Positions 1 to 64,000 of a stretch of 64,000 nt of DNA are shown here, in pieces. The notes under the pieces are model-generated. The model was not told where the DNA came from and did not search any database. It worked only from the letters and a program-made list of their open reading frames with translations. The DNA is from Basidiobolus meristosporus CBS 931.73 (lineage: Eukaryota > Basidiobolomycota > Basidiobolomycetes > Basidiobolales > Basidiobolaceae). Made by a program: the position numbers and the translations under genes. Within the stretch, counting starts at the first letter, position 1; each line of letters opens with the position of its first letter. The stretch covers positions 39,986 through 103,985 of the forward strand of contig MCFE01000279.1 in the NCBI GenBank assembly GCA_002104905.1. Direction: 5' to 3'.

Positions 1-1128
1 ACACAGGTAAAAGATCAAGAATTTACAACTTTGAAGGACAAATACTCCAGACCCTAACAAGCAATCCACCCAAGAATATTATGTCAAGCAGAGCACGCAG
101 TACTCAGCACATGTTGCAAATTACAGCTCACTTGATGAAGTACCTAAGGAGTTACAACCAAAAGAGTCCAATTATTATATATACTTGGTCTCTATTGCTA
201 AAATTACTATGGTGACTTTGATTGTGTATAATTTCTGAGCCAGCCAATCAAATCACATGATATCTTTACAGGCACTGCGCCTAAGTTCAATCTGCACTGC
301 TGCAAAATTTTAGCTTCATATCACCTGCATTGCTTGCGCAATTGCCCAAAAACTTTGATTCTTCAGAAATTTCTTATATATGACTTCCCCAGCTGAAAGT
401 TAAAGGGGAGCCTCTCTTTCCAGAATCTCCACACTACGATTACAAGTTTAAAGGTTATAAGACCTCCCCTGCATCACTTGCACTGTTGAGTATTCTGACT
501 TTGATTGGTACTACATCAGTAAAGAGAATGCAAAGCTCACAAGAATCCAATCTAAGTTCTACAATAAACTACCACTTTTCTGTTGGAAAAGTCCCCTCTA
601 AGAAGCCCCTTTACTCTAAAGACACCCCTTTAGAGACCCCTTTAAGAATCCCCTTTACTCTAAAGAAGCCCCTTTAGGCACCCCTTTGGTGTAAAGTCCA
701 CTTCAGAGACCACTACAAGAAGCCCCTATAGTCTAAAGACACCCCTTTGGACACCCCTTTAGGTCTAAAGACCCCTTTAGAGACTTCTACAACACACCCC
801 TCTAGGTTAAAGGGGAGTTCAGAATTTCCATATTAGGAAATATTTTCTCACAAAGGAAAGTGACTTCCAAATATGGAAAAGTTACTATAAAAGTAAATAA
901 GCTCATTAGTTGACAGAAGGTCAGAACATTGCTGTAAAAGTGACAAACACTGCCTATAGTATATTTTGAGCCCAAAATTGAAGATGTTAGTGAAAGTTAT
1001 ATCTTCTATTGGCATATCAAACTCCCAATAAACTATTTCAGTATTAGCATTTTGAAAGTTGTTGTATATTGTTGATTAGCCTCTACATTGTAGAACAGGC
1101 CCCAAACTAATCTTAATACAACACAACA
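1..1128 (+). repeat. Terminal-repeat arm of an element lying mostly left of the window
   Basis: This stretch matches 6,211-7,285 in the same orientation and 1,322-about 2,400 in reverse complement. Its right edge ends in a short ACAACACAACA motif at about 1,118-1,128, like the outer ends of the complete element next to it. It is therefore read as the right terminal repeat of a second copy whose body lies outside the window. A block rich in CCCCTTTA octamers occupies about 598-800. The small ORF at 486-677 only translates that block and is not considered a gene. Confidence 0.75.
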
Positions 1129-1324
1129 CATCTACAGCTGTTGTACAAGGAGTTTGTGGCAGGATTTGAGCAGCTATACTACAAACATAGAGCTGAGAAC
1201 ATAGATCTCTGCTGCTACCGCATCCATTCTCTACTCTGTCATGCACAGCATATGGAGAATATTGGGTCTTGCTTCACCTTTTGGATGTTTCCTATGGAGC
1301 AGATGTGTGGGGAGATAGGAATTG
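1129..1324 (+). pseudogene. Fragment of a CACTA/Plavaka-like transposase gene
   Basis: About 65 codons are open here, including L-Y-K-E-F-V-A-G-F-E-Q-L-Y-Y and, further on, an M-E-Q..G-E-I-G motif. From family knowledge this resembles the C-terminal part of the large transposases of fungal CACTA-type (Plavaka) elements, which carry a F-x-x-G-F-E-x-L-Y-Y segment followed by M-E-R-T-I-G-x-L-G. Only this piece is present; it is bounded on both sides by terminal-repeat arms of another element. Just beyond the far end of that element, at 7,286, a reading R-Q-S-N-N could be its continuation (R-Q-x-S-N in the family). The piece is a relic and not expressed as a whole protein. Confidence 0.55.
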
Positions 1325-2478
1325 TTGTGTTGTGTAATGATTAGTTTGGGGCTTGTTGTACAATGTAGAGGCTAATCAACAATATACAACAACTTTCAAA
1401 ATGCTAATACTGAAATAGTTTATTGGGAGTTTGATATACCAATAGAAGATATAACTTTCACTAATTTCCTCAATCTGAGGCTCAAAATATACTGTAGGCA
1501 GTGTTTATCACTTCTACAGCAGTGTTCTGACCTTCTGTCAACTAATGGGCTCATTTACTTTTATAGTAACTTTTCCTTACTTGGAAGTCACTTTCCTTTC
1601 TGAGAAAACATTTCCTAATATGGAGATTCTGAACCCCCTTTGACCTAAAAGGGTGTGTTGTAGAAGTATCTAAAGGGGTGTCTAAAGGGGTGTCCTTAGA
1701 GTAAAGGGGCTTCTTGTAATGGTCTCTAAAGTGGACTTTACACTAAAGGGGTGCCTAAAGGGGCTTCTTTAGAGTAAAGGGGTTTCTTAGAGGGGACTTT
1801 TCCAACAGAAAAGTTGTAGTTTCTTGTAGAACTTAGATCAGATTCTTGTGAGCTTTGCAGTCTCTTTACTGATGTAGTACCAATCAAAGTCAGAATACTC
1901 AAAAGTGCAAGTGATGCAGGGGAAGTCTTATAGCCTTGGAACTTGTAATTGTAGTGTGGAGAATCTGGAAAGAGAGGCTCTCTCTTTATTTTTCAGCTGG
2001 GGAAGTCATATATATGAAAACTCTGAAGGATCAAAGTTTTTGGGCAATTGCGCAAGCAGTACACGTGATAAAAAGCTAAAACCTTGCAGTGGTGCAGATT
2101 GGACATAGGCGCAGCACCTGTGAAAATAGCACGTGATATGATTGGCTGGTTCAAAAGTTACATGTGATCAAAGTCACCATAGTAATCCTAGCAATAAGGC
2201 ATAGTAAAGATAATAATTGGACTCTTTTGGTCATAACTCCTTAAGTACTGCTTCAAATGAGCTGTAACCCAAAACATGTGTTGGCTACTACGTGTTCTGT
2301 AAGACATAATATACCTGGGTGGATTGCTTGTCAGGGTTTGGAGCATTTGTCCTTGAAAGTTGGAAATTCTTGATCTTTCACTTGTGTGTTACAATAGCAA
2401 AAAGCAAAATAAAGAAATCAGTGCAATATTGGTTTAGAGATATTGCAGTAATGGAATACTTTCCATTACCACAGAAGA
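1322..2478 (-). repeat. Left terminal inverted repeat
   Basis: Reverse complement of 6,125-7,285, and of 1-1,128 from the neighbouring copy. The CCCCTTTA complement cluster (CTAAAGGGG units) lies at about 1,640-1,800. At the inner end both arms can encode a short inward-reading motif of the form A-V-M-E-Y-F-P-L-P-Q, or V-A-M-E-Y-L-P-L-P-Q in the other arm. This is the only conserved peptide-like signal in the arms. Confidence 0.7.
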
Positions 2479-3039
2479 CAAGTCAAGTTGCAGGTATTAC
2501 CACGTCCCAATCTCATCGTGAATATTACCGGCAAGTCCATCACAGATGTGATGAGTTGGTGCATGGAGGACAGCCAGGAAGAGTTAGAAGTTACTGGGGA
2601 CAAATGTGAACACGGAGACACCTATGCCTATGGCATTAAGAAGCTAAGCAGCCCCAATGTGTGAGTAATCAGTTAAGTAATGCAAAGTTAGGTTGGGTGC
2701 AACAAGCAACTAATATCTATTATGAAAACTCTACCAAGGTATGCCAGATTTCTCATGGTCACAAGCCAACTTCTACACCATTCAATATGGAATTCACACA
2801 AACAAGAGCCAGAGCACACCTATATGGGGGACTAGAATCCAGCAGGGAGAAGGAATATATTGGCTAAATAACAAGAAGTTCTTTGCAGATATTCAGGAGG
2901 TATTCATGGCAGAAGTGGCAACAACCAAGCATATATTTGCAAGATGTATATGATACCAGCAGTATAAGGTATATGACAGCTCTGCAAGTATCACACTAAA
3001 AAGCCATAAAGTTGAGGTGATAGAAGTATGTCAATTGCA

Positions 3040-3610
3040 GCAGGTATGCACATTTGTAGAGGTTAGTAAGCACAAGGCCATATTTGTTTTTGATTCAAGC
3101 TATGTGCGGAGTAACCAGAGTAGTAGTGTATAAACAAATAAAGAGGGTGGTTCTACAGTGAAATATATGAATTGCACCAGGGGAGGTAGAAAAAGGAAAT
3201 ACCGTTTGGTAAATTGTTACAGTAGCATTATACAGTACCAGCTGTAGGCTGCCATGCTGCCAATATAATGCCATCAGAGTCTTGTTGTGGGGCTGTTAAA
3301 ATACTGTCAAGTTTCTTGCCATATAAAGCAATTAGATGTCCTGGCTGGCTGGGTCCATTTAAAATAGTTACAGAGCACAATAAGACCACAACAATAACAT
3401 GTAATTAATGTCACAGCACTAATCAAGTCTTAACAAGTTTTATCACTTTATTTGGTAGTAAAATTAGCAAAACACCATTGTGATACTGTCATAAGATTGT
3501 CAAGAGGGTCACTAATTCCAAGCTGCTGGTATCATGATGGTCTCTTAATGGGATCTTAACAGCTGATCTGGATTGAATCCACCTGCAGGACCAAATTATT
3601 TTTTATCAGG
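3040..3610 (+). repeat. Dispersed direct repeat, copy 1
   Basis: This diverged repeat recurs in the same orientation at 8,540-9,115. Recognisable shared stretches include the segment around AATAAAGAGGG at about 3,138 and GTAGAAAAAGGAAATACC at about 3,187. Copy 1 lies inside the long-inverted-repeat element and copy 2 outside it, so the unit is either an independent repeat or residue of a second element copy. Confidence 0.65.
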
Positions 3611-3678
3611 AATACAGTTGTGGCATCACATACATATGTATATGTAACACTATATCCCCTTTGGCTTGACTCACTTCC

Positions 3679-4209
3679 ATGTATATGCTGCCAAAAAATA
3701 AAGCTAAGCTTTCTGGTTCCCAACCAAACCCCACTGCTGACAGCAGCAGAAGAACAATTGGACAACAGCTTGCTTTGGTACTCAGTGCAACAACCGGGGC
3801 CACAACCAAAAAAGGCCCTATCAACAGAGCACCTACTGAAGGAGATAATGCAGACACCTCAGGCTCTCAGTCAAGTAGGCAATTTGGAATCTCTGCATAG
3901 CCACTAGCTGACCATAATGCTAAGGCAGATGAGAGAGTAGCAACAGCAGCACCTTCAGTTAAAGACCTACAAGTGGCCATTATAACATCACCACAACCTG
4001 TATTAGCAAGTATGTTGTCAGCTCATACAAAAGCATTAATGAGGCAATTAGGTGCAGTTGCTGATAGGATAGATTCAATGGCCCAAAGAAATCAGGAAAT
4101 AGCCAAGAAACAGGATGAGCAGATAAAAGGTGTAGAGCAATCAATATCCCAGGTAGAGAAAGCAGTATCATTGCTGCAAAGAAGGAACTCAAGCGGTGTG
4201 GTAGGGTAA
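3679..4209 (+). pseudogene. Broken coiled-coil ORF inside the long-inverted-repeat element
   Basis: One frame stays open from 3,679 to 4,209 apart from a single in-frame stop at 3,898-3,900. The first part is Ser/Thr/Gln-rich and low in complexity. The second part (about 3,973-4,209) has a heptad-like pattern, with regularly spaced hydrophobics between Lys/Glu/Gln residues (I-D-S-M-A-Q-R-N-Q-E-I and V-E-Q-S-I-S-Q-V-E-K), suggesting a coiled coil. I do not recognise a family. It may be the remains of an accessory or gag-like protein. No partner gene is evident. Confidence 0.35.
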
Positions 4210-5025
4210 ACATACCTCCCACAGACAAGTTTATTCATATAGTCATTATGATATACTTATCCATATTTTATCTTATCAGTATTATCCCATTCTTCTTTTG
4301 CGCATATTATCAGTATTATCCCCATATGATGTTTACCCTGATTAGTTATTAGCATTAGTTATCCCAGATGTTATTCAGCTTTGTGATCAGTAGATGTATC
4401 TATATAAGGCAAGTACCCGCGTCAGCACCTGTGACACATGACCTAAGTCTGTGTTACCATCCCTACCATTTCAATACCATATATGGTATTTCTATGTTGC
4501 ACAGGTTTCAGACTACTGATTCCTGATTGGTTGGATGTGCTGTGCCCTTTAGAACCTTCCAGGACATTCTTGGCATATTTTAGGTCATTGTGATGTCATC
4601 AAGAATTCCACTGATACCTAGAATCTTCTAGAACCTTGTCATTAGTAATCACTTGGCAATCAGGAAAAGTATTTAAGGGAAAGCAATCCCTCATCAATAA
4701 ATCATCCCTTCTATCAGTAACACTTCTACCTAATTGATTAGCAGTTGATCACTGCACCTGCCTTCAGCAGTACATCTCAGACCTGCCATCAAGGAGCTTT
4801 TCAGGGTAGTGCACAAGACACACAGAGGCCTTTGGAGACACTTGGAGCACCTAGGAAGCTAGAGAAGCAGGAGCTTTTACCATAGTGACATATTGACAAA
4901 GACACCAGCAGTTTAGACACAGAGGTTATTGCACCCATCAGACACCTCACACACCTTGAGTTGTGTAGCTTCTCCCAGGAGTACCTCTACACCACCATAG
5001 CGGTTCAATGTTACAGCCAAGAATT

Positions 5026-5385
5026 GAGCCATTTTCCAATGCAACAGCAGAGGAACACCATACAGTCTTTGAAGCACAATAACAGTGCCCAAAGATAAAG
5101 CCCACAAAAAAATCTATCACAGCATGGGAGGGAAAAGATGTAGTGTTTATAACAAAGCCTAAAAATCAAAAGATATTGAAGATCCATGAAGCTGTGCAGT
5201 GCAATGATGAAGAGTGGGCTAATATTCAAGAGGCCGTCACAAGTCAGGTACACCAATGCCTTAAGGCCTGCATACCATGTGACCAACAGGAACTCAAGGC
5301 AAAGCAGAATAAACTGACTTGCTCCATGAGCATTATCCTGGATTTGAACAAGCAAACAGATTTTGGGCCAGCATTAGTAAACTAA
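5026..5385 (+). CDS. Unrecognised ORF remnant inside the element
   Basis: The frame is open from about 5,140 to 5,385, with an ATG at 5,143; upstream in-frame codons to about 5,026 contain a stop. The peptide is hydrophilic, with a K-N-Q-K-I-L-K-I-H-E-A start and a D-E-E-W-A-N-I-Q-E-A-V helix-like stretch. I recognise no domain and no catalytic motif. Given the decayed surroundings it is probably a fragment rather than an expressed gene. Confidence 0.2.
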
Positions 5386-5459
5386 GAACATATCTCAAAA
5401 ATAGCAGAAACAATGGCAGAAGAACAAGGGAGCAAAGGCTAAAAACTAGTGGCATCCTT

Positions 5460-5860
5460 GCAAGTCCATGACAAGCAGGGCTGAAAGCTCCAAATAAGCA
5501 ACAAAGAGGCATCAGGTAGCTGAAAGAGTGCCAATAAGGGAAAAACAGGCAGGCACAGATGCACTAGAACCACATTTACCAAGGAAAAAGCATAGTTCTA
5601 CTCAAGTAGGACTCAGTCAAAGTAACAGTGAAGGACCTGGCAGTGATATAAACTTGCAGCTACCTCAGGAGACTTTCACAGCATAGGCTGAGAACTTGAA
5701 GCAAGCAGGAAAGAAGTGTCAGGTTGCCTGCAGAGTGCCAGCAAGGGACAAGCAGGCCAAGACAGATGCATCAGAGCAGCATTTATCAAGGAGAAAACAT
5801 AGTTCTATACAAGAAGCATGCAGACAAAGTTGCAGTGAAAGACCTGGCAGTGATAAAGAA
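5460..5860 (+). repeat. Tandem duplication, period about 205-225 bp
   Basis: The segment around 5,525-5,660 recurs around 5,730-5,860. The two halves share a run beginning GTGCCA.CAAGGGA.AA.CAGGC, then CATTTA.CAAGGA.AAA.CATAGTTCTA, and end GTGAA.GACCTGGCAGTGATA. The short ORF at 5,696-5,911 only translates this duplication. Confidence 0.6.
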
Positions 5861-6124
5861 AAAGGTAAAGGGGAAAAAGTGTACCCAAGCCAGAGACAGG
5901 AATGCATGTGAAAAAGCAGCAGTTCTTGCCAATTAACGCCGTAAGCCTGGAATAGACTGAATCCTATCATAGCCAAGATGAATTACCAACAAGAATACAG
6001 CTATTTTCACAAGAGTTGAAAGCACCGCCAGTTGAGCTACACTCCAGTGAGGTAGATGAGTTTGCAGAAAAATGCAATTTGTCTACCACAGCCTCCATGT
6101 CCTCCATTATTAACAGAGTGGTGA

Positions 6125-7285
6125 TCTGTGGTAATGGAAGGTACTCCATTGCTACATATCTCAAAACCAATATTTCTCTCATTTCTTTATTTTGCTTTTT
6201 GCTATTGTAACACACAAGTAAAAGATCAAGAATTTCCAACTTTGTAGGACAAATGCTCCAGAACCTGACAGGAAATCCACCCAAGAATATTATGTCATGC
6301 AGAATACTCAGAAGTTAACACATGTTTCAAATTACAGCTCATCTGAAGCTGTACTTAAGCAGTTATGATCAAAAGAGTGCAATTATCATATATACCAGGC
6401 CTCTATTGCTAGAATTACTATGGTGACTTCAATCACATGTGACTTTTGAGCCAGCCAATCATGTCATGTGATATTTATGCAGGTCCTTTGCCCATGTCTG
6501 ATCAGTGCCACTGCAAAATCTTAGCTTTGTATCACAAGTATTGCGTGTGCAATTGACCAAAAACCTTGATCCTTCAGAAATTTCATATATGTGACTTCCC
6601 CAGCTGAACAATAAAGGAGAGCCTCTCTTTCCAGAATCTTCACCCTAAAATTACAAGCTTAAAGGTTATAAGACCTCCCCTGCATCACTTGCACTGTTGA
6701 GTATTCTGACTTTGATTGGCACTACATCAGTAAAGTGACTGCAAAGCTCACAAGAACTCCAATCTAAATTCTACAAGAAAACTACCACTTTTTTGATGGA
6801 AAAGTACCCTCTAAGAAGCCCCCTTACTCTAAAGACACCCCTTTAGACACCCCTTTAGTCTAACAACCCCTTTAAGAAACCCCTTTACTCTAAAGAAGCC
6901 CCTGTAGGCACCCCTTTTGTGTAGAGTCCACATTAGAAACCACTACACCACACCCTTTTGTGTTAAAGGGGAGATCAAAATTTCTATATTAGGAGATATT
7001 TTCTCAGATAGAAAAGGGATTCCCAAATTAGGAAAAGTCACTATAAAAGTAAATAAGCCCAATAGTCATCAGAAGGTCAGAACACTGCTGTAGAAGTGAG
7101 AAGCACTGCCTATTGTATATTTTGAGCCCAAGATTGAGGATATTAGTGAAAGTTATATCTTCTAGTGGTATATCAAGCTCCCAATGACTATTTCAGTATT
7201 AGCATACTAGAAGTTGTTGTATATTGTTGATTAGCCCCTATATTACAGAACAAGCCCTGAACTAATCATGATACAACACAACAGA
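6125..7285 (+). repeat. Right terminal inverted repeat
   Basis: Reverse complement of 1,322-2,478 and same orientation as 1-1,128. The CCCCTTTA cluster lies at about 6,815-6,965. The outer end reads CTAATCATGATACAACACAACA. Similarity between arms begins abruptly at the CCATTACCACAG motif (about 6,130) and continues to the end. Confidence 0.7.
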
Positions 7286-7711
7286 TTTCACTGACAGGCA
7301 AAGTAACAATGTCAAGAACTCATAAGGTTATTACAATGCATTTGGTGAAATTTTGGAACATTAATAGGCACACCAAGAGGTTGCAGCATTTCTTCAAAAG
7401 CAGTGCTCAAGAAAAAACATTTGAATATTGCAAGGACTTATTGCAAAGACTGGCAGATGAGAAGCTAGACCTTGCAGTGCCAGCTGAAGACCAGGACATA
7501 TGGGAACCAGTGAATCAACAATGACATAAATCCATAGGGTTCCTGCCAAAGTTGTGGAAACAGAGCATTGCAGCAGAAATACTTGTTAAGTAGTGGATTT
7601 TAATGTAGTTACTTGTTGGATGTGGGGTTGAGCTTAATGTTAGTGTAGGGAATAGGGACTTTTATAGGTCTATACAGTTGGCAATTGAGGTACAACTGAA
7701 GTATCCATGGA
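7286..7711. other. Short stretch with no recognised gene
   Basis: An ORF at 7,309-7,524 (71 codons, ATG start, K/H-rich then acidic) is present but matches nothing I know. The first codons after 7,286 may continue the transposase relic seen at 1,129-1,324 in another frame. Confidence 0.3.
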
Positions 7712-8190
7712 AGTAATTCAATAGACTTGTTCTGTTTATAGTTCCACATTGAGCCATGAGTGCCAAATGATGCCATGGTGTGCCAGGAAGGCCAAGTGAG
7801 CCTATACTTGGCCACAGTGTGTGAAACATAGCTCTGCATCTTCATGCAAAGCAGCCCCTGTGTTTCACTCATTATGCTGGAGAAAATTCATTACTAGACC
7901 TTTTTTTGGGACCAAGATAGTGCCATTCATTTTTGTGACATGATACAAGCAACAGGAGCTAGATTCAGAGTGCCATGGGCATTGAGCACCAGATTCATGT
8001 CTTCAGTCCTTCTGTGCTCCAACACAATGGGTGAAACACAGGGCTGCTTTGTATGAAGATGCAGAGCTATGTTTCACACACTATGGCCAAGTATAGGCTC
8101 ACTTGGCCTCCCTGGCACACTAGGGCATCATTTGGTACTCTTGGCTCATTGTGGCACCATCCAACAGAACAAGTCTAATTAGTATGCAAA
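7712..8190. mobile_element. Foldback (inverted-repeat) element, MITE-like
   Basis: The arm at 7,712-7,875 is the imperfect reverse complement of 8,028-8,190, with a central loop of about 150 bp. Matching pairs include AGACTTGTTCTGTT (about 7,722) with AACAGAACAAGTCT (about 8,164), and GCCAAGTGAGCC with GGCTCACTTGGC. ORFs in both arms are only translations of the palindrome. A degraded arm-like copy can be seen at about 9,905-10,060 (GCCATGAGTACCA, CCTATACTTAGGCACA), so the family is repeated locally. Confidence 0.65.
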
Positions 8191-8539
8191 TAAAAATAAG
8201 AGCAACAGTTGAATCAGGGAGTGAAAAGTGTGAAAAAGAGGCAATAGCCAACCAATGTACACAAACGTAGGAGGTGATAGAATGTCCAGGATCAGAAAGT
8301 GAGAAAATTGGGAGAGAACCAATCAAAAGACACTTTTGCATTGTTGTGATGAAAAATTTCGATTAAGTTTTTTGACATCTGGGGTGCAATTATTTTTTTG
8401 GCAGTCTTTGCACAGTGTCCTGATGGAATCAATACCTCTTAGTCACAGGACTTAAGTTTTTGATGACCTTTTGATGGGATCATCACAATAATAATTTGTA
8501 GAGACTATAAAGCTCTAAAGTTGTGTAACAGAGGTATGT

Positions 8540-9115
8540 TTATTGTAGTGTGTGTATGTATGCAGAGGTTGGTAAGCAGGAGGCCATAGTTTGTTTTTGG
8601 TTCAAACTATATGCGGAATACCCAAGGTAGTAGTGGGTCAATAAATAAAGAGGGGTAATTCTACAGTGCAATATATGAACTGTGCAATGTGAAGTAGAAA
8701 AAGGAAATACCATTTTGTAAATTGGTATGGTAGCATCAAACAGAATTAGCTGTAGGCCCCCATACTGCCTTAATGATGCCATCAGAGGCTTACAATGAGG
8801 CAGTCAAAATGCCATCAAATTTTTTGCTATAAAAGGCAATTGGAAGTACTGGCTGTTTTGAATTCACTCAAATAGCTGTAGAGTGCACTTAGACTGCAAC
8901 AATGACATGCCACCCTTGGCAAAACACCGGTTAAGCACTGCTATGTTTTTTAACTTTATTTAGCAGTGAAATTAGCCAAAGGCCATTGTGATCCCAATGT
9001 AAGATTGTGTTGAGGGTCATTAATTCAAAGTTGCTTGTATTGTAATGGTCTCCTGACAGAATTTTGACAGCTGATCCACATCTGATCCACTTGCAGGACC
9101 AAATTACTTCTCATA
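8540..9115 (+). repeat. Dispersed direct repeat, copy 2
   Basis: Diverged direct copy of 3,040-3,610. No coding content was recognised. Just upstream, about 8,400-8,480 contains a segment whose reverse complement recurs near the telomere at about 59,470-59,575. Confidence 0.65.
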
Positions 9116-9539
9116 GGGAAGATGGAGCCTGTCTGGTGTGATACCTCTCTTATTTAAGTACCAGACAAGTGGAAAAACATTGGATTTATTTGTTATGCAT
9201 GTATCAGTCTAAAGAGCAAGCAACAGCCAATAAGGGGAGGTTCCTACTGCTCTTGCTTGGGATATGCTCAAGTTCAGTAGCTACTATACAACTACTCAAG
9301 ATCCATATGATAATAACTACTTCAATCAATATGCTTAGAGAAGTCCAGTAAAATACCAGCATTATGCTAGTCAAGTTTAAATTTCCCAAGCTGACAGATC
9401 TTAACAACTCAGGCACTAGGTGATTGGCAGGCAAGCAGACAAGATATCCATGAGGAGATTAGGTCTGCTGGCATTCATAAAGATTAGGAAACTAGTGGCT
9501 CACTACTTCCACCTAAAATAGCAACAAGAAATTTGAAGG
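9116..9539. other. No recognised feature
   Basis: AT-rich, CpG-poor sequence with short chance ORFs only. It is probably old repeat material between the direct repeat and the LTR-like copy. Confidence 0.3.
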
Positions 9540-9880
9540 CAATATAAAGGTTTGTATTGAACCTAAATATTCACTGGTCAATAAGATCATTGCCTACTAA
9601 TCTCAGAGAGCTCAAATTACCTTTTTTTTGGGACATACTTGGAACATTCTCACCAAGTCAGGTACCAAGAACATGAAATTTCTTGGAGTTGTCCAAACAG
9701 CCACAAGCTTCACATGTGTGATCCTTGTACATCACTGAATGTATTCTACAGTTTTATTTTGGTAAAGACCATGGCAATGTATAAGTACCACTTTTGCATT
9801 CAATGAGCTGCTTAGTAAAACCACATAGTCTACTGTTCTCACAATCACTTTGGATATCTGCAAAGCTAAGGAAAAGCTTT
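9540..9880 (+). repeat. Diverged solo LTR-like copy of the copia family
   Basis: Aligns by eye with the LTRs at 15,720-16,069 and 19,977-20,325. Shared marks include CCTAAATATTCAC, the ACTT.GAA..TTCTCACCAA region, GTACC.AGAACATGAAATTTCTT, and TTTTGCATTCAAT followed by CCACATA.TCTACT. The terminal TGTTGT/ACAACA is eroded. No element interior of the copia type follows. Confidence 0.6.
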
Positions 9881-12750
9881 AGTGGAATGCAAATATTATA
9901 CAATTAAAACAATAGCTGAACTAACTTGTGTTGCATTGTGCCATATCAGGCCATGAGTACCAGTGAAATGTAGCCAACCTATACTTAGGCACAGATAGTG
10001 AAATACCAAGGCTACTTTGCATGCATTACATTGCTGAATATCAAGCTGTCTGCCCCATGAGTAAGCTAACCATAATAAAGCACCAGAAGAAAAAAGAAAA
10101 AAGGCTATGTGGTTATTGTATAAGATAGTACTCCTCAGAGTATTGCAACAGGTTATGACACCCAAGCTTGCTGTCCTCTTGGTGTCTACTTTGCCTTGGA
10201 TCTTCTTCTACCAGGCTAGAGAAAGACCTTCTGCACTATTGCTCTGCTAAAGTTAAAGATTATTACCTCAGCTAAAAGTACAATGCTCATGAGAATATTG
10301 CTGTGAAGAAGAAAGCCTTGGCTTCAATAGACTCATTCAGTAACTACTCAAGCTAATTATGAAGGAGAGTCTATCATGCTGACATGTAAATATGCCACAA
10401 AATATAGTATGTTGGTGCTATACCACTTTGAAGACAATTGCATAATTTCAGAAATTAGGAGTCCAGATCTGCAGTGAATATTTTGCTATATGTATTCTTA
10501 TGAGCTCAATTGGCTTTTAGGCAAGCTTTTAGATAGGATATTATCCTGAATTGCCAAAAGAAATGGATTATAATGGAATGATTGCTGGAGGAAGATTTTA
10601 CCAAATATGTTCTGCTCAAAATAAGGCTGAGAATTCAAATACTGGAGCTATCAGCCTCCATTTTGAGCTACCTATTAGTGGTAGAAGATCTCAGAAACAA
10701 GCTCCCTGAATTGTAAGAATCCTAGTGAAGTATAATACATATATATCCACCCAGAGTACAGATATGTGCTACACAATCCAATGGAAGAAAGCTATATTTG
10801 TATCAAGTGTTTTAATACTGAAAGCAGTGTACCAGGACCCAAATATAGAGCTTTTAGATGTGCTGGCACTCTGCTTAAGTCTCACAACAGTGGGAGAAAG
10901 TATTGTACAAATTTACCAAAATCAACTCATGAATGTTCTACCACCAGCCAGAGAGAGTGAAGCAAATGATTGCAAGCCTGATTGGAGTATACAATCAAGC
11001 CACAGATGGCCAGTATACAACTACAACCCATTCAGAAGATAACATAGTACTTTATACTTGCTATACATATATTGCTCATTACCAGGGGAGAAATTACTTG
11101 GTGATGTTTGATTCTCTGGATCAGATCAGAAGAGTTGTGATTGATCAAGTCTCTGCCAAGCTTTGCAACTCAAGAAACCAATTTATTGGGGATTTATACC
11201 AAAGTACTGATGAAACTAGCTTTCAAATGTTGTCTATTTGATTGAATTTGGTCAACTCTGTCAAAAGTTAAGATTGAACCAAGTGGATGATGATTTTGAT
11301 TATATGACTCTCAAATAGTCATATATTCTGGACCAGTGATATCACAAGGACCTTTATGCTAGAACACACCATGGTACTGCCTGTAAGGAAGTCCAGACCC
11401 ATCCCACATGAGAAATTTCCCTTGGATCATCAGCAGAAAAAGAAGAAAAATGGGAAAGTACTACTACTTCAAGTTAGGGTACTTCCTAAATGGAGCTAAT
11501 ACCTATGTAGGCTATATTTGGACTATCTAGCAATGCATATATGCTCCATGGAGCCCCTTGTACAACGTTCTTATGGCAGAAACCCCACAAGAGCCTTGAA
11601 ATCTGATCAGAATCTATGAGATATTGTGGTATATATTGGAGCAGATTATTTAAAGCAGCAGTTTGATGTCTGCTGTCTATGGAGCTGAAATAAAACTGTG
11701 TAAGTATCAGCTAAATGGCTTTTATGAACTCTAAAGATACTGAGAAGCTTGGTTGGCCTTGCAAACCAAGCTCAAAGATGGAAATAACCATCAGGAGAAT
11801 AAGGATAATCAAAGCCCTTGTCAAGGAGAATCTTGCTTCTAGAAAAGCACCAATATCTACTCTATTTGTGTATTCTGATAAGACAAAAGCAGCTGTATCA
11901 GTCCAAGTCAGTAGAAGAGCTTTAAAAGTAGCTACCAAAACAACCTATGGTACATTCTGATACCAATCTAGGTAAAACAAGAAGCAGATGGACCTTGAAT
12001 CTGCTATAAATGAAGTAATCAGTCCAAAGAAAGTTACTGCTACCTAAGGAAGTCATAGATGACCACTTTATATGATTTTTTGTGGAACTGAATCACTAAA
12101 CACACGTGGTTCAAGTGGGAGTAGGCCATCACAGCGCAGAGTAGAGCAAAAACCTTTTTTTGGCCATGTGGTATGTCCCACAGTGCCAGGGAATGATGAT
12201 AATACAGATCTGGCGTAAATGACAAAACCTCAACTTGGCCCAGTATAGGTCATTTATTTTACTTCATATAGAGTCTATATGATGGAAGTAACTGTCCCTG
12301 AGCCTAATATGAGCATACAGTGGAGTTATCTAAATGAATTAGACTTTTGCCTGGAAATAGGGAAACTCCAGATCTGCAGTAAATGATAAATCCTTAACTT
12401 GAACAAAAGTGGATCAATTTTGCTGAAATAAGAAGCATTGAATAGCCCAGCAACTATTCATCATTATCACAATCTGACAATTAGACCTAGCTCATCACTG
12501 AAGCCCTTTCAACTGATCAAAGATGATGATTAGTATTTTGATCAGATCATTTTGATTGTTAGCCCAAATTGAGTAGAAGTGCTTGTTAAGTTGCAAGTTA
12601 CTTGTTCAATTAAGTTGAACACAAATGCATATACTGTTGGATATTATATTAGTCAAGTATGCATCACATTTAATTTCTTGTATGCTTATTACTGATTGCA
12701 CACTCTCAATAGGTATTTATTACTTATGGATATTATGTTGGTTAGGAGTG
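9881..12750. other. Unrecognised repeat-like sequence between two LTR-like copies
   Basis: CpG-poor, AT-rich DNA with short ORFs. The longest are at 10,933-11,241 (+; 102 codons, ATG) and 11,715-11,960 (+; 81 codons, ATG, Lys-rich); neither shows a motif I know. A short direct repeat is visible: the segment around 12,210-12,262 (CAGATCTGGCGTAAATGA) recurs at about 12,370-12,420 (CAGATCTGCAGTAAATGA). The two flanking LTR-like copies have the same orientation, so the interval could be a non-autonomous LTR element, but no primer-binding site follows the left copy. Confidence 0.3.
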
Positions 12751-13101
12751 TGATGATTATTAAGTTGTCACCTAAATATTCATGCTAACTTAGTCATATG
12801 GATCTTATTTTTTGATTAGCATTCTGTCCAGACCAATTTTGTATTGGGATTTACTTGGAATATTTTCACCAAATTATCAGGTATCCATATTATGATCTTT
12901 CTCAAAGTTGCACAAAAGCCCCCAAACTTTGTACACATATTCTTGGAACCTTCCTTAATAGACTCTACATGTTTTTTTGCTCTACTGCATCAAAAGTATA
13001 AATACCATACTTTTGATCAATAAATCTACAAGTGAGTAACATGTAAATCCTCTAGTTCTCAACATCACTTCTAATACTCCACAGAATATTCTAACAGTAT
13101 A
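12751..13101 (+). repeat. Second diverged solo LTR-like copy
   Basis: Similar to the copia LTRs: CACCTAAATATTCA at the start, TTGGGATTTACTTGGAAT, CAAACTTTGTACACAT.TTCTTGGAACCTTCCTTAA, AAGTATAAATAC and TCAATAAATC, ending near TTCTAACAGT. Orientation matches the copies at 9,540 and 15,720. Confidence 0.6.
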
Positions 13102-13649
13102 TAGCTGGGTTTGGCTATAAAGGCAACCAAGTTAGTTTGCTATGCAGGCTAGGCTTGGTGTTCTTGGGAGTGCTAGATATACTAGGCTTGGGTAGAAACT
13201 AGAACATAATTGTTGAATACTTGATTTTGCTGAGGCACAATCTTAATTTTGTTGAGACACACACTAAATCAAAAGGTTCAGTAAGCTTTATTTATACTTT
13301 TCTGATCAAGTTAGACTAGTGAGATTCAAGAGATTGGTTTAATTGAAATCAGTTTGAGTGTTCAAAGGTGCATAAGATATATGAGAAATGCATCATAAAT
13401 CATCTTATGTCTTAGCAACTGCTTAGTGGTTGGGTAGATCCCAGATGACTAATCACTTGGATAGGCTTAACAGATCAATTGAGGACATAATGGCCACATC
13501 AAGATTGACCATGGGTACCAGTCAAAGTAGATTCTGAGAAGTGATTGAATAAACTAAAACTGGCATTAGGTATGTTTGGGTCAGGGGAAATCAGTTAGGG
13601 TACTAGATTCTCTGACAGAGTAGAGTTACCTAAGTTTGAAATGTTGGTA
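13102..13649. other. No recognised feature
   Basis: AT-rich, CpG-poor, no ORF above about 50 codons and no motif recognised. It borders the reverse-oriented copia fragment. Confidence 0.3.
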
Positions 13650-15719
13650 CACAACACTACTCCTAGATTGGACAACTTGAACTTCTTAGAAGGGCTGAAT
13701 TTGATCCCTTCTAAGGTTTCTTGGTTTTTGGTAACTATAATAAGATCCTCTGCATACAGAGCTAATAGAGTTGGACATGCTCAATCTGGCTTAAAGTAGA
13801 TACTATAGTCAGCAGAACCCCTGTGAATACTGAAAGATTCCAAATACAAATCTATTTACAATTTCAGGCTCTTAGTGATTGATGGAAACCACATGCAGAT
13901 TTTTTAAGCCTTCATACTTTTTAAGCTTGCAGACCAAATGGGGGTTATCTTGGGCAATAGGCCCATCAGGCTTGCTCATGTACATCTCCTCATCTAGTTC
14001 CCCATTCAAGAATACACCTATACATCCATTTGATTTACAACAAGCTTAGCAATAGCCAATATTAATCTGGTGGAGTTAAACTTGGCTACTAGTGCAAAGG
14101 TCTCATTGTTATCAAGTCCTTTTTTTTTGAGAGTATTGTTGGGCCACAAGACTTGCTTAGCATTTCTCAGCTGTACCCTCTGCCTTGTATTTGACTTAAA
14201 GTCCAATCTGCACCCAATCAATTTCTTGGTTGATTGGTAATTTGACTATGTCCCAAGTTTGATTTTCCATCAAGGCATGCTTCTCCTCAATCATTGCAGA
14301 TCTCCAATACTTTATCTGAGAGCTATTTTGGGCCTCTTTGACAGTCTGGGGCTTGTCAGTATGGACCAAATGGGCAAATGCTAGGTTTGAACCCTCATTG
14401 ATATTGTAATCTGTGCCATTCTGGTCTGGTTGGATCTCCTGGTTAGTGATACTAGAGTGATCACTTTTGGGTTATTCCTGGGCACTGATTCAGGCAGAAT
14501 TACAGTTGAAGAGTTCTCTGGAGGGAAAAAACTACAGTGTTCTGCTCTTATTCAATTTTGACCATTGGTGGACTTGAGATCACATTTTCATCATCAACCC
14601 ATGTCAGTTTTTTTTGCAAAGCTTGAACTGTCATCAAACAGCACATTCTTGACCTTGATCAGCTGCTTTGCTCTGGTATTGCAGAATTTGTGTGCCTTAC
14701 TCACATTATAGTAGCCAAAAATATGCATTTTACACATTTTGGCTCAAATTTTGACTACATTCTGGGCAGTTCTGGCCATGTGCAGTGCACCTAGATACCC
14801 TTAGATGTTCTACACTTTGTTCATCCATACCATGCCTTAAATGGAATAGAATCATGAAGAGTTCTGCTATTACTCCTATTCTTAAGGAATACAGCTGTGG
14901 CAACTGATTTTGCCTAAAATTTGTAGAATATCTTTTGATCATGGATCATAGATCTTGCCATATCAATTATTAATCCATCTGCATGATCTGCCATTGCATT
15001 TTGCTGTGGGGACTATGTCACAGTAGTCTCTTACTTTATCCCACAAATCTTGCAGAAGCAGATGAAGAGTTTTGAGGTATATCCTTCTCCATTGCCAGAG
15101 TTTATTTTCTTAATTTTTTCACTAGTTTCTCTCTCCAACATGGCCTCAAGCTCCCTGAGCTTAGACAGAGCTTCTTCAGTTCTTTCCTTGAAGTAAACCA
15201 ATGTGTATCTTGTATAGTCATTAATAAAAGTGATCAATTTCTTCATCCCGCCAAATGATAAATTTTGCACATGTCCACACAGATCTGAGCTCACTAGATC
15301 TAAATTTGTCTTTGTTTGATTAACCAAGAGCTCTCAAATGATTTTATGGCTTTTTTCCATATATACAGGCTTCACAGTGCTCCAAATTAGCTGGGAGACC
15401 AGCTTTACTCCGGAAATTAGCTGATCTTTCATTATTTTGCACCAATAATCAAAATTGGTGCGTCAAAATACCTGTGCCAAAGCACTTGTGTTTTTTTGTG
15501 TAAGTTACTTTCATTAGCTTCTAAATATGATGGAATTTAAGTCAGCTTATATAGATTTTGATCTCTGATACCTGAAGCAATATGAGCACTATTTAGATCA
15601 GTGACCCTGTACCCAGAATTGACCAAGTGGGCACAGAGTCCTTCTGCTATGGCTTTACTTATAGACAGTAGGTTTGTGGCTATATCTGGTACTTAGAGTA
15701 CTTCTTTGAAGGTAAGTAT
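13650..15719 (-). pseudogene. Reverse-oriented fragment of a Ty1/copia pol gene
   Basis: Read on the minus strand this covers the end of the protease/pre-integrase region (about 15,719-15,330), the integrase core (15,327-15,031) and part of reverse transcriptase (around 14,221-14,018 and 13,800-13,650). Recognisable motifs are S-S-D-L-C-G-H in integrase, F-I-N-D-Y-T-R (the family's D-D here N-D), E-T-F-A-L-V-A-K-F and Q-M-D-V in RT, and Y-A-E-D where an active enzyme has Y-V-D-D. Multiple stops and frameshifts are present. It belongs to the same family as the element at 15,720-20,325 and stops exactly where that element's 5' LTR begins. Confidence 0.75.
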
Positions 15720-16069
15720 TGTTGTAAAAATTTGTAATTCCACCTGAATACTTGCCAAACTTAGTCACTTAGATCATTACCTTCAAATCATAGGGAATAC
15801 TGACCAAATCACTTGTTGGGATTTACTTAGAATAGTCTCACCAAGATATCAGATACCCAGAACATGAAAATTCTCAAAGCTGTCCAAACAGCCCCAAACT
15901 TTGCACACATGTTCTTGGGACCTTCCTTAACCTATTCTACATGTTTGTAATGCTAAGACCAGGTAAAAGTATAAATACTACTTTTACATTCAATAAATCA
16001 TTAAGTGAAAACCACATAATCTACTTGTTCTCCCAATTCACTTCCAATATCTCCAATACTCTTACAACA
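15720..16069 (+). repeat. 5' LTR
   Basis: Begins TGTTGT and ends ACAACA, a 6-bp terminal inverted repeat as expected for LTRs. An AAGTATAAATACTAC stretch at about 15,967 looks like a TATA region, followed by TTCAATAAATC. The 3' LTR differs at a few percent to perhaps ten percent of positions, so the insertion is not recent. Confidence 0.85.
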
Positions 16070-16083
16070 GGCTATGAGCCTCA
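16069..16083 (+). promoter_or_regulatory. Putative primer-binding site, half-tRNA(iMet) type
   Basis: Immediately after the LTR end the sequence reads GGCTATGAGCCTC; the reverse-oriented sibling at about 20,410 reads GGTTATAAGCCCC. Both are close to GGTTATGAGCCC, the complement of the conserved anticodon region of initiator methionine tRNA (GGGCTCATAACC). Copia-type elements are known to use an internally cleaved initiator tRNA. This is inferred from complementarity only. Confidence 0.55.
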
Positions 16084-16100
16084 AGCTGTCACTCTCTGCA

Positions 16101-16920
16101 ATGTCTACTACTGTTATTACTGGAATTTTTCCCACTGCTGAAAAGTTGGACAGATCTAACTACCAAGTGTGAAAGGTGAAGATGAAGATGCCACTGCAAG
16201 AAAGAGGCCTTTGCAATATTGTCATGGGAGTAGAATGTCCTCCTCAAAATGTGGGAGAGTAAGCCATAAAGTACCAGAAGAAAGAACAAAGTGCCTTCAT
16301 CTGCATTTGCCTTAATGTTGAAGATAAATTGCTAACTCAATGCGCAAGAGAATAAATTGCAAAGAGTCCCAGGAAGGCATTAGAAGACACCCACCAGTCA
16401 TGTTCAGCTGCTAAGAGAATGCATCCTAGACAAAAAATCTTCACTACAAAGATGCTGCCAGGAGAAGAAATGAAAAATCTAATTCCAGAATTACCCTGCT
16501 GGTGGATGAGATGGAGTCTGTGAGCATACCAACTACTGAAGGGGATGTAATAGTAACCATCCTGAATAGCCTGACAGACAGGTTTCAGGGCCTTGTATCA
16601 GCCCTAGAGTCCAGAGCTGAAGATTAGACCTTAAATAATATATATGGAAGGCTCCTGGGTGAAGAATCAAGAAAATCAAGCACCAATCAGAACAAAGAGA
16701 AAATGCTTTAATAAGCAACAATAATTAATAAAGGAGGTACCCAAGACCTTACAAATCAACAGCAATCCACTTTGCAACTACTTTAAAAGGAAAGGGCACA
16801 CATCAGACCAGTGTTTCAAAAAGAGAGATAATCAGCAAAAAAGCCTGAGTATGGAAATGCTGCAACAACTGAAGATAGACTATTTATATCTGCACTAAAT
16901 ATGACCACAAACTAGGATTC
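16101..16920 (+). pseudogene. Degenerate copia gag
   Basis: The ATG at 16,101 starts a copia-type gag N-terminus with A-E-K-L-D-R-S-N-Y, but a stop (TGA) replaces the tryptophan that normally follows N-Y-x-x-W. K-M-K-M-P-L-Q-E-R-G-L resumes in the same frame. Further stops break the central part. Near 16,774-16,825 the nucleocapsid knuckle C-N-Y-F-K-R-K-G-H-T-S-D-Q-C has Phe where the second zinc-binding Cys belongs. The gene is non-functional. Confidence 0.75.
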
Positions 16921-19900
16921 TCAGATGTGGTACATTGACTCAGGAGCATCTCAACACTTTACACACCAAAAAGTACTTTTTACCCAATACCAAGAAATAC
17001 TATTAAGAAGGTTTCATGGGTGATGATAGAACACTTTGATACAGTGGGAGAAGGAACTATCCAAGTAAGCCTTAGAAGCAGTGAAGGAAGCCATACACTG
17101 ACCTTTAAAGTAGTACTCTATATACCAGAGATAGCCAAGAACCTACTATCTATAAGTAAGGACACAGCAGAAGGACTCAGTCTCAGCTTTAACAAATCTG
17201 GATGCAGGATCACTGATCAAAATGGTGCCCATATTGCTTCAGGTATCAGAGATCAGAATCTTTACAAGTAGACTTATATCACATCATATCTGGAAGCCAA
17301 TATAAGAAATTGAATGAAGAAACACCAATGCTTTGGCACAGGAGATTTGGGCACATCAATTTTGATTATTTGTGCAAAATGATCAAAGATCAGCTAATTT
17401 CTGGAGTAAAAATTGCTCCCCCAGCTTATTTGGAGCACTGTAAAGCCTACATATATGGGAAACAGACCATACCACCACTCAAGAGCTCTGGGTTAATCAA
17501 TACTAAGAAAAAATTAGATCTAATTCACTCAGATCTGTGTGGACCTATGCAAAGTTTATCCTTAGCCAAGATGAAGTACTTAATCACTTTTATTGATGAT
17601 TATACAAGATACATGTGGATCTACTTCATGGAGAGAAAGGAAGAAGCTCTGTATAAGCTCAGGGAGCTGAAAGCCATGGTGGATAGAGAAACTGGTGAAA
17701 AAATCAAGAAAATATGCTCTAAAAATGGTGGAGAGTATACCTCAAAACTCTTCATCCACTTCTGCATATTCATAAGATAAAGCAAGAGACTGCTGTACCA
17801 TACTCCCCACAGCAAAATGGAGTAGCAGAATGTGAAACAGATCAATAATTGATACGGCCTGATCTGTGATCCTTGATCAAGAATTATCCTATGATTTTTG
17901 GGTGAAATCAGTTGCAACAGCTGTACACCTTAAAAATAGGAGTTATAACAGATTACTTGTGTATACAGCATATGCCAAGAAACTGCCTGGAAATCAGTTA
18001 AATTTTGAACCTATAAGCGTAAATTCCATATATTTGGGCTATTGCAGTGAGAGTAAAGCATACAGACTCTACAATACCAAAGCAAAGAAGCTAATTAAGT
18101 CCTATGATGTGCTGTTTGATGAAAACTCAAAATTCTTACAAAAAACAACATCAGATGATGATGAAAATCTGATATCAAGTCCACCAGTTGTCAGAATTGA
18201 ATTAGAGCAAAACAATGAAAGTTTTTTCACTCCAGAGGACTCTACAACCATGGTTCAGCCTGAATCAGTGCCTAGGAGTATCCTAGAAGTGAATATTCCA
18301 GTATCAGATTCCTGGAGAACCAACTGGACAAGAAATAGCCCAAATTACTATATCAATGAAGGTACAAGCTTAGCCTATGCCTATTCAGTCCATATTGATG
18401 AGCCCCAGACTGTAAAAGAGGCCCTAAATAGCCCTCAGACAAAGTTTTGGAGATCTGAAATGACTGAGGAATATCAGGCCCTGATGGAAAATCAAACTTG
18501 GGACTTGATCAAATTACCAATCAGCCAGAAGTCAATTGGATGCTGATGGTTCTTCAAAACAAAATATAAGGCTGATGATACAATTGAAAGATAAAAGGTA
18601 ACTCTTGTGGCCAAAGAGTACTCTTGAACAAAAGGACTTGACTATACTGAGACCTTTGCACTGGTAGCCAAGTTTGATTACATCAGATTGATATTGGCTA
18701 TTGCAGCCAAATACAAGCTTTTTATACATCAAATGGATGTAGAAACTGCTTTTTTGAATGGAGAACTGGATGAGGATGTGTATGGACCAACCTGATGGGT
18801 TTGGTGACCAAGATAACCCTGATTTGGTCTGCAAGCTTAAAAAATATATACATGGTCTTAAACAATCACCAAGAGCCTGGAATTACACAATGGATTCATA
18901 CTTGGATTTTTTAAGTTTCAAAAGGAGTAATGCTGACTATGATATATACAATAAGCCAGGTAGAGCAAATCCAGCTCTCTTAGCTCTATATGTGGATGAC
19001 CCTATTATGGCCACCAATAATCTAGCAACATTGGAAGATACTAAATCCAGCCTATCCAACAAGTTCAAGATGTCCAATCTAGGAGAACTCAGTTACTACT
19101 TAGGAATAAAGCTCTCCATAGACAGAAGTACCCAGACTATTACCCTAAGCCAATCCAAGTATATTCCAGATATACTAAAGAAGTACCAAATGGAAGACTG
19201 TAAACCAGCAGCTACCCCAGTGGTGACAAACCTTAACTTGGTCAAAACTCAACCAAATCAAGAGAGCTTAGTGCCATCTGAAAGCCCTGCCATTCCTTAT
19301 CAATCTATGGTTGGTAGTCTAATGTATATCATGCTTGGAACATGTCCAGATATCTCATATTTGGTGGGAGTTGTCAGCCAACATAATCAGAACTATGGAT
19401 CTGATCATATTGCAGCAGTTGAGCAAATTTTTAGATAGATAAGGAACTGCTGATATCTGCTTAAGATACATTTATAAGGATTCAGAACAGGATCTTTTGG
19501 GATACTCTGATGCTAATTGGGGACAAAGTTTGGAAGACAGATGATCCACCACAGGATACACCTTTCTTTACTGTAAAGGAGCAATATAATGGAATTCAAG
19601 AAAGCAACCAACCGTAGCACTTTCCACCATGGAGGCAGAGTATATGGCAGCCTGTGAAGCTAGAAAAGAAGCAATATGCTTAAGAGAGCTTTTTACAGAT
19701 TTAGGCCTATGTCAAAAAACACCTATTAATTTATTTCAAGATAATCAAGGATGTATATGATTAGGTAGAAATCCAACTTTTAATACTAGAACTAAGCACA
19801 AAAGTATTAGACATCATTTCATACGTGAAGCTATGAAGAATAAATAGGTAGCTTAGTTTACTGCCCTTCAGATGAAACAATTGCCGACATATTTATCAAA

Positions 19901-19960
19901 TCATTGGCTAGAGACTAGCTTGAGTATCTTAAGTCAAAATTAGGACTGTAAGTATGAGCA
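16921..19960 (+). pseudogene. Degenerate copia pol (protease, integrase, RT, RNase H)
   Basis: Protease: W-Y-I-D-S-G-A-S-Q-H at 16,928-16,957 keeps the catalytic Asp. Pre-integrase/integrase at 17,310-17,780: L-W-H-R-R-F-G-H is intact, but C-K-A-Y has Tyr for a zinc Cys. H-S-D-L-C-G-P keeps the first catalytic Asp, whereas the family's S-D-N-G-G-E is S-K-N-G-G-E, losing the second Asp. The glutamate motif N-G-V-A-E is present at about 17,818. RT: F-W-R-S-E-M at about 18,445; A-F-L-N-G-E-L at about 18,750; Y-V-D-D at 18,989-19,000; S-K-Y-I-P-D-I-L; then RNase H with S-D-A-N-W-G (about 19,510), S-T-M-E-A-E-Y-M-A (about 19,625) and Q-D-N-Q-G-C (about 19,740). At least six stops or frameshifts interrupt it. 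Confidence 0.85.
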
Positions 19961-19966
19961 TTTAGC

Positions 19967-19976
19967 TGAGTGGGAG
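19967..19976 (+). promoter_or_regulatory. Polypurine tract
   Basis: TGAGTGGGAG lies directly against the TG of the 3' LTR at 19,977, the usual position of the plus-strand primer in LTR retrotransposons. Confidence 0.6.
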
Positions 19977-20325
19977 TGTTGTAAAAATTAGTAATTCCAC
20001 CTAAATATTCACCTAACTTAGTCAATTATATCATTACCCTCAAATCCTAGAGAATACTGACCAAATTCCTTGTTGGGATTTACTTAGAATTTTTTCACCA
20101 AAATACCAGGTACCCAGAACATGAAATTTCTTAAAGTTATCCAAACAGTCCTAAACTTTGCACACATGTTCTTGGGACCTTCTTTAGCCTATTATATGTG
20201 CTTGTAATGGCAAGACCAGGTAAAAGTTTAAATACTACTTTTACATTCAATTAATCATTAAGTGAAAACCACATAATCTACTTGTTCTCCCAATCACTTC
20301 CAATATCTCCAAGACTCTTAAAAAA
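19977..20325 (+). repeat. 3' LTR
   Basis: Starts TGTTGTAAAAATTAG and aligns along its length with the 5' LTR. Its last bases (CTTAAAAAA) have lost the expected ACAACA. It abuts an inverted fragment of the same family without a visible target duplication. Confidence 0.85.
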
Positions 20326-20763
20326 GTTAGATCCATCCAACTTTTCAGCAGAGGAAAAGATACTAGTAACAGCACTAGTAGGCATAGCAGAGAGTGACAG
20401 CTTGGGGCTTATAACCTCTTGTGAGAGTCTTGGATATTTGAAAGTGATTGGGAGAACAAGTAGATTATGTGGTTTTCACTTAATGATTAATTGAATGTAA
20501 AAGTAGTATTTATACTTTTACGTGATCTTGGCACTGCAAGCTCATAGAATATGACTAGAGGAGCCCCTAGAACCTCTGTGCAAAAGCTAGGGCTGTTTGG
20601 ACAGCTTCATGATATTTTATGCCCTGGGTACCTGGTATTTTGGTGAAAAAATTCTAAGTAAATCCCAACAAGGAATTTGGTCAGTATTCTCTCAGATTGT
20701 GGATAATCATCCAAGGAACTAAGTTAAATGAATGTTTGGATGTAATTACAAAATTTACAACAA
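20326..20763 (-). repeat. Inverted 5' end of another copy (LTR, primer site, start of gag)
   Basis: On the minus strand this reads an LTR (about 20,763-20,420), a primer-binding-like GGTTATAAGCCCC, and the first ~30 codons of gag (A-E-K-L-D-G-S-N). It stops at 20,326, exactly at the end of the plus-strand 3' LTR. With the fragment at 13,650-15,719 it may be the other half of one minus-strand element, but about 0.9 kb of gag/protease sequence would be missing between them. Confidence 0.75.
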
Positions 20764-21551
20764 AGAGAAGGTAGTCTATTTACAGACCAGAGGCAGCTTT
20801 GAAAAAGGTAAGGTAGACAACTAGGGATGGCAATCTCAGGATTTTAAGGAGTACTGGAGGTGACTTGGAGAACTTACATGATATCAATATAGCATAGTGA
20901 GTTCACAAAGGGTATGCACAGTGATATTAGTTTTATATAGCTTCCCTTGGATAGATGTTCCAAATGTCAACAAAAAATTTGGGCAGGAAATGAAAAAGTC
21001 CATATACTATGCTATAATTGGCTAATTTAATGTGAATACCCTGGTGTAAATACAAATTTTACAGCACAAATAACATGAAGAAAATTTCTATTGAGACTTT
21101 TGATGAGGGAAATATCCTAGAAAGCAACGTACAAGATTGAAGGGCATCCAAGAGCTTTATGGTCCCAAATAATGCTCATTTGTAAGGCGATGCTCCAGAC
21201 AGGGCTGACTACACTGCCGCATGAGATATGTAGATATATATGTTATACTTTTTGCTTATCAGAATGGATTCAGCTGCCATGCCGACAGCCTTGGAGCAGT
21301 ACGAAAACCTCCACGCCCCCCCGCACACATTTTGAAATGGTGGACCTGGCTCACGTGTATATGCAGCCAGCATCTTGAGTTTCTAGTCGAGTATATGCGT
21401 AGTGTAAAGCAAGTATTATGCTCATCGCTCGTGGTACATATCGACCGCACGGCACATGAATCAAGGCGAAGCTAACACTTCTGACACCCTACTGTGCGTA
21501 ATTCCACCACCTGTGATCCAGATCTTGACGGTATAAAATTCGCGAGTGTAT
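20764..21551. other. Transition from repeat block to gene island
   Basis: No gene was recognised. CpG dinucleotides, nearly absent before about 21,100, become common from about 21,180 on. Short overlapping ORFs at 21,172-21,475 show no motif. This is probably the 5' flank of the kexin gene. Confidence 0.4.
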
Positions 21552-24131
21552 ATGTGTCGTTGTTCACAAGTGGTAATTCTGGGACTGGTACTATTGTCCA
21601 TGTGGTCGTCACCTAATAAACTCTACTCTCTCATTTTGATTTTCGGCCTTGGTGAGTGCACCTTGCCTATCTGGTATTCGGCCCGCAATCACTTCACACA
21701 TCAACACTATGCCATTCGTATCAACAATGCTATCAGCCCACCAGAAGTGTCTGCGTTGTTAGGGTTACGGCACGTAGGCGTGATCAATGGTCTTCCCGAC
21801 TACCACCTGTTTGCCGCGGCCAAAGAAGATTTCATGGTACACGATCGGATCGAAGGATTTCTCGACAGCCCGACCCCATTCTCTTCATTGCACAAGCGAG
21901 GAATACCTTCATTGGAGCACATAGACCATATTCATAAGGAGGAATTGCGCCAGAGAGTTAAGCGAGAGCCTACACCATCTCACCAGATGCGGCCCAACAT
22001 CTCCACCCGTCAAGCCAGCATCCTCAATTTGGTGGACCCCGGATTTCGTAGACAGTGGCATCTGGTAGGCTATACGCATCCATTCGAGGAGGAACCTATT
22101 GTCGCTAACTATTCAACCATCGAACTTCTTCCAGAATAATCAAGAAGACGTAGGCAACGACCTGAATGTGCTGAAGGTATGGGAAAGCGGTAAGTTGGAA
22201 ACCACGTGGTTTGCCTGGAGAATTGTTCCTGACGGGGTCTTAGGAATTGTCGGTAAGGATGTGGTTGTGGCCCTGTTGGATGATGGACTGGACATGGACA
22301 GCGAGGATTTGACGCATAACTATGTATGTAACTTTGAGCAGTGTTTGATAGAGCCTCATTATTGACTTTCGCGGGAAGTTTTCCGAGGGATCGTATGATT
22401 TTAATGACCATAGTTTAGTGCCGAATCCAAAGCAGCCTGATGACTACCACGGAACCAGATGTGCAGGGGAGATTGCTGCGGCAAACAATAGTGTTTGTGG
22501 GGTGGGAGTAGCATTTGGGTCCAAAGTATCTGGTAACAAGCTTCGATGCACTCATGCTTGACATCCCCTTGCGCTAAACTCATTCTACCGCTTACAGGGA
22601 TACGGATACTTTCCGGGGCCATTAGCGATGTGGATGAGGCACTAGCCTTGGTTCATGAAAATCAAAAGAACCACATCTATTCATGTAGCTGGGGGCCACC
22701 GGACGACGGCAGATCCATGGAAGGCCCAAGTCAGGTTATTCTGGATGCTATGATATCTGGGATTACCAAGGGAAGAGGCGGGAAAGGTAGCATCTTTGTG
22801 TTCGCTACCGGTAACGGCGGAGAGTTCGAGGACAATTGCAACTTCGATGGGTACGCCAACAGCATCTACACAATATCTATCGGAGCAATTGACCGGTTCG
22901 ACCAACGACCCGCCTATTCAGAGAAATGCTCTGCACAATTAGCAGTCACCTACAGCAGCAATACCAACGGCGATGGAATTGTAATCTTTCCCTTGAGCAA
23001 TCTTGCAGACAAACGCTAACCATCTCTCCAACTAGTATACCACGGATGTGGGCAAGGATGCGTGTACCAATGCTCACGGTGGAACTTCTGCCGCCGCACC
23101 TTTGGCTGCGGGGGTGTTTGCACTGGTACTATCTATCCGGCCAGACCTTCACTGGAGAGACATTCAGCATCTAGCCGTGCGTACCGCACAGCCTTTCGCC
23201 CTAGATGATCCAGATTGGCAGCCAACCACAGCGGGACACCAGTTCAATCATAAATTTGGCTATGGCAAACTGGATGCTTTTCGAATGGTAGAAGCAGCAA
23301 AGGAATACCACTCAGTTGGTCCTCAGGTGCAATACAACTCTGGCGTGATGGAGGTTAACCAACAGATACCCTCCTCCAGTGCCGGGTTAAAGCATGCATT
23401 CATTGTATCTCCCAAGATAGCACAAACCCATTTCCTGAATCTCCTGGAGCATGTGACCGTTACGATCAATATGGTGCATCAACGGCGCGGCGATGTTGAA
23501 GTTTATCTAATCTCCCCAAACAACGTGACGTCCGTGTTGTCCCCAGGCCGAGAATATGACGACAGCGAAGAAGGATTTAGAGGCTGGACATTCATGACTG
23601 TAAAGCACTGGTAAGTGTGCAAAGAGAGTAACCACATTACCGACACTAACCGGTATCAGGGATGAGCCAGTTGTAGGGGAGTGGTCGCTGCTGGTCATGG
23701 ATCAAAAGAATCCTGAGAAGGTCGGAACACTGCAGTCCTGGAGTTTGACATTTTTCGGGGCAAAATCTGAGCCAGTAACGCCTAGCCCCGGAGAGAAACC
23801 CACGAATAATGCATCAAGCACAATCTCTAGCACCATAACCTCCCCTACAAGCCTTAGGTATCCACTAATTGCAATATTTGGGCTTGTAGTGCTTGTCGTA
23901 GCTACAACTTGTCGACTGAACAGAGCTAATCCTGAATCTGCGAAAGCATATCTAAAATTACAGGACAATGATCGAGGAACAGAGACTGGCCCTGCCGCGG
24001 ACCAACTTTTAGACGCGTTGGAAGCAGAGTCGTATCATGCCGACTCCGATGAATCCGAGATTACTGAAATCACCGACATGCCCAATATATCGGCATGGCT
24101 GCCTAAAAACATGCCATTTTCAAGACAATAG
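21552..24131 (+). CDS. KEX2: Kexin-like proprotein-processing serine protease
   Basis: Membrane-bound late-Golgi protease that cuts secretory precursors after Lys-Arg or Arg-Arg. Spliced model: 21,552-22,064; 22,135-22,189; 22,244-22,323; 22,379-22,532; 22,598-22,980; 23,036-23,610; 23,660-24,131, about 743 aa. Introns are 49-70 nt, several with CTAAC branch sites. Visible parts: hydrophobic N-terminus, propeptide ending R-V-K-R before the protease, catalytic Asp in L-L-D-D-G-L-D, His in Y-H-G-T-R-C-A-G, oxyanion Asn in A-T-G-N-G-G, Ser in G-G-T-S-A-A-A-P, a P domain, a transmembrane segment ([14 protein letters not shown]) and an acidic cytosolic tail. Length and layout fit the family. The first ATG was chosen; an extra N-terminal intron cannot be excluded. 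It is convergent with eL22; an AATAAA lies at about 24,205. Confidence 0.92.
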
Positions 24132-24417
24132 AGCCATTCGCCTATCTAGCAGTGGTCTTGTTGTTAGTCTTATACCCACCAATACTGCTAGATATTTCGA
24201 TTTCAATAAAAATGTAGAAAGCTAACGTGTTTGACCAATGCAAGTTCCAGGATAGACTTGGGAATTACAGCGGAGAAGCACCATGCAATCCGAAAGAAAG
24301 ATGGATCCATCCATCGATGGCGGCAAGAATAGAAACGCGGTGTTTCATTCGAGGGCGAAATGATCCTTTATTTCATAAAGATTCAATACAGTTAACAAAA
24401 AGGCTGAGCGGGGTAGC
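24132..24417. terminator. Shared 3' region of two convergent genes
   Basis: 286 bp between the stop codons of kexin (+) and eL22 (-). It contains CAATAAAAATG at about 24,204, a likely plus-strand polyadenylation signal, and TTATTT/TTTATT stretches near 24,368 that can serve the minus strand. Confidence 0.45.
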
Positions 24418-24795
24418 TTATTCCTCATCGGATTCCTCCTCCTCTTCCTCTTGGTTAGCAATGTTGAAGTATCTGAGTTCGTAAGTGGTTTTGTTGGTGG
24501 CAATAACACGAAGCCAGTCACGGAGGTTGTGCTTCTTCAAGAACTTCTTGGTAAGGTACTTGAGGTAACGCTTGGAGAAAGCTTGGGTGGAGACAACGGT
24601 GATCTTGGCATCATCACCACGCTTGATGGAAACGATATCTCCGAGGTTGTTGGTGCGACCTTGGACCTTGATGCGATCGTGAAGGAACTTCTCGAAGGCA
24701 GCAGCATCGAAAATCTTATCGTTAGCGGGACCGCTGCAGTCCAAGGTGAACTTGTAAGTGACCTTCTTGGCTTTGGTTTGTCTGGCGGCAGGCAT
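24418..24795 (-). CDS. RPL22: Large-subunit ribosomal protein eL22
   Basis: A 125-residue single-exon gene. It opens with a basic stretch ([15 protein letters not shown]), followed by the family signature [23 protein letters not shown] and L-R-D-W-L-R-V-I-A, and ends in the acidic tail of Glu/Asp typical of eL22. Length matches the eukaryotic protein (about 120-130 aa). It is a structural protein of the 60S subunit that binds 25S/28S rRNA. The ATG at 24,795 gives the expected start. Strong C/T-ending codon preference on its strand fits a highly expressed gene and creates a long antisense shadow ORF. Confidence 0.95.
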
Positions 24796-25214
24796 AGCTA
24801 ACTTTAGTCAATCACCAACGGGTTAAAAGAGAGGGAATAAACAAGCCGCTGATCATTACAATTTATTCACTTCAGAATGGTTCCTATCGTCTCATTGGCC
24901 ACTCACATTCTGATCGTTTTTCGCCATCATAATCACGTGGATTATTTCTCATCTCATTTGATTGTCGATATTATTAACCTCATTCAGATATTTTTGATTT
25001 ACAACACTTGGATTAAATATAGATTACTTCTTTAGTACGTCCTTACATATACGTATATACGTCTTCGACAGGTAGATTCTTGGAAAACCTCATGTGGTTG
25101 TTAGGTATTCGAAGGGAATATATCTCACGAATATAGTGATGTTGGCGATACTTCGGCATACTTTCTGATTTGGTACCCACTAGAAGCATGGCTGTAGCGC
25201 AGATATATTGAAGT
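24796..25214. promoter_or_regulatory. Upstream region of eL22
   Basis: About 420 bp between the eL22 start and the 3' end of the propeptide gene, which lies upstream on the same strand. AT-rich stretches but no defined motif; no remnant of a subtilisin catalytic domain is visible here on either strand. Confidence 0.4.
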
Positions 25215-25724
25215 TTAGTTCACTGAGCATTGAAGCTCCTGCTCTAAACTGATAAGCGGACAAAGGTCTCGTTTATGAAATTTGGGGGTCAGATTCTTCA
25301 AAAGGTCACCCTGGACAGCCATGGTGTCCTGAAGGGTGGGAGGAGAGAAAGCTGGTAAGACCCGCTTGGTGCGCTTCTTCAGTACCTGTTTCTCAGGCTG
25401 GCCTTGAATCTGGCTGAATATCTCCAGTTCACGCTTTCTCAAATTTCCAATACTATGATCCACCACCAACTGGGCAAAGCGTTGCTCGACTGAACCTTGA
25501 GAATGCTCGTATTCCTTTGGTGTGGAGAAAAGATGATAGCCCTCTATATCCCCCACAGTCCCCACATAATCTATCTTCAACAAAGATGCTATGTCGTTGG
25601 GTGAAGCAGAATGCGGCTTTAACTTCAGAGTATAATAATTGTGTGTCTCATATCGCTCTAATAAACAAGCATATGAAGAGATGAGAAGAACAAGCACCAG
25701 ATACAATTGACCGGCAAAATACAT
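25215..25724 (-). CDS. Stand-alone secreted kexin-type propeptide (no protease domain)
   Basis: Predicted 169-aa secreted protein. After a signal-like start (L-Y-L-V-L-V-L-L-I-S-S-Y-A) it aligns with the propeptide of the kexin encoded at 21.5-24.1 kb: Y-Y-T-L-K-L-K-P (kexin H-Y-A-I-R-I-N-N), S-P-N-D-I-A-S-L-L (S-P-P-E-V-S-A-L-L), Y-V-G-T-V (H-V-G-V-I), Y-H-L-F-S-T-P-K-E (Y-H-L-F-A-A-A-K-E). A multibasic K-K-R-T-K-R corresponds to the kexin autoprocessing site. After that only ~50 unrelated residues follow, with an N-L-T glycosylation site and a second K-R, then a stop. The open frame continues upstream to 25,961, but the ATG at 25,724 gives the signal peptide. It could act as an inhibitor or chaperone of kexin, or be the residue of a truncated paralogue. 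Confidence 0.6.
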   Translation of the reverse strand: MYFAGQLYLVLVLLISSYACLLERYETHNYYTLKLKPHSASPNDIASLLKIDYVGTVGDIEGYHLFSTPKEYEHSQGSVEQRFAQLVVDHSIGNLRKRELEIFSQIQGQPEKQVLKKRTKRVLPAFSPPTLQDTMAVQGDLLKNLTPKFHKRDLCPLISLEQELQCSVN

Positions 25725-26879
25725 GTCAGTGACGTTTACCTGCTGGAGAAGGCAGTAAAAGTGGAAGCCACATTCAGACCAAGCCCCTTTATTGCTTGGA
25801 TTTTGATTGCGGCTTAAATCTGAATACACCCAGACTAGTTGATGTATTTGAGCCTGATTTTCGAAATGGTAGATTCCAACTGAATGAAAGATCTCCATGC
25901 AATCGGAATCCACCCCATCGTTCATCACGAACAGTACCATCGTATCAACGATGAAAGACACATGTTTTATAAAGATGGGGTGCAGCCAAAGGGCTATCCA
26001 TAAAGCATCAATGACTCTATGAAGCGACGCTGACTAGTTTTAGTCCGAAATCATCGCCTGGAGCATCCGGAATACTCAACCACAAACGATGAAAAATTAT
26101 CTGCAAAGGTATGGTGGAGAAGCTGCTGTATTGGCGAGGAAGAGATGGGGCTGGGATAGCATCAACTGCACGCATATTCAGGAGCCTTGATGGCAACAGA
26201 AATTACTGAGCCCATTGAGCAAAAAGCATCTACAGCAAAAGTACTGAAGATGACGCACCGAGCATTCGATCAATATCAAGTTAGTGCAGCATATTCTGCA
26301 CATCAATGCAGCGATATGGTCGTAGAAAACAACAGCAAGCCATGGACTGGAAGATCATGTGCGTCTTGCTCTCGAAGGATTCTTTCCTCGGGGTTGGCTG
26401 TTTCAAAGTTTGGGCTCTGAGCAACCAAGGACGAAACATATTCTCCCGATGACCAAGCGTGAACGAAGCATATGATCTCGAGTCAGGCAGGCAGCAGCTT
26501 GAGTTTGGAGAGCTGTACTATTCCTGCTCATCGAAGCTGGCCGGCGCTTTCTTCGAATTTCATTGGAAAGTGGGATTGTGTTCTATTTTAGTTTGATATA
26601 CAGTATATGACAGCGCGCTCTTTGGCGGTGGACTAATGGTATGTTTCATTTTAGGATTATAGTTGCAAAATCTGTGCCCCGCACAGCGTGGGTATGGTTT
26701 CTCTCGCTTTTCCAACTCGTAAATATAAATAAAAGGATCAACAGGAGTCATGTAGTGCCCTTACTTTTCGTCATTCTATTCTCAAGAACGGGCTCTCTTG
26801 CTAAAGATACCATTTTGTGACTTGATATAATACTATCTGCTATCCGTCTAGAGTCCCCATTTGAAAAACATTAAGTAGG
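25725..26879. promoter_or_regulatory. Divergent intergenic region upstream of the propeptide and forkhead genes
   Basis: About 1.15 kb with no convincing gene; the ORF at 26,187-26,420 has no recognisable motif. A TATA-like AAATATAAATAAAAGG at 26,721-26,736 sits about 150 bp upstream of the forkhead ATG. Confidence 0.4.
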
Positions 26880-28260
<1,381 letters not shown>

Positions 28261-31016
28261 ATTTGGAGCAGGCGCATGAAGATTGAATATATTATTGCAA
28301 GCTGGTGCTAAGGACTGCTGAGTTCACAACCTCATTTCTCAGTTTCTTTCAAATATATGTAGAACAAATCGATATTGTATATGTAGATAATGAGCAAATT
28401 AGATCATTTCTATTCTTCGTTTATAAATACTGATTTCCTGTGTAATGACTTCGACCACACTTTGAATCAATATTGGATTCTTCGGATTAATTCATGAAGC
28501 CATTGCCATTCTCCCTCTTATTTTCTATTCATTTCTTACATCATGTTTTTTACTTTTTTACCGGAATAGTAAATTCGAAAGAACACTTCTTCAACGTTTT
28601 TCTGAGTCCACAAATTCCCCCAGTATAGCAATTAATAGCACCTTCATCGTTGAGATAAACAAGCATTTACAGTTGCGAGGATTGGTCCCTTACATACTCA
28701 GTGGTGAAAGAAACTTAATGGTTTCTAAGGGGCTAGTTCAGAATAAGCCATAACAGCAGTCTGTGAGATAGCATAGTCTTCTCATAACCTCAAGTGGGCC
28801 GATAATTTTGCTCTGCGAGCTGGTAAGCACGAGCTGTGATTATACTGTAGAAAGGTGTATATTTCACAACGCAACAAGTGACTATGCTTCAAGGACTCTA
28901 TTCTTCTTTTGCTAATGGCGTTGGAAGTATAGATTTCTAAACGCTATGGAATGTAACAATGTATCGGACCCACAAATTCCGAGTGTTCATAAGTAGTCTG
29001 CCTGAGGTCAAATTCGCGATAAACGTATATTTGATGAAAACCGGTTGCGACTCGATCAACGTGCGTTTACTAACCTTGGTCTCCTTCGATCCCCTAATAA
29101 TATCTCCAATGGCTATGATTGGCGGAATCAAAAAACACCAGTGCTACAACTAAGACATAACTCGATGAAAACATGGTGGATATTATCGTGGAGTTGCCCA
29201 TTTGCAGCTCTTTGCCCCATTTCGATAAAATATTCTCTTTGATTTTATGCTCGTTTTCTCACTAACCCCAGAAATGGGCTGAGGAGAGCAAGCCGACATT
29301 TAATTCACAGCTGAGGGCTTTGTATATACGTATTCCGAATTGCAATTCCGAAGCGTTGTCCAAAAGGCCAGAGGGCCGTATGGTATTTTTTACTATAGTA
29401 CCAGGGTATGTCTCAAGAGCTCAGCGCAAATATACAACGTGTAAGAAATACAACAGCAGAATATGGTATCTCCACCACAATCCCAAGCATGTTGAGAACG
29501 TACACGCTATAGTGAAGTTTGATCGTCCTCTGCATATTTCCTGGGCCCAATGAGCCACATTCTAAATCCCCCAAAGGAAGTAGAATATGGGGTATTGGGC
29601 AATACAACCTAATCTTCTGTAATCTATCTCGAACCCTAATTCAACGCACTTACAAGTGATAAGTTTAACCGAAGAGAAACCTCTACACTGGCAACAGCAA
29701 TACCAATGTATATATCCAGTAGCAACAATCATGTGACGCCCTTCTGAGCAGAAAGGAGCAAGCCGTAGCCAGTTTAACTCTATGAAGTGCTAAGCCACAT
29801 GAATCAAGACTATCAGCTATTGACTAGTATGTAATTGGAAAATAAAGGGCCAACAACCCCAAACTTTCAATATCTAAGCCTGCTCTGCAACTTCATTCCG
29901 GTGCCAGTTCTGAATACATGCATTCCAATGAGTGAAGGAGCTTAAGGAGGGTCGGTTACACCGTCATGTTGAGCAAGAATTATATTAACGCTGGATCCTT
30001 GTATAACACTGGTTATACCTCCGAGATGAACGCTAATTGGGTTTAAATAGCTGACTCATCCATCGTGTGAAATCTTTTGACATTCCTCCTGCTGCGTTTG
30101 AGCAGCATTCAAGTGTCGTGTGGATATAGGCAACCGCCACTTTTAATGACAGGAGGGCGAACTCTATGGTCGTATGAAGTCAGACAGGCACAAACATCAA
30201 GCCGGAAAAAATGCACATGAAATGACATGAGTGCTGCCTATTACTGATGGATGCTGGTCAAGGTGGAAGATGAAGATCCATAGCATTTCGTGCAGTTGCT
30301 GATAAGCTCAGCAGTGATATCATACAGGAGGGATCCGCCTTATATCTATGCCTTTTTGGTTCAAACGGGGTGATTTTACGGTGGCTATAACCCAAACACC
30401 TCTTGTTGATCTGGGAACCATGATGATCCCCATCATTTCAACGATGAATGATCCAAAACCGGCACCACAGTTTGTGCTCCTCACATCCCTTCCTACCGAA
30501 GAAATAGGCGGATCTTAGATTCGTTCCGATAGGCAAACGCATGTGTGGTCCGACGCTCCAATTCACAAGTCGAGTCGCTAACCAGATTGTATCCGCTGAT
30601 AAGATGTAAATCATTGTATAAATGCGTACTCCGATGGTTGCATCGAATTAATATTGGCCCGCAGAATTCATTAAGTGTCATATGTCCATACCTGTGACAA
30701 TCTCGTAGATGCAGAAGTATTTTACTTGATTCAATCGAACTCGTATTGCAAAATGCTCTGATCTGGATTCTACGGGAGCACATTTCCCTTTAAGCCAAGA
30801 ATGCAGGTTCGGGGGATCCTATCTTTGTGGGGGCATTGTGACGTGAGACTCAGGAACCCATTTTCCTTTTCAATTGCCCCAACTGTAGGGAAAAAATCTC
30901 AAATTCATTCACAGCACTCATGATATATGACAGGGAGAACGTATATTTTAAAGAGTTTCTAGGTCGCTTGGTGAGAGTGACACTGTTCCTTGACTTAGTC
31001 AAATACATCAAGCACT
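28261..31016. other. 2.7-kb intergenic region without recognised genes
   Basis: Only short overlapping ORFs in all frames, no domain motif, no tRNA-like B box. CpG frequency is normal, so this is not the repeat material seen in the left block. A GTATATTTTAAAG stretch at about 30,942 may belong to the adenylate kinase promoter. Confidence 0.4.
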
Positions 31017-31817
<801 letters not shown>

Positions 31818-33321
31818 GCATACCCATATCTATTTTTGATTTCGACGATTTGTTTCTGTTCTGTAAATCTAAATTCCTTCATTCTGAATTCACTCATGCT
31901 GCATCCTTGTGAATGAACATTCTACCCGAGTTGGTCTGTAAATTCACCAAGTAATAAATGGAATCACCATATACCTTTACTCTCTTCTAGACAACTTCCA
32001 ATCGCATACACCATCCATCCGAGCTTGTTCCGGGATTTGAACTGGAGCAAAGGTGGGCCCGCAGAGCCAAACCCTTCCTCATTCAAACCCTACAAAGGCA
32101 ACCATGTCCTATGAAGGGTATGGAATGAGTCAACATCCTTTGAGCAGCATACTACATACACATATTCACATATTGGCAACTGGAGGGGAATTCTACAGCA
32201 TCATCTGATTGCTAAAACTGTGCTAGCTCTCTGCCATGAAAGCCTGAGCAAGCTTTTGGTGTCTTCCTTCCAAAAGCCTGGACATCTGGATGATAATCCT
32301 ATTAGTTCTCTCAACTTCATAGAAACAAACAGCAGAATTTAGGCTTTGTTGTCAGGAAAGTTCAGCGTACTTCCTTGAGTGTATTTGGTACTTGGTATCT
32401 TCCTGGCTGTGTGCACCCGTGAGAGAATAGCAACAAAAAGATGGTACATGATTGTTCCTAGGCCTATCTAGCAATCATCAGGAATTGGGTCTATTCTCTT
32501 TGTTTCGTTGAACAATTCTATGCTGTGGTCAGTTTGAGCCCTGTCTTAGTCCATCCGGTACATGTGCTACGTCAAGGGATACCAGGCTGATTTGAATCTG
32601 TAGGTGGTAAGAGCATGGAAGCAAAATCGTATCGAATCTCACCTTCAGGCGACATGAATCTCACTCATCTGCAGGAATCAGACATTTACGAATATTCCCA
32701 GATTATCAAAAATGCTGATTGTTTGTAAACCGATGAATCAACCTTGAGTTTTCAGTGCTTCCATTCGGAGATATAACTCATGAGGGAATGCCTACTGAAT
32801 GCCATACAAGTAGAGAAACATACGTGATGCGACCATCTCAGCATAAAGCCAATCATGGCCCCAAGCTCTCCAGACAGCTTTTAAGGGCGCATTATTAGAT
32901 TCTTAGTCAACTCAACTAGCAAAGGAGCGAATAGAACTTGACTAGTGACTGATGGCCATCCTCTGGGACCAATGATGAATTTTCACTTGGCACACCAACA
33001 TCTTCAGGTTTAAGATTCTCGCACTCCCGCAGATAGGAGATCATTTGCTAGGCGGTGCTTGATTGCTGAATCTAAGCAGTATAGTCACATAATCTCCATC
33101 CAGGACAAATCCCAGCACACCAACGGGGGCGATTGAAAACCACATTTAAGGAACCAATTCTAACGAACTTGAAATTGGTTTCCAACACTTTCCCTTCCCC
33201 CTACCTACTTGTGCGGCCTCCTATCCAACATCACTTTGCACCGGGCTACAAATCTAGCGCCTACGTATCCGGCATCCAAGTAACATCCAGCGCCAATCCT
33301 CTCAATCTTTTGCCACCGAAT
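31818..33321. other. 1.5-kb intergenic region
   Basis: No gene recognised. Near 32,035 GGGATTTGAAC resembles the complement of a tRNA B box, but no fold or A box at proper spacing supports a tRNA. Confidence 0.35.
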
Positions 33322-34066
33322 ATGACAAGGCCTAAAAAAGTCTACGAGTGGAGTTCCGTTCCATTAAATCTGTCCCAAGAAGATGCCCAAACTGTAAGCT
33401 ATCTACGACTCCAAAATCCATGCACATCTAACCAGTTCATCCCGAAATATGTCGCCAATTCATGCTGCACATCAGTCTACAATATGAGATATCAATCATT
33501 AACATGTGAATACTTTAGCTGTTCGAATATCATATGGAGCTATCGCGCTGCCTCAATCGTATTTCGGAATTCTACAAGAGTGTATCCGAGAAACAAATGG
33601 CTGCAGTCGTAGACGCCCACAAACGCCCAAGAGATCCAGATGCCCCCAGAATGCCATTCCCAGCGTATATTATGTTTTGTAACGACGAACGACCGAAATT
33701 GCTTGAAAAATGCAGTAATACGACGTCACAAGAAATCACCAAAAAGCTGGGTGAGCTGTGGAAACACCTTCCTGAGGAAACGCGCAAGGTACTCGAACTG
33801 CATATCCCAAATTGGTTTGGCCTAACCAATAGATCCAGAAATATGATGATAGATATCAATTGGAGCGACAACGCTACGAACAAGAGCTGACCAAATACAA
33901 AAGAATCAAAGAGGTAAATGATAGAGGGATGACTCAACGTTAAGCCAACTAACGGCCAAAGCAGAGTGTGGACGACCCCGCTACCGAAAAAGAACAAAGT
34001 CCGCGAGCTTCCACTAGTAAGCTGCAGGAGGACCCCTCAAAGACTTATCAGGATAAAGAGAAATAG
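33322..34066 (+). CDS. HMG-box DNA-binding protein
   Basis: Spliced model: 33,322-33,393; 33,519-33,788; 33,833-33,913; 33,965-34,066, giving 174 aa. Introns are 125, 44 and 51 nt with CTAAC-like branch sites, and all junctions keep the frame. The single HMG box (about residues 55-125) runs K-R-P-R-D-P-D-A-P, P-F-P-A-Y-I-M-F-C-N-D-E-R, I-T-K-K-L-G-E-L-W-K-H-L-P-E-E-T-R-K, then across the third exon Y-Q-L-E-R-Q-R-Y-E-Q-E-L-T-K-Y-K, the usual third-helix pattern. The N-terminal ~50 residues may form a helix; the tail is charged. It resembles non-sequence-specific HMGB/Nhp6-type proteins more than mating-type (MATA-HMG) proteins, but the distinction is not secure. The in-frame sequence upstream of 33,322 lacks an ATG before the UTR. 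Confidence 0.85.
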
Positions 34067-37000
34067 CTTGGGTATACTAACCCGCACCCTCCCTTCTTTC
34101 GATAGCTGTCACACGCAAATGACTCCAGGGTCATTGAGAAATCTTCAGTATCAAGCATGGTTTGCGAACTTATATTCATCAGGATATAAGGAGTTAATTC
34201 ATTCGATAGGGTTTTGCTTCTATTAGAGTTTTGTAGTTTCGCTCTTTGTTACTGCGGGAATAAATCAACATGTAAGCTAATTTTGTGGCATGTTTGAACG
34301 AATGCTTACTAACTTGACTGAACATGTAGGAAGCAGGCTTCCTGTCTCTCTCTTCCTCCCTGCCCACAACGAACTACTGTTGATTTGCGCTACTCATGCG
34401 AAGTCAAACACGTTCATGGGAAACGGATGGACTTTACAAAGGATAATTTGAAAGTTGGGAACCCTCTCAAACCCTACAACTACAGCGCAACACAACTTTA
34501 AAAGAGTATAACTCTGTCGTTTTCTGGAAAACAATCTCGTACCAAAAGCTACTGTTGAGTTACCCACCAGAGGTCAACCTTGACCACCGTGTCCATGCGC
34601 AGAATCCTCCAAATAAAGAAACCCTTATTGTAATGGAGATTCCCATTGACTCGATCATCATATAGAACAAAATAGATTTATCGAGTATTGTCTGGAGATG
34701 AGATGAGACATCGCTCCAAAAATATTATCAGTTTTAGGATTGGAAATCTTCATATTGGCTCAAGCTTCATCAAATTCCACATGACAATTGGTTGATTCAG
34801 CACCATAAAAAGGGCGGATTGTCTGAGCATTTTTTATACAACAGTACTATTACTAAGCTAAACAAGTAGTAATGTTGTACACTTTTAATTGAGCAGTCTA
34901 TATATCGCTTCATAACCGAAGAAAATTCCATATATGACTAAGCAGGCTGCTTACCCATTCTATATCGAAATTAGTGGTCATGTTAATGAATGGTGAACAG
35001 CTCACAAAGTCATGATTTACATATTCATACCTGATGTAATCTGTTGCTGTTTATGGGTGATACTCACCATGGCTGTTGGTCCGTTTCTTTAGTAGAATCA
35101 AGTGACTACAATACCTGTATTATTATCCAAGTCTCAATACACCTCTGATTCGTCACTCACATTAGGTTGCTGGTCAGGATATAGAACAGGTGTTTCGGAT
35201 CAGTGAGTGGTGGGTCAAATAAAGCCTTCAGTAATGTTACAAAAATGCAATACACAACGGACGGCCACAAAACAAGCAAGTGCATGTTGTATGACATGCG
35301 CAGAAATACGTCAATGGTGGCACTAAGCTCCTCATGTTTGTGTGAATCGATGGCTGCGATGAGCTATCCCTGAACTGAAGGAGACCTCGGGCACTTGTGA
35401 CGCTGTCAGCATATTTTCCTCCAGTCACCCATGAACATGATCCAATAGACGGTCATGCATCCGTCCCGTAGCATCCTCAGATTTAACATGGAGTTGACTA
35501 TTGGGAATCTTGTGATGAATAAGCTTGTTTTGCAATATCACATTTCTTCATAAATTATTGGTACTCAACCTACTTGATCTAGTTTCCCTCATCATCTGGT
35601 CAACTTAATCAAGATCACAATCTGTACTCAAAACCTGTTTCTTACTTAACCGGCGACAGAGATAGGTGCCACGAAATCATATCATTCCTTTATTTTCTAT
35701 AGATGGAGTGACAGTGGATAATTCGGTATTGGTCGATTTGGGTTATTGGATTTTCTGTCAAATAGGAATAACTGTGGTTCGTTGGGAATTCGGTAATTTT
35801 TCGGTAAGGGACGCCCATTTGATGTTGGCCTTTTAGAAGCTCAGATTTCATGGATACACACATGTATCATCATGCGTACTTATCTTTTCGATGGTGCATG
35901 AGCAACAGAAGTCATTTTAGAATGTAACCATCGCCCCTATTTGGAGATTCAGCGCTGATGTACAAGGCAGCGCTGTATCAGCTAAGATCTTTGCCAAGGG
36001 ATTACTAAATATTACATGCCTACAAAAACTGGCTTTGTTGTTGCTATGCGATAATGCCACCAATGTTTTAGAAGTGCTAATAGAAATCGTTCGTCACTTC
36101 CGCCGCACTGCTGCTCCGCTCACCAATTAGCCAAGCATTGCACAACGACTGCTGTGACCTGCAACAACGTTGGCGCTTTGGAAAGTGTGTGTCTGTGGCT
36201 ACCTGGACACATATGATTAATGAGGACATGTGTGACCGGAAAGAACCGTTCTAGATTTTTTCGCGTCCACGTTGGATTGCTACGTCAACTTCGGGCACGT
36301 CACCCCAATTGGTATTTTTTTGAATCGAGTCGTAAGGTACCTCGTCTGGTCATACCCACTTTAGGGATAGCGTAAATCTATGTTACTTCGCTCTGGATCA
36401 ATATGCCACTTTAATTTCTTGAATTCGATGGTTGACATTTGGTTGAGATTTATTATAAGCCATTTGTGCGACTTGAAATTTGATTTCTTGGTCACAGTAG
36501 GGAATACTCACCCTATCCAGGGGAATGAAGGTTCTAGGCATTTTGAGGCTATGCGGGCTTAGCGTCAGAGGAGTTCTCAAGTTGGGATAATTATCGAATA
36601 TGCGAGCAAAGTCTGATTAGGTTATTTAACGGGTACCCTACTAATCTGCTCACAATACCTGCTTATTAATGCGCAGCAAAAATCAATTCAACCGTAGATT
36701 GCGTTTCAGATTCATTTCAGGCAATGAAAATGCGTCCTTGAGTTATGTAATAGGCCATTCGCCGAAGATCGAGCTCCGCTGGCCAGCTAGCTGCTCTGAA
36801 TAGACCCATGATTCCTAGGTGTCAGCCTGGGAAGTGGCCAATGGTGCGTTCGGAAGCTTGAGATTTCAGGAATCACTTGTGTCTCAATAGGCTGAACAGG
36901 CACGGCTATACGAATCATGTATGCGCTATTGTGGACAGCGACAGGTATCCTCACCAATTAAGTGCTACCCGATAAATCGTGTCGGAAGCACAAGATAGTG

Positions 37001-39353
37001 TAGCAATCAAATCTATCTTCTATCTGGTTTTCCAATATCAGCTTGAGGTAACTAAACACACTGGTCCAAGATCCTATTATAAATACAAATCAGCATTCTT
37101 AGCAGCGTCACTCCAGCCATTTTTCAGAGGATCGCAGGCCAGAGAATACACACATTCATATACGTGCATATACCAATTAGTACTCAGCATGGGCTACCTC
37201 ATTCTACTCAGTATCAAATTGGTATTTTTACGCTCACGCTATATTAAGTTGAGGCGAGGAATCGCTCTTTATTGGGATAATCCGGCTTGATGAGTTCGAG
37301 TCATATTCTTGTCATGTGTAAGCACGGTGTGCTAGTGTCCAACCATTGATTTTGGGCCAATTTCACTTTGGGTAGAAAAATACGGTTGAAAAAAACAATC
37401 TCCAATCATCTTGACTATCGGTAAAATCATGGACTGTGTGACCAAACGCCCGTTCTTGTTTGATTATATCTCAATTGTCTTGGCAATCATTCCAAGACGA
37501 TATCGCAGCAAACAAGTGATGAGGTCTGATCTGCTGGCGGGTGCCGTCCAACAATGATCTCGTTGCTAGATGATTTTTCTTTGAGCATCAGATGATTGCA
37601 TTATCCGATGATCACTATTCGTCGCCGGCGCCGTTTGACCCTTTCCATCCTCTAAGAGCGCTGCGTCGAAACCCCCTAGATATGAATCGCATACTCATGA
37701 CCATTCTCTATGGCAATCCAATGGTCATGGGTTAAAAAGTCATTTATCCATGTCTGAGTCAACACCCATTTGATATGATGACCTTCAATGCTGGTTTCTA
37801 AGCGAAACCCATGCTGCTGGTTGCATATTCATGTGGTTTGCATGATCCAGCGTTGACGGCTCTAGCCTCCCTGGAGCATCCCGTTCTTCCATGCTGGCCG
37901 GTGTACATAGCTGTAGGCGCCATGCCAATGCAGGGGCTTCTTTGCCAAAGCTTCAGAAAATCGAGGACGACGGTGCGTCGCAATTCCGGATATCGATATG
38001 CTTCAGCAACACCCTGAACCAGCACACAGCCCCAACCTTCTCCATGACAGGTGCGTCTGAAGCAGACATCATATCTCTCTTACCGCACTGGTACATCGAT
38101 TCGGAGGGTTGACGTGATCATTTAATAACTGTTTGCATAAAAACAGTGGCCTAACAAAACCTGAGAAATATGTATTAACCTGCTAGTCAAATGAGCTTCT
38201 GCCTAATGGGAGAAATTTGAAACCATACATCCACAATCAGCCTAACATGACAGCACATACCTGGCTTCTGCTCATGTCGCTATTAGGTAAGCAGTGCCTC
38301 GGTGGCCAAAGGGTTGGAGCAGGGCGTTCATTTGGTATCCGGAGACGCTGGATCTACTGCGTAGCTTCTGATGGAAGAAATGCCGCTCGACTTCCCGTAG
38401 TGTGATTGCTTGCACAATGGTGAATTATGTGCTACGATTTGGGCAACACAAAATACTGGAATCAATAATGCCATATAGACAACTGTCAGCCACAACAGGA
38501 TATGATGCCTATTCTCTAAATTGAGGGTGATTTTAGTTTTGGTTAGGTTTGAAATGAGCTGGATCCCTAGTGTTCTTGGTGATTTCTTATGAAACAATGA
38601 AATCTGTGCATGCCATAGTTTTTTAATGGAATACTAGTTAATACTTAATAATACGGGGATCAACGATGTCTGGGATTCTCTTCTATCCCATTCATGAGGT
38701 TTTGGAGGATTTCAGGCACCGCGCTAGCAACAGTATTGGGCTGGAAATGGCGGGGGTCTCATGTCGGTGTTCATATCACAGACATCCCGCGGAAGCCTCG
38801 TAGCGAGCGGTTTGTTTGTTCAAAGAGCAAGAGTCATTTCAATCAGTAACGGGATCCATCCACGGTGACCCAATAGAATAGGGTCGAGTATTCTGATTCC
38901 AAATTCAGTCAAGGGGATACCAATCGTACATGATGAAAAAGCGAAGAAAAAAGAAGTCACCCAATAAATGATTTGAGCGCATTAGGGCTATGAATTGAAA
39001 TATTATTATATATTCCACGGTACCCAATCGGCAGCCAAACTGGCCACTGTGATAACATATAAATGGGTCGGAGAGGGAGCGCGATCTCTATTTCATCCAA
39101 TTGCCCCTTCTCTTGCTATTCTAATCCTAGTGCCTTGAATTCTTCCACCACGAAGCTCTCTAAGCGTCCACCCCACCCTTACACTTCTACATCGGCTGGC
39201 CTAGCATAATATCAGAATCTCACCTCGACTGTGTGGAGATTATAAGATCTTGATCATACTATCATAGAGTAGGAATCACTCAATTGCTTCTTGACTTTGG
39301 GTCTGGATAAATTGGCCGAGAAATATTGATGCTAATATTTTGAAAGATATCCG
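34067..39353. other. 5.3-kb intergenic region without recognised genes
   Basis: Short ORFs (below about 105 codons) in all frames, none with a domain I recognise or a spliceable partner. CpG content is like that of neighbouring genes. A homopurine stretch near 38,935-38,957 (AAAAAGCGAAGAAAAAAGAAG) is the only compositional oddity. Pyrimidine-rich sequence at 39,100-39,200 probably belongs to the 5' region of the next gene. Confidence 0.4.
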
Positions 39354-40544
39354 ATGTCTTCATCTTCATCCATGATCGGACGCCCCCGAAAGCCAATATG
39401 GGATCATTTTTGGCGAGGAGAAAGGTGCAATAAAAGCCACTATCATGCTCACTGCAATTATTGTATCAAGGCTTTGGGAATAGGTCGAGTACCTGGTATC
39501 CTTGGCATCCCTCGGACAATGGCGGCACATTTGCGTACATGCCAATATACCCATGCCGATGTAAAGAGAGCATTCCCAAACGAGGTATGTCTTTGTCCAC
39601 CGAGCCCTGTCTTCGTTTCCTCGCATCACTAAAGGCCGTTCATCGTTGGGAATCCTAACCGAAGCAGCAAGGTTAGTTTTTGAGGCGATTTCCAGGAATA
39701 CTTGGGAAGATTTTCCGTTTTACTCCATCAATTTTCTTAGCCGACGACAGGCCTTCCGAGCACAAGCAGCGTAGAATATCAGGGCCACAACTCACATCGA
39801 TATCGGGACTCACTTCGCCCACGTCCAGTCTTGACATTAGCGCTGAGCAGATCAAAAAACTGATAGATATGGCCATAGAGGGTAAGTTGCTTCCTTTTCC
39901 ACCTGGGTCAGGCAATAGTATTCATCCCCACGTTCCTCAAAGCCCTGGATAATTCTTACGCACCCTACACAAACTTCAAAGTCGGCGCCGCATTGCTGAC
40001 CGGCGGGAACCATTTCTATAAAGGTAGCCTAAGCAACAGAACGTCGTTGAAGCAATCGCACCTTGCTTATAAATTATTCTAAGGTTGTAATATTGAGAAT
40101 GCATCTTTAGGAGCTGGGATATGTGCAGAGAGGGCAGCATTCGCTAGAGCATGGGTAATATGCTGAACTAAACCACGTCGTTACCATTGGACTTCGCTAA
40201 CACAACTGCTATGGATTACAGACCGATGGGGAGAAAAAGTTCCTCGCTGTTGCTATAGCCACGTAAGATGTAAAGAAAAATATACGATTGCTATTGGTTT
40301 GGAGACTAACTAGCCCTTAACAGCGATCCCCCAAGCTTTACATTCCCATGCGGCACCTGCAGGTAAGACGAGTGCGGCCGACCTAACCTGTGTTTCGGTT
40401 TAACCAATACAGCCATATCTTTGTAGACAGTTCATGGCGGAATGGGGGACTGATCTCAACGTGTATGCCGTCAAGTCCCACAAATCCACTCAGGTGCTCT
40501 CTCTTGAGGAGCTTCTACCTCATCGTTTTACGCATCATCCATGA
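39354..40544 (+). CDS. Predicted BED zinc finger-cytidine deaminase fusion
   Basis: Seven-exon model: 39,354-39,584; 39,677-39,881; 39,943-40,023; 40,084-40,154; 40,222-40,262; 40,324-40,362; 40,427-40,544, giving 261 aa. Exon 1 encodes a BED-type finger: W-D-H-F-W-R-G near the start, C-N-Y-C, and M-A-A-H-L-R-T-C (C-x2-C ... H-x3-C). Exons 2-7 encode a zinc-dependent cytidine deaminase: S-A-E-Q-I-K-K-L-I, S-Y-A-P-Y-T-N-F-K-V-G-A-A-L-L, the C-A-E-R-A catalytic motif and P-C-G-T-C-R. The deaminase frame is closed by a TAG at 39,674-39,676 and has no ATG before its core helix, so it needs an upstream exon. The BED exon lies directly upstream, ends GAG|GTATGT and matches in phase. Known CDAs deaminate free (deoxy)cytidine; a DNA-binding finger on one is unexpected. 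The deaminase is secure, the fusion less so. Confidence 0.6.
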
Positions 40545-42649
40545 CAAGCTCTCGACTATAGAAGCCATCCTTTTATCGATCGTTTTTCAGCCTCATTGCA
40601 AGAAAATAGAATAGTGAATACTTTGGTAGAGCAGATGTTTATTAGCTTAGAATTGTTGATAAGAACTTAATCTTTATATAATTTTTACATTGTAACAAAA
40701 TATTCATTTCCAACGATGATATTTTGATGTAATCATTTTGTCATCTTCTTACTCCTTCCTGTTCGAATAAATTAGAAAGTGAAGTTAAAAATATAGATAT
40801 CAGCTGCAAAACAACTGAGCAATGGGATCTACATGGCGCTCACTGATCAGCTAGGGCTGTACATGTATGGAGGTTGGCTGTTCAGACTGGTAAATTCTGT
40901 CCCAAACCAAGGGCAATATATTGAATTTTCCGATGTCAACCCCTATGTATGTAATAGCTCAGTCGTTGGCTGTCTAAGCGTTCTTCAGGGATATCTTAGA
41001 CTCAGATGAATTGGCCACTGCATATGTAAAGCTAACAGCTCAGTAACTGTGGAATCCAATTTAGAATCCCTGCAACCATGGACCTCAGTCATGTAGTTTT
41101 TAGATTCAGCAAAAGAAAAGTATCACATTCCCCAAGTTCCCAATATACTATGCAAAGTCAAGTAAGAAGAAGGAAGAGTCATCACTCTGGCAAGGTGTGC
41201 CCCGCACTTTGGTCACCTGCAGGTAAGCATTCCCCCCTTTCATGACTGCAGAAACTAGCTGGCAGCGTTCATCCATTTCCCCACGCATCCTCAGTATTCT
41301 ACATGGTGGTACTGTTGAGGGAACTTACCAAGATAATATATTCGTAGCTGTCTAGTTGATAGATTTCCCAGGAGTATTTAGCTCCTGCTTGCCTCCGATC
41401 AGCTTTTCGTAGCAAGTACAATAAGTGAACTATATTTCATCAGAGGACATCATCATTGTGAATTTCTGCAGGCATCGTTAGAAAATACAAGACTGCCAAT
41501 ATTCAGCATACGGGTGACTTTGTTCTCTGATATTTTGGAGTTTACGGTACGGCGAAACATGAATGATCTTGGAATTTAGTGTATCCTTCGAATATGATCA
41601 ATTTCAATACTAAGCTACTCTACTGATCTCCAATCCATATATACATGTATATACATATATATATTGGCCATAATTGTCTTCACACTAGTGGGCTCATCTG
41701 CTGGCTCTATTGCATGGCGAGTTCCCATCAGATGGGTAAAGTGCTTCCGGAAATGCTTCAGGGCAGTTGTTTTTAGGAATGGTTTCCAGAATCCATCAAA
41801 GGGTCCCCAAACGTTTTGTGCGTGCTTTGGAAGACTTCCGAAACACAACCCCAACCTATTTTCCTCTTACATTGTCCAGGTAATCAGTCAAGTTGGGAAC
41901 GTATCTCGTATGTTCACCCGAATTCCAAAACATGACAAATACCCACAATTTTCTCGCAATGGGCACGAGATCCAAGGGCTTCAGCATGAAGTTGACTTCT
42001 GATGCTCAGCTTAACCAGCAGACTCTGATGGTCCACTATTGTAGAGCCAAGGCCTAGGAGGATTTGTTCCTTGGGAAGCATACCACTACATATTCCGTTT
42101 ACATGCAGTTGATTACGATAACCGGTAGTAATGGCCATGATCCAGAAGATTATTGGTAGCGGCATGAACTTCGTTGTCACAACCAAGGGGCGAATGAAAT
42201 CCTACGGTTGTGTGGATTAGATTACACCAAGACAGGTTTCTAGCTAGTCCTGTACATAAGCGGGATTTTCTTGGATACTGGAGCACCTCATTCGCTGCTG
42301 ATTGGATATCCTGGCGGCAGATATTCCTGTAGGTTTTTTGTACAATTGTCTAAATATTCCCGTGTTTTTATTGAAACAAGGTAACCTTGGAAGGCTTCTA
42401 GAATAATGGTCGAGTTGAAGAATCTAGACTGTAAGATGCTTGTGAACATGTAGCCGCAATGAAGGTGACATATTCTCATTAGTGAAGTATGAATGCTCAT
42501 GAGGGTTCAGGTTAACGACAGCTGTGCGGGTATTTTAAGTGATGATTGGTCGCTCAGAGTCAACCTTGCGTATATTTAGGTGCACATCCCAGGGATCCGA
42601 GCCAAGGACCTGATGGTCTTTCAAAAAGTTCGCTGGGTGTGCATTGGTT
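40545..42649. other. 2.1-kb region with no recognised gene
   Basis: Minus-strand ORFs at 41,615-41,854, 41,914-42,186 and 42,288-42,500 follow one another downstream of the membrane-protein gene, but I see no domain. They might be exons or relics of another gene. A TATACATATATATAT stretch at about 41,649 is simple sequence. Confidence 0.3.
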
Positions 42650-43468
42650 TCAGCCTGGATTTGTTGTTGATGGAGTTTGTGAGAGTGCTCCGTTTGCTTC
42701 ATGACAAGCCAGGAGTTCAGTATCCCTATCAGTAAGGAAGGTGTTAGTAATTGGGGAAAAGGTCTGGAGCCGAATATATATCCTACATCCGATGCGAAGC
42801 AAGTGGCTCATAGAAGCCCCAGTCACTGTGAACATAAGAATGGCAAACGTGAAGTTAAACGCCAAAATGAGAATCGGAAAGATATAGCCATGCTTCACGA
42901 GCATGCTAAATATCTTGGGAGAAAGTGTTCGTGATTGTTGGTATATCCGCTGCACAAACATCCAGCTCAAAAACAACACAACTCCAGTTTCTGTAGCAAG
43001 TAGCACCACAGGCCAAGTCTTTTCCGGTCTCCCAATGCAATAACCATATCCATAGTGAACGAAGGATGTGGAGATCATAATCATGACCAGACATCCCGCA
43101 CGAGCAACCTGAACAATTGAGCACACAGCGGCAATCCATTTGAAGGATTTGTTGGTGTAGTAAGCCTTTAAAAACAATATGATATCGATGACCAAGAAAG
43201 ATGTGAACGATAGGAATTGATACAAGTAGAACTGGAATGTGCAGTCAGCGAGAGTACTAAAGACTGATATCAAGTCGACAATGGTGCTGATAAGTAGCAG
43301 GCTGCATTGGATAAAGTTCAATTTGTATATCCACAAAATCTCACGCAGAGCGATTTTTACCGACTGGTATGTCCCGGCAAGTGCAATAGGAAATGCGAAC
43401 GCAGTAATGATTGTGCCAAGGTTATAGAGAAATATATGCTGCGAATCCCAGACAAGTTGCTGCTCCAT
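42650..43468 (-). CDS. Multi-pass membrane protein, receptor-like, unknown family
   Basis: A 272-aa single-exon ORF with six clear hydrophobic segments at about residues 11-31, 52-72, 81-103, 111-135, 151-173 and 193-216; a seventh may be lost or encoded by a further exon. The N-terminus before segment 1 is short. Conserved-looking elements are F-K-W-I (before segment 4), H-Y-G-Y-G-Y-C-I-G-R-P-E-K (loop 4-5) and a hydrophilic C-terminus. The layout recalls seven-helix receptor-like families that are expanded in some early-diverging fungi, but I cannot name it. Two decayed relatives lie upstream on the same strand (44.1-44.6 and 46.2-46.6 kb), suggesting local tandem duplication. Confidence 0.6.
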   Translation of the reverse strand: MEQQLVWDSQHIFLYNLGTIITAFAFPIALAGTYQSVKIALREILWIYKLNFIQCSLLLISTIVDLISVFSTLADCTFQFYLYQFLSFTSFLVIDIILFLKAYYTNKSFKWIAAVCSIVQVARAGCLVMIMISTSFVHYGYGYCIGRPEKTWPVVLLATETGVVLFLSWMFVQRIYQQSRTLSPKIFSMLVKHGYIFPILILAFNFTFAILMFTVTGASMSHLLRIGCRIYIRLQTFSPITNTFLTDRDTELLACHEANGALSQTPSTTNPG

Positions 43469-44090
43469 GTCTTTGGTCTATAATCCGCTCGGCTCTATTT
43501 CCAAACTAAAGGCTACGAATGTACGATCCGACGCGACTTCTGTTTTATGGATTGGAAGAGTTCGTACAGGAATTCAGGTAGAAAGCCTTTCCGGGGGCGA
43601 CCCTTCCCTTCATTTTATAGTTGCTAGATTCCCGTTCTGGTTTCTGTTGAACGAGGATTACCTTGATGTAACCTTTCCGGATTCATCAACCATGGATAAC
43701 TGGTTGGTGATATCTATTTGCCAGTTATTAATAACCTAATTTTGGTCCAACCATACTTATTGGCAACTGGATTTTATACGGTGACGTTCCTATATTAGTG
43801 TTTATGTCGGTTTGCAGGTTGGTGAGCACGGGAGTCGCCTGGTGTCGTTGGTTGACTCACATCTCACATCATGCAATCTAAGAGGTACTCTAGGAAACAA
43901 CGAAGTGCGGCTCTGTTGTGTATGGGCACAAGCCGTCCCACCGTCCACCATCTCTCCAAACTTAATTAAATCCCATATTCTATAGTCGTATATTGAACAT
44001 TCAAGTATTAGTGTTAACCCATGAGGAGGTAATACAAACGCCACCCCCTCCAGCAGGTTAGTCAGAGGCCAACATTTTAATACGGTAATA
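43469..44090. other. Upstream region of the membrane-protein gene
   Basis: Contains only shadow ORFs (43,467-43,739 +; 43,802-44,098 -). No motif recognised. Confidence 0.3.
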
Positions 44091-44625
44091 CTAATCATAC
44101 CTTGGTCTCCAAACTGTGTAAGTGAAGTAAATTGGTTGTAGCAGCTGGAGAGGGGAGAAGGGCCACAGCACCATGACGAAGATACTAAACATGAATTGTG
44201 ATCTTCTGGCCCGAATCTGCACCGGGTGGAGATTGATGATCGTGGTCAACCAACGGAAAGCATCTGTATCCGGAGCCGATGGGCCGCGGGCTCGAATACC
44301 TTCCAACTTTTGCCTGTTTCATAGAGGTCTCATCACTTATTCTGTCTGATTTGTCGAGCAAATTTTGATATTCATTTATGATGTTGATTGGCTTCCCTTC
44401 GTTGATTATTTGGCAGCACTAGGTTTAACCACATATCGGCACCGTGAGAATCCCATGGACGCTGTCTGAAAGATCATTGAGAATTAGTCTCTGAAAGACA
44501 CCGTTGTAGATGTTCGCTCGTGGGATCAGATTATTACGGTGGTGTGACCAGTAAATTAAAAGGTAGAAACAAAAAGCCGATAGAGCTGGGAATTTGTATG
44601 CAACTTTAAATTCTGAGTTCAACAA
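44091..44625 (-). pseudogene. Possible decayed relative of the membrane protein
   Basis: Two minus-strand ORFs (44,425-44,625 and 44,091-44,306) carry hydrophobic stretches. In the second, F-R-W-L followed after ~9 residues by V-Q-I-R-A-R lines up with F-K-W-I ... V-Q-V-A-R-A of the intact protein at 42.7-43.5 kb, and is followed by a hydrophobic segment as there. The similarity is short and may be fortuitous. If real, the copy is broken by frameshifts or has introns. Confidence 0.3.
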
Positions 44626-44778
44626 ATACCGAGGCCCACTCTGGGAAACGATCTGATGGGTGCTGGAGGAATATCAATTTGGTATTGTATTATGATGTTT
44701 TGGAGCCACTGATATATCAATAACAATGTGTCGATTTAGGATTTGGGTCGATTGTAACCCGTTATCGGTGGGTCCACT

Positions 44779-45510
44779 ATGAATGAAGCTCAGCTAACCT
44801 CTAAAGAAAAAAAGAAATTGTACAAAAAGGAATTGCGCAAGCGGAAGCGCTTGCTTTCACTAGAACAGGAAAATTCTACTGATAAGTTCATCGTAAACAG
44901 CATTGTTTGAACTCTTGCCACAACCCAAACCACTAAATCCTTCGGTAAAGGGTGCATACACCTTTAACTCCGATGTAGATATATCAGATGTAGTCATTCC
45001 TGAAAGCAAGGGGAAAAGTGAGGTATATGGCTCTGCCCAGCTTTATGATCCGCAGTCGTTTTCTAAATAACGAGACCTATCCATACTTCTAACAAATCAA
45101 CAAAGGAATCCTCAAATGTTTCCGCTCCCGAAAGCAGGCCTGCTTTGGAAGGGTGTGCAGAGGTAAAAGAGGTTACTTTCCCGACTGCCCGATTTACTCA
45201 TGATTATCTGCATCCAGAAATCCAAGAGAACTATAGGTTGTGCACTGCCACCAGATATACTTGCAAAGCGAGTCTTAGACGATAATTGTACAGAATCCGA
45301 AATCTCAAAGAAACATAGAAGCTGTCTAGAGTTTGTTGATGCAGTGAGTGGCTATCATTTTAAATTCGCTATGAAATATGCCATAACCTCAGAAAATCAG
45401 CCTCTTGCAGATCCAAAGGTGAAAAGCCCGTCCAAAGAATCTCCTATTAGCGTTGTGAGCCAGGTTTTACATCTGATAGTGGTCTTCCCTTCGATAAACG
45501 GCATATATTA
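44779..45510 (+). pseudogene. Unrecognised broken coding sequence
   Basis: ATG at 44,779 opens 43 codons with a basic, helical stretch (K-E-K-K-K-L-Y-K-K-E-L-R-K-R-K-R) and a stop at 44,908. Further open pieces follow to about 45,510 in shifting frames (for example 45,200-45,511). The frame changes lack clear splice sites, so I read this as a decayed gene of unknown function; a multi-intron gene is the alternative. Confidence 0.2.
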
Positions 45511-46182
45511 ATTTCGCGTTAGCCCGATTCAACGAAGCGTATTCATAGTGGTTTGCGGTGTTGCCGGTGCTTCGAACTACTAGTCAGAGATCAAGACTTT
45601 GAACATCACAATAACACGCTTCTTGTCCGACCTAACAAACTACCAGACAATTGGAAAGGACTTCAAAGGCGTGGAGATAGAGTAAACCCACTATGACATA
45701 ATCCTCGGGGCATTTTTATTGATTTTTATAATTGTAGATATTTTGCCAGAACATGCACAACATTGGAACCATCCAGCGCACTACCTGGGCGAATCTAAGC
45801 GTTGCCATTTACCACCTGAAGATCGACAAAACCACTTTTCGAGAAAACTTTCCTCGTTAATTAGGAAGCCAACACATCATCTGCCGCCCGATCATCTTTC
45901 GAACCAGACACCATCTTGCTGATTTCTATATCGACCAGCTGAACCAGACGAAGTGCCTTGAATAAACCAGTTTAATATTTTCTGAAGATTAGATTATCAA
46001 GTTGTGGCAGTTCTCTGTTCGGTCGCCGTTAAACTAGGTTACACAGTCGTGCCAAAAGCCCTTTTTGCTTAGGAAAAATCTGGAGTTTGGCAAGTATGCA
46101 ATATATATAACCGGTCGCCAGGAAGGCCACTCTATCCTCACGACAATAGAACAATCAACCCATTCAACTCGAAATAGGACAC
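45511..46182. other. No recognised feature
   Basis: Short chance ORFs only, no motif. Confidence 0.3.
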
Positions 46183-46568
46183 CTAATTACTTCGGTGCAT
46201 GCCCTTCGTGCTATCTATCCACGCACAACTAAAAACGCTTTCCCGACTTGTGTAATCAGAGAGCAAGCACATCGGAGAATCCCAACACATGGCAACACTG
46301 ATCACATCAGAATGAGTCGCATAACCGTACCAGCCAAGGGCATCTTGGTGCTCATCAAAACCATAGCCGCAAATCAAGATCAGCGCATACAACTTCGAGG
46401 AAAAGTTTTTCTACAATAACCGGTTTCGATGATCTGGTACATGTTTTCAGCGTCAGAATCCCAACTGGCACAAAATAGAAATGGTGGAGATAGAGGAACA
46501 CTATAACCTTGTATTCGATTTGGGAAATATGTGACATCGGAGAATATGCATGGCATACTTGACTGCAA
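46183..46568 (-). pseudogene. Decayed paralogue of the multi-pass membrane protein
   Basis: Overlapping minus-strand frames reproduce parts of the intact protein in order. F-L-Y-L-H-H-F-Y-F ... I-L-T-L-K corresponds to F-Y-L-Y-Q-F-L-S-F ... I-L-F-L-K. A-L-I-L-I-C-G-Y-G-F ... W-Y-G-Y corresponds to V-M-I-M-I-S-T-S-F ... Y-G-Y-G-Y. A later segment alternating between frames resembles L-L-A-T-E-T-G-V-V-L-F. The frame jumps and stops show that it is not functional. Confidence 0.4.
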
Positions 46569-47712
46569 TCTCCATCAAAAACGTAGATGCCAAAGTGGGT
46601 TGCGCAAGATATAATTCATAGCATAATAATGCAGCCTATTGCAGTGCCAAGGTGTCATATCCCAATAAACGATACCTAGTGAGGATGCCCACTTACATGG
46701 TTAGCAACCAGAGCAGTATCAAGCGAATCTGGTACCTTGGAAAGTTGGTCCCGAAAACACATATTGGAACCATAACCCTAGGGTTGCATGATGATCACGG
46801 GTCCAAAACCCGACCGAAAGAATAATTGGTGTCAGGCACAATGTTGACTACATTCCTGTCAAACAGACGGGAAAGAAAACGCTTCACAGCATGATTCACT
46901 CATACTAATAAGTGATCGTTGAATGTTGCATAGAATAAGAACCCTGAAATGTCACATATTGGACTCCGTCAAGTGGCAAGTCACGGCTTTATTTGTCTGT
47001 GAAGACCTAGGAAGGGGAACGCTGAGTGTTTCTCGCTGCGACAGAGGACGTTGAAGTCAGAGGTGTGAGCTTCATTGATCATGAATCCCATTCGGGGAAC
47101 TCGGATTCAGGGCCAACACGAATCGAATCACCGAAGTAATTGAAGTTGGCTATGGAAAACCCCGCAAGTTGCAGTCCCATCCTACATAGTACCACCACAC
47201 CGCCCCATCACTACGTATTATTGGAAGGCATGTGTGCCAAAAGAACATTCTAACCAACACTCCAGCTAACCCTAGCCTGCAGAGGCATACCCCACACTGT
47301 GATAGACAACCGTATCTTATCTAATCAAACTGATCTTCACAGTAACCATTTGGCCGTATCTGGAGATCGCCTATTCCAATTGCTGCCCAACACTCCCCAC
47401 CATAGCCCCGTCAATGCTATTCAACAGTCATCGCTTGCTTTTTTAAATGTTTAATCATGTTCTTCAAAAATGGGTAAATTCAATTCTATTACGTTAGAAA
47501 TTTAAATGAACGCAGCCATGTAGTAATGAATATGGTGGTACTTAAGTGCGATAAAAGAGTATGACGGAGTTCGATTTGGTGCCCGTACTAGAGAAGAGAC
47601 AAGATCGGAGGAAGCGAAAATGAAATAATACAAAATGAAGATGTTTGTCCGATGATATCATCATCCGTGCACACCAACATTGAACTGTTGGATACCGAAT
47701 TCAAAGCAAGGT
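46569..47712. other. 1.1-kb intergenic region
   Basis: No gene recognised. It includes the 3' flank of IDH2, where minus-strand transcription would end below 47,713. Confidence 0.35.
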
Positions 47713-49000
47713 TTAGGCAAGGTTCTTGATGACCTCAGCGGTGAATTGGCTGTTGGTAGATTTGCCACCCAAATCACCAGTGAGAGCCTTGCCCTCGGCG
47801 ATGGTTTTGAGAACAGCGGATTCGATGGAGTCAGCGAAGGGCTCGAGCTTCATATGGCGAAGCATCATCACGGAGCTGAGAAGAAGGGCGGTGGGGTTGG
47901 CCTTGTCCTGTCCAGCGATATCAGGGGCGGTACCGTGAACAGACTCGAAGATGGAGGCAGTCTTGCCAATGTTACCAGAAGGAGTGAGGCCAAGACCACC
48001 GATCAAACCGGCGCACATATCGGAGATGATATCACCATACAAGTTGGGCATGACCATGACGGCATCGGCGTAGGTGTTGGGGTCTTGAACAACGTGAAGG
48101 CAGGCACGATCAAGCAAGACATCATCAAACTTAATTTGAGGGAACTCCTGAGCAACATCACGGCAAGCACTCAAGAAGAGACCATCGGACATCTTCATGA
48201 TGTTGGCCTTGTGAACAGCAGTGACACGCTCACGTCCGTTGGCAACGGCGTATTCGAAGGCGTATCTAGCACAACGCTCGGAAGCCTCTCTGGTGATCAA
48301 CTTGATGGATTGAACAACACCATCAACAACCTCGTGCTCAATACCAGAGTACTCTCCTTCAGTGTTCTCTCTGATCAAAACAGTGTTGACGTTGTCATAA
48401 AGGGTCTTGTAGCCGACAATGCTCTTGCAGGGACGAACATTGGCGTAAAGGTCGAAGGTTCTTCTCAAGGTCAAGTTGAGAGAAACGTGACCCTTACCAA
48501 TGGGAGTAGCCAAAGGACCCTTCAAAGCAATCTTGTTCTTGGTGACAGAGTGAAGAGCTTCATCGGGAATAACAGTCTTTCCCTCTCTGATAACGGGAGT
48601 AACGTCAACCTCCTCCCATTCGATTGGGACATTGGCAGCAGAGTAGATTTCCTTGACCGATTTGGAGATCTCCGGGCCAATACCGTCACCAGGAATTAAA
48701 GTTACAACATAGTTACCCTTGAAAGAGGAAAATGAGTGCGTTTCCAACAGCCATGGGAAATAGGTGGCGGACTTACAGTGGCGGGGTTCTTGTTCAAAGC
48801 AGGGGCGGAAGTGGCGGTGGCCAAGGCTCTGACAGCTGAGAACTAGAGTTTCAACAGAGTATTAGCTTGATATTCCAAACGCCACGACACAGATTCTGGG
48901 TGCGGGAATCGAGGCAAACGAAGAATTCAGGAGCGCATCGTACCTGAGCAGTGTTACGTAGCACTCTAAGAGCGGAGGGGGCAGACTTGGACAAGAACAT
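47713..49000 (-). CDS. IDH2: NAD-dependent isocitrate dehydrogenase, catalytic subunit
   Basis: Mitochondrial TCA-cycle enzyme (isocitrate + NAD to 2-oxoglutarate + CO2 + NADH), a partner of a regulatory IDH1 subunit encoded elsewhere. Spliced model on the minus strand: 49,000-48,944; 48,842-48,777; 48,717-47,713, giving 375 aa (yeast Idh2 is 369). The first ~40 residues ([13 protein letters not shown]) look like a mitochondrial presequence. Core motifs: [58 protein letters not shown] and H-G-T-A-P-D-I-A-G. The R-E-N-T-E-G-E-Y motif points to the catalytic subunit. Introns are 101 and 59 nt. Codon bias makes a 339-codon antisense open frame that is not a gene. Confidence 0.95.
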
Positions 49001-50770
49001 TGTTATCTGGAGAGGTTTGGTTAAGTGGATTTAGGTAGAGTTGAGAAGGCAACCAGCACCAGAAATTGTTTCGTGGGAGGTCAACATTTATGTGGTTTTA
49101 AGGGTGGTTCCCCCAAAACGTCAGAAAGGGAAAAAATTTTTAGACACTCCTGATGCCTATCGATTTTGGGTAATTACGAAGTTTTGTAAGACAGGCAATC
49201 TATTTGGGTCACTCAATCCCAAGTATTGAGATCTCACCCAACAGTCATCGGGGATCCCCGAAGTCCAAGGCAATTGATTAAGCGTCATACGATAATAAAA
49301 GAAACACACTACAAACCCACCAGTGCATATAAGGGAAACATCGGTAGATTTACCGTGAGGGAAATCACAGAATGCGGTTGCTCCAAGGTAATTGGTTGAA
49401 TTACCCGAAACGGGTATGGGTTGACAGTGGTGAGGCAGTGGGGAAGGGGACGGGGTTGCGAAGTAAGGGTTTATTTGATAGGAAACGCGAATGATACTGC
49501 TTTACCGTTGATGCTGGTTACACGTTGTGCTCATTTCGAGCCGAAACGGTAGCCGTCATGATGGCTCGAGGCAGCTAACTCCGAGAAGCCACACCTTTTG
49601 GGAATATGTCCTACTTCCCCACTACCGTGGGCTAATTGGCTGTATCCATTCTGAATGGCTTAATTGACAAGCTCAGATAGGGAAGCCGAAAAATGGGGCA
49701 TTTTTTTTTCGCTTATTCCGTCGCTGAGTGACGGCTATTCGTCCATAATCCACAATTCGCGGGCGCAATGTGGGGAAATCATTTGACGCAGTCAGGTGAT
49801 TGGCTAGCAGCCCTCCGTTTGAAAACAACTCGGCCACCTCCATGTCTGCTGTTGAGGCTTCTCACTGAATCCAACGCATGTAGTGGCAACAAATTCCATT
49901 GCCATCCAAGGTTAGCTGAGCTTGCGATAAAACTGGTACTATTAGCCGAGTGGTACCAATATGACACCCAAGCCCACCTCTCTTTGCACAAGGTTGCCGT
50001 TCGAACGTGGTACCGATGACGTAAGGTAATAATACCGCCTTTAGCTCAAGAAATACCCATAGGCTCAGGAAATCGGTGGTTTGAAATGGACGGAGATTGC
50101 TGGTGTCAATCAACATCACCTGGTTGTGCAGCTGCCGCCTCCAATCATGTGTGATTTCCAGTTACAATCTACTATCAATTCTAGCTTGACATTCTTGGAT
50201 ATCTATTTTGGATGAAGCCACTGTTCTCTATGGAAAAATTCTCCTCTGATCTTCCACTACGGCACAATCCGCACAACCCTGCTGCGATTGCTTCAGTCTC
50301 ACCATATACAGGGTGAACTATGTTCCGTATTCGGAACTCAAGTGGAGATTCGGTCCACCAAATGGGGCATTTTCATTAGATGCTTGGTATTGGATATTAT
50401 CCTCTATGCGGACAGAGGAAGCATGGACGTTGGGGCTTAACTCCTACCGATGGTTTAAATACACAAGTGTAAGTACATAGTGGAGAAAAGAAAGTGACCA
50501 CTTTTGTGGGCCGCAGAAGGGCTATGAGGTGTATCGTTGTTCGGGAGATTGCCATTTTTATTGGACATTTATTCGTTTGTCAAGAGCCACCTCGGATAGG
50601 AAAGATGTGCACGGCAATGAGTTTGGCCGTTGTTCTCAGTCCAATGTCAAGTCAGCATCTTTCTTCCAAATGCTAGTCGACGCTTTTTGTTTGAAAAGTG
50701 TCGAGCACAGCAGCAAGCATGTTGAGAAATACGGGTTAATAGTTCCGCGAGGTTGGATGCGAGTCTGTGG
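49001..50770. other. Intergenic region between IDH2 and RAD30
   Basis: 1.8 kb with only overlapping short ORFs; none has a motif or a plausible exon partner. The first few hundred bases should hold the IDH2 promoter, but no defined element was recognised. Confidence 0.35.
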
Positions 50771-53079
50771 TTATTTGAAGAATTTCGCGATTCCAGTCTT
50801 GGTACTCTTCTTTTTACTCGAGGCGGTTTCTTCCTTGGGTGGGTGAGTTTCCGAAGGACGCTTTTGTCCTTTGGAAAGGGCTAAAGCAAAGTGGTAATCC
50901 GAATGCTCATCCCACTCGTTGTAAGGAATGGACTTTCCGCACTTTTCGCAGTCAATTGTGGGCAAGTTTGCTTCACAGTCTATGTCAGCCTCGTGGTGGA
51001 TAGCTACCTCGGGAAGTACGGCGATTGGCTCCCTCTTTTCTGACTCGACAACCGCCGATAAGGAATTGGAAGAGTTCGAGGTGTGCTTCGAGTGAGCAGA
51101 GATTCCATTGGATACTGGCTTTGGGGAATCGTCTAGTGGCAGGATGTTCGTAGCAGCCTTCGGGCTTGGCGTAAAGAAGCTAGTAATTGCTTTAGAGCTT
51201 CTCCCCTCATCTTTGACGAAAGCTGTGGCTGTAATCGAGAGTCCTACACAGGGGAACACCTGTTCTGCACTCCGAAAATACTCCAACGCCTTTTGTCCTA
51301 GAACTTCTGGAGAGGTTAGTTTTCCTCTTACGATCATGGGACCTGACTTTGAACGGCCGGAAGGAGAGTTGGCAGATCGATAATGAATCTGACCATCAAA
51401 GGGCGGTTAGCAGTCGTTTCTCACAAAGTGTAAGAGAAGAGAGTTGCCATACGACGTACCGAGAGTGTTTTCGGCCATCGACCATTCAGCTCGAAATCAT
51501 CCTGTAAGCGTGTATACAGCTCTATACTTAATATATTGATCCAGGATTCTGCTTCGGTCAGGGCATTTATGGCTGGATAAAACGACTTGGCAGCCATCAT
51601 TGATTTGGAAATATTGCGAGGGACAACTACAAATAAACGCTTAATGACCGTGAGATGTCAATAGCAGCTCGCTTAGGATCCAACCTTCCTCGTCGTCTAT
51701 CCCTCTGACAATGTTGTACAAAAAGAGGCCAGTGCCTTGCCCAAATCGCCTAGTCAACTCATCTACGGTGTATTCCCTAGGTGGTTGCTGGTCAGTTGTC
51801 GAAAAGTTTCCGAATATAAACAAATGCGAACCATATGTCGCTGGCAGTTTCTGCTTTTAATTGCGATTCTAAGAGGTCTCCTAGCTTTCCTCCTAGAGAA
51901 CGAATCTTGCGAAACGGCATATCCCGGAGAAATTCTAGCACTGCTGACTGTCTGATGACTGTCTATAGCACAAGTGTCAGTGGTTCAGTGGCAAAAGCCC
52001 CGGAAGAGTATGAATCACCTGTTGGTTTGGCTTGTTGAGTGCAGAGCAGAGTTTTGCCAATGTTTTGTTGTGGGCAATGCCTAGATTGGAAACGCTTAGT
52101 ATGCTTCAGCTTGATTTGGGTGGTCAGTCATAAAGAACCTGTGGAGCATGTATAGCCAAGTTCTTCGAACACCCGCGCGCGGATGGTTTTTGAAATCTCT
52201 GCACCAATAGCAAGCTGCATATCGTTCCATTCCACCTCCTCGTCCAATTCACCAAGAACCACCCCAAGGCTTTCCCAGTCTATTTTAGGTGGATATACAT
52301 CATTCAGATAGCCAGAATACCTTTCTATTAGGAGCTTGTTTACTTCCTCCGTCACGTCAATGTAGGCTTCATCTGCCCATGGTAATCGTTGAAGTGGTAT
52401 CGTGAGAAGTCCATATTACGGGAAAAACTCTAGAGGGTTAAGAATTACCTACACTGGCCTTTTGAACAGTCTTACTATAACGCCGAAATATTTCAAAAAT
52501 TTGGGAACTAGCTCTTCGATAAGGCTCCAGTGAGACCTTGTGAGTATCACGTTCTGGATTGACATGGTAGTCAAAGGAAGATTTCTCAGTATATGTTGCC
52601 ACATGGACTAGCTGGAGCTCTAGGTTGGAGGGTTCATTAGTGCATTGTTGTGGTAAAGGATGGTAATGATATCCTAGCCACCTGGGCATAGCTTCAGCGC
52701 ATCTGTGACAGAAGAGTGTCTTTTAAAGAAAGATTAATATCAACCGTTGGATCTTGAAAAATTGAACTAATAGAAAACCGTTTCACGCCTAATCTGCGAG
52801 CAGGGTAATTAACTGCAATCAATCCTTGCCACTGTTGAACCGCAACAGGGGTTTCTGGGGGTATATTCAGCCTGACTTGTTCTAGTCGAAAGCCGTTAGT
52901 TTCTAGAACAACCAATATCCATGTATTGAGTACTAGTACATACCGACTTGGCAGTAGAAACAATCTATGCAAATGAAGGTTAGTTGCTGTCATTCCATTG
53001 TAGACTGGGAAAACAAATCACCTAGATCGATATGAAGAATGCACCTGCTGTGGCGTAGTCCAACGGGTAGAGTGCTCAT
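50771..53079 (-). CDS. RAD30: DNA polymerase eta (translesion Y-family)
   Basis: Bypasses UV photoproducts at stalled forks. Eleven-exon model (minus strand): 53,079-53,022; 52,964-52,944; 52,881-52,768; 52,702-52,682; 52,619-52,449; 52,372-52,139; 52,080-52,019; 51,962-51,832; 51,776-51,685; 51,626-51,460; 51,388-50,771, all in phase, 562 aa. Motifs: catalytic H-I-D-L-D-C-F-Y (split by an intron), I-A-V-N-Y-P-A-R, D-T-H-K-V-S-L-E-P-Y-R-R-A-S, the metal-binding V-D-E-A-Y-I-D, I-A-H-N-K-T-L-A-K-L, F-L-R-D-M-P-F-R-K-I-R-S-L-G-G and N-I-S-K-S. The C-terminus has a UBZ finger (C-E-K-C ... H-S-D-Y-H), a PIP-like A-I-T-S-F-F and a terminal G-I-A-K-F-F. Two exons are only 21 nt. Two donor sites are GTTC-type and less certain. 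Confidence 0.9.
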
Positions 53080-55046
53080 GGTTGATACGCGGATATCTAC
53101 TGCGAGAGTCAACACGCTAATGGATATTTACTGGTAATTCAATAAGCTGTTATAAAAACAGTGACTGTTTTTTGCTTACCATTTTTGAGTATTATTATGA
53201 TTAAAAGAAGCAACAATAAACATATTTTGCATTAAATTACAAGGTCGTCGTTTTATTCAACAAGTTAGGATTATGATAATTCAAGAACATGTCATATCAT
53301 CTAGACAATAATACTTGAAACTATGTGCTAGTGTACTAAAACTGGGGACTATTACAAATGCTGAAATAAAATAGTTCAAGCTTCTATCGGTTGTGTAGGC
53401 TGGTGTTTTCGGAGGTAAAGATTCGCATTGGACGGTGGAAAGGTGCGCTGTGCTATTAGGAGTTTGAAGATTAACGTGCAGGAGCAAACTACGGATAAAT
53501 GGTAAAGAAGCACTGCGGTGCTTAGTGTGCGATCCAGCGACGTATTGTTTCCAAAGAAAATATGGGCAGTCTCAAAGTCTCTAGTGACAAGGAATTTGCA
53601 GGCTGCTGTTTTAGTGTGATGCTAGTGTTGGTCCCCTTCTTTAGGTGCTGGCGCTCCTGATGACGGCGGGCGGTTATGATACGAACGGAGTCCATTGTTA
53701 TATGGAAATAAGCTTGGAGGTAGTGCAATAATGTAACGAATAAGTGGTCTTTGAAGTTGATAAGTGCTACCCGGAGAAAAGAAGACCTTTATATTCAAAT
53801 AATTAACGGATAGTGAACTATAATTATCAGATGGTGGATGTTCGACGCAAATTGGAAAAGCTTTGGAAAAAATCTTTCGAAACAACCATTTATGGACCGA
53901 TCCAGATAATGTAATAAGGGCAAAAAATGGATTGGGCTAGATGTTAGGCGGTAACATGTCCAGACGAGGTAAGTGCCAGTCTAAATCATCAGATCAATTA
54001 ACGTAGACTATTTAAATGACAATTAAGTTGGTTTGAAGTTCACTTGAAACCAAATGGCCACTTCACTACGATGTTGCTGATGAGCCATGTGCTCGGTGCC
54101 ATAGTAGAATCCCATTGATGCAATGTAACAAGTCCTCGATCGACCATATGCTTGATGAATCATCCACTTATTCGTCAACTGAAGCACATGGATTAGCTTG
54201 GCGCTCAGAAAGGAGAAATCGCAACATGCATTCGTGCCTAGCACTCAGCACTTCAATTTCCCTGGGCGGATTATCCTCGTGCCTCAAATCGGTGGGCATA
54301 TCGAAACTCTTTGTAGCAATGGACAGAGCTCTGGAATTTCTTTCAATGTACGAAACTAGGGTGCACAATAATATACCTTAAATTCTATTTATGGTTGTTT
54401 TGGCTTAGAAGAGCCCATTTGCAAGCATCCATACATGACAAAAGCGTATAGACTCACAACTTACAGAAAGTATCCCTTAGTAACTAGTGTTCAGCTCCTA
54501 GAGTCGATGCGTGCACGGTTCTAACTATCGAGATACTTGGCCAACTATCCCGTCTTGCAGCGGTTCTTGGTTCTAGTGTAAATAGTGAAAGGTGTCCTAT
54601 AACCTTATTTCAGCCTGAATAAGGCAAAGATTTGGAATAATAAATACTATGAAGTATCAAGTACTAATGCAACCGTGGCCATGGCCCACTATGCTACTTC
54701 AGCTTCTCTAGAGGTCACTGTTAGTTGGGATTATTATTGGCGAGTTGGCACACAGAACAATTCATAGGTATGAATGACATTTGTTATTAATCTTGGCGCC
54801 CGGACAGCATACAACGGGCTGAAAGCATTTATTAAAATTTACAAAAGAAACCACCAGGCACCTGTGTACGTGTGAGAATAAAAAGGAGACTGTGCCACAG
54901 CCAACGCTTAAATTTCAGTTATAACTGAGCACCTCTTCGGAATAGTGACCTCAATACTAGCAATAATTTAAGGTAAATTACGGGCTAAACATGAGGTTAT
55001 TTTGGGAAGTAGCTTCAAGCTGTGAAGACATCTACGTGTCGTCGGC
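53080..55046. other. 2-kb intergenic region with small unassigned ORFs
   Basis: A minus-strand ORF at 53,885-53,622 (87 codons, ATG) begins basic and ends R-S-Y-H-N-R-P-P-S-S-G-A-P-A-P-K-E-G before a stop. The overlapping frame 53,728-53,522 continues similarly basic. A small mitochondrial-type protein is conceivable, but I cannot assign one. Minus-strand ORFs at 54,368-54,168 and 54,244-54,023 are hydrophilic and unrecognised. Confidence 0.3.
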
Positions 55047-57246
55047 TTAAATTCGCTCGCATTTGTCACACATACACAGCGGGTAAAATGGCCTATTGTT
55101 ATCGTTGACTGTATCTTGAGTTCTGCTCCAAGACAGGCCTACAGCCATGTGTTGTGAGTATGCTATGTCCAACTCTGGAGATTCAGCAATTGTGTCACAC
55201 TTGGACTTCGACAAGGGCAAAAATGAGTTGTGTGGTAATTCTATTAGCGACCTTTGACGAATCAAGTTATTCTGATTATTCTTCCGACTTGATGTCCAGC
55301 CGGGTAATTGAAAAGTTTCAATTGCCAGTGTTGGCATCGAGAGACGTCGTGGTCCCCTGCTAGAGTTGGGTTGCTGTCCCCTTTTAGCGGATAGCTTCCT
55401 TGACAAGGACAAACTCGGGTTTGTCGATTTGTAATGTGAAGGTGGTACGGGTTTGTATAGTGTTTTTTCGGTTTTTGTTCGGAGTGCTTCGGTCATGGTA
55501 GAGTTTGGATCTCTTAAAAAGTCGTATATGCTCTCTTTTTGCTTCGAGATGTAACCACGTTGGTGTTCCAGTTGGGAGTTCGGGCTGGATTTGCGGTCGT
55601 ACAATATACTACGCCTCATTACTACTGGGGGTCGAGGGATATATTTCTTTGAAACCTTCAGTGGGGAGTTGAAGTTAAACAAGATTTCTTCATTGAAGCA
55701 GTTATGATTATGAATACTTTGGGAGGTGTAATCGGTGCGCTCTTCAAACATTCGTAAACAGTCTCTGCTTTCTTCATAGGTAAAGAGGTTTTCCTATATT
55801 CTTGGGGGAGGCTGGACATTGCCTCAGCTCTCACATGTTTGCAACCAGGCTTGGTTGGTGTACTTGTCTGGATGCTTTCGTTGGTTTTATGAAGCTGAGC
55901 ATATGTAGAGAATTTCCTTAGGTCAGTACATTGGTAACAAAGTGAATATTATTCCCATCAGTATATCATTTCGTTACCTCAGTACTGCATAGTCTGTTTG
56001 GTGCAAGTGGCGTCTTCTTGGTTTTGTTTGCACAGAGAGCCTCCTCGGACGACTCATCCTTGTTGACAAGATGTCAATGAATCCACCTTGAATAAGCTGC
56101 TATCTGCTTACTAGCTAACACAATAGTATAGGTGACACTTACAGTAGATTCCGCACCGGTTGTAGGCATGCAGGATTCGGTATTTATGGGATTTTCTTGG
56201 CTGGGACTTTGACTATCTAAATCAGGTGGCATGTAGCGGAAAAACCCCGTTTTTTGTGAGGTTGGGATTTCAGAGAGGGTGTTGTTTCCTGACGGCCTCG
56301 ATTTCCCTCGAAAGAGGAAGAAGGCGAGGGACTTTCCTTTCTTCGGTGATGCCTCATACAATGGGGACTCAAAATATTCCTGCCTTCCTGTTTCGATAAG
56401 GAGTTGAGTTTTCTCGCGACTCTGATGGGTGTACTTGGTATTGAACGATGCTTGAAAACCTTCTGAAGGGATTCTTGAGATTGACTTTTTCTTGCTTAGA
56501 TTCGCCGCATTCTTTGATTCTCTCGCGATTGCCTCCGCGATCACACGTGTCTACAAACAGCGATGTAAGTATCTTCGAAATTTCGCAGGGGGTTTGATAG
56601 GTCGAACCTGGATTTTTGTGTAGATTATCATTGTACGGAATAATTCGTTGATGTTGCTATCGACGTCCAATCCATTAAACACCTCCTCCAACCCAATGTA
56701 GGTTTTTAACTGTTGCTTAGCCATCACTGCCACGCTGTTGATTAAAAATCTAGCAACGTATTCAAGCAAGGCGGTGATGAAGATTACGGTGATGCTGGTA
56801 AAATCTTCTCCAGCCTGTTGCGGCCCAAGCAGTAACCGCAACGGGTTCGCATGTTCGGTTCCTAGTGCGCTATATCTCAGGCATTTTGCTCGTAGCTGCT
56901 CATACCGAACCGTCTCATTGGCGTCTGGCAAAGCCATGATTTCTGGCTCAACACGGTTGTGATTTGCGGTGCAGATGCTGGGCTGAGTGGCTAAGCTCGG
57001 CAGAGTTTTCTTGGAAAAACTATGAGCGCTACAGATAGCCTCTTTTGCAAACTGCTTATTGGGAACAAGTTTTAGTAGCGATGTTTCTACCCCCGAGATG
57101 TCCATCTTATCGGTAGGGAGATGCACAATCAAAAGATACAGGATCTCGTCTAGAAACCCATTGATGGCAAACACAGCATCATTTGTCAAAGAGAAGGAGC
57201 CGATCTGGGACATGATGGATTTGGTCGCCCTTGAAGTCACGTACAT
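55047..57246 (-). CDS. Possible histone-fold protein, unnamed fungal family
   Basis: Exon 1 (57,246-56,608) and exon 2 (56,550-56,143) join in phase; a later exon from about 55,793 to 55,047 reads into the last ORF after an ATATAG acceptor. A middle exon may be missing from this model. Residues ~10-55 (L-D-E-I-L-Y-L-L-I-V ... V-E-T-S-L-L-K-L-V-P) and ~115-200 (Y-E-Q-L-R-A-K-C-L-R-Y-S-A-L-G ... I-F-I-T-A-L-L-E-Y-V-A-R-F-L-I ... I-G-L-E-E-V-F-N-G-L) fit a helix-strand-helix pattern. They recall a fungal family with an H2A-like long central helix, known to me only as uncharacterised. The C-terminal half is long, basic, Ser/Pro-rich and probably disordered. Function unknown. Confidence 0.5.
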
Positions 57247-59460
57247 TGCATCTAACGGGTAGAGGTCAACTAAATGAAGCCAGGTATCAAGTCACTGTTG
57301 CCAACAATGGTACCTTTGGGCGAGAGTAGACGCATTCTCAACGGTGCAGACGTACTAAAAACGATGTATGAAGGCGCTAGAGCCACAATGGAAGGGTGAA
57401 TTCGGCTTACAAGACAAAATGGTCAGTGGCAGATCAGAAACGAGGCGTGGACCAAGTAAAAAATTGGGAGAACGAGCGTGATGGTCCGGTATTTAATATG
57501 CCAACAGGAGTGCGTTATTAACATTTCTGTGGATATACGCGGGGCCATTTTCAAATGAAGAATGCATTCCGAATGAAGGCATATCGGTGGACGGCCCACA
57601 AATTCAAGGAAGGTTACCTGTAAAATAGGCCAATGGATCCAATGTAAAGGATCTTTAATCGATCTGTAATGTAATGTGACCTTTGTTTTCAGGTGAGTGA
57701 ATATTATATCCTACTACGCTATTGCATAGGCCAAATAAATAGTAGACCAATCTCTTGCTCCAGAGACTCTAGAGGCTGTATACAGATCAATTTAATACGG
57801 TTGATTGTTAATTCATTCAAATCGGAGCATAACAGGGTCAATAGCAGTTAGATTAAGGGAATTAAGTGCAGTAGAGGTGGTGGTGTGTAGAGGATGCAAA
57901 AACACTGCCATGTACGAGTGCTGTACTTTGGAAACTTGGTGAATGAGCTGATCCTGCCTTCGCTTGCTTCCGTGCTATCTGCGTTGATTGTGTACTGCTA
58001 ACTCGGAATCATTCTCTTGACCTCTGGTATTATATATGGCACAATGGAGTACAGGTAATTCAGCCCAGCCTCACAATCAGAATTAACCAGAAAAGGCACC
58101 GATCTGGATTTTGTATAGATTCCCCTGAATGCAGGAAGTTTAGAGTTTGTTATGTTATACGCTATATACTCCATAGTGCAGTATGGATTCTTCGTGTTCT
58201 GGTTTGCTGGATATTGCTGGTGATGGTCTGGTTTAGAGCGATTTCAGTCACTAATTAAACCGCTGTTCTCTACGAAAAAGGAAAGTCCTGCTGAATAAAA
58301 ATGTGACATGGAGTGGCTTGAAGGATGTGCCTCTTCTGCATTGGCCACATAGCACAAATGTTTTGACCACTATTGATGACTGTGCCTACAGATGTATGCT
58401 TAACGGTGTGGCCAGAAATACATTACAAATAGGGATGCTGTGTTGAACAACCATAGGGTTGATAGCTTCCAGTGATGCCTATTTTGGTAAGCCAACTGCA
58501 GATTTGCACGAAATATATTACCTTTCCACTTGAGCATTTCGTCTTTTGGTCTTATGAAAGTGAAGCTATGCACTCCATTCAAATGATTCGCTCTATGGCT
58601 CGGAATATGCTAGATCCTTCTATCACTTGAATACAGTATAGCAATCAGCGCTTCTCGATGTACATATTACCAGCTAATATAGGCTCTGTTCGAGAGTGTT
58701 GATATTTACCGCCCAAAATAAAGTTCTAATCTGCTACTGGGTATATCACACTTGTTATACCGATATTTTGAGAGGATGTATTTTATAAGTGGGTCAATTA
58801 TCCCTAATAATCTTGAGTTTAGCTTAGATATCAGATGGCTTTCGGTTTATTCTGGCAGCCCAAGGGCTTTTTTGAAGTCCCAAAAAATATTCTAGAATAG
58901 GCCATACGGGGAAGAGTGAATTGACCATCAACCATGCATGTGCAAGTAGTATGGAAGCGAGCTCAAAATTTGAACACAAGCGCCTTTTTTGCATGTTGCC
59001 TAAATTAAAACTTCAGCCTTAAGCTTTTGCTGGTATTCCTACCTTCTTACTACAGGCTCGTGGTACTCCATGTCGTTTATATCCAACAACTTTATAACTT
59101 GTATACTTTTCTCAAATGCCACCCGCAAATTCTCATATTCTGTATGTGTAAAGGGTTTAAAAGGTTTGACATCTTAATTCTAACTCAAAATATAGCCTCT
59201 AACCCTGGCTTTTTGAGCTTGAAGGCTCAGTTCTAAAAGGTTAGTACCGGTTTTCAATATATTTGCCATCTTTGCATCCATACAGTTATGGCTGTACTCT
59301 ACAAACCATTTATTGGTGTGTATGATTCTAAATAATTTTCAACATGCAGCACTTCACACATGTAGCTACTGGTGTGTGTCTGGATGACTATGGATATAAC
59401 TCAAAGTGCTTCTTACCTATTGATAGCTCAGCTTAATCTTACTTGTAGGACATTTTCAAA
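57247..59460. other. 2.2-kb region at the border of the subtelomere
   Basis: No gene recognised. CpG density falls again from about 58,900 onward, marking entry into subtelomeric repeat DNA. ORFs at 58,400-58,582 and 59,027-59,236 have no motif. Confidence 0.35.
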
Positions 59461-59469
59461 TGTTAAGTC

Positions 59470-59575
59470 AAAAGCACTTTCATGAAATTGATGATGATGA
59501 TCCCATCAAAAGGCCATTGCAAAACTGGTATTCTATGACTGAGAGGGAATAGTGCCACCAGGATACCTCACATCA
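59470..59575 (-). repeat. Short repeat shared with the left repeat block
   Basis: The reverse complement matches about 8,400-8,480, including the near-identical core CCTTTTGATGGGATCATC, CTCTCAGTCA.A (CTCTTAGTCACA) and CCTG.TGG. It links the telomere-proximal and internal repeat populations. Confidence 0.5.
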
Positions 59576-59664
59576 GAATAGTACAGTACCCTCATTATCT
59601 ACAAAAACCAATCAAAATTATTTGTTCAAATGGCCATTAGGTTGCTTTCATGGGGGCCATGAAA

Positions 59665-59900
59665 GCCACTGCATGGTGAATTCTATGTTTACTCAGTACA
59701 AGTATCTCAGGAAGCCAATGTTTTCTGAAAATTTTCTTAGAAAGTTAGGTTAGGGGGCTATTTTCCTGGAGAGATAGGGCTGAGAGTTGAGAAGCAAAGT
59801 ACTTTAAATTTTCAAGTTTCCTAAGTCTAAGTTGCAATTTCTGGAAAGTCAAGTTTGCAATGTGAGAACCTAAGTGTAGCTCAGGCTGTTGTAATAGCTC
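59665..59900 (-). mobile_element. Degenerate SINE-like copy, innermost of the subtelomeric chain
   Basis: A diverged version of the SINEs farther right: TGGTGAATTCTATGTTTACT, ACAAGTATCTCAGGAAGCCAA, TCTTAGAAAGTTAGGTTAGGGG, GAGAGTTGAGAAGC and AGCTCAGGCTG align with the consensus. It is followed by GATAGGGTTAGGGTTTAGGG at about 59,906-59,925, the first telomere-like junction. Confidence 0.55.
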
Positions 59901-59927
59901 TGAAGATAGGGTTAGGGTTTAGGGTTA

Positions 59928-60377
59928 GGGGGAGGAAAGTCACCAAGTAGTGAAATCTTTATTTACTTATGACAAGTATCTAAAGAAGCCAAGTTAATCT
60001 GAAGTTATTCCTAGTTAGCTAGGTCTGAGAGAGGTTTCCTGGAAAGCCAGGCCTGAGAAGTGAGAATCTGAATATATCTGAGCTAAGTTATACTGGTTTG
60101 CGGTAGGTGGATTGTGGCCGGAAAGGCCAGTGGACTGGGGGAACTGAGATGAATTTCTGGGCGATCACTGGCCATATTTACTAGGCAAATCTGGCCATTA
60201 GCATTTCAAGGATTTCAGCCAATCAGAGCCTTTACTTTGCCCAATAGTTGATCAAGCCATCTCCCAATGAGCACACATCAATTTATTAATCAAATTTTTG
60301 CTGGATCCAGGATTTGAACCCACAACCATGGGTATGGAAGGGTTAGGGATAACCACAAGGCTAAGTGTTCTTGGTTA
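59928..60377 (-). mobile_element. tRNA-headed SINE, copy S1 (two-hairpin form)
   Basis: On the minus strand the element starts with a tRNA-like head at the right: A box TAGCCTTGTGG (about 60,352-60,363 complement) and a perfect B box GGTTCAAATCC (complement of GGATTTGAACC at about 60,310-60,320). It ends at the left with the common tail containing AAATAAAGATTTCAC. This copy has only two of the CCTRG hairpins (60,010-60,023 and 60,038-60,051); the first looks like a fusion of hairpins 1 and 3 of the longer copies, implying an internal deletion or ancestral form. Confidence 0.75.
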
Positions 60378-60390
60378 GGGGGGGGGAGGG

Positions 60391-61460
60391 GGGGGGAGAC
60401 AGTCACCAACAGGTGAAATCTTTATTTCAGTTGAAACAAAGAAGCCAGCGCTACTGTTGTAGCTTTGATACAAGAGTGTGTAGCTGAGGGGAATTTGTAG
60501 GTAAGTTAATAAGAAGTGATGATAGTTCTTCAGTGCTCAAGACACTGTTCAGTGGGAAGGGGGGTAGCAAGAGAGGTAAGAATGACTTGTGAACAACATT
60601 AATGAGGGGAATGTGATAAGGATTGATATTCATCATAAAGGGAGTGTGCTGCTGCAGATATTGCTGCCAAAGGTCTGTCAAGTACTTCAGGTAGGCCAGC
60701 TTGGGTTTTTCTGACTGCAGAATATAGTGAGCAAACTTCTTGACTTCAGGATCTCCAAGTATAGTTCTCCAGCAGGAGCCAGGTGTTGCGTGGTGTGTTC
60801 TCTTCCAGGCCTTAATCAGTGGGTTGTTGCAGTTGTGAAGTCTGAGGTATAATCTGGTTCTAAGGTAGAGAAGTCTGATCTTATAGGGCATAAACCCAAA
60901 AGCACCAAGAATAGCATGTCTGTAGGGGCATTCAGGCAAATGAGGCACCAAGGAGGTAATGCACCATACTGCAAACTTGTCAAGCTTAGTGCAGTCTCTA
61001 GAAGTAAGAGAGAGAAGTGGTAAGCCAAATTCCAGGACAGGGAAGACAAACTGCTTGAGTAGAAGGAGGCAGCTGGGAGCTGAAGTTGTAGGAGGAGTAA
61101 CAGCCAGTAGCTTGTGGAGTGCCTGTCTTGCTAGGATAATTCTCTTCTTCAGGTGTGCTCCAGAGTCTAGTCCAGTAGGAAGGAAAGGAAAGCCAAGATA
61201 TGTAGCAGAAACCTGAGCAGGTAGAGTGGAGTTCTCCAAGTTGATGGGAGAGCCCAAAGGTACTGTCTTTGCAATGGAAAGCTGGAGATTATTCTTCTGC
61301 AGATACTGGTGGATGGTCTGGGAGTCTTGTTGCACATTGGAGGAGGATATTCTGATGTCATCAGCAAAGAGAGTAACCAGGCAGTCAGCTGAGAGTCTTG
61401 GGAAATCATTCAGGAAGATGGCAAACAGTATAGGACCAAGCACAGAGCCTTGAACCACTT
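60391..61460 (-). mobile_element. 5'-truncated non-LTR retrotransposon L1 with reverse-transcriptase ORF
   Basis: Open frame of 335 codons (61,458-60,451). It starts at the truncation edge inside the RT palm with V-Q-G-S-V-L-G-P-I-L-F and has T-L-F-A-D-D-I-R-I, the catalytic F-A-D-D box of LINE reverse transcriptases. The C-terminal region continues about 250 residues without a recognised endonuclease. Domains upstream of the palm are missing. The 3' tail (TCACC-AACA-GGTGA hairpin complement at 60,403-60,416, then AAATAAAGA on the RNA strand) is shared with the SINEs. The 5' edge at 61,460 reads ACTTAGGGGGG, a telomere-like junction with the next element. Confidence 0.8.
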
Positions 61461-61987
61461 AGGGGGGAGGAAAGTCACCAAGTGGTGAAATCTTTATTTA
61501 CTTATGACAAGTATCTAAAGAAGCCAAGTTAATCTGAAGTAATTCCTAGAAAGCTAGGTCTGAGAGATATCTTCCTGGTAAGCCAGGTCTGAGAGTTGAG
61601 AAGCTGAGTGGTACTATATTTCCTAGTTAGCTAGGTCTGAGAGAGGTTTCCTGGAAAGCCAGGCCTGAGAAGTGAGAATCTGAATATATCTGAGCTAAGT
61701 TATACTGGTTTGCGGTAGCTGAATTGTGGCCGGAATGGCCAGTAGACTGGGGGAACTGAGATGAATTTCTGGGCGATCACTGGCCAAATTTACTAGGCAA
61801 ATCTGGCCAATTAGCATTTCAAGGATTTCAGCCAATCAGAACCTTTACTTTGCCCGATGGTTGATCAAGCCATCTCCCAATGAGCACACATCAATTTATT
61901 AATCAAATTTTGCTGGATCCAGGATTTGAACCCACAACCATGGGTATGGAAGGGTTAGGGATAACCACAAGGCTAAGTGTTCTTGGT
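61461..61987 (-). mobile_element. tRNA-headed SINE, copy S2 (four-hairpin form, full length)
   Basis: A box complement at 61,965-61,975, B box complement at 61,922-61,932. The body contains four tandem 5-bp hairpins at 61,545-61,558, 61,574-61,587, 61,622-61,635 and 61,650-61,663, each followed by (T/C)CTGAGA, plus a TGGCC/GGCCA hairpin near 61,727. The 3' tail hairpin is at 61,475-61,488. The head also contains CCCTAACCC between the A and B boxes. It is separated from the next element by GGTTAGGGTG and further G-rich sequence. Confidence 0.8.
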
Positions 61988-62031
61988 TAGGGTGTAGGTG
62001 TTATAGTAAGGGCTAGGAAAAGGTTAGGGGG

Positions 62032-62463
62032 GATGATCATCACCAAAGGGTGAAATCTTTATTTAAATAATCAATAAAGAAGCCAAGTTTGAATATGAAT
62101 ATCTGAGATGCAGGAAGCCTACAAGATAAACTTGGACTTTGCTGTATCCCAAATATCCTCAGTATCAAAGTCTAGAGGAGAGTGCAGCAAGACTGCTTGT
62201 TCACTGTAGTATTTCTTGAGGAAGTTTGTGACTTGAAGGGAAGGAGAGTTTTTCAACAAGCTGGTAAATCTTTTGAGAAGTTCTTTTTCCAGAGAGAATG
62301 GCACAAAGAGTGGAATGTCCAAGTGATGTCTGAATATATGCTCTGAGAGCTCCCAATCCAGCATATTTTTGACTTCTTCTGTAAAATCTTCAACAATATC
62401 TTTGTCAAGAATAACTTCCAAGAGATCCCTGGCAATGTACTGAATGTTAATAATCTTAGGCAT
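62032..62463 (-). mobile_element. 5'-truncated non-LTR element L2 (C-terminal ORF fragment)
   Basis: Tail hairpin at 62,040-62,053 and CTTTATTT as in L1 and the SINEs. The 114-codon frame (62,463-62,119) is the C-terminal end of a larger protein. Its S-L-L-K-N-S-P-S ... F-L-K-K-Y-Y ... L-L-H-S-P ... W-D-T-A pattern recurs in L3, and P-F-S-L ... S-L-L-K-N-S-P resembles the L1 C-terminus (P-F-P-L ... S-L-L-I-N ... N-S-P). The ATG at 62,463 lies at the junction with TTAGGG repeats and is probably fortuitous. Confidence 0.65.
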
Positions 62464-62487
62464 ACTTAGGGTTAGGGTTAGGGTAGG
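62464..62487. repeat. Interstitial telomere-repeat junction
   Basis: ACTTAGGGTTAGGGTTAGGG followed by TAGGGGAGGG separates L2 from L3; the longest clean TTAGGG run inside the chain. Confidence 0.85.
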
Positions 62488-62752
62488 GGAGGGAAAGTCA
62501 CCAAGGTAGGTGAAATCTTTATTTGATTTCAGACAAGTCTAACTACTAATAAAGAAGCCAGCTGGGAATAAAAGATTCCCAAAGTAAACACTAAGTTGAA
62601 TATGAATAAATCTAAGCTAAAGTTAAGGCAGTATCCCAGAGTACACTGGAGTTCAGGTTCATGGGGGAGTGAAGTAGATAAGCTTGAGAGATATAATAAT
62701 CTTTAAGGAAGTGGGTAACAGCAGGTGAAGGGGAGTTTTTGATAAGTGAGGG
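62488..62752 (-). mobile_element. 5'-truncated non-LTR element L3
   Basis: Tail hairpin TCACC-AAGGTA-GGTGA at 62,498-62,513 with a six-base loop, then CTTTATTT. The minus-strand reading (about 62,748-62,612) S-L-I-K-N-S-P-S ... F-L-K-D-Y-Y ... L-L-H-S-P ... L-W-D-T-A is homologous to L2. The 5' edge at about 62,752 runs directly into GGGGTTAGGGGG. Confidence 0.65.
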
Positions 62753-63281
62753 GTTAGGGGGAGGAAAGTCACCAAGTGGTGAAATCTTTATTTACTTATG
62801 ACGAGTATCTAAAGAAGCCAAGTTAATCTGAAGTTATTCCTAGAAAGCTAGGTCTGAGAGATATCTTCCTGGTAAGCCAGGTCTGAGAGTTGAGAAGCTG
62901 AGTGGTACTATATTTCCTAGTTAGCTAGGTCTGAGAGAGGTTTCCTGGAAAGCCAGGCCTGAGAAGTGAGAATCTGAATATATCTGAGCTAAGTTATACT
63001 GGTTTGCGGTAGCTGAATTGTGGCCGGAATGGCCAGTAGACTGGGGGAACTGAGATGAATTTCTGGGCGATCACTGGCCAAATTTACTAGGCAAATCTGG
63101 CCAATTAGCATTTCAAGGATTTCAGCCAATCAGAGCCTTTACTTTGCCCAATGGTTGATCAAGCCATCTCCCAATGAGCACACATCAATTTATTAATCAA
63201 ATTTTGTTGGATCCAGGATTTGAACCCACAACCATGGGTATGGAAGGGTTAGGGATAACCACAAGGCTAGGTGTTCTTGGT
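62753..63281 (-). mobile_element. tRNA-headed SINE, copy S3 (four-hairpin form, full length)
   Basis: Nearly identical to S2. Hairpins at 62,839-62,852, 62,868-62,881, 62,916-62,929 and 62,944-62,957. Complete tRNA-like head with B-box complement at about 63,218-63,228; the A-box region has one change (GGCTAG for GGCTAA). It is joined to S4 by GGTTAGGGGGGGGAGGGGGTTAGGG-type sequence. Confidence 0.8.
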
Positions 63282-63310
63282 TAGGGGGGGGAGGGGGTTA
63301 GGGTAGGGGA

Positions 63311-63770
63311 GGAAAGTCACCAAGTGGTGAAATCTTTATTTACTTATGACAAGTATCTAAAGAAGCCAAGTTAATCTGAAGTTATTCCTAGAAAGCTAGG
63401 TCTGAGAGATATCTTCCTGGTAAGCCAGGTCTGAGAGTTGAGAAGCTGAGTGGTACTATATTTCCTAGTTAGCTAGGTCTGAGAGAGGTTTCCTGGAAAG
63501 CCAGGCCTGAGAAGTGAGAATCTAAATATATCTGAGCTAAGTTATACTGGTTTGCGGTAGCTGAATTGTGGCCGGAATGGCCAGTAGACTGGGGGAACTG
63601 AGATGAATATCTGGGCAATCACTGGCCAAATTTACTAGGCAAATCTGGCCAATTAGCATTTCAAGGATTTCAGCCAATCAGAGCCTTTACTTTGCCCGAT
63701 GGATGATCAAGCCATCTCCCAATGAGCACACATCAATTTATTAATCAAATTTTAGTTGGATCCAGGATTT
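63311..63770 (-). mobile_element. 5'-truncated SINE, copy S4, next to the telomere
   Basis: Hairpins at 63,387-63,400, 63,416-63,429, 63,464-63,477 and 63,492-63,505. The copy stops within the B box (GGATTT) and passes directly into GGGTTAGGG, so the A box is missing. This is what incomplete reverse transcription followed by telomere addition would give. Confidence 0.8.
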
Positions 63771-63851
63771 GGGTTAGGGTTAGGGTTAGGGTTAGGGTTA
63801 GGGTTAGGGTTAGGGTTAGGGTTAGGGTTAGGGTTAGGGTTAGGGTTAGGG

Positions 63852-63892
<41 letters not shown>

Positions 63893-64000
63893 GGTTAGGG
63901 TTAGGGTTAGGGTTAGGGTTAGGGTTAGGGTTAGGGTTAGGGTTAGGGTTAGGGTTAGGGTTAGGGTTAGGGTTAGGGTTAGGGTTAGGGTTAGGGTTAG
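63771..64000. repeat. Telomere, (TTAGGG)n
   Basis: About 38 repeats of TTAGGG reaching the window edge, with a single TTTAGGG variant near 63,870. The G-rich strand runs 5' to 3' toward the right, as expected for a right chromosome end. Confidence 0.97.

Follow-up and report, generated by a model that had tools for sequence, protein, structure and literature searches.

Chains of retrotransposons at chromosome ends, with their 3' ends toward the centromere and with 5' truncation, are formed by HeT-A, TART and TAHRE of Drosophila. The endonuclease-deficient Penelope-like elements Athena and Coprina, also described as telomere-associated retroelements, form a separate reverse transcriptase (RT) group and have been proposed to use exposed G-rich ends. 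Drosophila is an exception with respect to telomerase (PMC5537684). Among fungi, MoTeR elements are described as pointing their 5' ends at the chromosome end, with truncated copies among them, joints of (TTAGGG)1-10 and a partner that has the same 3' end (PMC7367193). FoTeR of Fusarium oxysporum carries telomeric motifs at both ends; MoTeR and FoTeR group with CRE, SLACS and CZAR and have a restriction-like endonuclease (REL) (PMC12857005). TRAS and SART of Bombyx mori are non-LTR elements of telomeric repeats that coexist with those repeats and insert in opposite orientations (PMC10088271). The 3' end of SART1 is poly(A), and stringent-type LINE/SINE pairs, such as those of UnaL2 and the fungal Mg-SINE with MGL, have a 3' tail and stem-loop in common (PMC3747384). 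An open-licence PubMed Central search returned no telomeric LINE or SINE of Basidiobolus in titles or the starts of abstracts, nor the phrase 'telomeric SINE', and the string 'telomer' is absent from the available portion of PMC11105155.

A chain of seven elements at a contig end

The window, the whole 64,000-nucleotide stretch analyzed here, ends where its contig ends (C512, 103,985 bases). Between 59931 and 63770, direct reading and repeat finding agree on seven elements (S1, L1, S2, L2, L3, S3, S4) that lie on one strand with their 3' ends toward the centromere, the chain that a sequence-only reading had described. Its further claims, of TTAGGG or a G-rich variant at the junctions and of 5' truncation in L1, L2, L3 and S4, also held: telomeric sequence is present at every joint, the distal end is a (TTAGGG)n tract, and direct reading bears out the four truncations. 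The SINE 5' end (GTTCTTGG, plus strand) is retained in S1, S2 and S3. The features are as follows.

59648..59800, minus strand: decayed SINE-like copy on the proximal side of the chain, 66-74% alike to S1-S4 (ungapped)
59905..59930, plus strand: telomeric joint ATAGGGTTAGGGTTTAGGGTTAGGG at the chain base (direct reading, motif count)
59931..60374, minus strand: S1, SINE, 5' end reached, about 77 nt missing inside
60375..60396, plus strand: joint, TTAGGG then a G-rich run
60397..61458, minus strand: L1, LINE-A, 5'-truncated; open frame 60451-61458 encodes the RT protein's C-terminal part (PF00078, E 7.3e-10)
61459..61464, plus strand: joint, single TTAGGG
61465..61986, minus strand: S2, full-length SINE
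61987..62030, plus strand: joint, TTAGGG, 31 nt tail-like sequence, TTAGGGG
62031..62465, minus strand: L2, family C 3' piece, 5'-truncated, with the common 3' hairpin tail
62466..62489, plus strand: joint, three TTAGGG and TAGGGG
62490..62750, minus strand: L3, family B 3' piece, 5'-truncated, with the common 3' hairpin tail
62751..62759, plus strand: joint GGGTTAGGG
62760..63280, minus strand: S3, full-length SINE
63281..63309, plus strand: joint, G-rich degenerate telomeric stretch
63310..63770, minus strand: S4, SINE, 5'-truncated, most distal of the chain
63771..64000, plus strand: terminal (TTAGGG)n tract, 38.2 copies, reaching the contig end

Direct reading and repeat finding place the 3'-tail motif seven times on a single strand (59910-59964, 60373-60427, 61445-61499, 62010-62064, 62470-62524, 62739-62793 and 63287-63341), and repeat finding returned no inverted repeats of at least 30 nt in 57001-63770. 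With at most one mismatch, TTAGGGTTAGGG matches the window 41 times, as against 0.22 in shuffles, which rules out chance as the source of TTAGGG; 36 matches fall in the terminal tract, 4 at chain joints and 1 elsewhere (at 21759). The 31-nt stretch between S2 and L2 (61993-62023) resembles another repeat's tail and, by eye, has lookalikes in L164, L061 and C1301.

Across the 89-Mb Basidiobolus assembly, all 90 of the 3' tails in 28 contig-end segments point inward. Exact SINE hairpins number 452 (423 forward, 29 reverse), a strand bias similar to that of (TTAGGG)4 with its 7428 forward and 81 reverse overlapping matches. In the first 94 of these 452 places by list order, a non-random sample, TTAGGG lies within 14 nt of the tail in 85 and is absent from that distance in nine, in one of which (C353) the C-run runs into CCCCTAGG. 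Forward tails make up 92 of the 94; 40 of them are in contigs longer than 100 kb, and all 40 are no more than 10 kb from the right end. The remaining SINE tails enter as overall counts only, a gapped pattern giving 450 matches with some joints counted twice. For L1, the 120 places scored out of 1499 genome candidates show 98-100% identity. Among the 120 best LINE-A matches, all 88 minus-sense ones in contigs longer than 40 kb are no more than 12 kb from the right end, where 11.8% would be expected, and 5 of the 7 plus-sense ones are no more than 7 kb from the left end; the other two still have CCCTAA at the 3' end. Of 8 telomere tracts inspected where large contigs end on the right, 7 are adjoined by the LINE with its SINE partner. 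We looked for the mostly internal or bidirectional placement that would speak against a telomeric chain, and found tails that all face inward in the 28 segments and minus-sense LINE-A matches that, in the contigs longer than 40 kb, all lie near right ends. Together with the end-clustered SINE matches, these rule out genome-wide dispersal.

The shared tail, the joints and the elements

A 3' hairpin and C-rich tail are common to LINE-A, two further families (B and C) and the SINE. The tail is of near-constant length and abuts CCCTAA; the pattern of hairpin, C-run and TA fits 88 of 90 tails, and the GGTG-to-TAA distance has a mode of 13 in three families and of 14 or 13 in the fourth, despite differing tails. 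The TCACC arm is found in 90/90 tails, the search having selected for TCACC, and the GGTGA arm in 88/90, with variable loops; each of the four folds shows the hairpin (z -1.5, -4.8, -0.8 and -2.4). The stem is nearly invariant among tails.

Joint spacers have a median of 8 nt, or about one repeat, and measure at most 11 nt in 69/88 and at most 28 nt in 87/88, the longest being one of 94 nt. The 22 assembled terminal tracts span 60-234 nt (median 210, about 35 repeats), lengths that, like those of the C-runs, derive from an assembly in which clipping or miscounting may have altered them. In 21 of the 88 the spacer is CCCTAACC, mostly preceding a SINE of full length that itself appears to begin with CC. 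The 25 truncated copies that were mapped have 25 distinct break points, and their microhomology with the telomeric phase measures 1.52 nt versus 0.74 nt in a simulated control (P ~0.001), in a set that excludes 25 of the 88 joints, which matched neither LINE-A nor the SINE, and 7 unplaceable within 4 nt. By eye, element order varies among contigs. We also considered an age gradient along chains: when neighboring SINE pairs were compared with the window's most distal copy, the more distal member scored higher in 14/21, lower in 6 and tied in 1, a weak result from a comparison biased because the query is itself a distal copy, and we do not use it.

The RT domain of LINE-A is of non-LTR type (Pfam RVT_1, E 2.6e-25), with LINE-1 ORF2p as its best PDB match (E 5.9e-13), and its N-terminal endonuclease (EN) is modeled with an APE-type fold resembling TRAS1 EN. 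From the RVT_1 match and this EN model, we classify LINE-A as a predicted APE-type non-LTR retrotransposon, where the sequence-only reading had allowed for REL, APE or no endonuclease; no REL-type endonuclease was found in LINE-A, nor any Pfam match C-terminal of the RT. The EN motifs Asp-x-Asn and Ser-Asp-His are retained. At the position assigned to the catalytic Glu by sequence alignment, Asp (LIDV) stands in all 7 copies that cover the site and in both relatives that do (P0001 and P0003), such that the catalytic residue set appears incomplete. Because the APE fold and both motifs are retained, the EN may still be able to cut. Relatives P0001-P0005 stand at 48-80%, and the other 55 are much more distant.

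The SINE has a stem-loop tail in common with LINE-A, as in stringent-type pairs, and is probably mobilized by it. Its head has A/B-box-like motifs by eye; in 63000-63300 there was no Rfam tRNA match, only rows far below gathering scores, and over the whole window ARAGORN found no tRNA and Rfam no match at gathering score.

How the ends might be built

A TERT-like gene is present in the genome and, with the TTAGGG terminal tracts, supports the coexistence with telomerase-type repeats proposed from the sequence, and speaks against a replacement of telomerase of the HeT-A/TART type. The LINE/SINE family and telomerase appear to alternate in extending chromosome tips. Of the two mechanisms first offered, we lean toward extension of the end rather than a telomere endonuclease, because spacers are about one repeat long against tracts of about 35 repeats and because of the Glu-to-Asp change. 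We think it somewhat probable that two reverse transcriptases build the ends in turn, with LINE cDNA added to a short end and telomerase recapping it. The LINE protein would bind the hairpin and C-rich tail of LINE-A, partner or SINE RNA, and the tail Cs would pair with the GGG-3' terminus of an end bearing one to a few TTAGGG units, such as a telomere that has eroded almost completely or a break that has only just healed. The 3'-OH of the chromosome would then prime cDNA synthesis, which would often be incomplete and so leave many copies 5'-truncated; telomerase would recap the new 3' end, and repetition of this cycle would stack the copies head to tail with about one repeat per joint. The inward and terminal placement, the common tail at its near-constant distance from TAA, the distinct break points with their microhomology and the TERT-like gene also speak for this cycle. 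Counting against end extension are an EN that keeps its APE fold and both motifs, the 94-nt spacer and the nine listed SINE tails lacking a nearby TTAGGG, and breakage that removes long interstitial tracts, as argued for Pyricularia (PMC8381367), may also leave short spacers.

It is possible, though doubtful, that a telomere-specific EN in the style of TRAS/SART or MoTeR nicks the G-strand after GGG near the tract base; the chain would grow since inserts keep the distal tract, and inserts with long interstitial tracts would be lost by breakage. Such nicking sits poorly with the contrast between nearly all spacers and the median terminal tract, and with the Asp that replaces the catalytic Glu. 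Another, quite unlikely, model is that the element RNA carries the joint, either because the transcript runs into CCCUAA as a built-in telomerase-like template or through template jumping, which would make telomerase unnecessary between elements. The C-run and TA after 88/90 tails, mostly with about one repeat and at a near-constant distance from the hairpin, would fit an RNA-borne joint, as would the recurrent CCCTAACC spacer before full-length SINEs that apparently begin with CC, but joints measuring 12-28 nt or about 1.5 repeats would call for an RNA end that varies or for genuine telomeric ends. That recombination (break-induced replication and subtelomere exchange) spreads the chains by copying finished ones from end to end, with few true insertions, we regard as very improbable. 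Chains do get rearranged, since 2 of the 120 best LINE-A matches are internal or reversed relative to the near end and keep telomeric joints, but the mapped truncation points are all distinct and element order is unlike between contigs by eye.

We also speculate, as a rather unlikely variant, that the hairpin sets the RNA 3' end at ...CCCUAA and that the LINE RT acts as a telomerase whose templates are very long, extending bare or broken ends by one TTAGGG and a cDNA of gene length, the EN having lost its usual Glu as ends need no nicking. If true, a single cell would hold two enzymes, telomerase and the LINE RT, that can stand in for each other in adding to ends, and SINE RNAs would be their common long template. 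This Basidiobolus offers hundreds of natural junctions for studying how one 3' end is shared between telomerase and a retrotransposon RT, in what relation such elements stand to the origin of telomerase, and whether a LINE can function without nicking.

Relation to described telomeric elements

Like HeT-A, TART and TAHRE, the Basidiobolus elements form end chains with centromere-ward 3' ends and 5' truncation; Drosophila is an exception with respect to telomerase, whereas here there are a TERT-like gene, TTAGGG tracts and no poly(A) joints. Athena and Coprina are endonuclease-deficient, whereas LINE-A has a predicted APE domain and a LINE-type RT. With TRAS and SART our elements have in common a location in telomeric repeats (85/94 listed SINE tails), and with TRAS1 probably the APE-type EN fold, but they keep a single orientation where TRAS and SART take opposite ones, and in place of the poly(A) of SART1 they have a hairpin, C-run and CCCTAA-type sequence. 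The tail resembles the shared stem-loop tails of UnaL2 and Mg-SINE/MGL, with the addition that it is tied to telomeric joints. MoTeR1 and MoTeR2 of Magnaporthe/Pyricularia oryzae and FoTeR are likewise fungal non-LTR elements beside TTAGGG repeats. The likeness to MoTeR drawn from the sequence stands for layout and fails for enzyme type, the MoTeR/FoTeR endonuclease being REL and the N-terminal domain of LINE-A APE-type by its model; FoTeR 3' joints hold about 3-7 repeats, and those of Basidiobolus mostly one. The telomeric non-LTR elements of fungi that we found in open-licence print are REL-type CRE elements, from which LINE-A, with its SINE partner, differs in having an APE-type EN.

The chain in the window and at other contig ends

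We searched an assembly of 89,006,234 bases in 1311 contigs, of which the window (G000:C512:39986-103985) is a right contig end. The sequence-only reading had described a head-to-tail chain of at least seven LINE and SINE copies joined by telomere repeats, and the order, orientation, truncation and telomeric joints of the seven named copies were borne out by reading the sequence and by repeat finding. A decayed SINE-like copy lies immediately proximal to the chain. Other features of the window are:

61993-62023, minus-strand end ACACCTACACCCTAA: 31-nt tail-like sequence between S2 and L2, recurring at locus L164 and on contig C1301; it may represent a fifth, hairpin-less type of tail
47713-48861, minus strand: isocitrate dehydrogenase frame, matched at 97% identity and 87% query coverage by two proteins of Basidiobolus ranarum and at 82-85% identity by the named hits that come next, which places the host in Basidiobolus
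593-792 and 6807-6917: arrays in which a unit rich in CCCCTTTA is tandemly repeated; units in reverse orientation (TAAAGGGG) at 1669-1792

Some contig ends could be viewed without selection for elements. A terminal (TTAGGG)n tract of ~200 nt was found on 6 right ends among 20 of the largest contigs; together with C1 and C2, found by telomere pattern, these give eight tract-bearing right ends. In seven of the eight, the APE-type element LINE-A or a SINE lies at the tract or within ~60-160 nt of it, in the same orientation (on C413 the gap before the tract is LINE-A 5' region, missing from our element library), and on the eighth, C1090, none of the library elements was found. None of the 20 left contig ends examined starts with telomere.

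Orientation and location in the assembly

We merged SINE-retrieved loci, telomere-pattern loci and one 9.4-kb stretch into 28 segments, 27 of which hold 90 element tails (the C2 segment has none). All 90 have their 3' end inward: 86 are minus-sense and lie near right ends, and the 4 plus-sense ones are on C424, at its left end. Because the segments were selected mostly by SINE presence, more weight falls on the SINE-hairpin and LINE-A counts. Exact matches to the 15-base SINE hairpin number 423 forward and 29 reverse in the assembly. Among the first 94 listed, 92 are forward, at a median 3.0 kb and at most 13.4 kb from the right end (40/40 within 10 kb in contigs >100 kb), and the two reverse copies are 1 kb (C361:1000) and 18 kb (C80:18343) from the left end; TTAGGG stands within 14 nt of 85 of these 94 and is absent from 9. 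The telomere repeat is similarly skewed (7428 forward vs 81 reverse overlapping 24-mers). Across the assembly it is almost solely in plus orientation, hence at right contig ends, which is perhaps an assembler habit.

For LINE-A, we took the best-scoring 120 of 1499 protein-search candidates, 95 of them in contigs >40 kb (some sizes interpolated by size rank, in which known sizes are monotone). There, none of the 88 minus-sense copies is more than 12 kb from the right end, and 5 of the 7 plus-sense copies are at most 7 kb from the left end; the 25 copies in smaller contigs (≤40 kb) are 24 minus-sense and one plus-sense (C217). Of the other two plus-sense copies in the larger contigs, one is internal (C558:96907) and one is reversed, at 11 kb from the right end (C726:58217). 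Both retain CCCTAA at their 3' end, and they resemble displaced chains more than insertions at other sites. We are nearly certain that the LINE/SINE arrays are telomere-bound chains.

Tails and joints

The SINE has the same kind of tail as LINE-A and families B and C: AAATAAAGATTTCACC-loop-GGTGA, pyrimidines, a C-run, then CCCTAA-type sequence. The GGTGA arm is intact in 88/90 tails, with varying loops. The hairpin appears in RNA folds of all four window tails tested, with z-scores of -1.5, -4.8, -0.8 and -2.4, and folding energy alone is therefore not decisive. The GGTG-to-TAA distance has a mode of 13 in LINE-A (9/18), SINE (22/48) and family B (9/16), and in family C (n=6) is 14 (3), 13 (2) or 12 (1); outliers reach 18, and C-runs, whose lengths may include sequencing error, differ between families. 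This near-constant distance looks like a ruler for priming position.

A further repeat adjoins the terminal tract at L061:8420-9175, ending in CAATAAAGCACTAGAA ahead of CCCTAACCCTAA, with no hairpin tail, and is perhaps another telomeric family. The LINE-A 5' region (L061:4545-4790 and locus L154) also contains CCCTAACCCTAA, and a ~115-nt unit in it occurs about twice in L061 and once in L154.

A pattern requiring a C-run then TA fits 88 of the 90 tails, the other two having longer C-rich runs preceding TAG or TAACC. The 88 telomeric spacers between elements have a median of 8 nt (69 of ≤11 nt, 87 of ≤28 nt, one of 94 nt); since our walk ends at the first mismatch, degenerate stretches such as 63281-63309 are measured too short. 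Terminal tracts on 22 telomere-bearing ends span 60-234 nt (median 210), and two further segment ends had none. If elements inserted evenly along a 210-nt tract, ~1 in 7 spacers would be shorter than 30 nt. At 63 of the 88 joints the next element mapped to LINE-A or SINE: a full-length SINE follows at 31 and a truncated copy at 25, and 7 were unplaceable within 4 nt. All 25 truncated copies have distinct break points, with mean microhomology of 1.52 nt vs 0.74 in a simulated control (P ~0.001); beyond it, 19 copies have 4-10 telomeric bases, five have 13-27 and one has 92. LTR-element sequence precedes some of the tails, suggesting healed breaks; by eye, an example on C780 matches a Copia frame of the window near 18.4 kb:

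17217-19438: fragments of Copia type (integrase and RT frames) from a family that also seems to lie directly beneath a SINE on C780

How the chains may grow

Our best reading, which we favor somewhat, is that a short GGG-3' chromosome end primes chain growth and that telomerase would recap the end after each element addition. The telomeric bases beyond the microhomology are as expected from roughly a single round of copying a CCCUAA template, whether by telomerase or through an RNA tail. A TERT-like gene is indicated by Telomerase_RBD matches at C880:173109-173423 (40.5 and 34.7 bits, cut-off 25), and frames downstream contain LPKENGVRPIVNL, VDIKGAFDSI, GGIPQGS and LRLVDDFLYIS, which we take to be TERT motifs. 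The main rival, which we consider less likely, has the LINE-A endonuclease inserting elements near the tract base, with long interstitial tracts then lost.

In layout the chains come close to MoTeR arrays (PMC7367193) and FoTeR joints (PMC12857005); enzyme type, the SINE partner and one-repeat joints set the Basidiobolus chains apart.
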